Shown here piece after piece: positions 1-64,000 of a stretch of 64,000 bases of DNA; position 1 is the stretch's first letter, and the number at the start of each line of letters is the position of its first letter. Source of the DNA: Streptomyces seoulensis (GTDB taxonomy: Bacteria; Actinomycetota; Actinomycetes; Streptomycetales; Streptomycetaceae); the NCBI RefSeq assembly GCF_022846655.1, contig NZ_AP025667.1, positions 5,555,001-5,619,000 of the forward strand. The letters are read 5' to 3'. A program made the translations under genes and the position numbers. Under the pieces are notes generated by a model. The model ran no database searches, was not told where the DNA came from, and worked only from the letters and a program-made list of their open reading frames with translations.

Positions 1-20
1 CGCTGAACACTCCTGACCAA

Positions 21-78
21 CACTGGCAGGACTGCCGCGAACCCTCGAATTCCTGCCAGCGCCGAGGCACACTGGCAG
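21..78. promoter_or_regulatory. Repeated CACTGGCAG operator-like elements before the GlxA-type gene
   Basis: The nonamer CACTGGCAG occurs at 21-29 and again at 70-78. Its inverted core CTGCCAG lies at 53-59. The first and the inverted copy form an 8-base inverted repeat (TGGCAGGA at 24-31, TCCTGCCA at 51-58). The last copy ends one base before the ATG of the regulator gene. This arrangement suggests an autoregulatory operator, but that is inference. Confidence 0.5.
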
Positions 79-79
79 C

Positions 80-1042
80 ATGCTGAAGAACGTGGTCGCG
101 GTCCTGCTGGACGGGGTGCACCCCTTCGAGCTGGGGGTGGTGTGCGAGGTGTTCGGCGTCGACCGCAGCGACGACGGACTGCCGGTGTACGACTTCGCCG
201 TGGCCTCGGCGGAGGGCCCCACCCTGGACACCCACTGCGGCTTCACCGTCTCCACCCCGCACGGTCTGGAGCGGCTGGAGGAAGCTGATCTGATCGCCGT
301 CCCGGCCGGCGAGTCCTACGCCTCCCGCGACTATCCCCCCGCGCTGCTGGACGCCCTGCGCCGGGCCGTGGACCGCGGCGCGCGGGTGCTCAGCGTGTGC
401 ACCGGGGTGTTCGTGCTGGCCGAGGCCGGACTGCTGGACGGACGCCGGTGCGCGGTGCACTGGCACAACGTCGAGGAGCTGAGCCGGCGCCACCCGCGCG
501 TCACGGTCGAGCCGGACGTCCTCTACGTCGACGAGGACCCGGTGATCACCTCCGCCGGGACGGCGGCCGGAATCGACGCCTGCCTCCACCTGGTCCGCAA
601 GGAGCAGGGGCCGGAGGTCGCCAACAAGATCGCCCGCCGGATGGTGGTGCCCCCGCACCGCGACGGCGGCCAGGCCCAGTACATCGAGCGTCCGCTGCCC
701 AAGGGGCCCTGCGACACCGTGGGCGAGGTGCTGGTGTGGATGGAGGAGCACCTCGACCAGGAGGTCACCGTCGAGCAGCTCGCCGCCCGCGCCCACATGT
801 CCCCGCGCACCTTCGCCCGCCGCTTCCAGCAGGAGACCGGCACCACCCCGTACCGCTGGCTCCTGCGCCAACGGGTGCTGCTGGCACAGGAGTTGCTGGA
901 GGCGACGGACGAGACGGTGGACTCGATCGCGTGGCGGGCCGGGTTCGGCAACGCGGCCGCCCTGCGCCACCAGTTCGTGCGGGCGCTCGGCACCACCCCG
1001 AACGCCTACCGGCGCGCGTTCCGGGGCCCGCAGGCCGCCTGA
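80..1042 (+). CDS. GlxA-family transcriptional regulator (DJ-1/PfpI domain plus AraC HTH)
   Basis: The 320-residue protein has an N-terminal DJ-1/PfpI (class I glutamine amidotransferase-like) domain, about residues 5-170. It includes the elbow LSVCTGVFVLAEAGLLDG with a Cys at the nucleophile position, followed by AVHWHN. The C-terminal third (about 215-312) is an AraC/XylS double helix-turn-helix: the stretch from VTVEQLAARAHMSPRTFARR and a second helix pair ending PNAYRRAFRG. This two-domain build defines the GlxA/FtrA group of cytoplasmic DNA-binding regulators; the amidotransferase-like part is thought to sense a ligand rather than catalyse. A GAGG at 64-67 is the only ribosome site seen and lies 12 bases from the ATG. 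The gene is convergent with the P450 gene, 28 bases away, so it is not obviously part of that operon. Its target genes are unknown. Confidence 0.88.
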   Translation: MLKNVVAVLLDGVHPFELGVVCEVFGVDRSDDGLPVYDFAVASAEGPTLDTHCGFTVSTPHGLERLEEADLIAVPAGESYASRDYPPALLDALRRAVDRGARVLSVCTGVFVLAEAGLLDGRRCAVHWHNVEELSRRHPRVTVEPDVLYVDEDPVITSAGTAAGIDACLHLVRKEQGPEVANKIARRMVVPPHRDGGQAQYIERPLPKGPCDTVGEVLVWMEEHLDQEVTVEQLAARAHMSPRTFARRFQQETGTTPYRWLLRQRVLLAQELLEATDETVDSIAWRAGFGNAAALRHQFVRALGTTPNAYRRAFRGPQAA

Positions 1043-1070
1043 ACGCGCGCCGGCAGGGCGGCGTGAGCCC

Positions 1071-2441
1071 TCACCACTCCATGGGCTCGACCAGCAGCCG
1101 GTGCGGGCGCAGGGTGATGCCCACGCGCGTGGAGGCGTCCGAGTCCTCGACCTGGCGGAAGCGGTACTTCGCCGAGACCGCCGCGACGATCAGGCTGAGC
1201 TGGGCCATGGAGAAGTGGTCGCTCGGGCACTTGCGGTTGCCGACGCTGAAGGGGCTCATGGCGTACTTCGGCACCTCCTCGGCCCGCCCCGGCAGCCAGC
1301 GGTCGGGGTCGAATTCGAGGTGGCGGGCGTAGGAGCGGCTGTCGCGCTGAATCGCGTAGGGGCTGTAGATGATGTCCGCCCCGGCTGGAATGCGATAGGC
1401 ACCGAGTGCGGTGTCGGTGAGCGCGCGGCGGGTCAATATCCATACGGCGGGCCGCAGCCGGAGGGCCTCCAGGACGACATTGTTCGTATGGCCGAGCCTG
1501 CGTACGTGCTCGAATCCGACCGGCGCACCGCCGGTTACCGATTCAACTTCCGCGCGCACCTTCTCGGCGTGCTCCGGATGGTCCGCGAGGATCTGGAGGA
1601 GCCACATGATCGTGGAGGCGATTGTCTCGCTTCCGGGGGTGAGTATGGCGACGACCTGGTCGTGGATCTCCTGTTCGCCGATGGGATCGCCATTGTCGTC
1701 CTTCGCCTCCAGCAAAGCCGTCAGCAAATCGTCCGGCCTTTGACCGGATGCCCTCCGCTCGCCGACGATCTCGTCCACCAGCAGATGCAGATCGGCCAGT
1801 GCCCGGTTGAATTCGAGGTTGGACGGGAACGGCAGCCGGTACAGCGGTCCCAGGGGGAGCACCATGCGCCGGTACATGCCCCGGAAGACGGTGGCGAGGT
1901 CGGTGCTCAGCCGCTCCGCGCGCTCGTCCATGTACTGGCCGCGCAGCAGGCAGCGGGCCGCGACGCGCACGGCCACCCGGAAGGACTCGGAGGTGGCGTC
2001 GACGGGCACGCCGGGCCGCCAGCGCTCGGTGAGGGCGTGCGCCTCCTCCTCCATGATCGGCCCGTAGGCGGGGATCGCGGCGAGGCGGAACGCGGGCTGG
2101 ATGGTGCGCCGCTGCCGCCGGTGCAGCGGGCCGTTGGCGGTAGCCACGCCCTGCTTGCCGAGCAGCCCCTCCAGGGACTCCCACACCGGCCCGTCGATCT
2201 TGTAGTCGGGGCTCAGCGCGAGTGCGCCGGTGAGCTCCGGCGCGGTGACGGCGTACACCGTCTTGGGGCCCAGCTTGAGGCGCACCACCTCGCCGTGGTC
2301 GCGCAACTGGGACATGAACGCGAGCGGGTCACCGGCCAGTTTCAGGCCGTGTCCGAACACCGGGACGGAGCCTCCCGCGAGGGGCGGCTCCTTCAGTTCG
2401 GCCACTTCCCGCGTCTCGGGATTGACAGAGTCGACGGTCAT
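1071..2441 (-). CDS. Cytochrome P450 CYP170A-type, epi-isozizaene (albaflavenone) monooxygenase
   Basis: The 456-residue P450 has the heme-ligand loop FSVGNRKCP near residue 395, the K-helix ExxR as EALR, and an I-helix PGSET in place of the usual AGxDT. In S. coelicolor the homologous CYP170A1 performs two allylic oxidations turning epi-isozizaene into albaflavenone. It also has a second, moonlighting terpene synthase site whose acidic motif is DDNGD. The same DDNGD is present here at 248-252, with EIHDQVVAI following. The start ATG overlaps the stop of the upstream terpene cyclase by four bases (ATGA), so the pair is translationally coupled. The enzyme would need ferredoxin and reductase partners, and none is encoded nearby. 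Function by family and context is very likely. Confidence 0.93.
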
Positions 2442-3520
2442 TTCTCACCTGCCGCTTCGTTGTTGACGTACGGGGGTGTGGACCGGTCCTCCCAACTGTC
2501 GACCATGTAGCGGCCGGACTCGTGGTGGAACCAGTAGACGGTGCTGAACCAGTTCCGCATATTGCCGACACAGGTCCGCACGGCGGCGCTCAGTTTCTTT
2601 CCGTGCACGGTTCCGTCGGCCAGCCGGTCGGCGAACTCCAGCGCCTCGCGCTCGGCTTCGAGGAATTCACCGATGCATTTCTCGATGCGCCCCTTCAGTT
2701 CTCCGACGGCTTCTTCGAGGGTGAGCCCTGAATGGGTGATGAGGCTGATCCCGAGATTGTGGACCTCGTCGCCCGCTATCTCCTTCGGCAGCGAGCACAG
2801 GTCGTTGTACCAGGCGGCGAATTCCTGGCTCAGCAGGGCCGCGCGGCGATAGGCCGGGTTCTTCCGCACCGCGTCCGGGAGCCGGCATCCGGCACCGGCT
2901 TCCAGGAGGTCGGTCCAGATCCAGTGCGCGAAGGTGAGCCGCCGCAGCGCGAGGTACTCCTCGACACCGGGCACACGGCCCTCGGTGCGGTTGCGGAACT
3001 CGCGGTCGTACGCCTCGATCACCTCGTGGAAGTGCCGGGCGAACCGCTGGTTCCAGGCGGGCGGCAGGAACGCGTAGAGCCGCAGCACGCTGTCCGCGAA
3101 GGCCGCTACCAGGGCGTCCGGGTGGTGCAGATGGTCCTCGGGTGCGTCGAGCGCCGTATGCAGACGCTGTCGCAGCCGCCGCCAGTCCTCGGGCCGGCCG
3201 TGCACGATGTCGCGGTCGTGCCGGTCGTCCCAGACGAAGAACCACGCGCTGTAGTCGGCTATGGCCTGGAGCACGTCGTCGGGGGCGCCCAGGTAGTAGC
3301 CGGCCATCAGATCCGTGTAGCAGAGGTCGTCGGCGTACTCACGGACCTTGTCCGGGGACATGAGCCGTTTTTCCAGCAGCCACTGCCGGGTGTTCTCCTG
3401 GAGCTTCGGCCAATACGGGTGCAGCTCCCGGGGAAAGGCGTCCTCGATCACCGGAAGCGCGAGGGACGGTGGTACCGCGACCGCTGTCGCCGATGTGGTG
3501 CCGCGTGAGAATGCATGCAC
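2438..3520 (-). CDS. cyc1: Epi-isozizaene synthase (class I sesquiterpene cyclase)
   Basis: The 360-residue protein closely follows the S. coelicolor epi-isozizaene synthase, which cyclises farnesyl diphosphate to the tricyclic precursor of albaflavenone. The Mg-binding acidic motif is DDRHD at residues 98-102 (context [11 protein letters not shown]). The second metal site NDLCSLPKE is at 239-247. I chose the GTG at 3520 because it follows a GAGAGGGG ribosome site and gives VHAFSRGTT, matching the family N-terminus and the usual length of about 361. The frame is open to 3604, but that extension does not resemble the family. The gene is followed by and coupled to the CYP170A-type gene. No TTA codon was noticed in either gene. 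Confidence 0.94.
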
Positions 3521-3688
3521 GAACAGTCCCCTCTCGACCGCCAGGAGCACACGCCCCTCCTTGCCGTGCCGGGCGTGCGCCGTTGCGTATCCCCGCACCC
3601 CCATTCAGCACTACAACTGACCGTTAGGGGAACGGATTTGCTCCATTCACTACCCCAAGTCGCCGGGATTCTTTCGGCGAACAGACGA

Positions 3689-3726
3689 ACGACGCCCGGC
3701 CGGGGAGGTACCCGGCCGGGCGTCGT
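3689..3726 (-). terminator. GC-rich hairpin after def
   Basis: A perfect 16-base-pair stem (3689-3704 with 3711-3726) with a six-base loop lies 40 bases past the deformylase stop codon. There is no T-run, as is common for streptomycete terminators. It separates def from the promoter region of the terpene cyclase. Confidence 0.7.
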
Positions 3727-3765
3727 GGCTGTTCGGTGCGGTCGCGCTGGTTCCGCGCGCTCCGG

Positions 3766-4416
3766 TCAGTCGTTGGCGACCACGTCGTAGCGCGGTTCGT
3801 TCTCGGCCATCTGCCGCAGCGCGTCCTTGCGGTCGCGCTTGGAGAGGCGGTCGATGTACAGGTAGCCGTACAGGTGGTCCGTCTCGTGCTGGAGGCAGCG
3901 GGCGAAGTAGCCGGTGCCGCGCACCTTGATGGCGTTGCCCTTCTCGTCCTGCCCGGTCACCTCGGCGTAATCGGGGCGCGCGAGCGGCGCGTACGCCGTG
4001 GGCACGGACAGGCAGCCCTCGTTGCTGTCGTCCAGGCGGCGGGCGGAGGCGGGCAGTTCGACCAGCTTCGGGTTGACGACCACACCGGTGTGGCGCACGC
4101 CGTCGTCGTCCGGGCAGTCGTAGACGAAGACCTTCCGGCTCACACCGATCTGGTTGGCGGCCAGGCCCACGCCCTCGGCGGTGCGCTGGCTGGCGAACAT
4201 GTCCGCGACCAACTGCTCCAGCTCCGGGCCGAACTCGGTGACGTCCGCGCACTCCTTGTGCAGCACCGGGTTGCCGACGACCGTGATCGGCCGCGAGGTC
4301 CCGCGCTCACGCCAGGCGGTCTCGCGCTCCTCGCAGTCCTCGGTGTCGACGACATAGCCCTCGTCGTCGACGGGGAGCACGCCCGCCTGCTGCTGATCGG
4401 TGTCCTGCTGAGCCAT
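3766..4416 (-). CDS. def: Peptide deformylase
   Basis: The 216-residue enzyme removes the N-formyl group from nascent proteins in the cytoplasm. All three family motifs are intact: GVGLAANQ at 82-89, EGCLS at 133-137 (Cys metal ligand) and HETDH at 177-181 (two His ligands and the catalytic Glu). About 40 residues precede the core fold; they are acidic and Gln-rich (AQQDTDQQQ) and of unknown role. The ATG at 4416 is preceded by AGGAAGG about twelve bases upstream, a longer spacing than usual. The gene stands alone between a hairpin terminator and a TPR gene on the same strand. Streptomycetes often carry more than one def paralogue, so this need not be the only copy. Confidence 0.95.
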
Positions 4417-4496
4417 GACCGAGTGACGCCTTCCTGCACAAAAACTGGGGGGTGAATGCTGATACAGGGTACGTGGGCGGGCTCGCCGCAGGAGCC

Positions 4497-5477
4497 TCAG
4501 CAGACCTCTTCGAGATCCCGCCAGTCCCGGGAATCAGGACTGTCCGCGACCCACCCGTCCAGCAGCCCCCGGACCAGCGAAGCCGGCGCGGCGATCCCGC
4601 ACTCCCGCTCCGGCACCCAGAGCTGCCCGTCGGTCCGGTGCCCCAGCGGACCGGGATGACCGGGCTCGCTGTGGTCATGGGGGTCGAGGTGCACGCCCTC
4701 CCCCTCGTCGGACGGCATCCGGGACTCCGAGCACATCCGGCACAGCAACCGCACGGAGGACGACCAGTCCTCCGCCGCGAACCCGGCGTCCGCGGCCAAC
4801 TGCTCCAGCGCGTCCCGGTCCGCCTCGGTGGCCGCCTCCAGCAGCACCACCCAGGTCGGCACGGGCGAGGGCGCCCACAGCTCAATCTCGTCGAAGACCG
4901 GGTAGGAGTGCCCGGTGGAGGTGGTGCGCTCGCCGTGCGGGACGCCGTCGTGCAGCACGACCTCGCCCCAGCGTCGCCCGGAGGACGGCAACGGGATGGA
5001 CAGCACCTCGATCCGCGCGGGGTCCAGCCGGCGTCCCCAGACCACCTCGGCCTCACCCTCGGGGGAGAGCCGTACGGCCGCACTGCCCAGCTCCATGCCG
5101 AGCGGCTCGCCGAGCGCGGTGGCGCCGCCGGGCACCTTCAGCCCGTACGCCTGCCAGGCACGCCGGGCCAGCGGCCAGTCCTGGAGCCCGGTGGCGGCGA
5201 TGCCGACGTTCCACCAGTCGGGCGCGCCGGTCTCCCGGTCCAGCAGGGCCACCGCGCGCAGCCCGGCGGCGCGGGCCTGTTCCCAGTCGTGCCGGAACTT
5301 GTGCAGCAGGGCCAGGTTGAACCAGGACTCGGCGAGCCAGGGCTCCAGATCGGCCGCGCGGGTCAGCAGTTCGCCCGCGTCCTCGTACCGGCCGTCGCCG
5401 ATGAGCGTGAACGCCCGGTCGGTGGCCTGCCGCCAGGAGGCGGAGGGCCGGTTCCGTACCTTGCCGAAGATCCTCAC
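4497..5477 (-). CDS. TPR-containing protein of unknown function
   Basis: The 326-residue protein begins with two or three tetratricopeptide-like helix pairs (about residues 12-110; for example the helices around [19 protein letters not shown] and [18 protein letters not shown]). A mixed region rich in Trp, Pro and Glu follows, ending near a CRMC pair. No catalytic motif was recognised. TPR proteins usually bind other proteins; the partner is unknown. Spacing to def (80 bases, same strand) allows either co-transcription or separate promoters. A palindrome CCACGT-C-ACGTGG (5552-5564) lies about 75 bases upstream of its ATG. Confidence 0.75.
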
Positions 5478-5533
5478 GATTCCCGCCTGCCAGTTCCGTT
5501 CCGCTCATTGGGCTGGCTCTTGCCCCCGGACTG

Positions 5534-5570
5534 CCTCTCCCTCGCATCCAACCACGTCACGTGGGAGAGG
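5534..5570. repeat. Nested inverted repeats upstream of the TPR gene
   Basis: CCTCTCCC (5534-5541) pairs with GGGAGAGG (5563-5570). The intervening segment holds the 13-base palindrome CCACGTCACGTGG (5552-5564). It lies between the HD-domain gene and the TPR gene and could be a regulator site or a hairpin; no family was recognised. Confidence 0.35.
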
Positions 5571-5587
5571 CGCTCATTACCCATCGG

Positions 5588-6817
5588 TTACCCAGCCAGG
5601 GGCAAGGTCAGACAGTCGCGGGACAGGACCCGCGCCAGTGATTCCACCACCTCGGGGGCGTAGTCCCCGGCGGTGGCGAGCCGCAGTTCCTCCAGCGCGC
5701 GCAGCGGGCCCTCGGGTCCGGCGTCGCGTGCCTTCTCCTCGTAGGCGTTGACGGCGCGCACGATCCGGGCGGCGACCGGCTGCTCCCGGTAGGGGTCGGC
5801 CTGCCGCTCCACGACCACGGCGACGGCCGCGGCCACCCCGGTCTGCCGGACCACGGCCCCGCCGAGCAGGGCGATGCGCCGCTGCTCCTCCCCTGGCAGG
5901 CCGGCGGTGGCGCCCGCGTGGACGGGGTCGACCAGGCTGAGCTGGCCGATGTCGTGCATGAGGGCCGCGTGCTCCAGCACGGTCAGCTCGGTCCCGGTCA
6001 GCCCGAGGTCCCGGCCCACCGCGAGGCTGAGCGCGGCGACCCGGCGGGCGTGCCCGGCCGGAGTGTACCCGGCGATCTCGGTGGCGCGGGCCAGGGAGGT
6101 GATCGTCTGCCGGTAGGTGGCCCGCACGGCGGCGTACCGGCGCAGCGACAACTGGGTGAGGAGCAGCGGGAGGCAGAACACCGGCAGCGCCCACAGTCCG
6201 GCGACGGCCACGGCGAGCGCCATCACCGCGCCGGTGGCGCAGACCGCGGAGCCGATGCCGAGCAGTCCGCGCAGTTCCTCGCGCAGCAGCGGGCCGAAGG
6301 GCCACCGGGTGCGGGAGTGGGCGAGCGCGGCCGCGAGGACCGCGTCGCACAGGGCGGTCAGGGCGAGCAGGGCGAGGAGCAGCAGGGCGTAGGCGGAGCC
6401 GTCCCAGTGGTCGAAGAAGCCCCGGCTGTAGAGGGGTTGGAAGCAGACGGCGGCGAAGCCGACGGTGAGGACGCGGCGGGCGAGGTGGTCGAGGGTGGGG
6501 GTGCGGCCGCGCCAGATGTGCGGGACGCCGCCGAGCAGGGAGGCGACGAGCACCACGGTGACGATCTGGGCGGCGTCGTGCTGGGCGGGGTGTCCGGCGT
6601 CGGCGCCGAGCAGGGCGTAGGAGAGGGAGCCGGCGGTGCCGAGCGGTGCGGCGCGGCGGGTGCCGCCGCCCTTCCAGCGGGTGAGTTCGCCGACGGCTAT
6701 GAGGACGCCGAAGGCGAGCGCGGTGCCCCGGTCGTCGACGCCGGTCCACAGGGTGGCGCCGAGCGCGACGGCCGCGACGAGGGCGGCGGCGCCGTGGATG
6801 AGGCGCCGGGCGGTCAT
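5588..6817 (-). CDS. Membrane protein with degenerate HD domain
   Basis: The 409-residue protein has several hydrophobic segments between residues 5 and 220 and a cytoplasmic HD-type domain from about 235. The HD pair is LMHDIGQLSLVDP (His287-Asp288), with an upstream His255. The Lys of the usual HDxGK is replaced by Gln, and no GYP motif or HHHE triad follows. This suggests altered metal binding, or a non-catalytic relative of the cyclic-di-GMP phosphodiesterases. The start ATG at 6817 overlaps the stop of the upstream HD-GYP gene (ATGA), so the two are made together. Whether it regulates its neighbour, acts on another nucleotide or is inactive cannot be told from sequence. Confidence 0.8.
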   Translation of the reverse strand: MTARRLIHGAAALVAAVALGATLWTGVDDRGTALAFGVLIAVGELTRWKGGGTRRAAPLGTAGSLSYALLGADAGHPAQHDAAQIVTVVLVASLLGGVPHIWRGRTPTLDHLARRVLTVGFAAVCFQPLYSRGFFDHWDGSAYALLLLALLALTALCDAVLAAALAHSRTRWPFGPLLREELRGLLGIGSAVCATGAVMALAVAVAGLWALPVFCLPLLLTQLSLRRYAAVRATYRQTITSLARATEIAGYTPAGHARRVAALSLAVGRDLGLTGTELTVLEHAALMHDIGQLSLVDPVHAGATAGLPGEEQRRIALLGGAVVRQTGVAAAVAVVVERQADPYREQPVAARIVRAVNAYEEKARDAGPEGPLRALEELRLATAGDYAPEVVESLARVLSRDCLTLPLAG

Positions 6818-8127
6818 CGGTGGGCTCCCGTCGTCCGGCCGTGGGTCCGCTGGCGGGGCGGGCCGCCGGGCACGGATTCGTCGGCGGTGACCTCCGGGCG
6901 CCAGCCGTGGCGGCGCAGGGCGGCGGCGAGCGCGCCGACCATCCGGGGGTCGAACTGGGCGCCCGCACACCGCTCCAGCTCGGCGACGGCGGTCTCGACC
7001 GGGCGGGCCCGGCTGTAGGAGCGGGCGGAGGTCATGGCGTCGAAGGCGTCGGCGACGGCGACCACGCGGGCGCACTCGGGGATCTGGGTCCCGGCGAGTC
7101 CGTAGGGGTAGCCGCTGCCGTCGAGGCGTTCGTGGTGGTGCAGGATCGCGGCGCGGGCCTCGCCGAGGAAGGAGATCCCCCGGGTCATCTCGTGGCCGTA
7201 CTCGGGGTGGAGTTCTATGATCCGGCGTTCCTCGGGGGTGAGCGGGCCGTCCTTGCGCAGCAGCCGGGTGGGCACGCCGAGCTTGCCGACGTCGTGCAGG
7301 ATGCCCGCGAAGCGGAGCACTTCCACGCGTTCGTCGTCCATGCCGAGCTGGCGGGCGATCATCACGGACGCCTGGCCGACGCGCTCGCTGTGGCCGCGGG
7401 TGTAGCCGTCCTTGATGTCGACGGCCTGGACGAGGGCGCGGATGGTGGCCTGGTGGGCGGCGCGTTCGCGGTGGTACTGGGCGAACACCCAGCAGGAGAC
7501 GCCCATCGGCAGCAGTACGAGCAGCGCGGCGACGGGTCCGTAGGGGCTGCGCCACAGCACGGCGGTCATCAGTCCGGCCAGGCCGTGCACGGCGACGGGG
7601 GCCAGGGAGCGGGTGAACAGCCCGCGCCAGGCCCGGCGGAGCGGGACCCGGTCGGCGGCGGCGTGCATGGCGCCGTCGAGCAGGGTGAGCACCAGGCAGA
7701 AGGCGAGCACGGCGGCCCCGGCGGGCAGCAGCGCGTAGGGGAAGACGGAGTCGTCGACCGCGGCGCCGCCGTCGAGCGCGTCGTGGGTACGGGCGGCGGC
7801 CCAGACGGCGAGGGCGGGCCGGGCGGCGCGCCAGACCCGGCGCGGGAGCGTCGGCGCGTGCTCGGCCTGGGAGAGCAGGGCGGCGGGCAGCGGGACGAAC
7901 ACGGCGGCGGCCGGGGGCAGCAGGAAGGCCCCGGCGAGCAGTACGGGGTAGAAGGTGCCGCCGAAGCGGCGGCGGACGACCTGGTCGCAGAGCGCGTAGA
8001 GCGCGGCGAGAAGGACGAGCGCCCCCCACGGGGTGGGGGTGGCGGCCGGCAGAGGCAGTGCGCAGAGTGCGGCGAGCGCGGCGGCAGCGGCCACGCAGGC
8101 CCGTGCCCTTGCCGGAACCGCCTCCAT
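6814..8127 (-). CDS. Membrane-anchored HD-GYP domain phosphodiesterase
   Basis: The 437-residue protein has five or six predicted membrane helices in residues 8-215 and a C-terminal HD-GYP domain. Motifs seen are HSERV (246-250), ILHDVGKLGVP with the HD pair at 278-279, and HHHERLDGSGYP at 330-341, the full HD-GYP signature. The family hydrolyses cyclic di-GMP to GMP or pGpG, and in Streptomyces that messenger controls development. The membrane part has no recognised sensor fold. It is the first gene of a two-gene overlapping unit with a degenerate HD protein. The start at 8127 (ATG) has only a weak upstream ribosome site, so the start is tentative. Confidence 0.9.
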   Translation of the reverse strand: MEAVPARARACVAAAAALAALCALPLPAATPTPWGALVLLAALYALCDQVVRRRFGGTFYPVLLAGAFLLPPAAAVFVPLPAALLSQAEHAPTLPRRVWRAARPALAVWAAARTHDALDGGAAVDDSVFPYALLPAGAAVLAFCLVLTLLDGAMHAAADRVPLRRAWRGLFTRSLAPVAVHGLAGLMTAVLWRSPYGPVAALLVLLPMGVSCWVFAQYHRERAAHQATIRALVQAVDIKDGYTRGHSERVGQASVMIARQLGMDDERVEVLRFAGILHDVGKLGVPTRLLRKDGPLTPEERRIIELHPEYGHEMTRGISFLGEARAAILHHHERLDGSGYPYGLAGTQIPECARVVAVADAFDAMTSARSYSRARPVETAVAELERCAGAQFDPRMVGALAAALRRHGWRPEVTADESVPGGPPRQRTHGRTTGAHR

Positions 8128-8233
8128 GACGCCCTCCCCGACCGTGCCCCGTCCGGGTGGAGCGTAGGACGGGGGCCGGGGGTGCGGGGGCTAGTCCCGT
8201 GGGATTAGCACGTTCGGGTGAAGAGAGGGTCGG

Positions 8234-8536
8234 TCAGCTCTCGCGGGCGACCGCGGTCACGTCATGCTCGGGGACGGTGCCGCCGGAGCGGATCAGCTCG
8301 ATCCGGCCCATGACCTTGGCGCGCAGGTCGGCGGGGACGTCGTCATGTCCGCAGCACCGCTTGACCAGCTTCTTCACGGCCTGCTCCAGACCGTACTTCT
8401 CCAGGCACGGGTGGCATTCCTCGAAGTGGTGCTGGAACTTGTCGCGGTCGACGTCCGGCATCTCGCTGTCGAGGAACTCGTACAGATGGTCGAGGACCTC
8501 ACTGCAGTCCGTCTCGTGCGGCTCTCCGCAGCTCAT
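8234..8536 (-). CDS. rsrA: Zinc-binding redox-sensitive anti-sigma factor RsrA
   Basis: The 100-residue protein is the ZAS-family anti-sigma factor that holds sigma-R under reducing conditions and releases it when disulfides form. The sequence shows Cys3, Cys11, His37, Cys41, Cys44, Cys61 and Cys62; the core H37-x3-C41-x2-C44 is intact. Position 31, a Cys in the S. coelicolor protein, is Arg here, consistent with that Cys being dispensable. The ATG at 8536 overlaps the sigR stop (ATGA), which favours one-to-one production of the pair. The tail TVPEHDVTA is as in known RsrA. Confidence 0.97.
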
Positions 8537-9228
8537 GAGCCCGAGCCTTTCGCTTCGTCCGACTCTCCGGCGCCGGCCGGGACCAGGCCGCGCTCGCGCG
8601 CGTAGTCCTCCAGCATGCCGCGCAGTTGGCGGCGGCCCCGGTGCAGCCGGGACATCACCGTACCGATGGGTGTCCCCATGATGTCCGCGATCTCCTTGTA
8701 CGCAAAGCCCTCTACATCCGCGAGGTAGACGGCGATGCGGAACTCCTCGGGGATCGCCTGGAGCGCGGACTTCACGTCCGAGTCCGGCAGGTGGTCCAGC
8801 GCCTGGGACTCGGCGGAGCGCAGCCCCGTCGACATGTGCGACTCGGCGCGGGCGAGCTGCCAGTCCTCGATCTCCTCGGCCGCGCTGCGCTGGGGTTCGC
8901 GCTGCTTCTTGCGGTACGAGTTGATGAAGGTGTTGGTGAGGATCCGGTACAGCCACGCCTTGAGGTTGGTGCCTTCGCGGAACTGGTGGAACGAGGCGTA
9001 CGCCTTGGCGTACGTCTCCTGCACCAGGTCCTCGGCGTCGGCCGGGTTGCGCGTCATGCGCAGCGCGGCCGAATACATCTGGTCGAGGTATTCGAGCGCG
9101 TCCCGCTCGAAGCGCGCGCTGCGCTCCGTGCTCGTCTCGGCGCCCGTTCCCGCGCTCTCGCCCTGGCCCTCGGGCTGCTCCGCCTGGCCGCTGCCGGCCC
9201 CTGCGTCGGTCCCAGTGACCGGACCCAC
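8533..9228 (-). CDS. sigR: ECF sigma factor SigR (thiol-oxidative stress), short form
   Basis: The 231-residue ECF sigma factor directs the disulfide-stress regulon (thioredoxins, mycothiol enzymes, mycoredoxin). Region 2 is seen from [16 protein letters not shown] through [14 protein letters not shown] and [20 protein letters not shown]. Region 4 holds [20 protein letters not shown] and [16 protein letters not shown]. The GTG at 9228 gives [10 protein letters not shown], the conserved short-form N-terminus; a GAGGAGG abuts that codon, an atypical spacing. The frame continues exactly 55 codons upstream to an ATG with a good ribosome site (see the extension entry). The gene overlaps rsrA by four bases. 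Its own sigma-R promoter lies at 9455-9481. Confidence 0.97.
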
Positions 9229-9393
9229 CTCCTCAAGTTCCCGCGCGAGGCCGAGACCGGCCCCACTCGTTTCGGAGGATAGAACACGACCCGTACCCGC
9301 CGCCGCTCGAATCGGAGCGGTCTTGGCCGCGTGCAGCACCGTCCAGTCCAGGTCAGTACGGCTGCTGCGACTCGGACATGCGGTCGAACCCAT
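9229..9393 (-). other. 55-codon N-terminal extension of sigR (long isoform sigma-R')
   Basis: An ATG at 9393 preceded by AGAGGAAG (nine-base spacing) opens a frame that joins sigR 55 codons later. In S. coelicolor an unstable sigma-R' isoform with a 55-residue extension is made from the sigma-R-driven transcript, giving positive then negative feedback. The same length, the upstream sigma-R promoter and the good ribosome site support the same mechanism here. The extension is Ser/Thr/Ala-rich with one Cys (residue 6). Confidence 0.85.
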
Positions 9394-9454
9394 GCGGCTG
9401 ACTTCCTCTCCCGCGACGACGCCTCACCGGCGCTCCAGCACTTCTGTCCGGCAC

Positions 9455-9481
9455 AACAGCGGTGCCCCGCCCGGCATTCCC
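9455..9481 (-). promoter_or_regulatory. Sigma-R promoter of sigR (sigRp2 type)
   Basis: On the minus strand GGGAAT (9481-9476) is followed after exactly 18 bases by GTT (9457-9455), the sigma-R consensus. It lies about 60 bases upstream of the long-form ATG and so would transcribe both sigR starts and rsrA. It sits immediately after the stop codon of the hydrolase gene. Confidence 0.92.
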
Positions 9482-9486
9482 GAGGG

Positions 9487-10128
9487 TCACCCGAGTGACA
9501 CGGCCCACCTCACGACGGCGTCCGTCACGGTCGTCAGCGCGGCTTCCTGGGTCACGGGGGCCCGTTTGGGCACCGCGAAGGAGTGGTCGCCGAAGGGCAC
9601 CTCGACGAGTTCGAAATCGCCCTCCCCGGGAAACTCCCCGGGCCTGCCGAAGGGGTCGTTCCCGCCCTGGACGACGAGGGTGGGGACCCCGGCGCCGAGC
9701 AGCTCACCGGCGCGGGACTTCTCCGGCCTGCCCGGCGGATGCAGCGGGAAGCTCAGCGCGAGCACCGCGCGGGCGCCCAGCTCGGTGGCGGTGCGGCAGG
9801 CGACGCGGGCGCCGGCGCTGCGGCCGCCGGAGACCACGGGCAGGCCGGGCCGGGTCAGCGCGGGCCACAGCCCCCGCCAGCCGGTGTCCAGCGTCTTCGG
9901 CGCGGGGGCGACCTTGCGCCCGGCCACCCGCCAGGGCTGTTCGACCAGGGCGACGCTCACCCCGTGCGCGGGCAGGGCGGCGGCCAGCGCCTGGAGATCA
10001 CGCGCCTCGATGCCGCCCCCGGCACCGTGGCTCACGGCCAGGACCAGCCGGGGTCCGTCCGCGGGATGCCAGGTGACGCGCGCGGTCCCGGCCTCGGTCT
10101 CGATGGTCTCGATCATGCTGGAGGTCAC
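9487..10128 (-). CDS. Alpha/beta hydrolase (KANL3/Tex30-like)
   Basis: The 213-residue protein has the alpha/beta hydrolase order: an oxyanion strand LAVSHGAGGG near residue 33, a nucleophile elbow SGGRSAGARVA (GxSxG as GRSAG) near 105, and a late Asp in VVQGGNDPFG. The pattern matches the small KANL3/Tex30 (dienelactone-hydrolase-like) group, whose substrates are mostly unknown. Its ATG is one base after the stop of the SRAP gene, so the two form an operon. The sigR promoter lies just past its stop. Confidence 0.82.
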   Translation of the reverse strand: MTSSMIETIETEAGTARVTWHPADGPRLVLAVSHGAGGGIEARDLQALAAALPAHGVSVALVEQPWRVAGRKVAPAPKTLDTGWRGLWPALTRPGLPVVSGGRSAGARVACRTATELGARAVLALSFPLHPPGRPEKSRAGELLGAGVPTLVVQGGNDPFGRPGEFPGEGDFELVEVPFGDHSFAVPKRAPVTQEAALTTVTDAVVRWAVSLG

Positions 10129-10129
10129 G

Positions 10130-10984
10130 TCAGAAGAGTGTGCCCTCCTCCGGCCCCTCCAGCTCCTTCAGCAGCTCCGGGCCGTTGTTGCGGACGTTGC
10201 TGACGGCCGTGGGCACCGGGTAGGCGCGCATCAGGCCCTCGGGCGGCGGGGCCAGCAGCTCCCGCAGCTCCTCAGGATCGGTGCGCGCGGGGTCCAGCCA
10301 GGCGTCCCAGCGGTCCGGGGTGAGCATCAGGGGCATCCGGGGGTGGATGTCGGCGAGCGAGCCGGGGCCCTCGGCCGGGGCCACGGCCAGCGGGCCCTGC
10401 TCGGCCTCCGTGGTGATCACCGAGCAGGTCGCCCACCAGGCACCGGGGTGGTCGGCGGGCAGGGTCGGGTCGCGCCAGAACTCGTACAGCCCGGCCATGG
10501 CGAACACCGAGCCGTCGGCGGGGAGCACGAAGTAGGGCTGCTTGCGGGCCCGCTTCTTCCTGCCCTCGACCTCCAGGTCGCGCTCCTGCTCACCGGTGAC
10601 CCACTCGTAGTAGCCGTCGGCGGGCAGGATGCAGCGCCGGGCGGCGAAGGCGCGGCGGTAGGCGGGCTTCTCGTGCACGGTCTCGGCGCGGGCGTTGATC
10701 ATCCGGGCGGCGCCCTCGGGCGTCTTGGCCCAGGACGGCACCAGTCCCCACCTCAGCCGGCGCAACTGGCGAACCGGACGCCGGTCGGCGGCGTCTTTCA
10801 GCGGACGGTCCAGAACGGCGTGGACCTCCTTGGTCGGGGCCACGTTGTAGTCCGGCGCCAGGGTCTCCTCGGGTTCCGGCGCGCGGGAACCCGCCTCCGA
10901 CGGGGCCTGGGGGACCCCCACCTCTATCCCGAAGACTCCCGCGAGATCCTCTGGGCTACGACTGGCCGCATACCGTCCGCACAT
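10130..10984 (-). CDS. SRAP-family protein (YedK/HMCES-like, abasic-site DNA-protein crosslinker)
   Basis: The 284-residue protein starts MCGRYAASRS; Cys2 is the residue that covalently traps abasic sites in single-stranded DNA after Met removal. This fixes the start at 10984 although the frame is open to 11026. Other conserved parts are APTKEV, WGLVPSWAK, the Asn-Ala-Arg-Ala-Glu segment INARAETV, CILPADGYYEW with the catalytic Glu, and HPRMPLML with the catalytic His. A Lys/Arg-rich insert (EVEGRKKRARKQ) lies before PYFVLPADG. The gene is divergent from an M50-type protease gene with only 50 bases between them. Confidence 0.94.
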   Translation of the reverse strand: MCGRYAASRSPEDLAGVFGIEVGVPQAPSEAGSRAPEPEETLAPDYNVAPTKEVHAVLDRPLKDAADRRPVRQLRRLRWGLVPSWAKTPEGAARMINARAETVHEKPAYRRAFAARRCILPADGYYEWVTGEQERDLEVEGRKKRARKQPYFVLPADGSVFAMAGLYEFWRDPTLPADHPGAWWATCSVITTEAEQGPLAVAPAEGPGSLADIHPRMPLMLTPDRWDAWLDPARTDPEELRELLAPPPEGLMRAYPVPTAVSNVRNNGPELLKELEGPEEGTLF

Positions 10985-11034
10985 ATCAGCCACAGTGCCA
11001 GAGTCCGTCCGACGACAGGGAGCCACCCGCAGAC

Positions 11035-11757
11035 ATGGACAGCAACACGACCACCGCGCTGCCCGACCTCTGGGACCGGCTCAGCGGTACCCAGCCCGGT
11101 CCCGACCTGTGGGTGGTCCTCGCCACACTGGCCGCCGCGCTCGCCGTGGTCGCCCCGCACCCGGTGTGGCGGGTGGCCCGCAACGCGATCACCATCGCGC
11201 ACGAGGGCGGCCACGGACTGATCGCGCTCGTCACCGGCCGGAAACTGACCGCGATACGGCTGCACTCCGACACCAGCGGCCTCACGGTCAGCCGGGGCAA
11301 GCCGTACGGGATCGGCATGATCCTGACGGCCGCTGCCGGCTACACCGCCCCCTCGCTGCTCGGGCTCGGCGGCGCCGCGCTGCTGGCCGCCGGGCGCATC
11401 ACCCTGCTGCTGTGGGTGGCGACCGCCCTGCTGCTGGCGATGCTGGTGATGATCCGCAACGCCTACGGGGTGCTGACCGTGGTGCTGACCGGCGGGGCCT
11501 TCCTGCTGGTGTCGTGGCTTGCGGGACCGCAGGTGCAGGCGGCGTTCGCGTACGCGGTGGTGTGGTTCCTGCTGCTGGGCGGGGTGCGCCCGCCCTTCGA
11601 GCTGCAGGCCAAGCGCAGGCGGGGCGGCGCCGGCGATTCGGACGCGGACCAGTTGTCCCGGCTCACCCACGTACCGGCGGGGCTGTGGCTGTTCCTGTTC
11701 CACGCGGTGTCGCTGTGCTCACTGATCGGGGGCGGTCAGTGGCTGCTGCGGCTGTGA
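11035..11757 (+). CDS. M50B-like membrane metalloprotease
   Basis: The 240-residue membrane protein has about five or six hydrophobic segments and the zinc motif HEGGH near residue 55 (context IAHEGGHGLIAL). The context GLTVSRGKPYGIGMILTAAAGY fits the M50B peptidase-like family found in actinobacteria. Such proteins cut within or near the membrane, but no substrate is known for this group. The ATG at 11035 fits a divergent promoter arrangement with the SRAP gene; only a weak ribosome site is visible. It is followed on the same strand by aroA after 72 bases. Confidence 0.8.
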   Translation: MDSNTTTALPDLWDRLSGTQPGPDLWVVLATLAAALAVVAPHPVWRVARNAITIAHEGGHGLIALVTGRKLTAIRLHSDTSGLTVSRGKPYGIGMILTAAAGYTAPSLLGLGGAALLAAGRITLLLWVATALLLAMLVMIRNAYGVLTVVLTGGAFLLVSWLAGPQVQAAFAYAVVWFLLLGGVRPPFELQAKRRRGGAGDSDADQLSRLTHVPAGLWLFLFHAVSLCSLIGGGQWLLRL

Positions 11758-11829
11758 ACGCGGAACCGGGCCTTCCCCGCGGGGTTCGATCAAGATCTGG
11801 GTACGGTCCCAGCCACTAAAGTGGGGCGC

Positions 11830-13146
11830 ATGACCGTGAACCCCGCTCATACCGCCCTCTGGCCCGCCCCGCACGCGACCGGAGCCGTCGACGCGACGGT
11901 CCACGTGCCCGGTTCCAAATCGGTCACCAACCGGGCCCTCGTGCTGGCCTCCCTCGCCTCCGAGCCGGGCTGGCTGCGCCGCCCGCTGCGCTCGCGGGAC
12001 ACGCTGCTGATGGCCGGGGCGCTGCGCGCGATGGGCGTGGAGATCGAGGAGGGCGTGGGCCCGGACGGCTCCGGCGAGGCGTGGCGGGTGCTGCCGACGG
12101 GGCTGCGCGGTCCGGCCACGGTGGACGTCGGCAACGCGGGCACGGTCATGCGCTTCCTGCCGCCGGTCGCCGCGCTGGCCGACGGCCCGGTCCGCTTCGA
12201 CGGCGACCCCCGCTCCTACGAGCGTCCGCTGCACGGCGTGATCGACGCGCTCAGGGTCCTGGGCGCCCGGATCGACGACGACGGCCGGGGCGCGCTGCCG
12301 CTGACGGTGCACGGCGGCGGGGCGCTGGAGGGCGGCCCGGTGTCGGTGGACGCCTCCTCCTCGTCCCAGTTCGTCTCGGCGCTGCTGCTGTCCGCGCCGC
12401 GCTTCAACCAGGGCGTGGAGGTCCGCCACACCGGCGCGACCCTGCCCTCGCTCCCCCACATCCGGATGACGGTGGACATGCTGCGCGCGGTCGGCGCCCA
12501 GGTGGACACCCCGGAGTCGGGCGGCGAGCCGAACGTGTGGCGGGTGACGCCGGGCGCGCTGCTGGGCCGGGACCTGACCATCGAGCCGGACCTGTCCAAC
12601 GCGCAGCCGTTCCTGGCGGCGGCCCTGGTCACCGGCGGCAAGGTGACGATCCCGGACTGGCCCGAGCGCACCACCCAGCCGGGTGACCGGCTGCGGGAGA
12701 TCTTCACCGAGATGGGTGGCTCCTGCGAGCTGACCGAGTACGGGCTGGCCTTCACCGGCTCCGGCGCCGTGCACGGCATCGACGTGGACCTGGGCGACGT
12801 GGGCGAGCTGACCCCCGGCATCGCCGCGGTCGCGGCCCTCGCCGACTCCCCCTCGACCCTGCGGGGCGTGGCCCACCTGCGGCTGCACGAGACGGACCGG
12901 CTGGCCGCGCTGACCAAGGAGATCAACGAGCTCGGCGGCGACGTCACCGAGACCGCCGACGGCCTGCACATCCGCCCGCGCCCGCTGCACGGCGGTGTCT
13001 TCCACACCTACGACGACCACCGGATGGCGACGGCGGGCGCGATCATCGGCCTGGCCGTGCCCGGTGTGCGGATCGAGAACGTGGCGACGACGGCGAAGAC
13101 CCTCCCGGACTTCCCCGAGCTGTGGGCCGGGATGCTCGGTAACTGA
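11830..13146 (+). CDS. aroA: 3-phosphoshikimate 1-carboxyvinyltransferase (EPSP synthase)
   Basis: The enzyme condenses shikimate-3-phosphate with phosphoenolpyruvate in the shikimate pathway. Visible motifs are [14 protein letters not shown] near the N-terminus (substrate-binding Lys/Ser), [23 protein letters not shown] (PEP site) and [12 protein letters not shown] near the C-terminus. The frame also has a GTG at 11821, three codons earlier; I prefer the ATG at 11830 (438 residues), which starts [11 protein letters not shown] like homologues. rsgA follows after 17 bases, so the two are probably co-transcribed, a common pairing in Streptomyces. Confidence 0.97.
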
Positions 13147-13163
13147 CGGGCGGACTGACGATC

Positions 13164-14174
13164 ATGCGCCGCTACGGCAAGCACACCGACGAGGACGACA
13201 TCCGCACGCGTCCCAACCGCAAGGGCAACCGGCCGCGGACCAACATCCGGCCCAAGCACGAGGACGCGGCGGAGGGCATGGTCCTCACCGTCGACCGGGG
13301 CCGGCTGACCTGCCTGGTCGAGGGGCGGACCATCACCGCGATGAAGGCCCGGGAGCTGGGCCGCAAGGCGGCCGTGGTGGGCGACCGGGTGTCGCTCGTC
13401 GGCGACCTGTCGGGCCAGAAGGACACGCTCGCGCGGATCGTGCGCATCGGGGAGCGCTCCTCCCTGCTGCGCCGGACCGCCGACGACGACGACCCCTACG
13501 AGCGGGTCGTGGTGGCCAACGCCGACCAGCTCGCCATCGTCACCGCCCTCGCGGACCCCGAGCCGCGCCCCCGGCTGATCGACCGCTGTCTGGTCGCGGC
13601 CTTCGACGGCGGCCTGGAACCCCTCCTGGTCCTGACCAAGTCGGACCTCGCCTCGCCGGACAAGCTGCTGGAGCAGTACGGCGACCTGGACATCCCCTAC
13701 GTGGTGACCAGCCGCGAGGAGCTGGAGAACGGCGACGCCGCCGACCGGGTGCGCGAGCAACTGGACGGGAAGATAACGGCGTTCGTCGGCCACTCCGGCG
13801 TCGGCAAGACGACCCTGGTCAACGCGCTGGTGCCGGACGACCTGCGGCGTACGACGGGACACGTCAACGCGGTGACGGGCCGGGGCCGGCACACCACGAC
13901 CTCCGCGCTCGCGCTGCCGCTCGGCGACGGCACGGGCTGGGTGGTCGACACTCCGGGCGTGCGGTCCTTCGGGCTGGCGCACATCGACCCCTCACGGGTG
14001 ATCAACGCCTTCCCGGACCTGGTGCCGGGGACGGAGGGCTGCCCGCGCGCGTGCAGCCACGACGAGCCGGACTGCGCGCTGGACGCCTGGGTGGCCGAGG
14101 GGCACGCGGGCCAGGCCCGGCTGTACTCGCTGCGCCGGCTGCTGTCCACGCGGGAGCGCCGCGAGGGCGACTGA
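13164..14174 (+). CDS. rsgA: Ribosome small-subunit GTPase RsgA (YjeQ)
   Basis: The 336-residue circularly permuted GTPase helps late 30S maturation. In order there is an N-terminal OB-fold region (about 30-110), the G4-type motif TKSD, then the P-loop GHSGVGKT, then G3 as DTPGV (context VVDTPGVRSFGL). This G4-G1-G3 order is the permuted hallmark. The zinc knuckle is CPRACSHDEPDCAL near residue 290. The N-terminus is basic (RPNRKGNRPRTN), suited to RNA contact. It follows aroA at 17 bases. Confidence 0.96.
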   Translation: MRRYGKHTDEDDIRTRPNRKGNRPRTNIRPKHEDAAEGMVLTVDRGRLTCLVEGRTITAMKARELGRKAAVVGDRVSLVGDLSGQKDTLARIVRIGERSSLLRRTADDDDPYERVVVANADQLAIVTALADPEPRPRLIDRCLVAAFDGGLEPLLVLTKSDLASPDKLLEQYGDLDIPYVVTSREELENGDAADRVREQLDGKITAFVGHSGVGKTTLVNALVPDDLRRTTGHVNAVTGRGRHTTTSALALPLGDGTGWVVDTPGVRSFGLAHIDPSRVINAFPDLVPGTEGCPRACSHDEPDCALDAWVAEGHAGQARLYSLRRLLSTRERREGD

Positions 14175-14258
14175 GCCTCGTGTGGTTTGCCGGGGTGCGC
14201 GTTCGGTAAGTGCATAATCGCCCCGAGCCGGGGTTCCGGACCTACGGGAGGACAGCAC

Positions 14259-14582
14259 ATGGCGTGGCTGCTGGTCATCGTCGCCGGGCTTCTGGAGACC
14301 GGCTTCGCCGTGTGCCTGAAGCTGTCCCACGGGTTCACCCGGCTCTGGCCGACCATCGCCTTCGCGTCCTTCGCCCTCGGCAGCTTCGGCCTCCTCACCC
14401 TGGCCCTGAAGAAGCTCGACGTCGGTCCCGCCTACGCGGTGTGGACCGGTATCGGCGCGGCCGGGACGGCGATCTACGGCATGGTCTTCCTCGGTGACCT
14501 GGTGTCCACCCTGAAGATCGTCTCCATCTCCCTGGTGATCGTCGGGGTGATCGGCCTCCAGTTGTCGGGGTCGGCGCACTGA
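14259..14582 (+). CDS. SMR-family transporter, SugE/Gdx (guanidinium exporter) type
   Basis: The 107-residue protein has four membrane helices and the essential Glu13 in AGLLETGFAVCLK. The signatures LSHGFTRLWP and GPAYAVWTGIGAAGTAIYG place it in the SugE/Gdx branch rather than the EmrE branch. That branch exports guanidinium with proton antiport. GGGAGGAC before the ATG at 14259 is a strong ribosome site. The 84-base leader holds a short GC hairpin but no guanidine riboswitch that I can match. It is convergent with a TetR gene four bases away. Confidence 0.9.
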   Translation: MAWLLVIVAGLLETGFAVCLKLSHGFTRLWPTIAFASFALGSFGLLTLALKKLDVGPAYAVWTGIGAAGTAIYGMVFLGDLVSTLKIVSISLVIVGVIGLQLSGSAH

Positions 14583-14586
14583 GCCC

Positions 14587-15192
14587 TCAGGGCTGCTGCG
14601 GGTACAGGGCGTGGTGGACGAGGGCCGCGGTGCCACCCTCGCCCGCCGGTGCCGCCACGCAGGACAGGCCGAGCCGGAGGGCGAGTTCGCAGGCGAAGGC
14701 CAGCCTGGCGGTGTCGGCCGCGGGGGTGCCGGGTGCGGTGAGGACGGCCACGGCGCGGTCGCGCACGATCCGCAGGAAGTCTCCGGGTGCGGGCAGCGGC
14801 CCGTCGGCCCGCCGCTGCGCGGGCACCGTGGAGGTCGAGGGCACGCCGGGGCGGGCGGGTGCGGGCAGCCGTTCGGTCCAGGCGCCGGTGAGCATGGCCC
14901 GTACCAGCGCGTTGCCGCGGGCGGCGGTGGCGGTCCACTCGGCGGTGGCGGCGAGTCGGTCGCGGGGGTCGGCGTGGGTGGCCAGGGCGCGGTCCACCCC
15001 GGCGAGGTAGCCGTCGGCCTCGCGCCGTATCAGGGCCCTGGCCAGGCCGTCCTTGCTGCCGAACTCGTTGTAGAGCGTCTGCCGGGACACTCCGGCGGCC
15101 GCGGCCACGTCGACCATCCGCACCGTCGACCACGGCCGGTGGGCGAGCGCTCTGCCTGCGGCGTCCAGCAGCGATTCGCGGGCTGCGGGCAT
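14587..15192 (-). CDS. TetR-family transcriptional regulator
   Basis: The 201-residue protein has an N-terminal TetR helix-turn-helix (about residues 8-55: LLDAAGRALAH and VAAAAGVSRQTLYNEFGSKD) and a variable C-terminal ligand domain. The ATG at 15192 follows AGGGAGG. A perfect TTGACA at 15252-15247 (minus) may be its -35 element, but the -10 (AAATCT at 15229-15224) is poor. The gene converges on the SMR gene and diverges from hisN. It may control the SMR exporter, which is inference from position only. Confidence 0.9.
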   Translation of the reverse strand: MPAARESLLDAAGRALAHRPWSTVRMVDVAAAAGVSRQTLYNEFGSKDGLARALIRREADGYLAGVDRALATHADPRDRLAATAEWTATAARGNALVRAMLTGAWTERLPAPARPGVPSTSTVPAQRRADGPLPAPGDFLRIVRDRAVAVLTAPGTPAADTARLAFACELALRLGLSCVAAPAGEGGTAALVHHALYPQQP

Positions 15193-15357
15193 CTTCGCCT
15201 CCCTGGGGCGAGCTGTGGCGCTTAGATTTGACTCGCCCCTCAAGCCTGTCAAGGGTCCGGGGGCATGCCGGGGGCACGGTTCGGCCAAGGGCGCCGTACG
15301 CCGCGCCCATGCTCCCCCTGGTGGCTTCGGGACGCCCCCGGCCGATACGGTCGTCAC

Positions 15358-16158
15358 ATGCCGGACTATCTCGACGATCTGCGCCTCGCCCATGTCCTCG
15401 CGGACGCCGCCGACGCGACGACCATGGAGCGCTTCAAGGCCCTCGACCTGAAGGTCGAGACGAAACCGGACATGACGCCGGTCAGCGAGGCGGACAAGGC
15501 CGCCGAGGAGCTGATCCGCAACCACCTCCAGCGCGCCCGTCCCCGCGACTCGGTGCTCGGCGAGGAGTACGGCGCCGAAGGCTCGGGCCCGCGCCGCTGG
15601 GTGATCGACCCGATCGACGGCACCAAGAACTACGTGCGCGGGGTCCCGGTGTGGGCGACCCTGATCTCGCTGATGGAGGCGGGGCCGGGCGGGTTCCACC
15701 CGGTCGTGGGCCTGGTCTCCGCGCCCGCGCTGGGCCGCCGCTGGTGGGCCGCGAAGGACCACGGCGCCTTCACCGGGCGCAGCCTGACCTCGGCGAGCCG
15801 TATCCACGTCTCCGGGGTGAGCGACCTGGCCGACGCCTCCTTCGCCTACTCCTCGCTCACCGGCTGGGAGGAGCGGGGCCGGCTCGACGGCTTCCTGGAG
15901 CTGTCCCGCGAGGTGTGGCGCACGCGCGCGTACGGCGACTTCTGGCCCTACATGATGGTGGCGGAGGGCTCGGTGGACCTGTGCGCCGAGCCGGAGCTGT
16001 CGCTGTGGGACATGGCGGCCAACGCGATCATCGTCACCGAGGCGGGCGGCACCTTCACCGGCCTCGACGGGCGTCACGGCCCGCACAGCGGTGACGCGGC
16101 GGCCTCCAACGGACTGCTGCACGAGGAGCTGCTGAGCCGTCTCGGCAAGGTGGGCTGA
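15358..16158 (+). CDS. hisN: Histidinol-phosphate phosphatase, inositol-monophosphatase type
   Basis: The 266-residue protein has the metal-binding motifs of the IMPase fold: LGEEYG, DPIDGTKNYVRG and LWDMAANAIIVTEAGG. In Streptomyces the orthologue at this locus is HisN, which dephosphorylates histidinol phosphate in histidine synthesis. By sequence alone an inositol or fructose-bisphosphate phosphatase cannot be excluded. The ATG at 15358 gives MPDYLDDLRLAH as in orthologues. It is transcribed away from the TetR gene. Confidence 0.88.
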   Translation: MPDYLDDLRLAHVLADAADATTMERFKALDLKVETKPDMTPVSEADKAAEELIRNHLQRARPRDSVLGEEYGAEGSGPRRWVIDPIDGTKNYVRGVPVWATLISLMEAGPGGFHPVVGLVSAPALGRRWWAAKDHGAFTGRSLTSASRIHVSGVSDLADASFAYSSLTGWEERGRLDGFLELSREVWRTRAYGDFWPYMMVAEGSVDLCAEPELSLWDMAANAIIVTEAGGTFTGLDGRHGPHSGDAAASNGLLHEELLSRLGKVG

Positions 16159-16275
16159 ACCGGCCGGCCGAGCACGCCCGCGCGGCCCGTGCGCCCTCAA
16201 CTGCCCACGCGCGCCCTCTTGTTGACCTCTCCTTTACCTGTCACCCTGAAGCCTCCCTCACTTGTGAATTCGTGA

Positions 16276-16296
16276 ATCCGCGCGTGCGGCGCGGAT
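16276..16296 (+). other. Leader hairpin before the CBS-domain gene
   Basis: ATCCGCGC (16276-16283) and GCGCGGAT (16289-16296) form an eight-base-pair stem with a five-base loop, 24 bases before the ATG and just ahead of the AGGAGGTGG ribosome site. It could influence translation. No known riboswitch was recognised. Confidence 0.4.
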
Positions 16297-16320
16297 TTCC
16301 GCAGGAGGTGGCTCCCTTCC

Positions 16321-16752
16321 ATGCTCACGCCCGCGCCCGCGCCCGAACCCGCCCCCGCCCTCGTCCGAGACGCCATGAGCACGGTGGTCCTCACCATCGG
16401 CCCCGCCCACACCCTCCGCCAGGCCGCCGCCCTGATGTCCGCCCGCCGGGTCGGCGCCGCCGTGGTGCTCGACCCGGACGCGGGCGGCATCGACATCCTC
16501 ACCGAACGGGACATCCTCAACTCCGTCGGTCTGGGCCAGAACCCGGACGCGGAGGCCGCGCACGCCCACACCACCACGTCCGTGGTCTTCGCCGCCCCGG
16601 CCTGGACCCTGCACGAGGCTGCCCGCGCCATGACGCACGGCGGCTTCCGGCACCTGGTCGTGCTCGACCGGGGCGAGCCCGCGGGCATCGTCTCGGTCCG
16701 CGACATCATCCGCTGCTGGAGCCCGGCCCGCGCCCCGGAACCGGCTCTCTGA
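16321..16752 (+). CDS. Twin CBS-domain protein
   Basis: The 143-residue protein consists almost only of two CBS motifs (about 18-75 and 82-138). The repeats are recognised by AAALMSARRVGAAVVLD...DILTERDI and AARAMTHGGFRHLVVLD...IVSVRDII. Paired CBS motifs bind adenosine nucleotides, and stand-alone versions act as energy or redox sensors that touch other proteins. The Pro/Ala-rich first 15 residues look disordered. A strong ribosome site (AGGAGGTGG) precedes the ATG. Confidence 0.9.
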   Translation: MLTPAPAPEPAPALVRDAMSTVVLTIGPAHTLRQAAALMSARRVGAAVVLDPDAGGIDILTERDILNSVGLGQNPDAEAAHAHTTTSVVFAAPAWTLHEAARAMTHGGFRHLVVLDRGEPAGIVSVRDIIRCWSPARAPEPAL

Positions 16753-16767
16753 CCCCGCCCGGCAGGG

Positions 16768-16803
16768 TTGGACCACTCCTTGGACTACTTGGACAAGGTC
16801 CAA
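16768..16803. promoter_or_regulatory. TTGGAC repeat array, likely Fur-family operator
   Basis: TTGGAC occurs at 16768-16773, 16780-16785 and 16789-16794, followed by the inverted GTCCAA at 16798-16803. The last two form a perfect 6-3-6 palindrome (16789-16803). The array ends 65 bases before the Fur-family start codon, where an autorepressor would bind. The assignment is inferred from position and symmetry. Confidence 0.6.
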
Positions 16804-16868
16804 TCCTGCCCTGGTTCCAAAATCACATCCATTCGGGATCTGTTCGGCCTACTGTTACGCTGGCTGCC

Positions 16869-17285
16869 ATGAGTGACCTTCTGGACCGGCTGCGTGGACG
16901 CGGATGGCGGATGACCTCGCAGCGCCGTGTGGTGGCCGAGGTGCTGGACGGCGAGCACGTCCACCTCACGGCCGACGAGGTCCACGCGCGCGCCGTGGTG
17001 AAGCTGCCCGAGATCTCCCGGGCGACCGTCTACAACACCCTGGGTGAGCTGGTCTCCCTGGGCGAGGTGCTGGAAGTCAGCACGGACCGGCGCGCCAAGC
17101 GGTACGACCCGAACGCGCACCGCCCGCACCATCACCTGGTCTGCTCCGGCTGCGGCGCGATCCGTGACGTGCACCCCACCGGCGACCCGCTCTCCGAACT
17201 CCCCGACACCGAGCGCTTCGGCTTCTCGGTCTCGGACGTCGAGGTGACCTACCGCGGCCTGTGCCCGGAGTGCTCCGCCGCCTGA
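16869..17285 (+). CDS. catR: Fur-family repressor, probably CatR
   Basis: The 138-residue protein has a winged-helix DNA-binding half (LRGRGWRMTSQRRVVAEVL; ISRATVYNTLGELVSLGEV) and a metal-binding half. The latter has the His-rich segment HRPHHHLVCSGCG and a second pair CPEC at the C-terminus, forming the structural zinc site of two CxxC motifs. Of the Streptomyces Fur paralogues (FurA, CatR, Nur, Zur), the locus next to hisN corresponds, as I recall, to CatR, the peroxide-responsive repressor of catalase catA. The symbol rests on that synteny. No catalase gene is in the window. Start ATG 16869. Confidence 0.75.
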   Translation: MSDLLDRLRGRGWRMTSQRRVVAEVLDGEHVHLTADEVHARAVVKLPEISRATVYNTLGELVSLGEVLEVSTDRRAKRYDPNAHRPHHHLVCSGCGAIRDVHPTGDPLSELPDTERFGFSVSDVEVTYRGLCPECSAA

Positions 17286-17343
17286 CGAACGGCCCCGCGG
17301 CTTCCCGTCGCCGGGGCCTTGTCCCGTTCATCCGCATACGACA

Positions 17344-17376
17344 GAGGGCCGGAATCCAATTCGGATTCCGGCCCTC
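17344..17376. terminator. Hairpin terminator between the Fur-family gene and initiator tRNA
   Basis: A perfect 14-base-pair stem (17344-17357 with 17363-17376) and a five-base loop lies ten bases after the tRNA 3' end on the minus strand and 58 bases after the Fur-family stop on the plus strand. It probably serves both. Confidence 0.8.
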
Positions 17377-17385
17377 GGCCTTCAG

Positions 17386-17459
17386 TAGCGGGGACAGGAT
17401 TTGAACCTGCGACCTCTGGGTTATGAGCCCAGCGAGCTACCGAGCTGCTCCACCCCGCG
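17386..17459 (-). tRNA. tRNA-fMet (initiator), anticodon CAT, copy 1
   Basis: The 74-base gene begins CGCGGGGTGGAGCAGCTCGG on the minus strand. The acceptor stem has an unpaired C1-T72, and the anticodon stem has three G-C pairs (CTGGG/CCCAG). Both are hallmarks of the initiator tRNA. The T arm is GCAGG-TTCAAAT-CCTGT, the discriminator is A, and the 3' CCA is not encoded. It is identical to the copy at 19576-19649. Confidence 0.96.
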
Positions 17460-17531
17460 TCGATGAATATGACACTACGGGACCCATGGCCCCGGAGGCA
17501 AATCCATTCCCTCGCGCCCCTTCGGACCAGG

Positions 17532-19370
17532 TCACGCGGACAGCTCCTCGCGCAGCGCGTCCCGCAGCCGCGCCGCCCGCTCGGCCACCTCGACCGGCCC
17601 CAGCTCCACCGCGCGGGCGGCCCAGCGCTGCCCCTCGGCCAGCTCGCCCCGGCGCGCGTACACCAGGGCCAGGCGCAGCGCGGCCCGGCCGTGCCCGGCG
17701 TCGGCGGCACGGGTCCACCACACGGCCGCCTCGGGCTCGCTGCCCTCGCGGGCCAGCAGCAGCCCCAGGTTGAAGGCGCCGTTGCGGGAACCGGCCTCGG
17801 CGGCAGCCCGGTACCAGCGGGCGGCCTCCACCACGTCGCCGCGCGCCGCCGCGAGCATGCCGACCCGCACCTGTGCACGCCGGTGGCCCTGGCCGGCCGC
17901 CCGCTCGTACCACTCCTCGCACTCGGTCTTGTGGTGCACGCTCTCGCCCAGCTCGTGCGCGGGCTCCGGCGGACGGCGCGCGTCGAGCACGGTGGCCAGC
18001 CGGTACGCGGCCTCCGCGCTGCCGCCGCCCGCCGCGCACCGCAGGTGCCGCTCGGCGGTCTGCTCGTCCCCCTCGCGCAGCCGGGCGATGCCCACCTGGA
18101 GGGCGGCCTCGGTGTGCCCGGCGGCGGCCGCCCGCTCGTACCAGCGCACGGCGGCCTCGCTGTCCCGTGCGGTGTCCCGGCCGGCGTGCAGGATGCCGAG
18201 GTTGAACGCGGCGTCCACGCTGCCGGCCTCGGCCGCCTTGGAGAACCACGGCTCGGCGCCGCTCGTGTCGCCACCCCGGAGCAGCAGGATGGCCAGCGCG
18301 TTCGCCGCCTCCCGATGCCCGGCGTAGGCGGCGCGCCGGTACCACTGCTCGGCCTGGGCGGTGCGGCCCTGCTCGGCGCAGAGCAGCCCGAGGTTGTAGG
18401 CGCCGTTGTCGTCCCCGGCGTCCAGCGCGGCCCGGTACCAGCGCTCGGCGGTCTGGGTCTCGCCGCGCTCGGCGTGCAGCGCGCCGAGGGCGTTGGCGGC
18501 GTTGCCGTCGCCGTCCTGGGCGGCGCGCAGCCACCACACGGCCGCGCTCTCGCTGTCCCCGGCGTCACGCAGCAGGAAGCCGAGGGCACAGGCGGCACGG
18601 GCCTCGCCGTCCTTGGCCGAGGTCAGGTACCAGCGCCCGGCCTCCTTCAGCTCGCCGCGCTTCTCCAGGATGGCGCCGAGGTGCAGCGCGGCCCGACGGT
18701 GGCCGCGCGCGGCGGCCTGCCGGTACCACTGCTCGGCCTCGGGGGACGCCTCTTCGGTGCCGGACTCCTCCTCGGGGCCGCCGGGCTCCGGGTCGCTGCG
18801 GTCCAGGGACCGGGCGAGGCGGTAGGCCGCCTCGCGGTGACCGCGCTCGGCGGCGGCGCGCATCCAGTACGCGGAGCGGGAGTCGCCCCGGTGCTCCAGC
18901 AGGTCGGCGAGGGCGTAGGCGCCGAGCACATGACCCTGCTCGGCGGACTGGCGCAGCCAGTACTCGGCGGCGGGTTCGTCGCCGCGCTCACGGTGGTGAC
19001 GGCCGAGCGCGTGCGCGGCGGCGGCCGATCCGGCGACGGCGGCGATCCGCCACCAGACGGCGGCCTCGTCGGGGTAGCCGCGCTGGTGCAGCAGCACGCC
19101 CAGGTTGTTGGCGGCGGGCCGGTCGCCGGCGGAGGCGGCGGCGCGGAGCTGGGGTTCGGCCGCGTCCAGGTCCCCCCGGCGCAGCAGCATGGCCCCGAGG
19201 ACACTGGCGGCCTCGGCGTCTCCGGTGCGCGCCGCCATCCCGAGGCGCACCTCCTCGGTGTCCTCGGTGGCCTCCCCCATCTCGTCCTCGTCGCGGGATG
19301 GTTCTTCACCCGAAGGCTGCACAAATCGCCCTGTCTCGAACAGAGTTGCCTTGTCCCCCATAACGTCCAT
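17532..19370 (-). CDS. Sel1-like repeat (SLR/TPR) protein
   Basis: The 612-residue protein is built from about 16 consecutive Sel1-type repeats of 32-36 residues from about residue 45 to 600. They follow the pattern AGxxxAAxxLGxLLxxRGxxxxAxxWxRxAA. Some units carry inserts (for example an acidic Pro/Glu insert after residue 180). The first 45 residues are acidic and likely disordered. Solenoids of this type bind proteins; no enzyme domain is present. The frame has ATG at 19370 and another at 19361 (MGDKATLF), and either could be the start. It lies alone between two initiator tRNA genes on the same strand. Confidence 0.9.
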   Translation of the reverse strand: MDVMGDKATLFETGRFVQPSGEEPSRDEDEMGEATEDTEEVRLGMAARTGDAEAASVLGAMLLRRGDLDAAEPQLRAAASAGDRPAANNLGVLLHQRGYPDEAAVWWRIAAVAGSAAAAHALGRHHRERGDEPAAEYWLRQSAEQGHVLGAYALADLLEHRGDSRSAYWMRAAAERGHREAAYRLARSLDRSDPEPGGPEEESGTEEASPEAEQWYRQAAARGHRRAALHLGAILEKRGELKEAGRWYLTSAKDGEARAACALGFLLRDAGDSESAAVWWLRAAQDGDGNAANALGALHAERGETQTAERWYRAALDAGDDNGAYNLGLLCAEQGRTAQAEQWYRRAAYAGHREAANALAILLLRGGDTSGAEPWFSKAAEAGSVDAAFNLGILHAGRDTARDSEAAVRWYERAAAAGHTEAALQVGIARLREGDEQTAERHLRCAAGGGSAEAAYRLATVLDARRPPEPAHELGESVHHKTECEEWYERAAGQGHRRAQVRVGMLAAARGDVVEAARWYRAAAEAGSRNGAFNLGLLLAREGSEPEAAVWWTRAADAGHGRAALRLALVYARRGELAEGQRWAARAVELGPVEVAERAARLRDALREELSA

Positions 19371-19533
19371 CGTCGCACCACCTGCAACCTGGGTACACCC
19401 GGTGTACCGCAGCCCGTGAGGTCACTTCAGCGTTTTGTCGACATGCCCACGGAGAGACAAGTCAAACACAGTTGGCCCAACTCCGGGCGGCGGCGCGGCC
19501 GATGAGAGTCCCCGGACATGAGTTCGCACATCA

Positions 19534-19568
19534 CGAAGGCCCGGATCTCGATGAGATCCGGGCCTTCG
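19534..19568 (-). terminator. Hairpin terminator after the second initiator tRNA
   Basis: A perfect 16-base-pair stem (19534-19549 with 19553-19568) with a three-base loop lies seven bases past the tRNA 3' end. It has a position and strength similar to the one after the first copy, but an unrelated sequence. Confidence 0.8.
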
Positions 19569-19575
19569 TTTTCAG

Positions 19576-19649
19576 TAGCGGGGACAGGATTTGAACCTGC
19601 GACCTCTGGGTTATGAGCCCAGCGAGCTACCGAGCTGCTCCACCCCGCG
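19576..19649 (-). tRNA. tRNA-fMet (initiator), anticodon CAT, copy 2
   Basis: This copy is base-for-base the same as 17386-17459 over all 74 positions, with the same C1-T72 mismatch and GGG/CCC anticodon stem. Each copy has its own terminator, and the flanks beyond a few bases are unrelated. Confidence 0.96.
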
Positions 19650-19692
19650 CCGTTGTGTTCCAAACACTATCACGGCGCGGGAGCGGGTTCGG

Positions 19693-22569
19693 TCAGTCGC
19701 CGCTGGTCCGGGGCTTGTCCACCTTGGACTGGGCGTCCTCGGCCTTGCGCAGCGCGTCCTGGAGGTCCTTCTGCGCCTTGGCGTACGCATCCCAGTCCGG
19801 GCCGGACTTGAGGGCCTCCTGGCCCGCGTCGTACGCCTTCTGGGCGTCCTCCAGCGCCTGGCGGACCGTCGGGCTGGTGGACGCCGGCGGTTCGGTGGTG
19901 CCGGTGGACGGCGGCTCGGAGCCCTTGACCCCGAAGACCTTGTCCAGCGCCTCGTCCAGGGTGTCCTCGAAGGCGGTCCGGCCCTCGTAGGTCACCAGCA
20001 CCTTGCGCAGCAGCGGGTACTTCAGCGTGCCGCCGCGCACGTAGACCGGCTCCGCGTACAGCAGGCCGCCGTCCAGCGGGACGGTGAGCAGGTTGCCGTA
20101 CTCCACCTGGGAGTGGCCCCGGCTCAGCAGGCTGATCGTCTCCGCGATGGACGGTTCGGAGTTGAACTGGCTCTGCACCTGCTTGGGGCCGTCGACGGTG
20201 GTGCTCGTCGGCAGCTTCAGGATTCTGATCTTGCCGTAGTCGCTGGCGCGCGGATCGGAGTCGACGGCCATGAACGCGCTCAGGTTGTCCCGGCCGTTCG
20301 GGGTGAAGGTCGTCGTCAGCGAGAAGACCTGCTGCTTCTGGTCCGGCATCTTCATGCTCAGGTAGTACGGCGGGACCGAGTCGCTGGAGTCGTTGGACGG
20401 GTCGTTCGGGACCTGCCACACCTCGCTGCCGCTGAGGAAGGTCTGCGCGTTGGTCACGTGGTACCGGGTGAGCAGTTCGCGCTGGACCTTGAACAGGTCC
20501 TGCGGGTAGCGCAGATGGGCCATCAGCGCCGGGCTGATGTCCGCGCGGGGCTTCACCGTGTGCGGGAACGCCTTCATCCACGTCTTGAGCACCGGGTCGG
20601 CCGCGTCCCACTGGTAGAGCTTGACGTCACCGGTGTACGCGTCGACGGTCGCCTTGACCGAGTTGCGGATGTAGTTGACCTGGTTCTGCTGGGCCACCAC
20701 CGCGCGGGAGTTGTTGTTCGCGGTCAGCGAGTCGGCCGTGGTGTCCCCGAGCGTGGTGCGCGAGGCGTACGGATAGCCGTTGCTGGTCGTGTAGGCGTCG
20801 ACGATCCACTGGATGCGCCCGTCGACCACGGCCGGGTAGGCGTCGCCGTCGATGGTCAGCCAGGGCGCGACGGACTCGACACGGTCCTTGGGCGTGCGGT
20901 TGTACAGGACGCGCGAGCCCTTGCCGATCGCCCCGGAGTAGAGGATCTGCGGCTCGTTGAACGCCACCGCGTACGCGGCCCGGTTGAGCGGGTTGTCGAG
21001 GTTGACGCCGCTCTTGCCCGTGTAGCTGGTGGTCTTCTCGCCCTCGTCGTCGGAGTAGTCGATCTCCTTCTGGGGACCGCCGACGATGGAGTACGTGGTG
21101 GTCTTCTCGCCGTAGTAGACCTGCTGCTGGTAGATGCCCAGGTCGCCCTTGGAGGGGAGGTTCTTCTCGGTGAAGACCGGGCGGCCCTTGTCGTCGGACT
21201 CGGTGCCCTTGGCGGCGACGACGCCGTAGCCGTGGGTGTAGCGGAAGTGGTCGTTGATCCAGTTGTTCTTCGGGATTCCGGCCAGGTTCAGCTCGCGCAG
21301 GCCCAGGACGGTGTCCTGCTCCTTGCCGTCCTTGGTGGTGTACCGGTCGACGTCGAGGTTGGTGGGGAAGCCGTAGTAGTTCCGGATCTGCTGGAGCTGC
21401 TGGAACGTGGGCGAGACCACGTTCGGGTCCATGATGCGGATGCTGGCGGTCTGTCCGACCTGGTCGCGCAGCTTGGTCTTGTCGTCGGTCGACGACCGGC
21501 CCGAGTACTCGCTGACCTTGGTGTGGTCGATGCCGTACGCCTCGCGGGTCGCCGTGAGGTTCTTCTGGACGTACGGCGCCTCCTTGGCCTGCTCGTTCGG
21601 CTGGACCTGGAACTTCTGCACGATGGCCGGGTAGAGGCCGCCGATCAGGACCGCGGAGAGCACCATCAGGCCGAAGCCGATGACGGGGAGCTGCCAGGTG
21701 CGCCGCCACAGGGTGGCGAAGAACAGCAGGGCGCAGATGACGGCGATGAAGAACAGGATCGTCTTGGCGGGCAGATAGGCGTTGGCGTCCACATAGCGCA
21801 GGCCCGTCCAGTTGCCCGTGGTCTTGAAGTCGCTGGACTTCACCGCGAGGCCGTACCGGTCGAGCCAGTAGGCGATGGCCTTCAGGGACACGAAGATGCC
21901 GAGGAGCACCGACAGATGTCCGGTCGCGGCGGAGGAGGCGCGCGAACCGGGGCTGGTGACGCGCAGCCCGCCGTACAGGTAGTGGGTGAGCCCGGCCGCG
22001 ATCAGCGACAGGATGGCCGTGGCGAAGCCGAAGGCCAGCAGGAAGCGGTACCAGGGCAGGTCGAAGGCGTAGAAGGAGACGTCCCTGTGGAACTGGGGGT
22101 CCTTCTGGTGGAACGACACGCCGTTGACCCACATCAGCCAGGTCCGCCACTGGCTCGCCGCGGAGGCGCCAGCGATGAGGCCGACCAGCGCGGTGACGGC
22201 GAGCAGCAGCCAGGTCTTGTACGGCGCGATCCCCATCCGGTACCGGTCGAGGCTCTGCTGTTCCATGGACATGGCGCTCAGCGGGGGCCGCAGCCGGTGC
22301 GCGAGCCAGATGTTGAAGCCCACCGCGAGGGCCATCAGCACACCGAAGACGAAGAACAGCCCGATCTTCGTCCACAGGGTGGTGGTGAACACCGAGGAGT
22401 AGTGCACCGACCGGTACCAGAGCCAGTCGGTCCAGAAGCCGGCGAACATCGTGAAGGCCATCGCGAGGGCGGCCAGGACGCCCAGGGTGACGAGCAGGGT
22501 CCTCACCCGCCGGGACGGTCGGCCCGCCCTGATCCGTGGCCCCGTCGGGCCTCCGCCGCGGTCCGGCAT
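19693..22569 (-). CDS. UPF0182 family large membrane protein
   Basis: The 958-residue protein belongs to the actinobacterial UPF0182 (COG1615) family. Seven hydrophobic segments fill about residues 20-330, including the conserved region around [18 protein letters not shown] large, presumably extracytoplasmic region follows (about 330-860) with the conserved [17 protein letters not shown] and [18 protein letters not shown]. The end (about 870-958) is Ala/Lys/Asp-rich and helical, possibly a coiled coil ([20 protein letters not shown]). The function is unknown. I chose the ATG at 22569 ([11 protein letters not shown]), as in relatives; a GTG seven codons upstream also exists. It is divergent from the PPA1309-like gene. 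Confidence 0.9.
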
Positions 22570-22732
22570 CTGGAAAGCCAAGGTGCGCACCTCGAAGTCG
22601 CTGTCGATCCGTCAGACCCTCGTGTTCGCGGGCCTCCGGTGGCCCGCTGTGATCGTGGGCCCCCACCTATGCAACTTACTCACGGTTTACTCGGTTCCCG
22701 ATTTCGGCCGGGAACGAGGCAGGATTGTGACC

Positions 22733-23275
22733 ATGTCCAACACTCCCATGGCGGCGAGCCCGCTCACCCGGGCCGTACTCGAGATCGACGAGTACGCCTC
22801 CGGCCTCGGCTGGGACCAGCCGGCCCGCCTCTTCGCCCTCGTCGACACCGCGCGGCTGCGCACCCAGGAACCCTCTCTCGCGGCCCAGTTGGGCCTGGAC
22901 GAGGAGACCGCGACCACCGGTCTCACCCCGATCGAGCAGGACGAGGTCCCGGCCGACAAGCCGCTCGACGAGTTCCTCGCCACCATCGCCTGGCCGGACG
23001 CGGTGGTCGGCTGCGCGCTCACCGTGGAGCGCCTGATGCTGCCCTCGTCCGTCGACACGCAGGTCCCGCAGGGCCTGAGCGACGCCGAGCTGGCCAAGTG
23101 GGTGGCCGCCCGCCCGGAGCGGCAGGAGGTGCGGATGACGGTCGCGGTGCTGCGCGACGGCAACCGCGAGTCGGCGCTGCGGCTGCGGGAGAAGGACTCC
23201 TCGACCGAGGTCCTGACCGGTCCTGACCTGGTGCCGGGTCTGGCGGAGGCCCTCGCGGCGACGTTCGCCGACTAG
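22733..23275 (+). CDS. PPA1309 family protein of unknown function
   Basis: The 180-residue soluble protein starts MSNTPMAASPLTRAVLEIDEY and contains LGWDQPARLFALVDT and IAWPDAVVGCALTVERLMLP, conserved in a family restricted to actinobacteria. No catalytic motif or membrane segment is visible. The ATG at 22733 was chosen over earlier in-frame starts because of family fit. It is divergent from UPF0182 with 163 bases between the two starts, and this pairing is widely conserved in Streptomyces from memory. Confidence 0.82.
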   Translation: MSNTPMAASPLTRAVLEIDEYASGLGWDQPARLFALVDTARLRTQEPSLAAQLGLDEETATTGLTPIEQDEVPADKPLDEFLATIAWPDAVVGCALTVERLMLPSSVDTQVPQGLSDAELAKWVAARPERQEVRMTVAVLRDGNRESALRLREKDSSTEVLTGPDLVPGLAEALAATFAD

Positions 23276-23298
23276 CCCACCGATACGTTCCTCATACC

Positions 23299-23330
23299 GC
23301 GACACCGTCATTGCGCGACACCGTCATTGC
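23299..23330. repeat. Perfect 16-base tandem duplication
   Basis: The unit GCGACACCGTCATTGC is present twice head to tail (23299-23314 and 23315-23330) in the short convergent spacer after the PPA1309-like gene. It looks like a slippage product and has no evident function. Confidence 0.85.
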
Positions 23331-23333
23331 GAC

Positions 23334-23370
23334 GCGGGGGCGCCCACCGGATCTCCGGGGGCGCCCCCGC
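23334..23370. terminator. Bidirectional hairpin between convergent genes
   Basis: A 12-base-pair GC stem (23334-23345 with 23359-23370) with a 13-base loop separates the PPA1309-like gene (plus) and the PDZ protease gene (minus). Confidence 0.7.
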
Positions 23371-23388
23371 GCGCGTGCCGGGTGTCTC

Positions 23389-24486
23389 TCAGCCCTTGGT
23401 GGTGCACTTCGGCAGGTCGGAGGTGCGCCCCTCGCGGATGTCCTCGAGGGCGTCCAGGGCGTCGCCGATCTTCTTCACCTTGACCAGGGTGAGACCGCTC
23501 GGGGTGTCCTTGGCGGCGGAGGCGCAGTTGTCGGCGGGGGTCAGGAAGTACTGGGCGCCCTTGTCGCGCGCGCCGACCGTCTTCATCTCGATGCCGCCGA
23601 TGGGGCCGACCGTGCCGTCGTCGTCGATGGTGCCGGTGCCCGCGATGAACTTGCCGCCGGTGAGGCTGCCGGGGGTGAGCTTGTCGTAGATACCGAGCGC
23701 GAACATCAGTCCGGCGCTGGGGCCGCCCACGTCGGCGAGCTTGATGTCGACGGTGAACGGGAAGGTGTGGTCGGTCCCGGCGGAGATCCCGACGATGGCC
23801 CGGCGGGCGCCCTTGTCGTCGGAGCCGGTGGTCGTGATCGTCACGTCCTGGGTCCGGGTCGCCGTCCTGTGCGCCTTCTCGGCGGCCGCCTGCTCCTTGG
23901 CGGGGACGACGGTGAAGACCACCTTCTGCCCCGGCTCGTGCTTCGTCACCAGCTTGGCCACGTCCGAGGGCTGCTTGACCCGCGTGCCGTCCACGGCCTT
24001 GATCACGTCGCCCGCGTGCAGCCTGCCCTCGGCCGGGGAGTCCTTGATCACCGTGGAGACGATCACCCAGGACGTCACCGGGATGTGCAGCTCGTCCAGG
24101 GCGGCGACCTTGGCGCTCTCCTGGGACTGGCTGAACTCCTCGGCGTTCTCCTGGGTGGACTGCTCCTCGGTCTTGCCGTCCGGGTAGAGCGTGTCGTGCG
24201 GGACGACCTTGGTGTCGTGGGCCAGCCAGCCGTAGACGGCCTCGACCAGGTTCATCCGGAAGTCCGCGCTGGTCACCCGGACGGTGGTCATGTTCAGGTG
24301 GCCGTCGGCCGGATAGGTGCGGTGGCCCGAGACCTGCAGGACCGGTTCGCCGTCGTGCTCCCCGAGCGTGTTCACGGTCGGCCCCGGCGACATCTCCGCG
24401 TACGGCACGGGGATGAGCACTCCCGCGCAGAGCAGCGCGATCAGCATCAGGGTGGACGCGAGCATCGTCGCGGTACGGCGTGGCAT
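23389..24486 (-). CDS. PDZ and Lon-like (S16) protease, YlbL family
   Basis: The 365-residue protein has an N-terminal signal anchor (about residues 8-28) and a PDZ domain (about 135-200: PAEGRLHAGDVIKAVDG). It ends in a Lon-type S16 domain with Ser257 in GGPSAGLMFALG and Lys302 in GGIEMKTVGARDKGA. The Ser-Lys spacing of 45 is normal for the Lon dyad, so the protease is probably active and extracytoplasmic. YlbL-type proteins act in membrane protein quality control in some Gram-positives; the substrate here is unknown. Start ATG 24486. Confidence 0.9.
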   Translation of the reverse strand: MPRRTATMLASTLMLIALLCAGVLIPVPYAEMSPGPTVNTLGEHDGEPVLQVSGHRTYPADGHLNMTTVRVTSADFRMNLVEAVYGWLAHDTKVVPHDTLYPDGKTEEQSTQENAEEFSQSQESAKVAALDELHIPVTSWVIVSTVIKDSPAEGRLHAGDVIKAVDGTRVKQPSDVAKLVTKHEPGQKVVFTVVPAKEQAAAEKAHRTATRTQDVTITTTGSDDKGARRAIVGISAGTDHTFPFTVDIKLADVGGPSAGLMFALGIYDKLTPGSLTGGKFIAGTGTIDDDGTVGPIGGIEMKTVGARDKGAQYFLTPADNCASAAKDTPSGLTLVKVKKIGDALDALEDIREGRTSDLPKCTTKG

Positions 24487-24536
24487 GGCACGACAGTACG
24501 GGACACGTGTGTCAGCACCCCGTCAGGGCACCCCCG

Positions 24537-24710
24537 TCAGGCGCCGGGGGCACCCGTGCTGGACTTCTCCATCGCCTCGCGGAACCGTGCGTAGCCGTCG
24601 AGCTCGGGCCCGTCGCCTCGGGTTCTGCGGGTCCGGTTGGCCCAGCTTCCCCAGAGACCGGCCGCGATCGCGGCGATAAGCGGAATCAGCAACCAGACGA
24701 GCACCGCCAT
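24537..24710 (-). CDS. Small single-pass membrane protein
   Basis: The 57-residue protein starts MAVLVWLLIPLIAAIAAGLW, one membrane helix, followed by a basic stretch (NRTRRTRGDG) and a short soluble tail with YARFREAMEK. GGGAGG five bases before the ATG at 24710 decides this start over longer frames. The basic residues after the helix predict a cytoplasmic C-terminus. It lies between the PDZ protease gene and moaE on the same strand. The function is unknown. Confidence 0.72.
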   Translation of the reverse strand: MAVLVWLLIPLIAAIAAGLWGSWANRTRRTRGDGPELDGYARFREAMEKSSTGAPGA

Positions 24711-24851
24711 GCCGACCTCCCAACCCCATGAGCGTCCGCGGAACCTACTGATCAGCAGATTAACCACTCGCACGGACAACGCTCACGCCCGGGGGGCGGT
24801 TACGCAACCGGAGCACTCGATGGGCCGTACGTCACCGGCGGCCCGTCTTCG

Positions 24852-25313
24852 TCAGCAGGCGCCGACCCATTCCTCGGTGCCGTCGGAGAAGCGCTGGTGC
24901 TTCCAGACCGGCACCTCGTGCTTGATGTCGTCGATCAGCTTGCGGCAGGCCTCGAACGCCTCGGCCCGGTGCGGGCACGACACGCCGACGACGACGGCGA
25001 GGTCACCGACGGCCAGGTCACCCACCCGGTGGACGGCCGCCAGGGCCCGCACCGGGTACTCCGCGACGACCTTCTCCGCGACCCGCCGCATCTCGTCGGC
25101 GGCGGAGGGGTGGCAGGAGTAGCCGAGGGCGTCGACGTCCGCACCCCCGTCGTGGTTGCGCACGGTGCCCACGAACAGCGAGATGCCGCCCGCCGCCTCG
25201 TCCCCGAGGGCGGCGAACACCTCGTCCACCGAGAGCGGCGTGTCCCGGATGCCGATCAGCTTGATGGGGCTGGGAGCCGCCTGCTCACCGGGGTGTTCGT
25301 TCGTGAGTGCCAT
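24852..25313 (-). CDS. moaE: Molybdopterin synthase catalytic subunit MoaE
   Basis: The 153-residue protein is the large subunit of molybdopterin synthase, which adds two sulfurs to precursor Z using MoaD thiocarboxylate. Diagnostic parts are GGISLFVGTVRNHDGG, AAVHRVGDLAVGDLAVVVGVSCPHR and the catalytic-site segment IKHEVPVWKHQ. The ATG at 25313 has GGAGA just upstream; a GTG at 25331 is less likely. moaD is not in this window, so the operon partner lies elsewhere. The sulfur donor enzyme MoeZ is encoded at 54960-56138. Confidence 0.95.
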   Translation of the reverse strand: MALTNEHPGEQAAPSPIKLIGIRDTPLSVDEVFAALGDEAAGGISLFVGTVRNHDGGADVDALGYSCHPSAADEMRRVAEKVVAEYPVRALAAVHRVGDLAVGDLAVVVGVSCPHRAEAFEACRKLIDDIKHEVPVWKHQRFSDGTEEWVGAC

Positions 25314-25350
25314 GTCTCCATGGTGCCGCACGTCGCGGAGGAGGGGGAAT

Positions 25351-25391
25351 GCGACGCTCGGCCGCCCTGGATGGCGACGCTCGGCCGCCCT
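25351..25391. repeat. 18-base direct repeat overlapping the SDR stop codon
   Basis: GCGACGCTCGGCCGCCCT occurs at 25351-25368 and 25374-25391, a 23-base period. The second copy runs into the stop codon of the SDR gene, so the duplication created or extended the gene end or its spacer. Confidence 0.8.
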
Positions 25392-26517
25392 AGATCCTGC
25401 GCCGTGCCTTGCGGGCCCGGCGTACCACCGCCGCCGCGCCCAGCAGGGCCACGGTCGCGCCCGCCGCGCCGGCCGCCGTGGCGTCCTTGCGGCCGAGCCT
25501 GCGTCCGGCGACGGTGTGCCGGCCGGAGACCTCCGCCAGCAGTTCCGCGAGCACTTCCTCGTTCGTCCAGCGCGGCCGCCACCCGGCCGAGTGCAGCCTG
25601 CTGCCGCTGACCACCCAGGGGTACATCGTGTACGCCAGGTCGCCCGCCGGGGAGGGGGTGAGCCCGATCCGGTGCAGCCGGGCGGCGGCGCCGAGGGCGA
25701 CCGCGGAGGGCAGCTCCATGCGCCGGATGCCGCTCAGCTCCTCCACCTCCTCCTGCTCCAGCCAGCCGTCGCAGCCGACGGCGAGTTCCCCGTCGACCTT
25801 CTCCAGCACGGCGTACTCCAGCGCCGTGCACAGGTCGTCGACGTGGCAGAACTGCCAGGCGGGCCGGGAGTCGGCGACCACGAGCAGCCGGGGCGACTCG
25901 AAGTACCTGGTCAGCGCGGTGTCCGTACCGCCGACCAGCAGCGCGGGGCGCACCACGGTGACGTTGAGACCAGGGTGCGCGCGGGGCGCGCGGCGGGCCA
26001 GGCGCTCGATCTCCAGCAGGTCGGCGACCCCGGTGGCGTCGGCGGTCGCGCGCAGCTCGGCGTCCTCCGACAGCGGCAGCTCGTTGTCCGGCAGCGCCCC
26101 GTACACCATGGCGGAGGTGCACAGCACGACCCGGTGCACCCCGGCGGCCGCCGCGGCGGTCAGCACGGTCTGGGTACCGCGCACGTTGTAGGCGGTGCGG
26201 GCGGCCGCGTCGCTGCCCAGGTCGAGGTCGAGCGCCAGGTGCACGACCACGTCGGCGCCGCGCAGCTTCTCCGCGATCGCCGGGTCGCGCACGTCGAGGA
26301 TGTGCCAGCGCGCCTCGGCGCATTCCCCGCGCCGTTCGTCGATGGCGACGACCTGCCTGATCTCCTCCGACGCCGCGAGCCGCTCGGTGAGCAGCGCGCC
26401 GATCCCGGTGGCGGCGCCGGTGACCGCGACGACGGGCCCGCGCACCGCGGGCGAGGGGGATGAGGGCGGAGATGAGGGGTTTCGCGCTGCGCGAACCTGC
26501 GGATCTGGGGAACTCAC
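25390..26517 (-). CDS. NAD-dependent epimerase/dehydratase-like SDR
   Basis: The 375-residue protein has an N-terminal Rossmann nucleotide site VAVTGAATGIGALL (GxxGxxG, about residues 30-44). Typical extended-SDR segments follow: VVVHLALDLD, NVRGTQTVL and CTSAMVYGALPDN. The usual YxxxK is not clear after the VYG segment, so catalysis is uncertain. The C-terminus has a hydrophobic Ala-rich helix followed by basic residues (VVRRARKARRRI), a possible membrane tail. It is divergent from the DUF2342 metalloprotease gene. The substrate is unknown. Confidence 0.82.
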   Translation of the reverse strand: MSSPDPQVRAARNPSSPPSSPSPAVRGPVVAVTGAATGIGALLTERLAASEEIRQVVAIDERRGECAEARWHILDVRDPAIAEKLRGADVVVHLALDLDLGSDAAARTAYNVRGTQTVLTAAAAAGVHRVVLCTSAMVYGALPDNELPLSEDAELRATADATGVADLLEIERLARRAPRAHPGLNVTVVRPALLVGGTDTALTRYFESPRLLVVADSRPAWQFCHVDDLCTALEYAVLEKVDGELAVGCDGWLEQEEVEELSGIRRMELPSAVALGAAARLHRIGLTPSPAGDLAYTMYPWVVSGSRLHSAGWRPRWTNEEVLAELLAEVSGRHTVAGRRLGRKDATAAGAAGATVALLGAAAVVRRARKARRRI

Positions 26518-26708
26518 CGGGCGTCTCCAGCGGTTGTCTTCAGTACGAGCGCGGACGACGCGCCCGTACCAGGTGCATCCATCCTGCCGCAGCCCATCTG
26601 TGGGCGAAGCACCGAGGCCCTATCCGGTCCGGGTGTCTACGCTGGGTGGTGAAGTCGGGCAGCCGCGCCGCCGGAGAGAACCGGTGGCCTTACCAGCCGA
26701 GGAACCCC

Positions 26709-28157
26709 GTGAGTGACACCCCATTCGGATTCGGCCTTCCGCCGGAGGAGCCGGACGACGGCGACGAGGGCAAGAAGAAGGACCAGCAGAGCGGCGGTGG
26801 GCAGGGACCGGACCCGTTCGGTTTCGGTGGTCTGCCGGGAGCCGGCGGCTTTGGCGGCCCCGGCGCCGACAACCCGCTCGCCGCGATGTTCGGCTCCCTG
26901 AACCCGGGCGACCTGGGCGCCGCGTTCCAGCAGCTCGGCCAGATGCTCTCCTACGAGGGCGGCCCGGTGAACTGGGACATGGCCAAGCAGATCGCCCGCC
27001 AGACGGTCGCCCAGGGCACCCAGGACGGTGTCAAGGACGCGAGTGTCGGCCCCTCCGAGCGCTCCGCGGTCCAGGAGGCCGTGCGCCTGGCCGACCTGTG
27101 GCTGGACGACGCGACCTCGCTGCCCTCCGGTGCGAACACGGCCGTGGCCTGGTCGCGCGCGGAGTGGGTCGAGGCCACACTCCCGGCCTGGAAGGAACTG
27201 GTCGACCCGGTCGCCGAGCGGGTCGGCGCGGCCATGGGCGATGTCCTGCCGGAGGAGATGCAGGCCATGGCGGGCCCGCTGATCGGCATGATGCGCTCGA
27301 TGGGCGGCGCCATGTTCGGCACCCAGATCGGGCAGGCGGTCGGCGTGCTCGCGGGCGAGGTCGTCGGTTCGAGCGACATCGGCCTGCCGCTGGGCCCGGC
27401 GGGCAAGGCGGCGCTCCTCCCGGTCAACATGGAGGCGTTCGGCAAGGACCTGGGCGTCGCCATGGACGAGGTGCGGCTGTACCTCGCCCTGCGTGAGGCG
27501 GCCCACCAGCGGCTGTTCGCACACGTCCCGTGGCTGCGCTCGCACCTGTTCGGCGCGGTCGAGGGGTACGCGCGCGGCATCAAGGTCGACACCGCCAAGC
27601 TGGAGGACGTGGTCGGCCAGTTCGACCCGCAGAACCCCGAGCAGCTTCAGGACGCGCTGCAGCAGGGCATGTTCCAGCCCGAGGACACGCCCGAGCAGAA
27701 GGCTGCCCTGGCCCGGCTGGAGACGGCGCTCGCGCTGGTCGAGGGCTGGGTGGACGCGGTGGTCCACGCGGCCGCGAAGCCTCGACTGACCTCCGCCGAC
27801 GCGCTGCGCGAGACGCTGCGCCGCCGTCGCGCGAGCGGCGGTCCGGCGGAGCAGACGTTCGCCACGCTGATCGGTCTGGAGCTGCGCCCGCGCCGCCTGC
27901 GCGACGCCTCCCGTCTGTGGGCCTCGCTCACGGACGCGCGCGGGGTCGACGGCCGGGACGCGCTGTGGCACCACCCGGACATGCTGCCGACGGCCACCGA
28001 CCTGGACGACCCGGACGGCTTCGTCCACCGCGAGCAGATGGACTTCTCCGAGCTGGACAAGATGCTCGGCGAGGCGGCGGGCGGCGCGCAGAAGCCCGAC
28101 CTGAAGAAGGACGAGGGCGACGGCAAGGGCGAGAGCAAGGGCGACGAGACCGAGTGA
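26709..28157 (+). CDS. Zinc-dependent metalloprotease-like protein (DUF2342)
   Basis: The 482-residue protein belongs to the actinobacterial DUF2342/TIGR03624 family, annotated as zinc metalloprotease-like. It has a Gly/Pro/Asp-rich N-terminus with the repeated phrase FGFG and GPDPFGFGGLPGAGG. A long helical middle follows (MAKQIARQTVAQGTQDG; ALLPVNMEAFGKDLGVAMDEVRLYLALREAAHQRLF) in which EAAH is the putative metal motif. A strongly acidic Lys-rich tail ends the protein. The GTG at 26709 follows GAGGAA and gives VSDTPFGFGLPPEE, as in relatives. The Nudix gene overlaps its stop by four bases. Confidence 0.85.
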   Translation: MSDTPFGFGLPPEEPDDGDEGKKKDQQSGGGQGPDPFGFGGLPGAGGFGGPGADNPLAAMFGSLNPGDLGAAFQQLGQMLSYEGGPVNWDMAKQIARQTVAQGTQDGVKDASVGPSERSAVQEAVRLADLWLDDATSLPSGANTAVAWSRAEWVEATLPAWKELVDPVAERVGAAMGDVLPEEMQAMAGPLIGMMRSMGGAMFGTQIGQAVGVLAGEVVGSSDIGLPLGPAGKAALLPVNMEAFGKDLGVAMDEVRLYLALREAAHQRLFAHVPWLRSHLFGAVEGYARGIKVDTAKLEDVVGQFDPQNPEQLQDALQQGMFQPEDTPEQKAALARLETALALVEGWVDAVVHAAAKPRLTSADALRETLRRRRASGGPAEQTFATLIGLELRPRRLRDASRLWASLTDARGVDGRDALWHHPDMLPTATDLDDPDGFVHREQMDFSELDKMLGEAAGGAQKPDLKKDEGDGKGESKGDETE

Positions 28158-28675
28158 GCCTGTACGACGACGCGGTCCTCGTGCTCAAGGGCTACGAGGA
28201 CCAGCCCGAGCTGCGTGACGCCTACCTCGCCCACCTGGCCGCGCATCCGGACGGCATGTGGAAGTCCTGCCACGCGGGGCATCTGACTGCCAGCGCCCTG
28301 GTCATCGACCCGGAGCACGGCCGTGTGCTGCTCACCCTGCACAGGAAGCTGCGGATGTGGCTCCAGATGGGCGGCCACTGCGAGCCTGGCGACACCTCCG
28401 TGGCGGCCGCGGCCCTGCGCGAGGCGACGGAGGAGTCCGGCATCGCCGGCCTGACGCTGCTGCCCGGGGGCCCGGTCCGCCTGGACCGGCACCCGATCCC
28501 GGCACCGTGCCACTGGCACCACGACGTGCAGTACGCGGTCCTGGCCCCACGCGGCGCCGAGCACGCGATCAGCGACGAGTCGCTGGACCTGCGCTGGTTC
28601 GGCTACGACGAGGTCGCCGACGTGGCGGACGACTCGGTCGTCCGCCTGCTGGAGGCCACGCGCGCCCGGCTCTGA
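28154..28675 (+). CDS. Nudix hydrolase
   Basis: The 173-residue enzyme has a complete Nudix box from GGHCEPGDTSVAAAALREAT to EESGI (Gx5Ex7REUxEExGU). The family hydrolyses nucleoside diphosphates linked to another group; the substrate cannot be read from the sequence. The GTG at 28154 overlaps the stop of the metalloprotease gene (GTGA), so translation is coupled. A hairpin terminator follows. Confidence 0.92.
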   Translation: MSLYDDAVLVLKGYEDQPELRDAYLAHLAAHPDGMWKSCHAGHLTASALVIDPEHGRVLLTLHRKLRMWLQMGGHCEPGDTSVAAAALREATEESGIAGLTLLPGGPVRLDRHPIPAPCHWHHDVQYAVLAPRGAEHAISDESLDLRWFGYDEVADVADDSVVRLLEATRARL

Positions 28676-28696
28676 ACCCGGCCGGCCGTGAACGGA

Positions 28697-28728
28697 TGAG
28701 GGGCGCCCGCCGATGCGGGCGCCCCTCA
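28697..28728. terminator. Bidirectional hairpin between Nudix gene and AIM24 operon
   Basis: A perfect 14-base-pair stem (28697-28710 with 28715-28728) with a CGAT tetraloop lies between convergent genes. The flank CGTTCGTTCGG is not a true T-run. Confidence 0.85.
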
Positions 28729-28760
28729 CGTTCGTTCGGCCGTCTTAGGCGCTGACGCGG

Positions 28761-29516
28761 TCAGCTCCAGACGTTGCCCTGGTTCTGCCCACGCGCGCCC
28801 TGCTGGCCCATGCCGAACTGGGCCGCGACACCGCCGCCGATCTGCGCGTGCTGCGGCGGCAGCAGCTCGCTGGGCTGCACCAGGGCGAAGCCGGAGCCCA
28901 TGAAGCTCAGCTCCCAGCCCTCACCGGTGTTGCCGCGCCGCCGCCAGATCCCGGAGGAGTGGGTCTGGGCCTGCATCTGCACCCGCAGCGAGGTGGACCA
29001 GGCGACGATGGCGTCCGCGTCGCAGTTGACGTACCGGTCCGGTGTGACCTGCATCAGCAGGGGCGCGCCGGAGGTCATCAGGGCGACCTTGCCGCGTCCG
29101 GTGATGTTGAGCTGGTACTTCCCGGAGCCGGAGATGCCGTAGAGGCTGTCCACGGCGATGACCTCGTGGTGCAGCGTGGAGTCCATGGCGAGGACGTAGG
29201 AGCTGTCGACCGTCAGGCCGTCCTGCTCGACGTCCAGGAGGTGGACGTGCTGGGCGAGGTTGGCGAGGTAGACGGTGCCCTGGCCGTGGCAGCGCATCAG
29301 GTCCAGGCCCTCGCCGGTGTGGGCCCGCGCCCGGCGCTGGCCCTGGCCCCGGTGCTCGGCGTCGAACTCGACCATGCCCTGGTAGGCGACCATGGTGCCC
29401 TTGCGGGCGAGCAGGTCGTCGTGGCCCTCCAGGGTGACGCGGAGCATCTGCGCGTTCTGCAGGCTCCAGCGCTCCTGGGTCTGGATGTCGTTGTGCGCGA
29501 AAAGCGGGCTCTGCAT
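28761..29516 (-). CDS. AIM24-family protein (third gene of operon)
   Basis: The 251-residue protein is an AIM24/TIGR00266 beta-sandwich protein. Typical segments are DDLLARKGTMVAYQGMVEF, LMRCHGQGTVYLANLAQHVHLL and LTVDSSYVLAMDSTLHHEV. The C-terminus ends in the Gln-rich QLGMGQQGARGQNQGNVWS. Bacterial members have no settled function; the mitochondrial namesake supports inner-membrane organisation. It lies 16 bases after the second AIM24 gene. Start ATG 29516. Confidence 0.87.
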   Translation of the reverse strand: MQSPLFAHNDIQTQERWSLQNAQMLRVTLEGHDDLLARKGTMVAYQGMVEFDAEHRGQGQRRARAHTGEGLDLMRCHGQGTVYLANLAQHVHLLDVEQDGLTVDSSYVLAMDSTLHHEVIAVDSLYGISGSGKYQLNITGRGKVALMTSGAPLLMQVTPDRYVNCDADAIVAWSTSLRVQMQAQTHSSGIWRRRGNTGEGWELSFMGSGFALVQPSELLPPQHAQIGGGVAAQFGMGQQGARGQNQGNVWS

Positions 29517-29532
29517 GGTGTCTTGCTCCCCC

Positions 29533-30213
29533 TCAGCCCCGGAACCGGAGGCGGTCGGTGCTGTCCTCGCTGGGCTGGACGACGACGATGCCCTGTCCGG
29601 AGAAGGCCATCTGGTACGCCTCGCCGCTGCCCCGGCCGATCAGTGACTGCGCCTTGAAGCTGCGCTTGCCCTTCACCTTGAGGTTCGGGGACCACGCCAC
29701 CAGAGCGTCCGGGTCGACGTAGGTCTCGTCCTCGCCGCCGCCGCAGTCCACGACGATCGGGGTGCCGCGCGAGGTCAGCGCGACCCAGCCCTGCCCGGAG
29801 ATCCGGGTGTTCCACAGGCCCTGCCCGGCGAACTTGGCGAGCCCCTTGACCCGCTCCACGCCCCAGGTGAGGCCGGCGTCGAAGGCGAGCAGGTTGGTGG
29901 CGTTGACGGAGATGCCGTCGCCGGCGAGGTTGATCACCACCACGTCGGCGCCGTAGTCGGCGAGGTAGAGCAGTCCGTCGCCGGAGCACTTCATCAGCGG
30001 GGCGCCCTCGCCGGTCATCCAGTCGCGGGCGATCTGGCGCACGGCGGGCGGGTTGGGCTCGTACTGGATGAAGCCCTCGTAGGCGACCATCGAGCCCACG
30101 CGCGCGAGGAGGTCGTTGCCGGTCTGCATGGCGACCTTCAGCATGTGGCTGCCGTGGTTCTCCATGCGGGCGGTGACGGGTGCGGGGGCGAAGCCCGCGA
30201 GCGGCTGGTTCAT
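29533..30213 (-). CDS. AIM24-family protein (second gene of operon)
   Basis: The 226-residue paralogue starts MNQPLAGFAPAPVTARMENH at 30213 and carries the same fold markers: NDLLARVGSMVAYEGFIQY, LMKCSGDGLLYLADYGADV and ISVNATNLLAFDAGL. It is 11 bases downstream of the TerD-AIM24 gene, so all three form one operon. It lacks the Gln-rich tail of its neighbour and the TerD domain of the first gene. Confidence 0.87.
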   Translation of the reverse strand: MNQPLAGFAPAPVTARMENHGSHMLKVAMQTGNDLLARVGSMVAYEGFIQYEPNPPAVRQIARDWMTGEGAPLMKCSGDGLLYLADYGADVVVINLAGDGISVNATNLLAFDAGLTWGVERVKGLAKFAGQGLWNTRISGQGWVALTSRGTPIVVDCGGGEDETYVDPDALVAWSPNLKVKGKRSFKAQSLIGRGSGEAYQMAFSGQGIVVVQPSEDSTDRLRFRG

Positions 30214-30224
30214 GACGGGCTCCC

Positions 30225-31823
30225 TCAGACCTCGTACGGCTGGACGACGATGAAGTTGCCGGGGGCGCCCCGGAACTGGAGGTTCACGCTCTCTCCCGTG
30301 TCGCCCGCGTAGGCGTTGCGGCGCATCCGGACCTGGCTGGAGACGATCACCTGCGAGGCGGCCGACCAGGCGACGACCGCGTGGCAGTCGGCGAAGGTCG
30401 TGGGGGTCACGGGCAGCACGACGGGCGTGCCGTGGGTCTTGACGACGAGCGTGCCGGTGCCCTGGAACTGCATGGTGAACAGCGCGCCGCCGGGGATGCC
30501 GTGGCCCTCGATACGGCGGACCTCGTACTGGAGGCTCTCGTCGAAGGCGAGGACGTTCTCGGCGGAGACGCAGATCGCGTCGCCTTGGAGCTCGATCGGG
30601 TGGAGGTGGGTGGATTCGTCGGCGAGGAAGACCTGGCCCTGGCCGGTGCAGCGCATCAACTGCATCTCCTGGCCGGTGGCGTTGCCCGCGAGCCGTCCGG
30701 CGAATCCGGCGCCCTTGTAGTTGAAGTCGACCTTGCCCTGGTAGAGCACCATGCTGCCCTGACGGGCCAGCACCGGCTGGCCGCCGGCGCCGAGGTCGAC
30801 GCGGATCAGCTTCTGGTTCTGCTGGGTCCAGCGCTGCCCCGTGGGCGCCTCCTTGAACTTCTGGAGCGCGGCACCCACTCCGGCCGCTCCCTGGGGCGCG
30901 CCCTGGGGGACGCCGTAGGAGGCGGTGGCCTGGCCGGGGACCTGGGCGTGGCCCGACGGCATGGGGGCGGCGGGCGGGCCGCCGTGGGAGGGCGGGGTGC
31001 CGTAGCCGGGCGGCATCGGCGCTGCCGGGGGCTGGCCGGGGGCCTGGCCGTAGCCCGGCGGCAGGGGTGCGCTCGGCGGGGCGGCGGGTGCCGGGGCCGG
31101 CGGCGGGACGGTGCCGGCGGCCGGGGTCAGGGGTTCGACCAGGGTGGGCGCCGCGTGCACGTCGGGCCGGGGCGCCGCGGGCGGGGTGAACGCCTGGGGC
31201 GCGGAGGGCGTGGCCGGTCCGGAGGGCACGGCGAAGGCGGGCGGGGCGAAACCGGGGGCGGCGGGCTCCGGCTGGGCCGGCGCGGGCGCCTCCTCCTCGG
31301 CCACCTCTCCGCCGAAGTTCCTCAGCAGCGCCTCGAGACCGCCGTCGAAGCCCTGTCCGACCGCGGCGAAGCGCCACACGTCCTTGAGATAGAGGTCGCC
31401 GAGCATGACGGCCCGCTCGGTGGTGAACTCGGCGCCGGTGAAGGCGTACCGCGCCACCTCCTCGCCACCCGCGACGATACGCAGATAGCCGGGTGCGATC
31501 TTGGACATCTGCCCGTCACCGTCGATGGTCGCGGTGAACGACAGCTTGTGGATCTGCGGCGGGATCCGGTCCAGCGTGACCCGGAACGACTCGGTGTCGC
31601 CGGCCTGCGCGCCCAGCAACTGGATGGATTCCTCGGGGGACTTCGGCTGGTTGAAGAAGACGAAGTACCGGTCGTCGGAGAGGCGTTCGTCGGCGTCGAG
31701 GCCGAAGCAACTGATGTCGAAGCTCAGTCCGGGGGCGGAGATCTGCACGCCCACGTACAGATCCGTACCCGCGGTGAGGTCACTGATCCGGGCCTTGTGG
31801 CCGCGTTGGAATTCCCTGGACAT
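30225..31823 (-). CDS. TerD domain-AIM24 fusion protein (first gene of operon)
   Basis: The 532-residue protein joins two domains. Residues 1-175 are a TerD/stress-protein fold, known for calcium binding and tellurite or stress response (DLYVGVQISAPGLSFDISCFGLDADERLSDDRYFVFFNQ; FTTERAVMLGDLYLKDVWRF). Residues 180-320 are a Pro/Ala linker with repeated PPGYG units. Residues 325-532 are an AIM24 domain (QPVLARQGSMVLYQGKVDF; ICVSAENVLAFDESLQYEV). It starts at the ATG 31823. The order suggests that an AIM24 complex is tied to TerD-type signalling; function is inferred only. Confidence 0.88.
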   Translation of the reverse strand: MSREFQRGHKARISDLTAGTDLYVGVQISAPGLSFDISCFGLDADERLSDDRYFVFFNQPKSPEESIQLLGAQAGDTESFRVTLDRIPPQIHKLSFTATIDGDGQMSKIAPGYLRIVAGGEEVARYAFTGAEFTTERAVMLGDLYLKDVWRFAAVGQGFDGGLEALLRNFGGEVAEEEAPAPAQPEPAAPGFAPPAFAVPSGPATPSAPQAFTPPAAPRPDVHAAPTLVEPLTPAAGTVPPPAPAPAAPPSAPLPPGYGQAPGQPPAAPMPPGYGTPPSHGGPPAAPMPSGHAQVPGQATASYGVPQGAPQGAAGVGAALQKFKEAPTGQRWTQQNQKLIRVDLGAGGQPVLARQGSMVLYQGKVDFNYKGAGFAGRLAGNATGQEMQLMRCTGQGQVFLADESTHLHPIELQGDAICVSAENVLAFDESLQYEVRRIEGHGIPGGALFTMQFQGTGTLVVKTHGTPVVLPVTPTTFADCHAVVAWSAASQVIVSSQVRMRRNAYAGDTGESVNLQFRGAPGNFIVVQPYEV

Positions 31824-31934
31824 GCGTTACGTCCGTCCCCCGTCCCGAAAGCAGTTGCGTCGCGTCAGGCTAACCGCAAATACCGACATCGGTCTCAGCC
31901 GGTACACACCCGGTACAGAACCGCGTCCCGGCTC

Positions 31935-32501
31935 TCACACCTCCTCGTCGTCCGTGTCCTCGGGCAGCCGTGCGGCGGCGGCCACGCCCTCCAGATAGCC
32001 GCGGGCCCGCTCGGTGCGCGGGTACGACTCCAACAGCCGCCAGAAATCCGGGCCGTGACCGGGCACCAGCAGATGGGCCAGCTCGTGGCAGAGCACGTAG
32101 TCGACGACGTACTCGGGCATCACCCGCAGCCGGTGCGAGAGCCGGATCGTGCCCTCCGCCGGGGTGCACGATCCCCAGCGGGTGTTCTGGTTGGTCACCC
32201 AGCGCACCGAGCCGGGCTTGGCCCGGCCCTCGAAGTACCGCTGCGACAGCCGCTCGGCGCGCTCGGTCAGCGCGGCGTCACCGCCGGGCGCGGTCCGCCT
32301 GGCCTCCTTGGCGGCGAGCCGGTCGAGCATGGCGGTGACCCACCGCTGTTCCTCCGCCTTCGACATGCGGGCGGGGATCAGCACGATGGTGCGGTCGCCC
32401 TCGCGGTACGCGGAGACGGTCCGGCGGCGCCGGTCGCTGCGCCGGACCTCGACGGGGCCGTGTGCGGTGGGCTGCTGCTGTTCGGTGGGTTCGATGGGCA
32501 C
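31935..32501 (-). CDS. YgjP-like (M48-type) metallopeptidase
   Basis: The 188-residue protein has the zinc motif HELAH in YVLCHELAHLLVPGHGPDFW. The second part GHGPDFW is diagnostic of the YgjP/WLM (DUF45) group, with NTRWGSCTPAEGTIRLSHRL upstream. A basic N-terminal stretch (RRSDRRRRTVSAY) precedes it. Members are small cytoplasmic proteins often linked to DNA or restriction loci, but the substrate is not established. It diverges from the RRE/ThiF-like gene with 239 bases between. Confidence 0.87.
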   Translation of the reverse strand: MPIEPTEQQQPTAHGPVEVRRSDRRRRTVSAYREGDRTIVLIPARMSKAEEQRWVTAMLDRLAAKEARRTAPGGDAALTERAERLSQRYFEGRAKPGSVRWVTNQNTRWGSCTPAEGTIRLSHRLRVMPEYVVDYVLCHELAHLLVPGHGPDFWRLLESYPRTERARGYLEGVAAAARLPEDTDDEEV

Positions 32502-32740
32502 GTTCCGAAAGTACCCGTCCGCGCCGACAACGGGCCGGACCTGTGGACGGCCGAATCCACCGGCAGACAGGTGGTACGACGATCAGCCCGTGCCTGTGGA
32601 CAACTCTCGGCACGTTCTCCGGAACCCGGCCATGCTGGCTGTCGTCGGAGCGAGCGGGACCGGCTCGGCCGACGTACGGAAGGAAGGACGACGCACGCCC
32701 GGCCGGGATGTGCGCGAGACCTGGGAGACGGGGGCCCGTC

Positions 32741-34000
32741 ATGCATCCGATGGTGAAACCGGCGCTGCGGCGCGGCTGGCGCGATCTCGGCACCGTGCAG
32801 TTCGGCATGACTCCGGCGCACGCGATCACTCTTGGCCCGGTGGACCTGGCCACGGCCTCCTTCCTGGAACTGCTCGACGGCACCCGCGATGTGCCGCTGC
32901 TGCGGGAGGAGGCCCGGCGGATGGATCTTCCTGACGGTCATGCCGAGCGGCTGGTGCGGCGGTTGGGCCGGGCGGGGCTGCTCGACGACACACGGGACTG
33001 CTCCCCGGCCGCGACCGCGCTGCGGGAGAGAGGGGAGGCGCTGGAGCGGCTGCGCCCGGATCTCGCCTCGCTGTCGCTGACCACGGCGGAGCCGGGCGGC
33101 GCGCTCACCCGCCTCGCCGCCCGGCGTGCCCTGCGGGTGCGGGTCCTGGGCGCGGGCCGGGTGGGTTCCGTACTGGCGGCGCTGCTGTCCGGGGCGGGGG
33201 TCGGGGAGGTCGATGTGCGCGACGTGGGCCGGGTGCAGCCGTGGGACGTGGCGCCGGGCGGGCTGCCGGCCGAGGCGGTGGGCGAGCGGCGGGACGAGGC
33301 GGCGCGGGCTGCCGTGCGCCGGGCGGCCCCGGAGCGGCCGCCGCGCCGGACCCGTGGTGGCCGGCTTTCCGCTCCCGGGCCGGACGAACCGGGACTCTCG
33401 CTGGTGGTCCTCGCTCCGCGCGACGATGTCGCGGTGCACGCGCCGGACCCCTTCCTCGCCGAGCCGCTCATGATCTCCGGGACCCCGCATCTCCACGCGG
33501 GTGTGGTGGAGGGCACGGGTGTCGTCGGGCCGCTGGTGCTGCCCGGCCGGACGGGGTGCGCGGGCTGTCTCCAGCAGCACCGCACCGACGAGGACCCGGC
33601 GTGGCCCCGGCTGATCACCCAGTGGCGCTCGGGCAGGGCGCGCCGGGTGGGCGCCTGCGATCTGACCCTGGCCACGGCGGTCGCGGGACTCGCCGCCGCC
33701 CACGCCCTGAGCTTCCTCGACGGGGCCGAACCGGCCGCCACCGGCACCCGCTGGGAGGCGTCCCTACCCGCTCTGACCTGGGACCCTCGCCCTGTCGCCC
33801 CGCATCCGGCATGCGGTTGCGGGGCGAAGGAGAGGAGGAGAGGGAGCACCCCGGCGGGGACCGGGGAGGAAGCCGTGGGGGAGCACTCCTCAACGCGAGG
33901 GCTGCCGCGCGCGACAATGGCGGTGCAACGGCCGTCGGCCGAGCGGCGACGCGAGACCGGCGCGGCGCGGCCGACAGGGACTTGGAGGGCGCATGTCTGA
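32741..34000 (+). CDS. RRE-like/ThiF-like (E1-type) protein, orphan
   Basis: The 419-residue protein starts MHPMVKPALRRGWRDLG. The first 90 residues resemble a PqqD/RRE winged helix (VDLATASFLELLDGTRDVPLL). From about 125 an E1/ThiF-like Rossmann fold follows (VRVLGAGRVGSVLAALLSGAG). It has CAGCLQQH and a final CGCG, possible zinc sites. This build matches leader-peptide-binding cyclodehydratase-partner proteins of azole-peptide (TOMM) systems, but no YcaO protein or precursor peptide is recognised here. The last 50 residues look disordered. Its stop lies inside the ABC1 gene (eight-base overlap). Confidence 0.75.
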   Translation: MHPMVKPALRRGWRDLGTVQFGMTPAHAITLGPVDLATASFLELLDGTRDVPLLREEARRMDLPDGHAERLVRRLGRAGLLDDTRDCSPAATALRERGEALERLRPDLASLSLTTAEPGGALTRLAARRALRVRVLGAGRVGSVLAALLSGAGVGEVDVRDVGRVQPWDVAPGGLPAEAVGERRDEAARAAVRRAAPERPPRRTRGGRLSAPGPDEPGLSLVVLAPRDDVAVHAPDPFLAEPLMISGTPHLHAGVVEGTGVVGPLVLPGRTGCAGCLQQHRTDEDPAWPRLITQWRSGRARRVGACDLTLATAVAGLAAAHALSFLDGAEPAATGTRWEASLPALTWDPRPVAPHPACGCGAKERRRGSTPAGTGEEAVGEHSSTRGLPRATMAVQRPSAERRRETGAARPTGTWRAHV

Positions 34001-35423
34001 TCTTCCCCGGAAGGCGGTCACCCGGACCGCGAAGCTCGCCGCGCTCCCGCTCGGCTTCGCCGGCCGGGCCACCTGGGGGCTGGGCAAGCGGATCGTGGGT
34101 GAGTCGGCGGAACTCGTCGGCCGGGAGCTTCAGCAGCGGACGGCCGAGCAGCTCTTCAAGGTCCTCGGCGAGCTGAAGGGGGGTGCGATGAAGTTCGGGC
34201 AGGCGCTGTCCGTCTTCGAGTCCGCGCTGCCCGAGGAGGTCGCCGGGCCCTACCGCGCCGCGCTGACCAAGCTCCAGGAAGCGGCGCCGCCGATGCCGAC
34301 CCGCACGGTGCACGCCGTGCTGGAGGAGCGGATGGGCGAGGACTGGCGGGAGCTGTTCCTGGAATTCGAGGACAAGCCCTCGGCGGCGGCCTCCATCGGG
34401 CAGGTGCACCGGGGGGTCTGGCACGACGGCCGGGAGGTGGCGGTCAAGGTCCAGTATCCGGGCGCCGGTGAGGCACTGGTGTCGGACCTGAACCAACTGA
34501 GCCGCTTCGTCAGGCTGTTGGGGCCGCTCATCCCCGGCATGGACATCAAGCCGCTGATCGCGGAGCTGAAGGACCGCGTCTCCGAGGAGCTGGACTACGA
34601 GCTGGAGGCGCAGGCGCAGGCCGCGCACGCGGCGGAGTTCGCGGACGATCCTGACGTGCTGGTCCCCGCGGTGGTGCACCAGTGCGACCAGGTGCTGGTG
34701 ACCGAGTGGATCGACGGCATCCCGCTGTCCGAGATCATCTCCGGCGGCACCGAGGAGCAGCGCGACCGGGCCGGGCAGTTGCTGGCGCGCTTCCTCTTCT
34801 CCGGCCCGGCCCGCACCGGTCTGCTGCACGCCGATCCGCATCCGGGCAACTTCCGGCTGCTGCCGGTGGGGCCGGACGAGGCGGGTGAGGCCGGCGAGGC
34901 GGACCGCTGGCGTCTGGGCGTACTGGACTTCGGCACGGTCGACCGGCTCCCCGGCGGGCTGCCCTCGACGATCGGGGTGGCGCTGCGGATGACGCTGGAG
35001 GGCGACGCCGAGCCGGTCTACGAGATGCTGTGCGAGGAAGGGTTCATCAAGGAGTCCATGGACCTGGACCCCGACGGCGTCCTCGACTATCTGCTGCCGA
35101 TCATCGAGCCCGCCCGGGTGGACACCTTCACCTTCACCCGGTCCTGGATGCGCGGTCAGGCGGCCCGGGTCGCCGACCCCCGCTCCCCCGCGTACCAGCT
35201 CGGCAAGCAGCTCAATCTGCCGCCGTCGTATCTGCTGATCCACCGGGTGACGCTGAGCACCATCGGGGTGCTGTGCCAGTTGGGCGCGACGGTCCGGCTC
35301 CGGGAGGAGCTGGAGGAGTGGCTGCCGGGGTTCGGTCCGGAGGCGGAGCTGACGGAGACGGACGAGGAGGCACCCGAGTCCGACGAGGAGGAGCTGCCGG
35401 AGGCGCCCGCCGCCGAGGCGTGA
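33993..35423 (+). CDS. ABC1/UbiB-family atypical kinase
   Basis: The 476-residue protein has the ABC1/ADCK signature: KFGQALSVFESALPEE (the KxGQ motif), AAASIGQVHRGVW (Ala-rich nucleotide loop), VAVKVQYPGAGE with the catalytic Lys, LLHADPHPGNFRLLP and LGVLDFGTVDRLP (DFG). All core residues are present, so ATP binding or ATPase activity is likely. Family members support quinone biosynthesis or lipid homeostasis. The C-terminus is strongly acidic. The start ATG overlaps the RRE/ThiF-like stop by eight bases, so the two are translationally linked. Confidence 0.92.
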   Translation: MSDLPRKAVTRTAKLAALPLGFAGRATWGLGKRIVGESAELVGRELQQRTAEQLFKVLGELKGGAMKFGQALSVFESALPEEVAGPYRAALTKLQEAAPPMPTRTVHAVLEERMGEDWRELFLEFEDKPSAAASIGQVHRGVWHDGREVAVKVQYPGAGEALVSDLNQLSRFVRLLGPLIPGMDIKPLIAELKDRVSEELDYELEAQAQAAHAAEFADDPDVLVPAVVHQCDQVLVTEWIDGIPLSEIISGGTEEQRDRAGQLLARFLFSGPARTGLLHADPHPGNFRLLPVGPDEAGEAGEADRWRLGVLDFGTVDRLPGGLPSTIGVALRMTLEGDAEPVYEMLCEEGFIKESMDLDPDGVLDYLLPIIEPARVDTFTFTRSWMRGQAARVADPRSPAYQLGKQLNLPPSYLLIHRVTLSTIGVLCQLGATVRLREELEEWLPGFGPEAELTETDEEAPESDEEELPEAPAAEA

Positions 35424-35445
35424 GTCCGGGGCCGTCGCGGACATG

Positions 35446-35485
35446 CCTCGGGGGCCGGTCCGTTCGGCCGGACCGGCCCCCGAGG
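35446..35485. terminator. Long hairpin between ABC1 gene and the wblC operon
   Basis: A perfect 17-base-pair stem (35446-35462 with 35469-35485) with a six-base loop lies 22 bases after the ABC1 stop and between convergent transcription units. Confidence 0.85.
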
Positions 35486-35558
35486 GGAAGACTTCGCCTC
35501 CCAGGGCGGGAGGCCACCGCTTCGGGTGGGTGCGCTCAGCGCGCTTCGAGGGCGGCGC

Positions 35559-35900
35559 CTACTGCATGACGGCGACGGCGAGCGCACGGCGGGCGCGCAG
35601 GGAGGCGCGCTCCGCCCGGCGCTGCATCCGCCGGGCGGTGACCAGGCTCATGGCCCGGCGCTCCCGGTGGGCGTCCTGCAGGCGCTCGTGCATATGAGCA
35701 CGAGCCAAGGCTTCTGGGATGAGTTGCATCTCGCGGGTCCTGTTCGTCTGGCGCGAGCCTGTCACGCCACGGGTGTTGAGGTCTGGGGTCGCCGAGCCGG
35801 TGGGCTCGCTGGTGGACGGCTTCATCGGGGCCTGCTTCTTGGGGTCGTGCGTGAGGGGACGGTCGATCGTTCCTGCGGTGTTCATGCCTGCGACGTTCAT
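35559..35900 (-). CDS. Basic hypothetical protein coupled to wblC
   Basis: The 113-residue protein starts MNVAGMNTAGTIDRPLT and ends in a highly charged basic helix (MQRRAERASLRARRALAVA). No domain was recognised. Its ATG overlaps the wblC stop (ATGA), so it is made with WblC and should share its antibiotic-induced control. A second Met at codon 6 (35885) is an alternative start. The basic end suggests nucleic-acid or ribosome contact, which is inference. Confidence 0.65.
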   Translation of the reverse strand: MNVAGMNTAGTIDRPLTHDPKKQAPMKPSTSEPTGSATPDLNTRGVTGSRQTNRTREMQLIPEALARAHMHERLQDAHRERRAMSLVTARRMQRRAERASLRARRALAVAVMQ

Positions 35901-36265
35901 GCCGTGACCGGGTTCTTGCGCGGGCGGCCGCGGGGCCGCTTCCGGGCGACGACGACACCCTGGACGAAGAGCTCCCCGCCCCAGACGCCCCAGGGCTCGC
36001 GGCGCTCCTTGGCCCCGGCGAGGCAGGCCTCGACCAGCGGGCAGGTGCGGCAGAGCGACTTGGCGTACTCGACGTCGGCCGGCGACTCGGCGAAGAAGAC
36101 CTCCGGGTCGTAGGAACGGCAGGGGACGGGCACGCCGAGGTTCTCGATGGCGTCGTCGAGCGCGGTGAGCGCGGTGAGGGGGAGCAAGGCGGGGTCCTCC
36201 GTGGAGCCGAGCTGAGTGATCGCTTGGGAAGGCGGTACTGACGGGGCGTGCGCTTCGAGTTGCAC
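35897..36265 (-). CDS. wblC: WhiB7/WblC transcription factor
   Basis: The 122-residue WhiB-like protein has the four iron-sulfur Cys ligands at 49, 72, 75 and 81 (CRTCPLVEAC) and the GVWGGE turn at 93-98. A C-terminal AT-hook RPRGRPRK at 110-117 distinguishes WhiB7/WblC from other WhiB-like proteins. It works with the primary sigma factor to induce intrinsic resistance to ribosome-targeting antibiotics. The start is a GTG at 36265 with GAGGA eight to nine bases upstream. The 173-base stretch before it holds an attenuator-like hairpin, and a 107-codon ORF lies further upstream. Confidence 0.93.
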   Translation of the reverse strand: MQLEAHAPSVPPSQAITQLGSTEDPALLPLTALTALDDAIENLGVPVPCRSYDPEVFFAESPADVEYAKSLCRTCPLVEACLAGAKERREPWGVWGGELFVQGVVVARKRPRGRPRKNPVTA

Positions 36266-36380
36266 GGGGTGTTTTCCTCGTCTGGTCGTTCCGGCCGGTG
36301 GACCGGGTGTCGGCTGGGTACCGGGTTCTTTTGTTGTCCCGAGGCGCCTTCGGTTGTCGTCCCCGTTCGGGGAAAACAGA

Positions 36381-36415
36381 AGGGCCGCGGTTCCCGGATG
36401 GGGTTCCGCGGCCCT
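36381..36415 (-). terminator. Attenuator-like terminator in the wblC leader
   Basis: A ten-base-pair stem (36381-36390 with 36406-36415) continues after two mismatches with three G-C pairs. On the minus strand it is followed by TCTGTTTTCC, a real T-rich run. It lies 115 bases before the wblC start and 24 bases after the 107-codon ORF, so it must be passed for wblC to be transcribed. This fits the leader-ORF attenuation known for whiB7/wblC. Confidence 0.75.
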
Positions 36416-36438
36416 GAAGGCGCCTGCCTGATCGGCGA

Positions 36439-36762
36439 TCAGGCTGGATCACTCCAGGGTTCTGGCCCACGGAAGGCCCACATCTGGGGGTGCTGCGTCG
36501 TCTGCTTCCGGAATCCGGCACCGGCCGCCGCGAAGGCATAGGCGGCCTGCGCCTGTGCCTCTACCGCTGCCAGTGCCTTGGTCGGTCGCTCATTGCGCTC
36601 CCGGACAGGAAGGTCCGCGGAGAGCAGGGAGGAGACCGGAAGGGCGGCACGGATGCCGGACAGACCGGTGCCCTCGGAGGGCGCGCCGAGCATGCACAGG
36701 GAGACGGCCGGACGATCGGTCAGTTTGACCGGGCTGATGATGCTGGTCTCGATGCTGATCAC
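36439..36762 (-). CDS. 107-codon ORF in the wblC leader (possible regulatory uORF)
   Basis: A GTG at 36762 preceded by GAGAGGAGG at eight-base spacing opens a 107-codon frame, with third positions mostly G or C in its first half. The product has the N-terminus VISIETSIISPVKLTDRP and an Ala/Gln-rich middle (ALAAVEAQAQAAYAFAAAG), with no known domain. An eight-base-pair hairpin (36426-36444) overlaps its stop codon. It lies just upstream of the attenuator hairpin of wblC. It may be the translated leader that senses ribosome stalling, or an independent small protein gene. Confidence 0.6.
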   Translation of the reverse strand: MISIETSIISPVKLTDRPAVSLCMLGAPSEGTGLSGIRAALPVSSLLSADLPVRERNERPTKALAAVEAQAQAAYAFAAAGAGFRKQTTQHPQMWAFRGPEPWSDPA

Positions 36763-36790
36763 TGGGCTCGCCTCCTCTCGGCGTCTTGGG

Positions 36791-36808
36791 GACCGGTGAG
36801 AACCGGTC
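36791..36808 (-). other. Small perfect hairpin in the wblC leader region
   Basis: GACCGGT (36791-36797) and ACCGGTC (36802-36808) form a seven-base-pair stem with a four-base loop about 30 bases upstream of the 107-codon ORF start. It could be an RNA element or a protein site. Confidence 0.4.
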
Positions 36809-36871
36809 GTCGGTCAAAGAAGTACAGCACGGAATCACAGCCTTCGAGAAGGCCGCCGTTTCCGTGCCTAG

Positions 36872-36911
36872 AACCTATGGGGATTCCCGGCACGGGCGCA
36901 AACTATTTTTT
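36872..36911 (-). promoter_or_regulatory. Candidate wblC-operon promoter with AT-rich upstream element
   Basis: On the minus strand an AT-rich run AAAAAATAG (36911-36903) directly precedes TTGCGC (36901-36896), then after 18 bases TAGGTT (36877-36872). AT-rich DNA next to the -35 is the target of the WhiB7/WblC AT-hook at its own and target promoters. It overlaps the end of uvrD2. The assignment is inferred. Confidence 0.5.
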
Positions 36912-39128
36912 CGACGAGTTCGCATCAGTCGCACAAGCCTCGTTCCGCGGGTCCGTCCCGGCCTCCTGGCCTGCGCAGATGGCCAGTACGTCGGTGCCGT
37001 AGCGGCGCAGCTTGCGGTCCAGGACGCCGGGGATGCGGGAGAGTTCGGCGGCGCAGTCGGGACGGTTCTCGGCGATGGCCATCAGGGTCCGGTCGGTGAA
37101 GACGCAGAAGTCCGGCTGTCCGCTCTGTCCCGCTTCGACCGCCCGCCACTCCCGCAGCCGCTCGTACAGGCCCTCGTCCATGTCGGAGGGGCAGTCCTCA
37201 CAGCGCATCAGCTTCATCTCGCCCGCGTCGGTGAGGGTGCGGCCGCAGACCCGGCAGCGGGCCGGGGTGCGCTGGGCGCGCCGGGGTGCCGCCGGGAGGC
37301 CGCCCAGGGTGCCGCGCTCGACGCCGCCGGTGCCGGTCGCGGCGCGGCCCACGGTGGCGGTGGAGCCGGGGCGCAGTCCGTCGAGGAAGCGGCTCGGCCT
37401 GCGGCCCGCCCTGCCGCCGGGTGAGCGGGCCAGCGACCAGGAGAGGTGGAGCCGTTCCCGCGCACGGGTGACGCCCACATAGAGGAGGCGGCGCTCCTCC
37501 TCGATCTGTTCGTCGGTCTTGGCGTAGCTGATCGGCAGCATGCCCTCGGCGACGCCGACCAGGAAGACGGCGTCCCACTCCAGGCCCTTGGCGGCGTGCA
37601 GGGAGGCGAGGGTGACGCCCTGGACGGTCGGGGCGTGCTGGGCACCGGCACGCTCGTCCAGCTCCGCGACCAGGTCGCCCAGGGTGGCCTTGGGGTGGGC
37701 GGCGGCGAAGTCGTGGGCGAGGGCGACCAGGGCGGCCAGCGACTCCCAGCGCTCCCGGACGGCGCCGGAGCCCGCCGGGGGCGCGCTGGTCCAGCCCTCG
37801 CCGGAGAGCACGGCGCGGACCTGGGAGGGCAGGTCGACCGCCTCGTCCAGCAGGGAGTCGTTGCCGCCGAAGCGGGCCGCGGCGCGCAGGGCGACGCCCG
37901 CCTTGCGCACCTCGGGCCGGTCGAAGAAGCGCTCGGCGCCGCGCAGTTGGTAGGGGACGCCGGCGTCGGCGAGGGCCTGTTCGTAGGTCTCGGACTGGGA
38001 GTTGGTGCGGAACAGGACGGCGATCTCGGAGGCCGGGGTCCCGGCGGCGATCAGCTCGCGGATGCGGCGGGCGGCGCCCTCGGCCTCGGCGGGCTCGTCG
38101 GTGTACTCGGTGTAGACGGGTTCGGGGCCCTGGGTGCGCTGGGAGACCAGTTCCAGCCGGTGGTCGGCGGCGCGGCCGTGGGCCTGGGCGAGCAGGCCGT
38201 TGGCGAGGCGCACCACCTGGGGGGTGGAGCGGTAGTCGCGGACCAGCTTGACGACGGTGGCGCCGGGATGGCGGAGCCGGAAGTCGAGAAGATGGTCGGG
38301 CGTTGCTCCCGTGAACGAGTAGATGGTCTGGCTGGCGTCCCCGACGACGCACAGGCTGTCGCGGTCGCCGAGCCAGAGTTCGAGCAGGCGCTGCTGGAGG
38401 GGGCTGACGTCCTGGTACTCGTCCACGACGAAGTGCTGGTACTGGGCGCGTACCTGGTCGGCGATGTCGTGCCGGTCCTGGAGGACGGCGACGGTGAGCA
38501 GCAGCACGTCCTCGAAGTCGATGACGGCGCGGTCGCGCTTGAGGTTCTCGTAGGCCGCGTAGACGTGGGCGGTCTCGGCCGGGTCGCGCGGGGTCTCGCG
38601 GCCCGCCTTCACGGCCGCGTACGGATAGTCGGCCGGGACGGTCTGGGTGACCTTGCACCATTCGATCTCGGCGGTCGTGTCCCGCAGCTCGCCCCGGTCC
38701 AGGCGGAGCCCGCAGGCGGCGGCCGCGTCGGCGACCAACTGGATCTTGCGGTCGACCAGCCGGGGCATGCCGCCGCCGATCGCTTTCGGCCAGAAGTACT
38801 GGAGCTGGCGGAGCGCGGCGGAGTGGAAGGTGCGGGCCTGCACGCCCTGGGCGCCGAGTTGGCGCAGCCGGCCGCGCATCTCGCCCGCGGCGCGGTTGGT
38901 GAAGGTGACGGCGAGCACGCTGGAGGGCGTCAGGAGGCCCGAGCGCACCCCGTAGGCGATCCGGTGGGTGATCGCGCGGGTCTTGCCCGTGCCCGCTCCG
39001 GCCAGGACGCACACCGGCCCGTGCAGGGCGGTGGCGACCTCGCGCTGCTCGGGGTCGAGCCCTTCGAGCACCGCGTCGGCCGTGTCCGGGGTCCGCGGGA
39101 AGAGGGGGGAGGGCGTTGCTGCTGTCAC
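36903..39128 (-). CDS. uvrD2: ATP-dependent DNA helicase UvrD2 (HRDC and tetracysteine type)
   Basis: The 741-residue superfamily 1 helicase has Walker A AGAGTGKT, motif Ia TFTNRAAGEM, motif II DEYQD, motif III SQTIYSFTGATPDHLL and motif V/VI parts LASLHAAKGLEWD and YVGVTRARERLHLSW. A tetracysteine (CRVC and CEDC, about residues 600-630) and a C-terminal HRDC domain follow (about 645-715). This is the layout of actinobacterial UvrD2. I chose the GTG at 39128, although the frame is open to 39239. It is divergent from mrx1; DNA repair or replication roles are expected. Confidence 0.93.
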   Translation of the reverse strand: MTAATPSPLFPRTPDTADAVLEGLDPEQREVATALHGPVCVLAGAGTGKTRAITHRIAYGVRSGLLTPSSVLAVTFTNRAAGEMRGRLRQLGAQGVQARTFHSAALRQLQYFWPKAIGGGMPRLVDRKIQLVADAAAACGLRLDRGELRDTTAEIEWCKVTQTVPADYPYAAVKAGRETPRDPAETAHVYAAYENLKRDRAVIDFEDVLLLTVAVLQDRHDIADQVRAQYQHFVVDEYQDVSPLQQRLLELWLGDRDSLCVVGDASQTIYSFTGATPDHLLDFRLRHPGATVVKLVRDYRSTPQVVRLANGLLAQAHGRAADHRLELVSQRTQGPEPVYTEYTDEPAEAEGAARRIRELIAAGTPASEIAVLFRTNSQSETYEQALADAGVPYQLRGAERFFDRPEVRKAGVALRAAARFGGNDSLLDEAVDLPSQVRAVLSGEGWTSAPPAGSGAVRERWESLAALVALAHDFAAAHPKATLGDLVAELDERAGAQHAPTVQGVTLASLHAAKGLEWDAVFLVGVAEGMLPISYAKTDEQIEEERRLLYVGVTRARERLHLSWSLARSPGGRAGRRPSRFLDGLRPGSTATVGRAATGTGGVERGTLGGLPAAPRRAQRTPARCRVCGRTLTDAGEMKLMRCEDCPSDMDEGLYERLREWRAVEAGQSGQPDFCVFTDRTLMAIAENRPDCAAELSRIPGVLDRKLRRYGTDVLAICAGQEAGTDPRNEACATDANSSKK

Positions 39129-39245
39129 ACAGCCATGCTGCCAGGTCGTCCGGGAACACCGCGTCGGTTGTCCACAGGCGGGCCCTGATAGTCGTTTTAA
39201 TGCGGCGGGTGTCACAGCGGTCGGTGCGGCGGGGGTCACATCCGT

Positions 39246-39272
39246 GGGAATTCATGCCCGGTCCCGCACGTT
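39246..39272 (+). promoter_or_regulatory. Sigma-R promoter of the mycoredoxin gene
   Basis: GGGAAT at 39246-39251 is followed after exactly 18 bases by GTT at 39270-39272. This is identical in pattern to the sigR promoter. It lies 53 bases before the mrx1 ATG. Confidence 0.92.
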
Positions 39273-39325
39273 TGCCCTGTGCACGACGTTGAGACGTACC
39301 CCCGGCCGCCTGAGGAGCGCGAGAC

Positions 39326-39583
39326 ATGCAGGGCACTGTGACGATGTACAGCACGACCTGGTGCGGATACTGCCGCCGCCTGAAGGGCCAGCTCGACCGG
39401 GAGGGCATCCCCTTCACCGAGATCAACATCGAGCACGACCCGGAGTCGGCCGCGTTCGTGGAGAAGGCGAACGACGGCAACCAGACGGTCCCGACCGTGC
39501 GCGTCGTCCCCTCCGGTGATGGCCCCGAGGTCGTCATGACCAACCCGAGCCTCGCCCAGGTGAAGCAGGCGCTCGGCGCCTGA
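39326..39583 (+). CDS. mrx1: Mycoredoxin (glutaredoxin-like, mycothiol-dependent)
   Basis: The 85-residue glutaredoxin-fold protein has the active site CGYC at 13-16 (STTWCGYCRR) and the cis-Pro motif TVPTV near residue 55. Mycoredoxins reduce mixed disulfides with mycothiol in actinobacteria. The sigma-R promoter upstream fits its known place in the thiol-stress regulon. It is divergent from uvrD2 and convergent with nudC. Confidence 0.93.
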   Translation: MQGTVTMYSTTWCGYCRRLKGQLDREGIPFTEINIEHDPESAAFVEKANDGNQTVPTVRVVPSGDGPEVVMTNPSLAQVKQALGA

Positions 39584-39594
39584 CCCCGGTGACA

Positions 39595-39643
39595 CGCGAG
39601 AACCCCGGCAGCCCGTGGACAGGGCGGCCGGGGTTTTCTCGCG
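39595..39643. terminator. Bidirectional terminator between mrx1 and nudC
   Basis: CCCCGGC (39603-39609) pairs with GCCGGGG (39627-39633). The outer arms CGCGAGAA and TTCTCGCG also pair, with a two-base TT bulge. On the plus strand the inner stem is followed by TTTT, an intrinsic terminator for mrx1. Confidence 0.75.
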
Positions 39644-39644
39644 T

Positions 39645-40589
39645 CTAGAAGGCGCTCCGGGTCGGCAGCGGCTTGCCGTACCACAGCTCGATCAGCCGGG
39701 CGGCGATCGAGATGCCGTAGGGCGGCAGGACCTCGCCGGACTCGAAGGCCGCGCCCAGTTCGTCACGGGAGAACCAGCGGGCCTCCTCGATCTCCTCGCC
39801 GTCGGCGTCGATCTCGGTGGAGGTGGCGTGGGCGAAGAAGCCCAGCATCAGGCTGGACGGGAAGGGCCAGGGCTGGCTGGCGATGTACTCGACCTCGCCG
39901 ACGGTGATGCCCGCCTCCTCGAACACCTCGCGGCGCACCGACTGCTCGATGGACTCGCCGGGCTCGACGAAGCCGGCGAGCGTGGAGAAGCGGCCCTCGG
40001 GCCAGTGCACCTGGCGGCCGAGCAGGATGCGGTCCTGTCCGTCGGTGACCGCCATGATCACGGCCGGGTCGGTGCGCGGGTAGTGCTCGGCGCCGCACGC
40101 CTGGCACCGGCGGATGTGCCCGGCGGCGGCGATGACGGTGCGCTCGCCGCAGCGGGAGCAGAAGCGGTGGGTGCGCTGCCAGTTCTCCAGGCCGACCGCG
40201 TGCACCATCAGCCCGGCGTCGCGCGGGGAGAGCAGCAGCCCCGCCTCGCGCAGTCCGGCGGGGCGGGCGGACTGGTCGATACGGCCGGGCAGCGAGTCCT
40301 TCTGGAGCGCGAAGTAGCTGACGCCGTCCTCGTCCTCGCCCAGGAAGTAGCGGTGGGCCTCGGTCAGGGGGGCCTCGAAGGAGGGGGTCATGACGAGCTC
40401 GGTACGCCCGTCGGGCGTCTCGTCGATGAGCACCTGGCCGCCGGAGACCACGAAGCAGCGGGTCGAGGGGTGGCTCCACGCCGCCGCGAGCCAGGCTTCG
40501 TCGAGCCGGTGGTGGGCGGCTCGGTCGATGCCGCTCGGGGCGGTGAGCGAGATGGGTCGGTCAGCGGTGTGGTCGGTCCGGGTGGTCAC
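39645..40589 (-). CDS. nudC: NAD(+) diphosphatase NudC
   Basis: The 314-residue Nudix enzyme has a zinc ribbon FCSRCGERT...RRCQACG, a Nudix box beginning GFVEPGESIEQSVRREVFEE, and the NudC-specific motif SQPWPFPSSLM. It splits NAD(H) and NAD-capped RNA 5' ends. The GTG at 40589 with GGAAG nearby gives VTTRTDHTADRP. The gene lies downstream of the M20 peptidase gene on the same strand with a 155-base gap. Confidence 0.95.
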   Translation of the reverse strand: MTTRTDHTADRPISLTAPSGIDRAAHHRLDEAWLAAAWSHPSTRCFVVSGGQVLIDETPDGRTELVMTPSFEAPLTEAHRYFLGEDEDGVSYFALQKDSLPGRIDQSARPAGLREAGLLLSPRDAGLMVHAVGLENWQRTHRFCSRCGERTVIAAAGHIRRCQACGAEHYPRTDPAVIMAVTDGQDRILLGRQVHWPEGRFSTLAGFVEPGESIEQSVRREVFEEAGITVGEVEYIASQPWPFPSSLMLGFFAHATSTEIDADGEEIEEARWFSRDELGAAFESGEVLPPYGISIAARLIELWYGKPLPTRSAF

Positions 40590-40744
40590 GGGTGCTTCCA
40601 ACTCCCCCAATGGAACGGTTCGGTTCGGCGGGCGGTTCGGCGGGACGTGGGACAGGGGCACCGCGGCCGGGGCGGGGGTGGCCGGGCCGGGCGGTCCTTC
40701 CAGTGTGCCCGGCTCGCGGTGCCGTTCCCGAACGGCGGGTTTCC

Positions 40745-42148
40745 TCAGGGGGCGGGGCGCCAGTTCTCGGCGAGGTCGCTCCACAGGTGGGCGCTGGTCT
40801 CGACGCCCTTGAACAGCAGGTCCAGCTCGACCTTCTCGTTCGGGGCGTGCCAGCCGTCGGAGGGGACGGAGATGCCGAGGAAGAGAACCGGGGCGCCGAG
40901 GACCTCCTGGAGGTCGGCGGCGGGGCCGGAGCCTCCTTCGCGGGTGAAGCGGACCGGAGCCTTGAAGGCGCGGCCCATCGCGCGGGCCACGGACTTCAGC
41001 GCGGGGTGGTCGAGCGGGGTGAGGCAGGGCCGCGTTCCGGGGCTGAACTCGGTCTCCAGCCGGATCCCGGCGGGCGCCTGCCGCTCGGCCCAGTCGCGCA
41101 CGGCCTTCTCGACGGTGCCGAGGTCCTGGCCGGCGACCAGCCGGAAGGAGAGCTTCACCACGGCCGAGGAAGGGATGATCGTCTTGCTTCCGGCGCCCTG
41201 GTAACCGCCGCCGATGCCGTTGACCTCGGCGGTCGGGCGGGCCCAGATCCGCTCCAGGGTGCTGTACCCGGCCTCGCCGTGGGCGGCGTGGGACTTGGCG
41301 GTGCGCAGCCACTCGGCCTCGTCGAAGGGCAGCTCGGCGAAGAGTTCGCGCTCGCGCTCGGTCAGCTCCACGACGCCGTCGTAGAAGCCGGGGACGGCCA
41401 CGCGCCCGTGCTCGTCGTGCAGGGCGGCGACCAGGCGGGCTGCGGCGGTGGCCGGGTTCGGCACGGCGCCGCCGAAGGAGCCGGAGTGGATGTCCTGGTC
41501 GGGGCCGTACAGCCGGATCTCGCACTCGGCGAGGCCGCGCATGCCGGTGCAGACCGTGGGGGTGTCCTCGGACCACATGCCGGTGTCGGAGACGATCACG
41601 GCGTCGGCGGCGAGCCGGTCGGCGTTCGCCTCGACCAGGGCGCGGAAGTTCGGGGAGCCGGACTCCTCCTCGCCCTCGATCAGCAGCTTGAGGTGGACGG
41701 CGGGGGCGGTGCGGCCGGTCGCGGCGAGGTGCGCGCGGACGCCGAGTGTGTGGAAGAACACCTGGCCCTTGTCATCGGCGGCACCGCGCGCGTAAAGGCG
41801 GTTGCCGCGTACGACGGGCTCGAAGGGGTCGGTGTCCCAGCCGTCCTCGCGGGCGGCGGGCTGGACGTCGTGGTGGCCGTAGACCAGCACGGTGGGGGCC
41901 CCGGGGTCGTCCGAGGGCCATTCGGCGTAGACGGCCGGGGCACCGGCGGTGGGCCAGACCTCGACCGCCGGGAAGCCCGTTTCGGTGAGTTTCGCGGCGA
42001 GCCAGTCCGCGCTGCGCCGGACATCGGGGGCGTGCTCCGGCTGGGCGGACACGGACGGGATGCGCAGCCACGCGGCGAGGTCGTCGAGGAAGGCGGCGCG
42101 GTGCCGGTCGATGTACGCGTGGACGGCGCTGTCCGGGGTCTGGCTCAT
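40745..42148 (-). CDS. M20-family metallopeptidase (dipeptidase)
   Basis: The 467-residue enzyme has the M20 di-zinc motifs: GHHDVQP, GAADDKG (bridging Asp), EGEEESGS (catalytic Glu pair), SDTGMWSEDTP and, near the end, a His in GWHAPNEK. The lid domain carries the DIHSGSFGGAV segment typical of dipeptidases of the CNDP/PepV type. The start at 42148 (MSQTPDSAVHAYI) leaves 10 bases after adnB; the frame is open to 42199, which would overlap adnB. It is probably co-transcribed with adnAB, though a functional link is not evident. Confidence 0.92.
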   Translation of the reverse strand: MSQTPDSAVHAYIDRHRAAFLDDLAAWLRIPSVSAQPEHAPDVRRSADWLAAKLTETGFPAVEVWPTAGAPAVYAEWPSDDPGAPTVLVYGHHDVQPAAREDGWDTDPFEPVVRGNRLYARGAADDKGQVFFHTLGVRAHLAATGRTAPAVHLKLLIEGEEESGSPNFRALVEANADRLAADAVIVSDTGMWSEDTPTVCTGMRGLAECEIRLYGPDQDIHSGSFGGAVPNPATAAARLVAALHDEHGRVAVPGFYDGVVELTERERELFAELPFDEAEWLRTAKSHAAHGEAGYSTLERIWARPTAEVNGIGGGYQGAGSKTIIPSSAVVKLSFRLVAGQDLGTVEKAVRDWAERQAPAGIRLETEFSPGTRPCLTPLDHPALKSVARAMGRAFKAPVRFTREGGSGPAADLQEVLGAPVLFLGISVPSDGWHAPNEKVELDLLFKGVETSAHLWSDLAENWRPAP

Positions 42149-42158
42149 GCTCACGAGC

Positions 42159-45100
42159 CTATCGGCCCGCACGGACATCCTCGGCGGGCGGTTCGTCACA
42201 CTCGGGCGTCCCCGTCGCCCCGGTTCGCTCCCCTTCGAGCAGTCGCGCCAGCTCCTGGCGGCCGGGCAGCCGGTCCGGACGGTCGACCTCGCCGGTGCGC
42301 ACGTACAGGAACGCGGCCGTGACCGATTCGGGCGGGATGCCCTGCTGCTCGGCCCAGGCCAGCCGGTAGACGGCGAGCTGGAGCGGGTCGGCGCTGCGGG
42401 TGCGGCCGGTCTTCCAGTCGAGGATCTCGTACGTGGCGTCGTCGCCGTCGCCGTCCTTGTAGACGGCGTCGATCCGGCCGCGTACGACCCGGCCCGCGAG
42501 GGTGAGCTGTACGGGGACCTCGACGCGGTAGGGCGTGCGCCGGGCGTACTCGGTGCGCTCGAAGGCTTCCTTGAGGGCTTCGAGGTCGGCCTCGTCGGCG
42601 ATCTCCGCGTCGGTGCCGGGCAGCTCGTCCGGCTCCAGCAGGGGCAGCGTCAGCTCCTCGTAGCGGGACTCGACCCAGGCGTGGAACCGGGTGCCACGGC
42701 GCGCGGCGGGCTGCGGGGGGCGTGGCATGGGGCGCGCGAGTTCCTGCGCGAGCCCGTCCGGGTCCTCGGCCAGCCGGAGCATCTGGGTGGCGGTGAGGAC
42801 GGCGGGCAGCGGCACCTCGGTGACGCTGCGCCTGACGCGCATGAGCTCCCCGGCGAGGGCGTCGAGGTCCCGGTCCCAGGAGGCGACGGCGCGGGCCTCC
42901 TCCGGGGTGAGGCGGGGTTCGGGCTCGACGGGGGCGGCCTGGTGGGGGACGGGGAGCGTGGGGCGGTCGGCGCTCAGGGAGTCCCAGTCGCCGGGCTCGT
43001 CCAGGGCGTCGTACGGGTCCTCGTCGTCCGGGGGCGCGGTGGGCCAGTCGGGGTCGTCGTACGGGACGGGGGCCGCGGCGGGCGGTGTGAGGAGGTGGGC
43101 GCGGACGGTACGGGCGGCCCGGTGGCGGCGTTCGAAGGCCGTGGCGTCCAGGGGCAGCGGCCAGGCCTGCTCGGCGGTGCCGGTGTGCAGTGCGGGGTTC
43201 TCCTCGCCCTCTTCCGGGGCGTCCGCCCACACCTCGGTCTCGCCGTACCCGGCGGCGCAGTGGTCGTGCAGGGCCGTCAGGAAGTCGGAGGGGCCGCGCG
43301 GCTTCTTCTGGCTGGGCCCCCACCAGTGGCCGGAGCCGAGGAGGAGGGAGCGGGGGCGGGTGAAGGTGACGTAGCCGAGGCGGAGCTCCTCGGTGTGCTG
43401 GTGCTCCTTCATGGCCTCGTGGAAGCCCTTGACGCCCTTGGCGTCCCAGGAGTCCACGTCGGGCAGGGTGGCGGTGTCGCCGCGCAGGGCGTGCGGGAGC
43501 ACCTTGGCCTGCGCGGTCCACTTCTCGCGCCCCTGGGCGCTGGGGAAGGTGCCGCCCACCAGGCCGGGGACGGCGACCACGTCCCACTCCAGCCCCTTGG
43601 ACTTGTGCGCGGTGAGCACCTTGACGGTGTTCTCGCCGCCGGGCAGGGCGTTGTCGAGGCCCTTCTCGTACTGGGCGGCGGTGCGCAGGAAGGCGAGGAA
43701 GGCGAGCAGGGTGGCCTCGCCGTCGCCGGCGGCGAAGGAGGCTGCCACGTCGAGGAAGTTCGACAGGGTCTCGCGGCGGCGGGCGGCGAGCGCGTGCGGG
43801 GACGCCGACAGCTCGACCTCCAGGCCGGTGACGGCGAGCACGCGGTGCAGCACGTCCATCAGGGGGTCGGACAGGCTGCGGCGCAGGTCGCGCAGTTCGG
43901 CGGCGAGGCGGGCGAAGCGCACGCGCGCGTCCGGGGAGAACGGCAGGTCGTCCTCGTGGCCGTCCGTGCCGAAGGAGGTCTCCAGGAAGGTGTCCAGGGC
44001 GTCCGCGAGCGAGGTCACCTCGGAGGGGTCGACGCCCTCGACGGCTTCGGCGAGCCTGCGGTCGGGGTCGTCGGCGCCGTCCACGCGCGCGTGGGCGACG
44101 AGCAGCCGGGCGCGGCGGCCGAGCAGGGCCAGGTCGCGCGGTCCGATGCGCCAGCGCGGGCCGGTGAGCAGCCGGACCAGGGCGGCGTTGGCGCCGGGGT
44201 CCTGGAGCACCTCGCAGACGGCGACCAGGTCGGCGACCTCGGGCAGGTGCAGCAGCCCGGACAGGCCGACGACCTCGACGGGCACGTCACGGGCGACCAG
44301 CGCGCCCTGGATCTCGGCGAAGTCGGTGGCCGTGCGGCACAGGACGGCGATCTCGCCGGGCGGGGTCCCGGTGCGCACGAGGTGGGCGAGGGAGTCGGCG
44401 AGCCAGTCGATCTCCTCGGCGTGGGTGGGCAGCAGGGCGCAGCGGACCAGCCCGTCGCGTTCGGCGCCGGGGGCGGGGCGCAGCGCCTCCACGCCCGCGT
44501 GCATGGCGCGCAGGGGCTCGGCGAGGCCGTTGGCGAGGTCGAGGAGGCGGCCGCCGCTGCGCCGGTTCTCGCTGAGCGCCTGCCGGGTGGCGGGGGTGCC
44601 GTCGGCGCGGGCGAAGTGCTCGGGGAAGTCGTCCAGGTTGGCGACGGAGGCGCCGCGCCAGCCGTAGATGGCCTGGCAGGGGTCGCCGACGGCGGTGACG
44701 GGGTGGCCGGTGCCCTCGCCGAACAGGCCCGCGAGCAGGACGCGCTGGGCGACGGAGGTGTCCTGGTACTCGTCCAGCAGGACGACCCGGAACTCCTCGC
44801 GCAGCAGACGGCCGACCTCGGGGATGCGGGCGAGGCGGGCCGACAGGGCGATCTGGTCACCGAAGTCGAGCAGGTCGCGGGCGCGCTTGGCGGCCCGGTA
44901 GCGCTGGACGAGCCCGGCGAGCTCCCCGCGCGCGGCCAGCGTCTCCGGGACCTTGCGCAGGTCGGCGTTGCTGAGCTTGACGCCGCCGAGGGTGGTCAGC
45001 AGGTCCGCGTCCCAGGCGCGCAGTTCCTCGGGGTCGACCAGGTGCTCGGACAGCTCGGAGTCGAGCGCGAGCAGGTCGGTGACGAGGTCGGCGAAGGAGC

Positions 45101-45581
45101 GGGTGAGCGCCGGGTACGGGCCCGGCGCCTCGCGCAGCACGCGGGCGGCGAGCTGGAAGCGGGTGGCGTCGGCGAGCAGCCGTGAACTGGGCTCCAGGCC
45201 GAGGCGCAGGCCGTGGTCGGTGAGCATGCGCCCGGCGAAGGCGTGGTACGTGGAGATGACCGGTTCGCCGGGCGGGTCGTCCGGGTCGATCGCGTCCGGG
45301 TCGGTGATCCCGGCCTTGATCAGGGCCTTGCGGACGCGTTCGGCGAGTTCGCCGGCCGCCTTGTTGGTGAAGGTCAGGCCGAGCACCTGCTCGGGGGCGA
45401 CCTGTCCGGTGCCGACCAGCCAGACCACGCGGGCGGCCATCACGGTGGTCTTGCCCGAGCCTGCTCCGGCCACGATCACCTGCGGGGCGGGCGGCGCGAT
45501 GATGCAGGCCGTCTGCTCCGGGGTGAACGGGATGCCGAGCAGCTCTTTGAGCTGCTCGGGGTCGGTGAGGTGCGCGGGCAT
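42159..45581 (-). CDS. adnB: AdnB-type helicase-nuclease subunit
   Basis: The protein of about 1140 residues is a UvrD/Rep-like helicase with a C-terminal RecB/AddB-type nuclease. Motifs seen are Walker A VAGAGSGKTTVMAARVVWL, Ia GLTFTNKAAGEL, Walker B LLDEYQD, and AIYGWRGA. Later come TAHKSKGLEWDVVAVPGL, LGYVTFTRPRSLLL and the nuclease motif ILDWKTGR with QLAVYR. AdnAB is the actinobacterial double-strand-break resecting motor-nuclease. The start is uncertain: ATG at 45581 or TTG at 45611. It lies downstream of adnA on the same strand. The symbol follows mycobacterial naming by order and motifs. Confidence 0.88.
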   Translation of the reverse strand: MPAHLTDPEQLKELLGIPFTPEQTACIIAPPAPQVIVAGAGSGKTTVMAARVVWLVGTGQVAPEQVLGLTFTNKAAGELAERVRKALIKAGITDPDAIDPDDPPGEPVISTYHAFAGRMLTDHGLRLGLEPSSRLLADATRFQLAARVLREAPGPYPALTRSFADLVTDLLALDSELSEHLVDPEELRAWDADLLTTLGGVKLSNADLRKVPETLAARGELAGLVQRYRAAKRARDLLDFGDQIALSARLARIPEVGRLLREEFRVVLLDEYQDTSVAQRVLLAGLFGEGTGHPVTAVGDPCQAIYGWRGASVANLDDFPEHFARADGTPATRQALSENRRSGGRLLDLANGLAEPLRAMHAGVEALRPAPGAERDGLVRCALLPTHAEEIDWLADSLAHLVRTGTPPGEIAVLCRTATDFAEIQGALVARDVPVEVVGLSGLLHLPEVADLVAVCEVLQDPGANAALVRLLTGPRWRIGPRDLALLGRRARLLVAHARVDGADDPDRRLAEAVEGVDPSEVTSLADALDTFLETSFGTDGHEDDLPFSPDARVRFARLAAELRDLRRSLSDPLMDVLHRVLAVTGLEVELSASPHALAARRRETLSNFLDVAASFAAGDGEATLLAFLAFLRTAAQYEKGLDNALPGGENTVKVLTAHKSKGLEWDVVAVPGLVGGTFPSAQGREKWTAQAKVLPHALRGDTATLPDVDSWDAKGVKGFHEAMKEHQHTEELRLGYVTFTRPRSLLLGSGHWWGPSQKKPRGPSDFLTALHDHCAAGYGETEVWADAPEEGEENPALHTGTAEQAWPLPLDATAFERRHRAARTVRAHLLTPPAAAPVPYDDPDWPTAPPDDEDPYDALDEPGDWDSLSADRPTLPVPHQAAPVEPEPRLTPEEARAVASWDRDLDALAGELMRVRRSVTEVPLPAVLTATQMLRLAEDPDGLAQELARPMPRPPQPAARRGTRFHAWVESRYEELTLPLLEPDELPGTDAEIADEADLEALKEAFERTEYARRTPYRVEVPVQLTLAGRVVRGRIDAVYKDGDGDDATYEILDWKTGRTRSADPLQLAVYRLAWAEQQGIPPESVTAAFLYVRTGEVDRPDRLPGRQELARLLEGERTGATGTPECDEPPAEDVRAGR

Positions 45582-45666
45582 GCGGGGAAGGCTAGCGGCG
45601 AGCGCCGACAAGCGGGCGCCGGACCTGTGGAAAGCGCAGGTCAGCGGGGTGCTGTGGTGCCGTACG

Positions 45667-48600
45667 TCACTCCACCACGTGCCGTCCCTCGGGGCGGGCG
45701 CCGCACGAGGCGCGGAAGGAGCAGTGCGTGCAGTGCTGGCCGGTGCTGGGGGTGAACCGTTCGTCCAGCACCTTTCCGGCGGCGGTGGCCAGCAGGTCCC
45801 CGACCCACTCCCCCTCCAGCGGCTGCTGCGCCTGGACCTTGGGCAGGGTCTCGCCGCCGTCCTTCTTCGCCGCGCCCTGTCTGAGCTGGACGAGCTCGGC
45901 GCCGCCGGGCTCCGGGCGGGCGCCGTCGAAGGCGTCGTCCACGGCGCCCTCGGCCACGGCGAGCTGGTAGACGGCGAGCTGGGGATGGCGGGCCACCTCG
46001 GCGGAGGTGGGGGTGTTCTTGCCGGTCTTGAAGTCCACGACGTAGGCCCGGCCGTCGCCGTCCGTCTCGACCCGGTCCATCTGGCCCCGGATGCGGACCT
46101 GGTACTCGCCGGCCTCCAGGGTCACGTCGAAGTCCCGCTCGCTGGCGACCGGGGTGCGGGCGGCGCGGTCCAGGACGTGCCAGTTCAGGAAGCGTTCGAG
46201 CGCCGCGCGGGCGGTCTCCTTCTCCTGGGCGGACTTCCAGGGCGCGTCGAAGGCGAGCGCGTTCCACACCGAGTCCAGGCGTTCCATCAGGACGTCGAGG
46301 TCGGCGGGGGTGCGGCCGGACGCGACCTCGTCGGCCAGGACGTGGACGACGTTGCCGAAGCCCTGGGCCGCCGTGGCGGGTGCGTCGGCCTTCACCTCGC
46401 GGCCCAGGAACCACTGGAGGGCACAGGTGTTGGCCAACTGGTCCAGCGCGCTGCCGGAGAGCACCACGGGCTGGTCGCGGTCGCGCAGCGGCACCTGGCT
46501 CGCGGTCGGCTCGTACATCCCCCACCAGCGGTCGGGGTGCGCGGCGGGCACCAGCGGGCGGCCATCCTCGTCGGCGAGCGCGGCGAGCCGGGCCAGCCGG
46601 CGCGCGGCCGCGTCCCTGAGGGCGTCCGAGGCACTCGGGTCGACGGTGGTGGCGCGCAGCTCGGCGACGAGCGCGGCGACCGCCAGCGGGCGGCGCGGGC
46701 GGCCGGTGACGTCGCGGGGCTCTACGCCCAGCTCGGTCAGGAAGCGGGAGGGCTGGTCGCCGTCGTCGGCCGGGGCCTTCACGGCGGTGACGACGAGCCG
46801 GTCCCGCGCGCGCGTGGCGGCCACGTAGAAGAGCCTGCGCTCCTCCGCGAGCAGGGCGCCGGGGGTCAGCGGCTCGGCCAGGCCGTCCCGGCCGATCCGG
46901 TCGGCCTCCAGCAGGGAGCCGCGGCGGCGCAGGTCGGGCCAGAGCCCCTCCTGCACGCCCGCGACGACGACCAGCCGCCACTCCAGCCCCTTGGAGCGGT
47001 GCGCGGTCATCAGGCGTACGGCGTCGGGGCGTACCGCGCGCCGGGTGAGGGTGTCGGCGGCGATGTCCTCGGCGCCGATCTCCTCCAGGAAGTTCAGCGC
47101 GCCGCGTCCGCCGGTGCGCTCCTCCGCGCGGGCGGCCGTGGCGAACAGCGCGCAGACGGCGTCCAGGTCGCGGTCGGCGTTACGGGCGGCCGCGCCCCCG
47201 CGCCGCGCGGACCGCTCCAGCCTGCTGGGCCAGGGGGTGCCGTTCCACAGCGCCCACAGCGCCTCCTCGGCGGTGCCGCCCTCGGCCAGGCACTCCCGCG
47301 CCTTGCGCAGCAGCGCCCCCAGCCGCTGTGCCCCGCGCGCGTACGCCGGGTCGTGGGCGACGAGCCGCTCGGGCTCGGCCAGCGCCCGTGCGAGCAGCAC
47401 GTCGGACGGCGCGGGCAGGGCCTGCCCGGCGGCCCGCTCCTCATCGCGCAGGGCTCGCCCGAGCCTGCGCAGATCGGCGGCGTCCATGCCGCCGAGGGGG
47501 GAGGAGAGGAGGGTTATGGCCGTCTCGGCGTCCAGCCAGGGGGCGGGGGTGGTGCGCGGGTCGGCCTCGGCGGTCTCATCGGGCTCGGTGGCGTCGGGCT
47601 CGGTGGCGTCGGGCTCGATGTCCTCCGGCCCGGACACCGGCTCCGGCCCGGACACCGGCTCCGCCCCGGCGCCGGAAGCCCCCGCGAGGCCCGTCTCCGC
47701 GAGCGCCACCGCCCGCAGGGCCGTCAGCAGCGGGGCGACCGAGGGTTCGTGGCGCAGCGGGAGGTCGTCGCCGTCGATGTCCAGCGGGACGCCCGCCGCC
47801 GTGAGGGCGCGGCGGAGGGTCGGGATGGTGAGGGAGCCCGCGCGGACGAGGATCGCCATCTCGTTCCACGGGATGCCGTCCTCCAGGTGGGCCCGGCGGA
47901 CGATGTCGGCGATGTTGTCCAGCTCGGTGCCGGAGGTCGGGTAGGTGTACACCTCCACCTGGCCGCCGTCGCGGACGGCCGTGGGCTCCCGGTGGACGCG
48001 GAGTTTCCCGGCGGGGAGCTGGGACAGCGGCATGCGCTGGGTGATGCGGCGGGTCGCCGCCAGCAGATGGGCCCCGGAGCGGCGGGAGGTGCGCAGCACC
48101 TCGACGGGGGCGGGGGTGCCGTCGGGGCGCGGGAAGGCGGCCGGGAAGTCGAGGATGCCGTTCACGTCGGCGCCCCGGAAGGTGTAGATCGACTGGTCGG
48201 GGTCGCCGACGGCCACCAGGGTGCGGCCGCCCCCGGCCAGCGCGTGCAGCAGCCGGACCTGCGCGGGGTCGGTGTCCTGGTACTCGTCGACGTACACGGC
48301 GTCGTAGGACGCGGCGAGGCGCTCGGCGACCTCGGGGCGGTGGGCGAGGAGCACCGCGCGGTGGACGAGTTCGGCGTAGTCGATGACGCCCTGGAGGTCG
48401 ATCACGTCGAGGTACTCGGCGAGGAAGGCCGCCGCCGCGCGCCAGTCGGGGCGGCCGATGCGGCGCGCGAAGGCGTCCAGCGCGCCGGGGGCGAGCCCCA
48501 GCTCACGGCTGCGCGCGAGGACCGCGCGGACCTCGTCGGCGAAGCCGCGCGTGGTCAGGCAGGCCCGCAGGTCGTCGGGCCAGCGCACATGCGTGAGCCC

Positions 48601-49086
48601 GAGCCGCTCCAGCTCCGGCTGCCCGGCGAGCAGCTCGCGCACGGTGACGTCCTGCTCGGGGCCGGAGAGCAGCCGCAGCGGTTCGGCGAAGCGGTCACTG
48701 TCCTGGTGGGCGCGGACCAGGGCGTAGCAGTAGGAGTGGAAGGTGGTGGCGCGGGGCGCGCGGGCGGCGCCCATGCGCCGGGCCATCCGGTCGCGCAGCT
48801 CGACGGCGGCCTTGCGGCTGAAGGTCAGCACCAGGATGCGCTCGGGGTCGCCGCCGCGGGCGACGCGCGCGGCGACGGACTCCACCAGGGTGGTGGTCTT
48901 GCCGGTGCCCGGACCCGCGAGGACGAGCAGCGGCCCGCTGTCGTGCTCGATCACCGCGCGCTGGGCGGCGTCCGGGCGGGGCGGCGGCGTCTGGGCGGGC
49001 GGGGTGCGGACCAGCCGGTAGGCACCACGAGGCGCCTGCCGACCCTGGGGGTGCGGCAGGCGTCCGGTGGAGGAGGTGGTGCTCAC
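45667..49086 (-). CDS. adnA: AdnA-type helicase-nuclease subunit with Fe-S nuclease domain
   Basis: The 1139-residue protein has Walker A LAGPGTGKTTTLV, DEYQD, QSIYTFRGADVNG and TAHRSKGLEWRLVVVAG. It ends in a nuclease domain with VVDFKTGK. The iron-sulfur ligands typical of AddB-like nucleases are visible: a lone Cys in NTCALQWFLGRE and the terminal CTHCSFRASC. A low-complexity acidic insert made of EPDAT and EPVSGP repeats lies near residues 475-500 (DNA repeats 47581-47658). The GTG start is at 49086. It is the first gene of adnA-adnB-peptidase. AdnA and AdnB form a heterodimer. Confidence 0.88.
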   Translation of the reverse strand: MSTTSSTGRLPHPQGRQAPRGAYRLVRTPPAQTPPPRPDAAQRAVIEHDSGPLLVLAGPGTGKTTTLVESVAARVARGGDPERILVLTFSRKAAVELRDRMARRMGAARAPRATTFHSYCYALVRAHQDSDRFAEPLRLLSGPEQDVTVRELLAGQPELERLGLTHVRWPDDLRACLTTRGFADEVRAVLARSRELGLAPGALDAFARRIGRPDWRAAAAFLAEYLDVIDLQGVIDYAELVHRAVLLAHRPEVAERLAASYDAVYVDEYQDTDPAQVRLLHALAGGGRTLVAVGDPDQSIYTFRGADVNGILDFPAAFPRPDGTPAPVEVLRTSRRSGAHLLAATRRITQRMPLSQLPAGKLRVHREPTAVRDGGQVEVYTYPTSGTELDNIADIVRRAHLEDGIPWNEMAILVRAGSLTIPTLRRALTAAGVPLDIDGDDLPLRHEPSVAPLLTALRAVALAETGLAGASGAGAEPVSGPEPVSGPEDIEPDATEPDATEPDETAEADPRTTPAPWLDAETAITLLSSPLGGMDAADLRRLGRALRDEERAAGQALPAPSDVLLARALAEPERLVAHDPAYARGAQRLGALLRKARECLAEGGTAEEALWALWNGTPWPSRLERSARRGGAAARNADRDLDAVCALFATAARAEERTGGRGALNFLEEIGAEDIAADTLTRRAVRPDAVRLMTAHRSKGLEWRLVVVAGVQEGLWPDLRRRGSLLEADRIGRDGLAEPLTPGALLAEERRLFYVAATRARDRLVVTAVKAPADDGDQPSRFLTELGVEPRDVTGRPRRPLAVAALVAELRATTVDPSASDALRDAAARRLARLAALADEDGRPLVPAAHPDRWWGMYEPTASQVPLRDRDQPVVLSGSALDQLANTCALQWFLGREVKADAPATAAQGFGNVVHVLADEVASGRTPADLDVLMERLDSVWNALAFDAPWKSAQEKETARAALERFLNWHVLDRAARTPVASERDFDVTLEAGEYQVRIRGQMDRVETDGDGRAYVVDFKTGKNTPTSAEVARHPQLAVYQLAVAEGAVDDAFDGARPEPGGAELVQLRQGAAKKDGGETLPKVQAQQPLEGEWVGDLLATAAGKVLDERFTPSTGQHCTHCSFRASCGARPEGRHVVE
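47581..47658. repeat. Short tandem repeats inside adnA
   Basis: Two 15-base units (47581-47595 and 47596-47610, plus a partial third) encode EPDAT. Two 18-base units (47623-47640 and 47641-47658) encode EPVSGP. They build a low-complexity acidic linker and could vary in copy number between strains. Confidence 0.85.
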
Positions 49087-49253
49087 GTGGTTCGCCGGTC
49101 CTGTGGTGCGGGGTGGTCGTAGGGGCGTCGCGTAAAGAATCCGGGCGCCCGCCTTTTCGCGGAGCCCGTCCCCGACGAACGTACGTCATGTCGCGGACGT
49201 GCCCGATGTCCTCCGTACGAGCGGACCCTGGCCGTGCCCCTTGCCGGAGGCCC

Positions 49254-49625
49254 TCAGGCGTGGTCCGCCGAGCCCCCGTCCCAGCGGGCCCGTCTCATGT
49301 CGAGTCTCGGCAGATGGCCCCCGGCGCTGCGGGAAGCCTCCTTCAGCGGGGTGCCCTCGGCGCGGTACCGGTCGAGGGCACGCAGCTCGTGCCCCGGCAG
49401 CAGCGCCCCGTCGGCCCGCACCACGCGCCACCACGGCACCGCGCCCCCGTACAGGGACATCACCCGGCCCACCTGGCGCGGCCCGCCCTCGTCGAGCCAC
49501 TCGGCGACGTCCCCGTAGGTCATGACCCGGCCGGGGGGAATGCGCTCGGCCACGTCGAGCACACGCTCGGCGTACTCCGGAAGCGCGTCCGCGCGCCCCT
49601 CCTCGGCAGGGCTCTGCTCGCTCAT
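49254..49625 (-). CDS. Alkyltransferase-like protein (ATL, MGMT fold without the Cys)
   Basis: The 123-residue protein is an O6-alkylguanine-DNA alkyltransferase homologue. The active-site PCHRV is replaced by PWWRVV, so it cannot accept an alkyl group. Other MGMT parts remain (IPPGRVMTYGDVAEWL; GRVMSLYGGAVPWW). ATL proteins bind alkylated guanine and hand it to nucleotide excision repair. The start at 49625 (MSEQSPAEEGR) is preceded by GGGGTGG; a start three codons earlier is possible. It lies upstream of adnA on the same strand. Confidence 0.92.
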   Translation of the reverse strand: MSEQSPAEEGRADALPEYAERVLDVAERIPPGRVMTYGDVAEWLDEGGPRQVGRVMSLYGGAVPWWRVVRADGALLPGHELRALDRYRAEGTPLKEASRSAGGHLPRLDMRRARWDGGSADHA

Positions 49626-49809
49626 CCACCCCATCCTGCCGTACGCCTACGACAATGGGACGAGCCCGGCCAGGGGCGTCCGGACGGGCCGGCACGGCGC
49701 CCAAACGCACTTTTCGCACCCCCATCCGCACCCTGATGCCCCCTCGCGCCCCTCAGTCGTGCCACCATCGTGCGGGCGGTGACCGGTGATACGAGACCAA
49801 GAAGAGATC

Positions 49810-52620
49810 ATGAAACAGCAGGGTGTGCACCCCGACGACGCGGAGGGCACCTCTGGCGCGTCCGCGCGCCCCGGCACCTCCCGCGAAGCCACCGACGGCC
49901 CCGGCGACCCCTCCGGGGACGACGTCACGCGCGCGCGTGAGCGCGACCGCGACGAGCCGGCGACCCCCGAGGGGAGCGGCGGCCCCGCGCGGGCGCACGC
50001 CCCCGTCAGTCCCGGCGACGACATCGTCCCGCCGGAGGAGGTCGAGGGCGACGAACCGCTGCTCCCCGCGCGCGTGCACCGCCCCTCCGACCTCATGCGG
50101 CTGCTGGTGGGCGTGCTGGCCATCGCCCTGCTGCTCGCCGTCGCCGCGTTCGCGCACGGCACCACCTCGGGGCTCGAACAGGACATCAACAAGGGCACCG
50201 GCCAGGCGCCCGACCTGCTGATCAAGATCGCGGGGCTGGCGTCCAGCATCGCCATCCTGCTCGTGCCGGTCGCGTTCGCCATCGAGCGGCTGATCAAACG
50301 CGACGGACTGCGGATCGCCGACGGTGTGCTCGCGGCGGTCCTCGCGCACGGGGTCACCCTCGCCACGGACCTGTGGGTCGCCCGCGCGGCCCCCGGGTCC
50401 ATCCAGGAGGCGCTGACCCAGCCCGCCCCCGGCGACGTGCACGCCCTGACCGACCCGGTGCACGGCTATCTCGCACCCGTCATCGCCTATATGACGGCCG
50501 TCGGCATGTCCCGCAGACCCCGCTGGCGCGCGGTGCTGTGGATCGTGCTGCTCCTCGACGCGTTCTCCATGCTGGTCACCGGCTACACCACGCCGTTCGC
50601 CATCATCCTGACGGTGCTGATCGGCTGGACCATCGCCTACGGCACCCTCTACGCCGTCGGCTCCCCCAACGTCCGCCCCACCGGGCGCACCCTGATGGCG
50701 GGCCTGCGCCACGTCGGCTTCCACCCGCGCAGCGCGGTCCGCGAGGAGGGCCCCGACGCGGAGAACGGCGACCGGGGCCGGCGCTACTTCGTCACCCTGG
50801 AGGACGGCCCACCGCTCGACGTGACCGTCGTCGACCGCGAGCAGCAGGCCCAGGGCTTCTTCTACCGCGCCTGGCGCAACCTGACCCTGCGCGGCTTCGC
50901 CACCCGCTCCAGCCTCCAGTCGCTCAGACAGGCCCTGGAGCAGGAGGCGCTCCTCGCGTACGCGGCCATCGCGGCCGGCGCCAACGCCCCCAAGCTGATC
51001 GCCACCAGCGAGCTGGGCCCGGACGCGGTCATGCTCGTCTACGAGCACACCGGCGGCCGCACCCTGGACTCGCTGGCCGACGACGAGATCACCGACGAGC
51101 TGCTGCACAAGGTCTGGCACCAGGTGCGGGCGCTGCAGTCCCGGCGCATCGCGCACCGCAGGCTCGCGGGCGACGCCGTACTGGTGGATCGTTCCGGCAA
51201 GGTGATCCTGGCCGAGCTGCGCGGCGGTGAGATCGCGGCGGGCGACCTGCTGCTGCGCATGGACGTGGCCCAGATGCTCACCACGCTCGGCCTGAGGGTG
51301 GGCGCCGAGCGCGCGGTGGCCTCGGCGGTCGAGGTGCTCGGCCCGGACGCGGTGGCCAACTGCCTGCCGATGCTCCAGCCCATCGCGCTGACCCGCTCCA
51401 CCCGCGCCACGCTGCGCAAGCTGAACCGCGAGCGGGCCGAGCGGGAGCGGGAGGCGGTGCTGGAGTCGTCCCGGCTGGCCAAGCAGGCCCGGCTGGAGGC
51501 CGCCTCCGAGGAGGGCGCGGCCCTTCCGGAGAAGCCCGACAAGAAGACCGTCCGCGCCGAGCAGCGGGCCGAGAAGCGGGCCATCGACGAGGCGATCGAC
51601 GAGGCCCGCGAGGAGGACCTGCTCACCCAGATCCGGCACCAGGTGCTGCGGATCAGGCCGCAGGCCCCGGTGGAGCCGGCCCGGCTGGAGCGCATCCGGC
51701 CGCGCACCCTGATCAGCTTCATCGCGGGCGCGATCGGCGGGTACTTCCTGCTGACCCAGCTCACCCACATCGAGTTCGGCAAGCTGTTCGCGCAGGCCCA
51801 GTGGGGCTGGGTGGCGGCGGCGGTGGCGTTCTCCGCGCTCAGCTACGTGGCCGCCGCGATGGCGCTGCTCGGGTTCGTGCCGGAGCGGGTGCCGTTCGTG
51901 CGGACGGTGGCGGCGCAGGTCGCCGGGTCGTTCGTGAAGATCGTCGCTCCGGCGGCGGTCGGCGGTGTCGCGCTGAACACGCGGTTCCTGCAGCGGCAGG
52001 GCGTGCGGCCGGGGCTCGCGGTGGCGAGTGTGGGCGCGTCGCAGTTGTTCGGGCTCGGCTGCCACATCCTCATGCTGCTGTCCTTCGGCTATCTGACCGG
52101 TACCGAGAAGACGCCGTCGCTGTCGCCGTCCCGGACGGTCATCGCCGGTCTGCTGACGGTGGCGGTGCTGGTGCTCGTGGTGACGTCGGTGCCGCTGCTG
52201 CGGAAGTTCGTCGTCACGCGGGTGCGGTCGCTGTTCGCCGGGGTGGTGCCGCGCATGCTGGACGTGCTCCAGCGGCCGCAGAAGCTGGTCACCGGCATCG
52301 GCGGCATGCTGCTGCTCACCGGCTGCTTCGTGATGTGCCTGGACGCCTCGATCCGGGCCTTCGGCGACGAGTCGGTGTCCATCAGCATCGCCAGCGTCGC
52401 GGTCGTCTTCCTCGCGGGCAACGCGCTCGGCTCCGCGGCGCCCACGCCGGGTGGTGTCGGTGCCGTGGAGGCGACGCTGACGGTGGGTCTGATCGCGGTC
52501 GGGCTGCCCAAGGAGGTGGCGGCTCCGGCGGTCCTGCTGTTCCGGCTGCTGACGCTGTGGCTGCCGGTGCTGCCGGGCTGGCTGGCGTTCAATCACCTGA
52601 CCCGTAAGGGAGCGCTCTAG
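49810..52620 (+). CDS. Pseudokinase-like domain fused to LPG-synthase/UPF0104 flippase membrane domain
   Basis: The 936-residue protein has an acidic disordered N-terminus (about 1-95) and a first membrane block of about six helices (100-300). A soluble kinase-like domain follows (about 310-500). A charged coiled-coil linker rich in Arg, Glu and Lys comes next (about 530-620), then a second block of eight or so helices (640-930) of the lysylphosphatidylglycerol-synthase/YbhN type. The kinase part keeps the fold (LEQEALLAYAAIAAGANAPK; AHRRLAGDAVLVD), but the Lys, HRD and DFG positions are lost. A role in lipid translocation is plausible. The ATG at 49810 (MKQQGVHPDD) was preferred to the GTG at 49786. 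Confidence 0.82.
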   Translation: MKQQGVHPDDAEGTSGASARPGTSREATDGPGDPSGDDVTRARERDRDEPATPEGSGGPARAHAPVSPGDDIVPPEEVEGDEPLLPARVHRPSDLMRLLVGVLAIALLLAVAAFAHGTTSGLEQDINKGTGQAPDLLIKIAGLASSIAILLVPVAFAIERLIKRDGLRIADGVLAAVLAHGVTLATDLWVARAAPGSIQEALTQPAPGDVHALTDPVHGYLAPVIAYMTAVGMSRRPRWRAVLWIVLLLDAFSMLVTGYTTPFAIILTVLIGWTIAYGTLYAVGSPNVRPTGRTLMAGLRHVGFHPRSAVREEGPDAENGDRGRRYFVTLEDGPPLDVTVVDREQQAQGFFYRAWRNLTLRGFATRSSLQSLRQALEQEALLAYAAIAAGANAPKLIATSELGPDAVMLVYEHTGGRTLDSLADDEITDELLHKVWHQVRALQSRRIAHRRLAGDAVLVDRSGKVILAELRGGEIAAGDLLLRMDVAQMLTTLGLRVGAERAVASAVEVLGPDAVANCLPMLQPIALTRSTRATLRKLNRERAEREREAVLESSRLAKQARLEAASEEGAALPEKPDKKTVRAEQRAEKRAIDEAIDEAREEDLLTQIRHQVLRIRPQAPVEPARLERIRPRTLISFIAGAIGGYFLLTQLTHIEFGKLFAQAQWGWVAAAVAFSALSYVAAAMALLGFVPERVPFVRTVAAQVAGSFVKIVAPAAVGGVALNTRFLQRQGVRPGLAVASVGASQLFGLGCHILMLLSFGYLTGTEKTPSLSPSRTVIAGLLTVAVLVLVVTSVPLLRKFVVTRVRSLFAGVVPRMLDVLQRPQKLVTGIGGMLLLTGCFVMCLDASIRAFGDESVSISIASVAVVFLAGNALGSAAPTPGGVGAVEATLTVGLIAVGLPKEVAAPAVLLFRLLTLWLPVLPGWLAFNHLTRKGAL

Positions 52621-52719
52621 GGGACGGGGCGACGCCGTGCCCCACCCTGCGCTCCTGGCCCGTACCTCTTACGGACCGTGCCCCGCGCGGAGTGGCGGGC
52701 GCGCCGTGAGGATGGCTGT

Positions 52720-54261
52720 ATGCCGAACCCTTCCCGGCCGCGTGCCGCCGCTCTGACGACCAGTGCCGTGCTCATGGCCGCCCTGCTGGCCGGCTGCGGT
52801 GGTTCGGGGGACGGGGACCTGACGAAGCAGAAGCTGGAGTGGAAGGACTGTCCCGCCCCGTCCGAGGCGGAGGGCGGCGGCACGGCCCCCTCGCCCCTGC
52901 CCGGTGGCACCGAGTGGCAGTGCGCGACCATGAAGGCGCCGCTGAACTGGGGCGAGCCCAAGGGTGACACCATCGGCATCGCCCTGATCCGCGCCAAGGC
53001 GGACGGCCCGGCGAAGGACCGGATCGGCTCGCTGGTGTTCAACTTCGGCGGCCCCGGCGGCAGCGGTGTCACGACGCTGCCCGCGTTCGGCGAGGACTAC
53101 GCGGCCCTGCGCACCCGCTACGACCTGGTCAGCTTCGACCCGCGCGGGGTCGGCCGCAGTGCGCCGGTGCTGTGCGAGACCGACTCCCAGCTCGACACGT
53201 ACTTCCAGCAGGACGCGACGCCGGAGGACACCGCCGAGCAGAAGCGGCTCATCGCCCGCACGGAGAAGTTCAACGACGCGTGCGAGCGGCGTTCCAAGAA
53301 GATCCTGCCCCATGTCCGCACCACGGACGCGGCCCGCGACATGGACCTGATGCGTGAGGTGCTCGGGGACGCCAAGCTGCACTACTTCGGTATCTCGTAC
53401 GGCACCGAACTCGGCGGTGTCTACGCGCACTTGTTCCCGAAGCACGTGGGAAGGGCGGTCTTCGACGCGGTCGTGGACCCCACCCAGACCCCGGAGCAGG
53501 GGGCGCTCAGCCAGGCACGCGGGTTCCAGCTCGCGCTGGACAACTTCGCCGAGGACTGCACGAGCAAGGTCGAGGACTGCCCCATCGGCGACACCCCCGA
53601 GGACGTGAAGGACCGTATCGCGAAGCTTCTGAGGGACCTGGAGAAGAAACCCATCCCCGGCATCTATCCACGCCAGTTGACGCAGACCGCGGCCACGAAC
53701 GGCATCGCGCAGTCGCTGTACTCCAAGGACTTCTGGGAGTACCTCACCGAGGGGCTCGACCAGGCGTACGACGGGGACGGCAGGGTACTGATGGTGCTGT
53801 CCGACTCGATGAACGGGCGCAGTCCGAACGGCGAGTACAGCAACATCACGGCTGCCAACATCGCCATCAACTGCTCGGACGAGAAGCCCCGTTACGACGC
53901 GGCCTACATCCAGGGCAAGCTCCCCGACTTCCGCGAGGCCTCCCCCGTGTTCGGGGACTACCTCGCCTGGGGCATGGCCGGCTGCACCGACTGGGCCGTC
54001 CCCGGCGCCGCCGACCACCCCGACGTCCGCGCCCCCGGCTCTGCCCCGATCCTGGTCGTCGGCAACACCGGCGACCCCGCGACCCCGTACGAGGGCGCCC
54101 GCGCGATGGTCGACGCGCTCGGCAAGGGCGTGGCCGTGGAACTCACCTACAAGGGCCAGGGGCACGGGGCGTACGACAGCAAGAACAAGTGCGTCCGGAA
54201 GGCGGTCGACGACTACCTCCTGACGGGCAGGACCCCCGAGCCGGACACGGTCTGCTCCTGA
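52720..54261 (+). CDS. Tap-like secreted lipoprotein alpha/beta hydrolase (S33 peptidase type)
   Basis: The 513-residue protein has a lipoprotein signal with lipobox LLAGC (Cys26), so it should be anchored outside the cell. The alpha/beta hydrolase core shows NFGGPGGSG, SFDPRGVGRSAP, the nucleophile GISYGTE, and at the C-terminus NTGDPATPYEGA with the Asp and QGHGAY with the His. These are the S33/Tap tripeptidyl aminopeptidase family marks. Start ATG 52720 with GAGGAT upstream. It probably trims oligopeptides outside the cell. Confidence 0.92.
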   Translation: MPNPSRPRAAALTTSAVLMAALLAGCGGSGDGDLTKQKLEWKDCPAPSEAEGGGTAPSPLPGGTEWQCATMKAPLNWGEPKGDTIGIALIRAKADGPAKDRIGSLVFNFGGPGGSGVTTLPAFGEDYAALRTRYDLVSFDPRGVGRSAPVLCETDSQLDTYFQQDATPEDTAEQKRLIARTEKFNDACERRSKKILPHVRTTDAARDMDLMREVLGDAKLHYFGISYGTELGGVYAHLFPKHVGRAVFDAVVDPTQTPEQGALSQARGFQLALDNFAEDCTSKVEDCPIGDTPEDVKDRIAKLLRDLEKKPIPGIYPRQLTQTAATNGIAQSLYSKDFWEYLTEGLDQAYDGDGRVLMVLSDSMNGRSPNGEYSNITAANIAINCSDEKPRYDAAYIQGKLPDFREASPVFGDYLAWGMAGCTDWAVPGAADHPDVRAPGSAPILVVGNTGDPATPYEGARAMVDALGKGVAVELTYKGQGHGAYDSKNKCVRKAVDDYLLTGRTPEPDTVCS

Positions 54262-54267
54262 CCCGCC

Positions 54268-54780
54268 CTACGACGGCCCGGTACGGCTCCGGGGCACCGG
54301 CGGCGTGGGCGCGGTGAGCCCGGCGACATCGACCCCCTTCGCCCGCAGATACGCCTCCGCCCGGTCGGCCAGGCGCCGGTAGCGCGGCCAGGTGGGGATC
54401 ATCCCCGCCACCTGGGAGTCCCGGTAGGCGAGGAACTCCGCGCCGGCGTGCTTCATCCTGGCCAGCGGGACCGCCCAGAGCTCGAGGATGTCCTTCTCGC
54501 TCACGTATCCCTTGTGGCAGTAGAGCCCGACGACGTCGAAGGCCGCGAACGCCCGGTTGACGACGGCGTAGTCCTCCGGGCTCAGCTCCGCCACCCCGGC
54601 CCCCCGCTCATGCATCAGGAACAGCGCCCGCCTGCCGTGCTGCAGTTCCGGGCTGATCAGCGACTCGTGCAACCTGAGCAGGGCGTCCCTGCGATCCTTG
54701 CGCCGGGCCACGTAGAGCGACAGCACGCTGATGACCACAGCGACGACCGAGATGACGACCGACGTCCCCTGACCGTCCAC
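54268..54780 (-). CDS. Hypothetical membrane-anchored helical protein
   Basis: The protein of about 170 residues has one N-terminal membrane helix (SVVISVVAVVISVLSLYVA) and a basic stop-transfer (RRKDRRDALL). A helical domain of about 110 residues follows (YAVVNRAFAAFDVVGLYCHKGYVSEKDILELW) that resembles the DUF4760 type. The start is uncertain: I use the GTG at 54780 (VDGQGTSVV), but the frame is open to 54873. It is convergent with the Tap-like gene, with only six bases between stop codons. Confidence 0.65.
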   Translation of the reverse strand: MDGQGTSVVISVVAVVISVLSLYVARRKDRRDALLRLHESLISPELQHGRRALFLMHERGAGVAELSPEDYAVVNRAFAAFDVVGLYCHKGYVSEKDILELWAVPLARMKHAGAEFLAYRDSQVAGMIPTWPRYRRLADRAEAYLRAKGVDVAGLTAPTPPVPRSRTGPS

Positions 54781-54904
54781 ACCGAAGCCCCCGCTCGTCC
54801 GACGACACCGGTCCTGGGCTGCCCACCCGGACTCACCCGCAAACGGCGTCCGGGGTCTGCGGGACCGGGCCACCGGCCGTCGGTGACGGGTGCGCGGGAA
54901 CGAC

Positions 54905-54945
54905 GACGGCCCACGGCCCCGAATGATCAGGGGTCGTGGGCCGTC
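54905..54945 (-). terminator. Hairpin terminator after moeZ
   Basis: A 16-base-pair stem with one G-T wobble (54905-54920 with 54930-54945) and a nine-base loop lies 15 bases past the moeZ stop. Confidence 0.8.
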
Positions 54946-54959
54946 GGGGACGGGATGTG

Positions 54960-56138
54960 TCAGTACACCGGCTTGCTGGGTTCGATCTGGTTGACCCAGC
55001 CGATCACGCCGCCGCCCACGTGGACCGCGTCGGCGAAGCCCGCGGACTTCAGGACCGCCAGGACCTCCGCGCTACGGACGCCCGTCTTGCAGTGCAGGAC
55101 GATGCGCTTGTCGTGCGGGAGGGTCTCCAGGGCGGTGCCCATGAGGAACTCGTTCTTGGGGATCAGCTTGGCACCGGGGATGGAGACGATCTCGTACTCG
55201 TTCGGCTCGCGGACGTCGATGATCTCGATGTTCTCGCCGTCGTCGATCCACTCCTTGAGCTGCTTGGGAGTGATCGTGGAGCCGGCCGCGGCCTCCTGGG
55301 CCTCCTCGGAGACGACGCCGCAGAACGCCTCGTAGTCGATCAGCTCGGTGACCGTCGGGTTCTCGCCGCACACCGCGCAGTCCGGGTCCTTGCGGACCTT
55401 GACCTGGCGGTACTGCATCTCCAGGGCGTCGTAGATCATCAGGCGGCCGACCAGCGGGTCGCCGATGCCCGCCAGCAGCTTGATCGCCTCGTTGACCTGG
55501 ATCGAGCCGATCGACGCGCACAGCACGCCGAGCACGCCGCCCTCGGCGCAGGAGGGGACCATGCCGGGCGGCGGGGGCTCCGGGTAGAGGCAGCGGTAGC
55601 AGGGGCCGTGCTCGGACCAGAAGACGGACGCCTGGCCGTCGAAGCGGTAGATCGAGCCCCAGACGTACGGCTTGTTCAGCAGCACGCACGCGTCGTTGAC
55701 CAGGTAGCGCGTGGCGAAGTTGTCCGTGCCGTCGACGATCAGGTCGTACTGGCTGAAGATGTCCATCACGTTCTCGGCCTCGAGCCGTTCCCCGTGAAGG
55801 ACCACGTCCACGTACGGGTTGATGCCCTTGACCGTGTCCCGCGCGGACTCCGCCTTGGAGCGGCCGATGTCCGCCTGGCTGTGGATGATCTGCCGCTGCA
55901 GGTTGGACTCGTCGACCTCGTCGAACTCCACGATGCCGAGCGTGCCGACACCGGCCGCCGCGAGGTACATCAGCGCGGGCGAACCCAGGCCGCCGGCGCC
56001 CACACAGAGCACCTTGGCGTTCTTCAGCCGCTTCTGCCCTTCCATCCCGACATCCGGGATGATCAGGTGGCGGGAGTACCGGCGGACCTCGTCTACGGTG
56101 AGCTCGGAAGCGGGCTCGACCAGGGGTGGCAGCGACAC
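54960..56138 (-). CDS. moeZ: MoeZ, sulfur-carrier adenylyltransferase/sulfurtransferase
   Basis: The 392-residue protein joins a ThiF/MoeB adenylation domain to a rhodanese. The first has the nucleotide loop VGAGGLGSP, the zinc pairs Cys180/Cys183 and Cys254/Cys257, and DGTDNFATR. The rhodanese has catalytic Cys350 in HCKTGVRS. It activates and thiolates sulfur-carrier proteins (MoaD, ThiS and others). The GTG at 56138 with GGAG upstream gives VSLPPLVEPA, the family start. A sigma-R promoter lies at 56184-56210, linking sulfur trafficking to thiol stress. It works with MoaE of this window in molybdopterin synthesis. Confidence 0.95.
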   Translation of the reverse strand: MSLPPLVEPASELTVDEVRRYSRHLIIPDVGMEGQKRLKNAKVLCVGAGGLGSPALMYLAAAGVGTLGIVEFDEVDESNLQRQIIHSQADIGRSKAESARDTVKGINPYVDVVLHGERLEAENVMDIFSQYDLIVDGTDNFATRYLVNDACVLLNKPYVWGSIYRFDGQASVFWSEHGPCYRCLYPEPPPPGMVPSCAEGGVLGVLCASIGSIQVNEAIKLLAGIGDPLVGRLMIYDALEMQYRQVKVRKDPDCAVCGENPTVTELIDYEAFCGVVSEEAQEAAAGSTITPKQLKEWIDDGENIEIIDVREPNEYEIVSIPGAKLIPKNEFLMGTALETLPHDKRIVLHCKTGVRSAEVLAVLKSAGFADAVHVGGGVIGWVNQIEPSKPVY

Positions 56139-56183
56139 GGGAACTCCGTTGGTCGGTCGATCACTACGGGTTGTTCTCCCCGT

Positions 56184-56210
56184 AACACTGCCACGGCCTT
56201 CTTCATTCCG
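56184..56210 (-). promoter_or_regulatory. Sigma-R promoter of moeZ
   Basis: On the minus strand CGGAAT (56210-56205) is followed after exactly 18 bases by GTT (56186-56184). It overlaps the end of the upstream spherulin-4-like gene and lies about 45 bases before the moeZ start. Confidence 0.88.
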
Positions 56211-56952
56211 AGACACCCGTTCCGACCCGCGAGACGAATTCGTCCCAGTGGCCGGGCATGGTCTCCCACGGGTTGGCCCGGCCGCCCTGGTCCGTGCGGT
56301 CGGTGAGGTAGACCGTCCCGGCGCCCTGCCAGCGCGCGATGCGCAGCGCCTCCTCCAGATGGCCGCGCGGCACCCCGTGCACGAAGTGGCAGAAGCGGCT
56401 CTCCGGGTGGTCGGCGGTCCACTCGGCCACCTGCGACCAGCGGTAGTCGGACCAGGAGCCGCGGAAGGTCACCAACTGGTCGGCGTTCTCCGCGTACCCG
56501 GGACAGGGGTGCTCGCCGTGGCCGAGGACGACGTGGGTGTCCCCGGCGAGCGCGCGGAGCGTGGTGATCACACGGCGGACCTCGGGGAGCGCGGCCCGGT
56601 CGCCGGGACACCGCTCCAGCAGGAAGCCGTCGACGCGGTACCAGTCGAGATGGCGGTGCGCGTCGGAGACCAGGTCGGCGAAGGGGCGGATGCCGTGCGC
56701 GAGGTCCAGGTGTCCCAGGACGCGGACGCCGCCGTTGCGCAGCCGGCCCGCCGCTTCCAGGCAGTGCGGGTCGGGGCGGGTGCCGGGCCCGGCCGCCACG
56801 TTGAGCACCACCCAGTCCAACGGCGTTCCGGGACGGGCCAGTTCGGCCCACTGGGCGGGCGCGGTCAGCGGGTGGGCGTAGTCCGGGACGCCGATCGCGG
56901 TGCGTACGGCGGTGCCGGAGGGGGGCGCGGGGGCGGTGGTCAGATGCGGCAT
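56203..56952 (-). CDS. Spherulin-4-family (Sph3/GH135-like) protein
   Basis: The 249-residue protein matches the spherulation-specific family 4 fold: PDYAHPLTAPAQWAEL, VVLNVAAGPGTRP, VLGHLDLAHGIRPF, YRVDGFLLERCP and LVTFRGSWSDYRW. Family members such as fungal Sph3 cut galactosamine-containing exopolysaccharide. Here the usual catalytic FDE-type strand end reads LLER and the late Glu position reads TFRG, so activity may be altered. No signal peptide is visible, which is odd for a polysaccharide hydrolase. It overlaps the epimerase stop by 13 bases. Confidence 0.78.
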   Translation of the reverse strand: MPHLTTAPAPPSGTAVRTAIGVPDYAHPLTAPAQWAELARPGTPLDWVVLNVAAGPGTRPDPHCLEAAGRLRNGGVRVLGHLDLAHGIRPFADLVSDAHRHLDWYRVDGFLLERCPGDRAALPEVRRVITTLRALAGDTHVVLGHGEHPCPGYAENADQLVTFRGSWSDYRWSQVAEWTADHPESRFCHFVHGVPRGHLEEALRIARWQGAGTVYLTDRTDQGGRANPWETMPGHWDEFVSRVGTGVSE

Positions 56953-57899
56953 GCCGCCTCCATCCAGATGTCCGCCAGGGACTCCTCCAGGTTGATCCGG
57001 GGCCGCCAGCCGAGCCGGTCGCGGGCGGTGCGCACGTCGGCCTGCTGCCAGCTCCCGCACCCGTCCGGGTAGGGGTACGCGACCGGCACCGCGTGGTCCA
57101 TGTCGCCGCGCGGGTGCCCGATCGGACCGCGCAGCGGACCGGCCGGGGCGTCGAGTTCGTTGAGCGCGCCGCCGTACCCGGCGACACGGGCGAGGACGGT
57201 GGCTGCGTCCCGCAGGCGTACGGCGCGGCCGGAGCCGATGTTGATGACCCCCTGCGCGGCGGAGAGCGAGGCGGCGTGCACGGCTCTGGCCACGTCGCGC
57301 ACGTCGACGAAGTCGCGCTGTACGCCGAGCCCGGCGAGCTTGAGTTCGCCGTCGCCCGCCTGCATGGCGCGGCGCATCGCCTCGGCGAGCCTGCCCAGGG
57401 GCGACCCTGCCGGTGTGCCGGGTCCGGCGGGCGAGAAGACGCGCAGGACGACGGCGTCCAGGCCGGAGCCGAGGACCAGTTCGGTCGCGGCGAGCTTGCT
57501 GACCCCGTAGGGGCCGCCCGGACGGGGTACGGCGTCCTCGGCGGTGGAGGAGCCGGGCTGGCTGGGCCCGTACTCGGAGCCGCAGCCGATCTGCACCAGC
57601 CGGGCCCCGCAGCCGCTGCGGCGCAGAGCCTCGCAGACGGTGGCCACGGCGACGGTGTTGTGCCGGGTGAGGTCGCGGGCGCCGCCCCGGGTGGCACCCG
57701 CGCAGTTGACGACGACGCCGGGGTGCACGGCGTCCAGGAACCTCGTGAGCGCGCCGGGGCTGCCGGTGGCGAGGTCGAAGCGGACGTCGGCGTCGTCGCC
57801 CCGGCCGAGCGCGGTGAGCTGCACGGCCGGGTCGGCGAGGAGACGGTCGGCGACGAAGCGGCCGATGTATCCGTTGGCTCCGATCAGCAGAACCCTCAT
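56940..57899 (-). CDS. NAD-dependent sugar epimerase/dehydratase
   Basis: The 319-residue extended SDR has the nucleotide site VLLIGANGYIGRFV (GxxGxxG), the catalytic PYGVSKLAATE (YxxxK), a GCGSEYG segment, and DFVDVRDVARAV near the sugar-binding half. The family interconverts or dehydrates nucleotide sugars; which one is not clear. The ATG at 57899 overlaps the stop of a 27-codon ORF, and its own GGGAG lies inside that ORF. Together with the PelF-like gene it suggests sugar supply for a polymer. Confidence 0.88.
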   Translation of the reverse strand: MRVLLIGANGYIGRFVADRLLADPAVQLTALGRGDDADVRFDLATGSPGALTRFLDAVHPGVVVNCAGATRGGARDLTRHNTVAVATVCEALRRSGCGARLVQIGCGSEYGPSQPGSSTAEDAVPRPGGPYGVSKLAATELVLGSGLDAVVLRVFSPAGPGTPAGSPLGRLAEAMRRAMQAGDGELKLAGLGVQRDFVDVRDVARAVHAASLSAAQGVINIGSGRAVRLRDAATVLARVAGYGGALNELDAPAGPLRGPIGHPRGDMDHAVPVAYPYPDGCGSWQQADVRTARDRLGWRPRINLEESLADIWMEAACRI

Positions 57900-57979
57900 A
57901 GGGCGGCTCCCGGAGTGTGCGCCGCGACTGCTCCCACGGACCCGGCCACTGCGGTGACTCCGTGTCGGGAGGTGGTCAT
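57896..57979 (-). CDS. 27-codon ORF coupled to the epimerase gene
   Basis: An ATG at 57979 with the strong ribosome site AAGGAGA opens a 27-codon frame (MTTSRHGVTAVAGSVGAVAA and seven more residues). Its TGA overlaps the epimerase ATG. The peptide is rich in Ala, Val, Gly and Thr and has no Cys. It may be a coupling leader or a small protein. The ribosome site and the coupling are the only evidence. Confidence 0.55.
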   Translation of the reverse strand: MTTSRHGVTAVAGSVGAVAAHTPGAAL

Positions 57980-58106
57980 CTGGTGTTCTCCTTCTCAGGG
58001 ATGAAGGGGGAGAGGACGTGGGGGCGGTGGGGCGCCGGTGCGATGGGGAGAGCTCGGGGAGCGTCGCGCGCGTGGCGCGGGCCACCGGGGACGCCTGCGG
58101 GAAGGC

Positions 58107-59288
58107 TCACTCCGGGGCTCCCGCGGGGGCGTGGGCCGAGGCTCGGGTGAGGGTGCGCAGGGCGTGGGTCAGGAGGGCCAGGGCCGCGAATCCGCAGGTG
58201 AGAGCGGGGATCGCGGCCGGGCCCAGGGGGTCGGTCAGGGTCGTCACGGGGACGGCGAGGAAGCCGCAGTCGGGGAGGCGTCCGCTCAGGACCAGTGCGG
58301 GCGCGGCCAGTTCGGCGGCCGCCGCCGCGCCCAGGACCACGGCCGGTGCGTGCCGGTGCCGGTGGACGGTGAGGAGGCGGGCGAGGAACAGCAGGGCACC
58401 CAGGGTGAGGGCCTGCGGGTAGGCGGGGTCCTCGTCCAGTACGGCGCCGGTCAGCGCGAGCAGGCCGGTCAGGGCGGCCAGGTGGAGGGCGAGGACGCCG
58501 AGCAGCAGGGGGCGCGCGCCGGAGGTGAAGTCCTCCAGGCCCCGGCTGCCCGCGAGCCGGCGGCGGGCGCCGAGGTCGAGAAGGTGGGCGCACCAGGCGG
58601 CGGGGGCGCAGGACAGCGCGAGGGCCAGGGCCGGCGCGGTGGCGACGGGCCAGGGGCCGTCCGGTGCGCCGGTGGGCAGCGTGTCGGGGCCGCCGCTCAC
58701 CACGGCGTCCAGCAGGCCGTCCCCGAGGAGGACGTAGCCGAGCAGGCAGGCGGTCCAGACGGCGGCGGAGGGCCGCGGGGCCGCGCCGGGGCGGGCCGCG
58801 AGGGGGCCCCGGCCGAGGGCGGCGCGTAAGGCGAGGGCGAGGGCGAGCAGTCCGCCGAGGGCCACCAGGGGGCGGGCATGGCCGTGGCTGAACCGCAGGC
58901 CCACCACGGTGCCCGAGGCGACCGCTCCGGGCAGCAGGGTGAGCAGGACCCACCCGGCGCGGATACGGGGGCCGGGCCCCGGCGCGGGCTCGGGGGACGG
59001 GTCCGCGTCGCGGGGCACACGGGCGTACAGCTCCTCGGCGAGCGAGAACACGTCGCGGTGCCGGTACCGGGCGGCCGAGCGGTCGGTGAACCCGTGCGCC
59101 TCCAGTCCGGCAGCGATCTCCAGGGGGTCCACGGCCCGTTCGCACAGCTCCCGGTGCTGGTGCAGCAGCGCCTTCACGGGGTCGACGGCACCCCTGCGGG
59201 GGGCACTGCTCCGGGTGTCGGCCTCGGGGGTCCCGTCGGCGTCGGACGCGGCGACGGTTCCCGGACCGGTTCTCTCCACGCCCTTCAT
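58107..59288 (-). CDS. Polytopic membrane protein of the Pel-like locus
   Basis: The 393-residue protein has a soluble, charged N-terminal part (about 1-110: ALLHQHRELCERAVDPLEIAAG and SLAEELYARVP) and then about eight hydrophobic segments from 112 to 385. No family was recognised with confidence. Its ATG overlaps the stop of the PelF-like gene (ATGA), so the two are made together. Position and topology suggest a membrane partner for polysaccharide synthesis or export (an analogue of PelE or PelG), which is inference. Confidence 0.75.
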   Translation of the reverse strand: MKGVERTGPGTVAASDADGTPEADTRSSAPRRGAVDPVKALLHQHRELCERAVDPLEIAAGLEAHGFTDRSAARYRHRDVFSLAEELYARVPRDADPSPEPAPGPGPRIRAGWVLLTLLPGAVASGTVVGLRFSHGHARPLVALGGLLALALALRAALGRGPLAARPGAAPRPSAAVWTACLLGYVLLGDGLLDAVVSGGPDTLPTGAPDGPWPVATAPALALALSCAPAAWCAHLLDLGARRRLAGSRGLEDFTSGARPLLLGVLALHLAALTGLLALTGAVLDEDPAYPQALTLGALLFLARLLTVHRHRHAPAVVLGAAAAAELAAPALVLSGRLPDCGFLAVPVTTLTDPLGPAAIPALTCGFAALALLTHALRTLTRASAHAPAGAPE

Positions 59289-60967
59289 CGCGCCCCCTCC
59301 GCGCTCGCGCGGACCGGTGCCGGTGAGCCCCGGCCGCGCAGGAGGGTGCGGGCCGCGGGGACGGTCCAGCCGCCGGGGACATGGGCCTCGGCCGGGACGG
59401 CGAACGGCAGCGGCCCGCCGGTCTCGTCGACGGCGACCCTCCGCACCGGGCAGTGCGACATGATCTCCAGGTAAATGCCGTGAAATGCCGCGATGTTCTG
59501 TTCGACGCCGAACAGCTCCAGCGCACGGGCTCGCGCCGCCGCCCCCAGGCGTGCCCGGCGCTCGGGGTCGCGCAGCAGCGCCACGCACGCCTCGGCGAGC
59601 GCCCGCGGATTGCGCGGCGGTACGACGAGCCCGGTGCCCCCGATGACCTCGACCACCGCGCCCACGTCCGTGGACACCGTGGCCCGCCCGCAGAACATGG
59701 CCTCGGCCAGGCTGACCGGGAACCCCTCGACCACGCTGGAGAGGACCACGACGGCCCCCGCGGCGTACGCGTCGGGCAGCGTCGGCGCCTCGGGCGCCCC
59801 CACCTCGGTGAACGCCACCGGGTTGTCCCCGACGGCGTGCAGCCCCTCGGCCTCGTCCGGGAAGAGCTGGGCGGCCAGCGCCCGGCACTGCGCGAGGTAC
59901 GCCTCCCCCTCGGCCCCCACCGGCACGCCCACGATGCGCAGCCGTGCGTGCGGCTCCTCCTTGCGGACCTCGGTGAAGGCGTGCAGCAGGGAGACCAGGT
60001 CGCGGGCGGGCTCGATCCGGCCCACCCACACCAGGGTGTCCGCGTCGGCGCGGTCGGGCGCCTCGCCGACCTCGGCGAAGCGGTCGGCGTCCATGCCCGG
60101 GTGGACGGTGCGGATGCGGGCGCGGTCGGCGCCGCACCGCTCCTGCCAGCGGCGGGCGTGGGTGCTGCCGGGGGTGAGGATCTCGGCGCGCCGGTAGACC
60201 TCGGCGGCGAGCCGCCCGTGGAAGGCGGCGAGCAGCGCGCGTACGGCGGGGGCGGCGGTGTCGGGGCCGAGCGCGAGGTAGTGCGCGCGCAGTTGGACGC
60301 CGTACTCGGTGACCAGCAGGGGCACACCGGCGAAGTGCCGGGCGAGCAGGCCGGGCAGCGCGGTGGAGCCGCCGGAGGTGGCGTGGCAGAGGTCGACGGC
60401 GGCGAGGGCGTCCTCGCCGTACCAGTCGAGGGAGAGGGGGAGCAGGGCGCGGGCGAGGTGATCGGTGACGGCCAGCAGGTCGGGCACGCGGGCCTCGCGC
60501 GCCGTGCGCGGGGCGCCGGGGGCGCGGCAGGCGCGCTCCAGGGCGCTGACGGCGTGGTCGGAGCGGAGCGCTCCGGTCAGGGCGCCGGTCTCGCGGGCGA
60601 GTTCGGCGAGGTTGTACAGCGCGTTGCCGAAACGGTCCGCCACTTCGGCGCAGGGGTCCTCCGGGGAGGGGCCGGCCGGGGCGCAGACCGCGCCGAGCAG
60701 CTCGCCGTAGTGCTCGGCGAACCGCTTGCGGGCGCGGCGGCCCGGCGTGGCGCGGTCGCCCCCTTCCGTCCACGACGGAGCGGTCCGTACCCGCCTGACC
60801 TGCGGCGGGAGCGGCACCCAGCCGTCGTCCTCCTGCTGTCTGCCGCACTTGAGCGCGTAGACGTCGAACTCGTGCTGCCCGAGCCCGCGCACGAGCCGGT
60901 CGCACCAGAGCCCGGTGTCACCGCCGACATACGGATAGCCACCCTCGGTAAGCAGTCCGATGCGCAC
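59285..60967 (-). CDS. PelF-like GT4 glycosyltransferase
   Basis: The 560-residue protein opens VRIGLLTEGGYPYVGGDTGL, the DUF3492/PelF N-terminal signature, and has a GT-B nucleotide-sugar site at the C-terminal half. There GMDADRF, ADTLVWVGRIEPARDLVSLL, SSVVEGFPVSLAEAM and VVPPRNPRALAEACVAL are seen. PelF polymerises the cationic Pel exopolysaccharide from UDP-N-acetylhexosamine in the cytoplasm. The GTG at 60967 was chosen because the signature starts there. It is the first gene of the operon running to the epimerase and spherulin-4-like genes. Confidence 0.88.
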   Translation of the reverse strand: MRIGLLTEGGYPYVGGDTGLWCDRLVRGLGQHEFDVYALKCGRQQEDDGWVPLPPQVRRVRTAPSWTEGGDRATPGRRARKRFAEHYGELLGAVCAPAGPSPEDPCAEVADRFGNALYNLAELARETGALTGALRSDHAVSALERACRAPGAPRTAREARVPDLLAVTDHLARALLPLSLDWYGEDALAAVDLCHATSGGSTALPGLLARHFAGVPLLVTEYGVQLRAHYLALGPDTAAPAVRALLAAFHGRLAAEVYRRAEILTPGSTHARRWQERCGADRARIRTVHPGMDADRFAEVGEAPDRADADTLVWVGRIEPARDLVSLLHAFTEVRKEEPHARLRIVGVPVGAEGEAYLAQCRALAAQLFPDEAEGLHAVGDNPVAFTEVGAPEAPTLPDAYAAGAVVVLSSVVEGFPVSLAEAMFCGRATVSTDVGAVVEVIGGTGLVVPPRNPRALAEACVALLRDPERRARLGAAARARALELFGVEQNIAAFHGIYLEIMSHCPVRRVAVDETGGPLPFAVPAEAHVPGGWTVPAARTLLRGRGSPAPVRASAEGAR

Positions 60968-61150
60968 GCGTGCACCCCCGATCTCCCGTGTGTGGGAGCC
61001 GCCGTCGTCCCGGCGGCTCGCAGCGGGACGAACGTACGCGCAGAGGGCGGTGGCACGACGGACGGTTGTCCGTCGCACCACCAAAAGGGGTGAACGGTCG
61101 TAACTTTCGCGGGCGAGCCGCGTTCCGACACGCTAAGAGACCGGTCGGTG

Positions 61151-61170
61151 ACGTTCCGCACGCGAAACGT
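61151..61170. promoter_or_regulatory. Imperfect 20-base palindrome upstream of the PelF-like gene
   Basis: ACGTTCCGC and its near-complement GCGAAACGT flank a two-base centre (61151-61170). It sits in the 202-base gap between the ABC importer and the PelF-like operon, so it could be an operator for the latter. No factor is assigned. Confidence 0.4.
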
Positions 61171-62765
61171 TACGCCGGAGCGGGCTCCCGCCTGGCCGCC
61201 CGGCGCCGTGCGGCCACCTCCGGGTCCAGCGCCGGTACGGCGGCCAGGAGTTGGCGGGTGTACGGGTCGCGCGGGTTCTCGTACACCTCGTCGGCCGGGC
61301 CGGTCTCGACGACCTGTCCCCGGCGCATGACCGCGACCCGGTCGCTGACCTGGCGGACGACGGCGAGGTCGTGCGCGATGAAGACGAGCGCGAGCCCCAG
61401 CTCCCGGCGCAACTCGTCCAGCAGCGCGACCACTTGGGCCTGGGTGGTGACGTCGAGCGCGGAGACGGGCTCGTCGCAGACGATGACGCGCGGGTCGGCG
61501 GCGAGGGCCCGCGCGATGCCGACGCGCTGGCGCTGCCCGCCGCTGAACTCGTGCGGGTAGCGGTCGTGGTGGGCCGCTTCCAGCCCGACCCGCTCCAGCA
61601 GTCCGGTCACCCGTTCCCGGATGGCCTTCTCGTCCCTCCCGCCCTTGGCGCGCAGCGGGTCGGCGATCGAATCGCCCACCGTGCGGCGGGGGTTGAGGGA
61701 GGAGGCGGGGTCCTGGAAGACCATCTGCACGGACGGGTCGACCCCGCTGTGGGCGCGGCCGGCGTGCCGGATGGTGCCGGAGGTCGGTTCCAGCAGCCCG
61801 ACCAGCATGCGGCCCAGCGTGGTCTTGCCGCTGCCGCTCTCCCCCACGATCCCCAGGGTCTCGCCCCGACGCAGGGTCAGCGTGATGTCGTCCACGGCGG
61901 TGAACGCCCCTCGCCCGCGCCCGAACTCCTTTCGCAGCCCGGTCGCTTCGAGCACGGTCTCCCCCGGCTCCCCGGCGGGCGCGGCGCGGGAGGCGTCCAC
62001 GCGCGGTACGGCGGCGAGGAGTTCACGGGTGTACGCCTGCTCGGGTGCGGCCAACACCTGCCGCAGCGGACCGTGTTCGATTGCGCGGCCGTGCCGCATG
62101 ACGAGCACGTCGTCGGCGCTCTCGGCGGCGACGCCCACGTCATGGGTGACGAGCAGCAGCCCGAGACCGTCGTCCTGGCGCAGGGTGTGCAGCAGGTCGA
62201 GGATCTGGGCCTGCACGGTGACGTCGAGCGCGGTGGTCGGCTCGTCCGCGATCAGCAGCTCCGGTTCGCACGCCAACGCCATGGCGATCAGCGCCCGTTG
62301 GCGCATGCCCCCGCTGAACTCGTGCGGCCGGGACCGGGCGCGCCGGGCGGCGTCGGGGATGCCGACCCGGTCCAGCACCTCGACGGCACGCGCGCGTGCG
62401 GCCCGCCGGGAGGCGCGGGTGTGCACGCGGTACACCTCGGCGATCTGGTCGCCGACCGCGTAGTACGGGTCGAGGGACGACAGCGGGTCCTGGAAGACCA
62501 TCGCGGCCTTGGCCCCGCGCAGCCTGCGCAGCTCGGTGTCGGAGGCGGCGGCCACGTCGGTGCCCGCGACCAGGACCGACCCGCCGACCCGTGCCCCGGT
62601 GTCCCGGTGCAGGCCCAGCAGGGCGCCCGCGACGGTGGACTTGCCGGAGCCGGACTCCCCCACGAGGGCCAGCGCGGCCCCCTTCTCCAGGGTGAAGGAG
62701 AGTCCGTCCACGGCACGCAGGGCGCCGAACTCGACGGTGAGATCGGTGACTTCGACCAGGCTCAT
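61170..62765 (-). CDS. Fused double ATPase of a dipeptide/oligopeptide ABC importer (DppD-DppF type)
   Basis: The 531-residue protein holds two complete ABC ATPases. The first has Walker A GESGSGKST, signature SGGMRQR and Walker B LLIADEPTTALD. The second has GESGSGKTT, SGGQRQR and VIVCDEPVSALD. Each half has the oligopeptide-permease C-terminal extension (YTRELLAAVP, YTRQLLAAVP). It powers peptide or nickel-type uptake. The ATG at 62765 overlaps the permease stop (ATGA). The substrate-binding protein is outside the window. Confidence 0.93.
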   Translation of the reverse strand: MSLVEVTDLTVEFGALRAVDGLSFTLEKGAALALVGESGSGKSTVAGALLGLHRDTGARVGGSVLVAGTDVAAASDTELRRLRGAKAAMVFQDPLSSLDPYYAVGDQIAEVYRVHTRASRRAARARAVEVLDRVGIPDAARRARSRPHEFSGGMRQRALIAMALACEPELLIADEPTTALDVTVQAQILDLLHTLRQDDGLGLLLVTHDVGVAAESADDVLVMRHGRAIEHGPLRQVLAAPEQAYTRELLAAVPRVDASRAAPAGEPGETVLEATGLRKEFGRGRGAFTAVDDITLTLRRGETLGIVGESGSGKTTLGRMLVGLLEPTSGTIRHAGRAHSGVDPSVQMVFQDPASSLNPRRTVGDSIADPLRAKGGRDEKAIRERVTGLLERVGLEAAHHDRYPHEFSGGQRQRVGIARALAADPRVIVCDEPVSALDVTTQAQVVALLDELRRELGLALVFIAHDLAVVRQVSDRVAVMRRGQVVETGPADEVYENPRDPYTRQLLAAVPALDPEVAARRRAARREPAPA

Positions 62766-63760
62766 GCGAGGACCACCCGGCGGTCGGCCAGCGCGTACAG
62801 GATGTCCGCGACGGCGTTGGCGATGACGACGAAGAAGGCGACGACCAGGACCATGCCGACGACCACGGGCAGGTCGACGACCTTGACCGCGTGGACCAGC
62901 TCCTGGCCGATGCCGGGCAGCCCGAACAGGGTCTCGGTGAGGACCGCGCCGCCGACGGCGGAGCCGACGTTGTTGGCGTTGAGCGCGATGACGGGGGCGA
63001 GGGCGCCGCGCAGGGCGTGCCGTCCGACGATCGCCCGCTCGCCGACGCCGTAGGCGCGGAAGGTGCGGATGTGGTCCTCGGCGAGGGTCTCCAGCATGGC
63101 GGAGCGGGTGAGCCGGGCGAACGCGGCGGCCTCGATCAGGGCCAGCGAGAGCCAGGGCAGCAGCAGGTTCCACGCCCACTGTTCGGGGTCGTCGGCGAAG
63201 CGCACGTACTGCGGGAAGGGCAGCAGTTGGAGTTCGCCGCAGACCACGATCATCAGGACCAGGCCGAGCACGAAGACGGGCGTGGCCCAGCCGGCGAGGG
63301 TGAGGACGGTCAGCACCCGCTCGGAGAGCCGGCCGCGCCGCCAGGCGGAGAGGACGCCGGTGCCGACGCCGATGACCAGCCAGAGCACCATCGCGCCGGC
63401 CACCAGCGAGAGGCTGACCGGCAGCTTGGCCAGCAGCAGCGTGAGCACCTGCTGGTCGCTCTGGTAGGAGAGCCCGAGGCAGGGCGCCGCGCAGTGCTCG
63501 ACCGAGGTGCCGGTGGAGTAGTCCTGGCCGACGAACAGGCCCTGGAGGAAGTGGAAGTAGCGCAGGTAGAGCGGGTCGTCGAGCCGGAGTTGGGCCGCGA
63601 CCTGGTGCACCTGCGCCGGGGAGCAGCGCGGGCCGCAGGTGATCTGGGCGACGTCGCCGGGGGTGGCGTAGAAGACCACGTAGACGAGGACCGAGACGGC
63701 GAGCAGGGTGATGGCCGTGCCCACCGCGCGGCGCAGCAGGAATCCGCCGAAGGCGTTCAC
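62762..63760 (-). CDS. ABC transporter permease, DppB type
   Basis: The 332-residue permease has six membrane helices, a periplasmic loop after helix 1 with AQITCGPRCSPAQVHQVAAQ, and the EAA-type loop EAAAFARLTRSAMLETLAEDHIRTFRAYG. This is the DppB/OppB layout. Four Cys in the extracytoplasmic loops (two in CGPRC, two in HCAAPC) are unusual and could form disulfides. It overlaps the second permease gene and the ATPase gene by four bases each. Confidence 0.92.
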   Translation of the reverse strand: MNAFGGFLLRRAVGTAITLLAVSVLVYVVFYATPGDVAQITCGPRCSPAQVHQVAAQLRLDDPLYLRYFHFLQGLFVGQDYSTGTSVEHCAAPCLGLSYQSDQQVLTLLLAKLPVSLSLVAGAMVLWLVIGVGTGVLSAWRRGRLSERVLTVLTLAGWATPVFVLGLVLMIVVCGELQLLPFPQYVRFADDPEQWAWNLLLPWLSLALIEAAAFARLTRSAMLETLAEDHIRTFRAYGVGERAIVGRHALRGALAPVIALNANNVGSAVGGAVLTETLFGLPGIGQELVHAVKVVDLPVVVGMVLVVAFFVVIANAVADILYALADRRVVLA

Positions 63761-64000
63761 GCGGCGCCCTCCTTCCGGGCGCGGCCGGTGCCGACGCGCA
63801 GACGGGAGGCCGCGCGGGGGTCGAGTGCGGTGCGGACGCCGTCGCCGAGGACGGTGAGGGCGAGCACGGTGGTGAACAGGGCACCGGCCGGGAACAGCAG
63901 GTACTGCGGCGCGGCCTGGTACCAGACGTCGGCCGCGGTGATCATCTGTCCCCAGGACGGCGTCGGCGGCTTCACCCCGACACCGAGGAAGGACAGGGCG
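63757..64000 (-). CDS. ABC transporter permease, DppC type (partial, 5' end outside window)
   Basis: Only the last 80 or so codons are present. The segment LSFLGVGVKPPTPSWGQMI, typical of DppC/OppC ends, is read right up to the window edge, so the start lies beyond 64000. The C-terminus is a basic Arg-rich tail (RVGTGRARKEGAA). It is the gene before the DppB-type permease in the operon. Confidence 0.9.
   Translation of the reverse strand, partial: ALSFLGVGVKPPTPSWGQMITAADVWYQAAPQYLLFPAGALFTTVLALTVLGDGVRTALDPRAASRLRVGTGRARKEGAA

Follow-up and report, generated by a model that had tools for sequence, protein, structure and literature searches.

A moeZ-linked Streptomyces locus related to GAG-like exopolysaccharide operons, with processing genes absent and key residues altered

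The fungal galactosaminogalactan (GAG) gene cluster counts uge3 among its members, and Streptomyces has cell-envelope glycan genes in matAB and cslA/glxA, at loci unrelated to the one described here and presumably with other glycosyltransferase families. The fungal cluster also encodes Gtb3, Sph3, Ega3 and Agd3 (PMC12054363, PMC7229062), and in Sph3 the catalytic residues are Asp166 and Glu222 (PMC12054363, which prints Asp196; PMC8546845). Bacterial agd3 operons comprise a cytoplasmic glycosyltransferase and a multi-spanning membrane protein, joined in some Actinobacteria by a spherulin-4 gene (Bamford et al. 2020, PMC7229062), and Gram-positive Pel loci are described as pelDEA(DA)FG (Whitfield et al. 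2020, PMC7112168).

We analysed a window of 64,000 nucleotides from Streptomyces seoulensis (GCF_022846655.1, NZ_AP025667.1, positions 5,555,001 to 5,619,000), in which a preliminary description had placed a PelF-like transferase, a membrane protein, a nucleotide-sugar epimerase and a spherulin-4/GH135-like protein on one strand. All four were confirmed by an ORF check of the window, Pfam matches of three of them and the 77-locus data below; each frame is open, on the minus strand, inside 56203-60967.

59285-60967, minus strand: GT, a PelF-like GT4 glycosyltransferase with an N-terminal DUF3492 domain, 560 aa, GTG start (PF11997 DUF3492, 110 bits; PF13692, 86 bits)
60911-60922, minus strand: GT residues 16-19 (GDTG), corresponding to GGVS in true PelF and in complete clusters
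59702-59728, minus strand: GT E-x7-E motif (E414, E422), retained
58107-59288, minus strand: MEM, a polytopic membrane protein, 393 aa (no Pfam match)
57896-57979, minus strand: leader ORF MTTSRHGVTAVAGSVGAVAAHTPGAAL, 27 codons, ahead of SDR and not in the preliminary description
56940-57899, minus strand: SDR, an extended SDR of the NAD-dependent epimerase/dehydratase family, 319 aa (PF01370, 126 bits)
57582-57584, minus strand: SDR Cys106, in place of the catalytic Ser
56203-56952, minus strand: SPH, spherulin-4 (GH135-like), 249 aa (PF12138, 76 bits)
56461-56463, minus strand: SPH Arg164, aligned with the catalytic Glu222 of Sph3
54960-56216, minus strand: moeZ, ThiF plus rhodanese (PF00899, 283 bits; PF00581, 60 bits)

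Using GT as the query, we fetched 80 loci (79 titled Streptomyces, one Kitasatospora), which are the best GT matches and hence biased to close relatives. Order and strand of the four genes are kept in 76 of them; the remaining four (L067, L089, L099 and L105) run off contig ends and were left out, and the 77 loci referred to throughout are the window and these 76. Such shared order rules out a chance grouping, and no internal stop occurs in the four genes across the 77 loci. GT and MEM share 4 bp, stop over ATG, and the MEM start lies at the same place in 73 of the 77, and SPH overlaps the 3' end of SDR by 13 bp, likewise in 76 (L048 being the exception). Ahead of SDR, the leader ORF is preceded by AAGGAG and its TGA overlaps the SDR ATG (ATGA); an ATG-started ORF ending across the SDR start is found in 74/77 loci, and Shine-Dalgarno-preceded ATGs lie at 22 distances, 20 of them in the leader frame (75 such ATGs in that frame, two in another, none in three loci). 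A second set of 23 outlying moeZ-linked loci was hand-picked for diversity and is biased. In both sets a moeZ match comes next wherever the locus is long enough; moeZ is treated here as a conserved downstream neighbour that gives context, with no claim of membership in the system.

By its gene content and profile scores, the locus is not Pel. What it shares with Gram-positive Pel (PMC7112168) is a PelF-kind DUF3492 GT4, but GT narrowly misses the NCBIfam PelF model (99.7 bits against a cut-off of 100), whereas two true PelF proteins of the phylum score 507 and 490 bits (L146 and L147). PelG (PF16933) is absent at the locus; genome-wide, the search returned one match, 3.6 Mb away in an unidentified frame, just reaching the family cut-off of 29 at 28-29 bits, compared with 464 bits for the PelG of L146 as a control. 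Neither PelD nor PelE nor PelA was found among the four genes and the two neighbours scanned with Pfam. Four lineage-B GTs do exceed the PelF cut-off (149-176), with no PelG partner seen. On the missing PelG and the PelF score just under the cut-off, a canonical Pel locus was rejected. MEM as a PelG-like flippase likewise has no sequence support: neither MEM-A nor MEM-B matched a PelG profile, built from two sequences only and compared by sequence alone (hhalign Prob <1).

The kinship lies instead with GAG-like operons, from which other bacteria probably make a sticky biofilm polysaccharide. The lineage-B loci found here match the published description of agd3 operons, with an Agd3-like deacetylase, GT, MEM, spherulin-4 and GH114, and the window has homologues of their GT, MEM, SDR and spherulin-4. 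Identity to lineage B is 38-45% for GT (17 loci), 26-47% for SPH (13) and 42-46% for SDR (6), the ORF starts of lineage B coming from our own ORF caller and some being uncertain; MEM matches lineage-B MEM with hhalign Prob 99.5 and 99.7. A profile of 13 SPH relatives matches Sph3 (5c5g, E=4.9e-26), and a Spherulin-4/GH135 protein is what the window shares with the fungal cluster, from which it differs in having GT4 and MEM in place of Gtb3.

Unlike the agd3 operons, the window has neither agd3 nor GH114 at the locus, and its MEM is shorter. The locus holds no gene for a deacetylase, a GH114 hydrolase or sugar supply. No Agd3-like deacetylase was found in the window's genome by a search that matches 7 of 12 genomes, the query's own included, and the one GH114 gene of the genome, of the PelA-like kind, is unlinked, 1.9 Mb off (G000:C1:3672063), and not in an operon with the locus. 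The N-terminal segment of MEM is conserved, and a plain Kyte-Doolittle hydropathy scan predicts 8 helices (8 in 56/77 loci, range 6-9, rather than 9-12), about 2-4 fewer than in most lineage-B MEMs. Among the outlying loci, L159, L161, L162 and L167 gave 5-6 helices and L168 none, their frame or start being doubtful, and a MEM-SPH fusion (P0294) was set aside as its sequence appears frame-shifted.

The three enzyme-like proteins are each altered at a key position. The GGVS motif of GT, invariant in 17 lineage-B GTs, two true PelF and L153, is lost in 77/77 loci, with residue 17 being Asp in 60 and Glu in 17; among the outlying GTs it occurs only in L153 (the pattern search read 18 of 22, not L150, L163, L165 or L168). 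With this GG loop broken throughout, GT may not be catalytic at all. At the Sph3 Glu222 position of SPH, Glu occurs in 0/77 loci and 0/120 database homologues, against 13/13 lineage-B proteins, and an active GH135 hydrolase was rejected on this position; the Asp166 equivalent is Asp in 63/77 and Glu in the window itself, and no N-terminal hydrophobic stretch or signal was seen by eye. Residue 106 of SDR, where the triad has its catalytic Ser, is Cys in 77/77 loci and Ser in 11/11 lineage-B proteins, with 16 Cys and 7 Ser among the 23 outlying loci. Other functional positions persist. E414 and E422 are both Glu in 77/77 loci, as expected of the E-x7-E of a retaining GT4; R317 is kept in 76/77 and K322 in 74/77, the window's own GT having Arg at the latter. 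SDR, which by PF01370 is an extended SDR with an altered triad, keeps the three Gly of GxxGxxG, Tyr131 and Lys135 in 77/77.

Losses at the locus vary between lineages, and SDR is its constant core. An SDR match is present, one each, in 141/150 Streptomycetaceae genomes and in 23/23 outlying loci, SPH is missing from 10 of those 23, and L152 has lost GT and MEM but kept SDR; a fixed four-protein complex is therefore not required. Two draft assemblies (G008 and G022) have an SDR match without SPH or a GT match better than 2e-16. In group A3 both Glu of the E-x7-E motif are changed in 4/4 GTs, yet the frame is still open in all four loci, and L165 still has both the SDR Ser and the SPH Glu. At the other extreme, in L153, from another genus, the cluster is complete and its residues are intact; it lies about 2.4 kb from moeZ, in the order Agd3-like deacetylase, GT, MEM, SDR330, nucleotidyltransferase, SDR, spherulin-4 and GH114. 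In the GT tree (41 rows) the stripped moeZ-linked GTs group together, both on their own (100/98) and with L153 included (99/96), and 15 of 17 lineage-B rows form the sister clade (100/99), L133 and L135 being long branches outside it. In the SDR tree (43 rows) L153 is basal in the moeZ-linked clade (100/100) and the Ser-to-Cys replacement maps as one change (Cys clade 96/78), the inner forks among L153, L152 and A3 being weak (91/85, 81/48); the L137 SDR, one of the 11 of lineage B, was left out of this tree, its stretch having no other recognised cluster genes. Our results thus give good support for an origin of the locus within a moeZ-linked clade of GAG-like exopolysaccharide operons of Actinobacteria, in which it represents the Streptomyces branch. 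The preliminary description had proposed a stripped Pel or galactosaminogalactan system: 'stripped' is apt, since homologues of all four genes lie in larger GAG-like operons, and the GAG kinship stands, but the Pel part does not. Its suggestion of an undescribed amino-sugar polymer is weakened by the replaced GGVS, Glu and Ser and by the absence of extracellular processing genes at the locus. As to its nucleotide-sugar epimerase, the best PDB sequence match of SDR is 2pk3, a GDP-6-deoxy-lyxo-4-hexulose reductase and not a UDP-hexosamine epimerase, and in complete clusters it is the separate SDR330 (330 aa) that comes nearest to enzymes of the GalE/dehydratase type; unrelatedness to UDP-hexosamine, which the preliminary description had named as refuting its proposal, is therefore favoured, though not proven.

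All four genes are under constraint. Median Ka/Ks over 402 pairs of the 77 loci, calculated by the plain Nei-Gojobori method on DNA rich in GC, is 0.26 for GT, 0.44 for MEM, 0.08 for SDR and 0.29 for SPH. The value for moeZ is 0.135, and 86% of SDR positions are at least 97% identical in the 77 loci. From SCO5178 = moeB, the names and the gene order, we infer the SCO numbers of the locus genes. SCO5174, SCO5175 and SCO5177 are up by log2 2.2-3.8 in the second mycelium (PMC3610822); two of these are labelled hypothetical in the expression table, and SCO5176 (SDR) does not appear in its passage on the locus. SCO5174 (GT) mutants make less actinorhodin, and cslA, glxA and SCO5174 are all named as lowering actinorhodin on disruption (PMC6585502), an effect that the locus thus shares with the otherwise unrelated cell-envelope glycan genes cslA/glxA (SCO2836/2837). 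The insertions in the first gene could have polar effects, and the passages on SCO5174-5177 in these two papers do not identify the product. Searching the open-access literature for DUF3492 paired with Streptomyces returned nothing, which does not by itself show absence in print.

Several explanations of this pattern can be envisioned. We give about an even chance to a moeZ-linked GAG-like operon that has been reduced to a retuned membrane glycosyltransferase complex and no longer makes Pel or GAG. A functionless neutral remnant of an old operon would fit the series of gene losses across genera, but is highly improbable: the low Ka/Ks medians (0.08-0.44, far under 1) and open frames argue against neutral decay, as does the published developmental induction of three genes (PMC3610822), and the fact that the genes are kept, although processing genes are gone and active sites changed, points to a new role and not to decay. 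It is unlikely, too, that SDR alone matters, having gained a house-keeping role while GT, MEM and SPH are passengers being shed singly, even though SDR is nearly family-wide, survives in outlying loci that have lost SPH or GT and MEM, and is more constrained than moeZ; purifying selection on the other three genes, their conserved overlapping starts and the published GT mutant phenotype (PMC6585502) all speak against it.

If the locus were a reduced yet working Pel/GAG-type synthase, as the preliminary description suggested, GT would polymerise an amino sugar, MEM export it, SDR make the donor and SPH trim it. The GAG-like operon homologues of each of the four proteins, the largely kept E-x7-E, R317 and K322, the second-mycelium induction (PMC3610822) and the GH114 gene and marginal PelG-family match elsewhere in the genome are compatible with this, but we consider it decidedly unlikely, given that GGVS, the Sph3-type Glu and the SDR Ser are each lost in all 77 loci, that the deacetylase is unmatched in the genome and that MEM has fewer predicted helices than most lineage-B MEMs and no PelG match. 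A pseudoenzyme complex, with GT and SPH non-catalytic and SDR-GT-MEM-SPH acting as a non-enzymatic membrane regulator or scaffold, perhaps read via SDR (NAD or nucleotide-sugar binding, Cys106), is on balance unlikely. It accommodates the altered active sites of all three enzymes, the open A3 frames without E-x7-E, and SDR as the most constrained and most widely kept member. Drift would not, however, keep E-x7-E in 77/77 and R317 in 76/77 loci, and SDR retains Tyr131 and Lys135. More speculative, and improbable on our estimate, is a biofilm-polysaccharide operon turned, beside moeZ, into a polymer-free developmental module in which GT and SPH would bind nucleotide sugar or glycan and the Cys-SDR would sense redox or nucleotide-sugar state, feeding second-mycelium development and antibiotic production.

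The retuned-complex reading is based on gene content, residue changes, tree positions and selection, as determined here, and on published expression and mutant phenotypes; from these we infer the formation of a complex, the remaining GT activity, the product and the role of SPH. The presumed ancestor would have had the arrangement still seen in L153. On the branch to Streptomyces, deacetylase, GH114, nucleotidyltransferase and SDR330 were lost from the locus, MEM was shortened, and a key residue or motif was altered in each of GT, SDR and SPH. MEM would anchor the cytoplasmic GT, in which sugar transfer probably persists, to another acceptor or from another donor, since the C-terminal nucleotide-sugar machinery is kept and the N-terminal loop is changed. 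SDR may supply or sense the nucleotide sugar, and SPH, presumably no longer a hydrolase, may be a glycan-binding subunit. Rather than an exported, polycationic polymer of the Pel/GAG kind, the most likely product would be a short glycolipid or glycoconjugate made in the second mycelium, which forms antibiotics and spores.

The SDR gene is thus nearly family-wide in Streptomycetaceae, three genes of the locus are strongly induced and GT affects actinorhodin, yet two of these genes are called hypothetical in the published table. L153, L165, L152, A3 and Streptomyces together look like a stepwise record of a polysaccharide operon changing its use, and this series allows clear tests of the need for each remaining catalytic residue and of the glycan nature of the product.

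The four genes of the locus lie on the minus strand, upstream of moeZ, in a host genome that is a single contig of 6.54 Mb; they follow in transcriptional order.

59285-60967, minus strand: GT4 glycosyltransferase with a DUF3492 domain (GT)
58107-59288, minus strand: polytopic membrane protein (MEM)
57896-57979, minus strand: 27-codon leader ORF
56940-57899, minus strand: extended short-chain dehydrogenase/reductase (SDR)
56203-56952, minus strand: spherulin-4 protein (SPH)
54960-56216, minus strand: moeZ

GT and MEM share 4 bp, SPH overlaps the 3′ end of SDR by 13 bp, and the stop codon of the leader ORF, which is preceded by a Shine-Dalgarno sequence of its own, overlaps the SDR ATG. moeZ may have its own promoter, because its Streptomyces coelicolor orthologue SCO5178 (moeB) is among the NdgR ChIP targets in the list of PMC4340878. 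Elsewhere in the window, two tRNA-Met genes (17385-17459 and 19575-19649, minus strand) stand about 2.1 kb apart.

With GT as the query over genome contigs, we took the best 80 of 327 loci, among which the nearest named ones are those of S. bauhiniae (GT 92%) and S. griseoluteus (GT 90%). All four genes occur in the same order in 76 of these 80, the remaining four being truncated at contig ends, and the 76 together with the window form our reference set ('the 77'). No internal stop was found in the four genes across this set. Positions conserved in at least 97% of rows make up 86% of SDR, 47% of GT, 43% of SPH and 23% of MEM, and median Ka/Ks values over 402 sampled pairs are 0.08, 0.26, 0.29 and 0.44, respectively (moeZ, 0.135 over 242 pairs). 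An ATG-started ORF ending at the SDR start is present in 74 of the 77, with its frame kept over lengths of 13 to 63 codons and frequently with an M[TI]TSR N-terminus; it possibly serves translational coupling, or possibly encodes a small peptide. The SDR query matched 141 of 150 Streptomycetaceae genomes, once each, at E ≤1e-60; the other nine comprise seven of genera g2 and g5, G074 (76% complete) and G075. SPH matched 118 of the 150 at 1e-10, counting the lineage B described below, and 43 of 394 genomes at class level (1e-8), of which 38 are the window's own genome or of the same genus. In G008 and G022, SDR is matched, SPH is not, and no GT match is better than 2e-16.

Relatives of GT (38-45% identity) and SPH (26-47%) also occur together at further loci, some within the same family and some in other families of Actinobacteria; we label these loci lineage B. 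The fullest of them begin with a gene for a 750-850 aa protein, followed in turn by GT, MEM, a 330-aa SDR (SDR330), a nucleotidyltransferase, an SDR of the window type, SPH and a GH114 protein, and others are without some of these genes. In Pfam, the large protein gives only weak hits to PF25115, the Agd3 deacetylase family (E=0.06 in L123, 0.0011 in L135). It shares 26% identity (E about 1e-34), however, with a protein from true Pel loci that itself scores 94 bits for PF25115. Those Pel loci, L146 (9321-15976) and L147 from another class of the phylum, have an Agd3-like deacetylase gene immediately after pelG and a spherulin-4 gene nearby, and so bring the Pel and galactosaminogalactan (GAG) gene sets together at one place. 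Lineage B is already known, since Bamford et al. 2020 (PMC7229062) described agd3 operons that include a glycosyltransferase, GH114 and a multi-spanning membrane protein, to which some Actinobacteria add spherulin-4. In the literature searched, we found no description of the stripped, moeZ-linked lineage. The two can coexist in one Streptomyces, as G080 and G113 each carry a stripped moeZ-linked GT and, elsewhere in the genome, an Agd3 match with lineage-B genes.

A further 23 outlying moeZ-linked loci (L149-L171) were hand-chosen, 8 of them from outlying Streptomyces and 15 from other genera, and the counts given for them depend on this choice. One of them, L153, from another genus of the same family, carries Agd3-like, GT, MEM, SDR330, nucleotidyltransferase, SDR, SPH and GH114 genes; about 2.4 kb and a single predicted ORF on the opposite strand separate them from moeZ. 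The large protein of L153 has no PF25115 match in Pfam. In a GT tree of 41 rows, with 14 drawn from the 77 and 27 from elsewhere, L153 forms a clade with every stripped moeZ-linked GT (99/96), and the stripped GTs are a clade by themselves (100/98). The sister clade (100/99) takes in all but two of the 17 lineage-B rows; L133 and L135 stand outside it as long branches, and L135 carries a flag because it meets the long branch of Pel. In the SDR tree (43 rows), too, L153 takes a basal position in the moeZ-linked clade (100/100), with weaker forks directly above. The complete set near moeZ and both tree positions are therefore most simply explained by descent of the window lineage from a full operon at the same site. 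The leader ORF is found in 7 of the 23 outlying loci and is absent from L153.

The stripped proteins differ from their lineage-B relatives at functional positions. In GT4 enzymes, the loop that GGVS forms in GT is a binding site for the phosphate of donor or acceptor. GGVS does not vary among 17 lineage-B GTs, two true PelF proteins and L153, and its place is taken by G-[DE]-x-x in 77/77, while E-x7-E (77/77), R317 (76/77) and K322 (74/77) are kept. In SDR, the residue four ahead of the Tyr in EYG, which we take to be the catalytic Ser as in GalE-type SDRs, is Ser in 2pk3 and in 11/11 lineage-B proteins and Cys in all of the 77; the replacement maps to a single change on the SDR tree (Cys clade, 96/78), with Cys at 16 of the 23 outlying loci and Ser at the remaining seven (L152-L157, L165). 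Profile alignment to 5c5g equates SPH residues 113 and 164 with Asp166 and Glu222 of Sph3. The Sph3 Asp and Glu222 are catalytic according to PMC12054363, which prints Asp196/Glu222, and D166A is reported inactive in PMC8546845. Lineage B has both (13/13 each); the 77 have Asp in 63 and Glu in none, as do 98 and none of 120 database homologues, some identical with proteins of the 77. Glu is present in 2 of 13 outlying SPHs, L153 and L165, so that L165 retains both the SDR Ser and the SPH Glu. MEM is clearly homologous to its lineage-B counterparts (hhalign Prob 99.5 and 99.7), with 8 predicted helices in 56 of the 77 (range 6-9); in lineage B the count is 9-12 (10 loci), and in L153 it is 11.

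The outlying loci form a series of gene losses. L153 alone has the Agd3-like, nucleotidyltransferase, SDR330 and GH114 genes, SPH is missing in ten (L154-L160, L168-L170), and GT and MEM are missing in L152; because SDR persists in 23/23, it is the constant part of the locus. In four loci of genus g14 (L154-L157, our group A3), GT has lost both Glu of E-x7-E with open frames, which makes these proteins candidate pseudo-glycosyltransferases. The same genomes carry a second GT elsewhere, closer to PelF; an SPH match lies within a few kb of it in 3/4, those whose SPH place is among the matches listed. The window's genome yielded no Agd3 match in a search that was positive for 7 of the 12 genomes covered, one of these being the source of the query. 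Its one match to GH114, an endo-galactosaminidase family, is unlinked (L148 7914-8744, about 3.67 Mb on the contig), and no other called ORF in the surrounding 16 kb resembles the cluster proteins. A PelG-family match elsewhere in this genome, at G000:C1:1986011-1986382 (L112; 28-29 bits), is barely at the cut-off, within a long open frame.

In S. coelicolor, SCO5174, SCO5175, SCO5176 and SCO5177 should be GT, MEM, SDR and SPH, because SCO5178 is moeB/sulfurylase (PMC4340878), SCO5174 is named a transferase or glycosyl-transferase (PMC3610822, PMC6585502) and the gene order fits. At 24, 48 and 72 h, SCO5174, SCO5175 and SCO5177 are up in the second versus the first mycelium by log2 2.2-2.6, 3.3-3.8 and 3.0-3.5 (PMC3610822); SCO5176 was not found in the text of that study. 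SCO5174 mutants are listed with reduced actinorhodin (PMC6585502).

Several readings of these data can be weighed; because they have the origin in common, the weights given to them, which are judgements and not computed odds, sum to more than one. A neutral remnant, which the gene losses might evoke, is highly improbable beside open frames and low Ka/Ks. A working Pel or GAG maker has the retained GT residues on its side and the altered SPH and SDR positions against it, and we regard it as quite unlikely. A function of SDR only, favoured by its constancy but at odds with the preservation of all four genes across the 77, is unlikely, and a complex of pseudoenzymes, favoured by the group A3 GTs and the missing SPH Glu but facing an E-x7-E intact across the 77, is doubtful. 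Ahead of all these we place a retuned membrane glycosyltransferase complex, which would have SDR as its core; we hold this reading at about even confidence, a figure blending a well-supported origin with a less certain mechanism.
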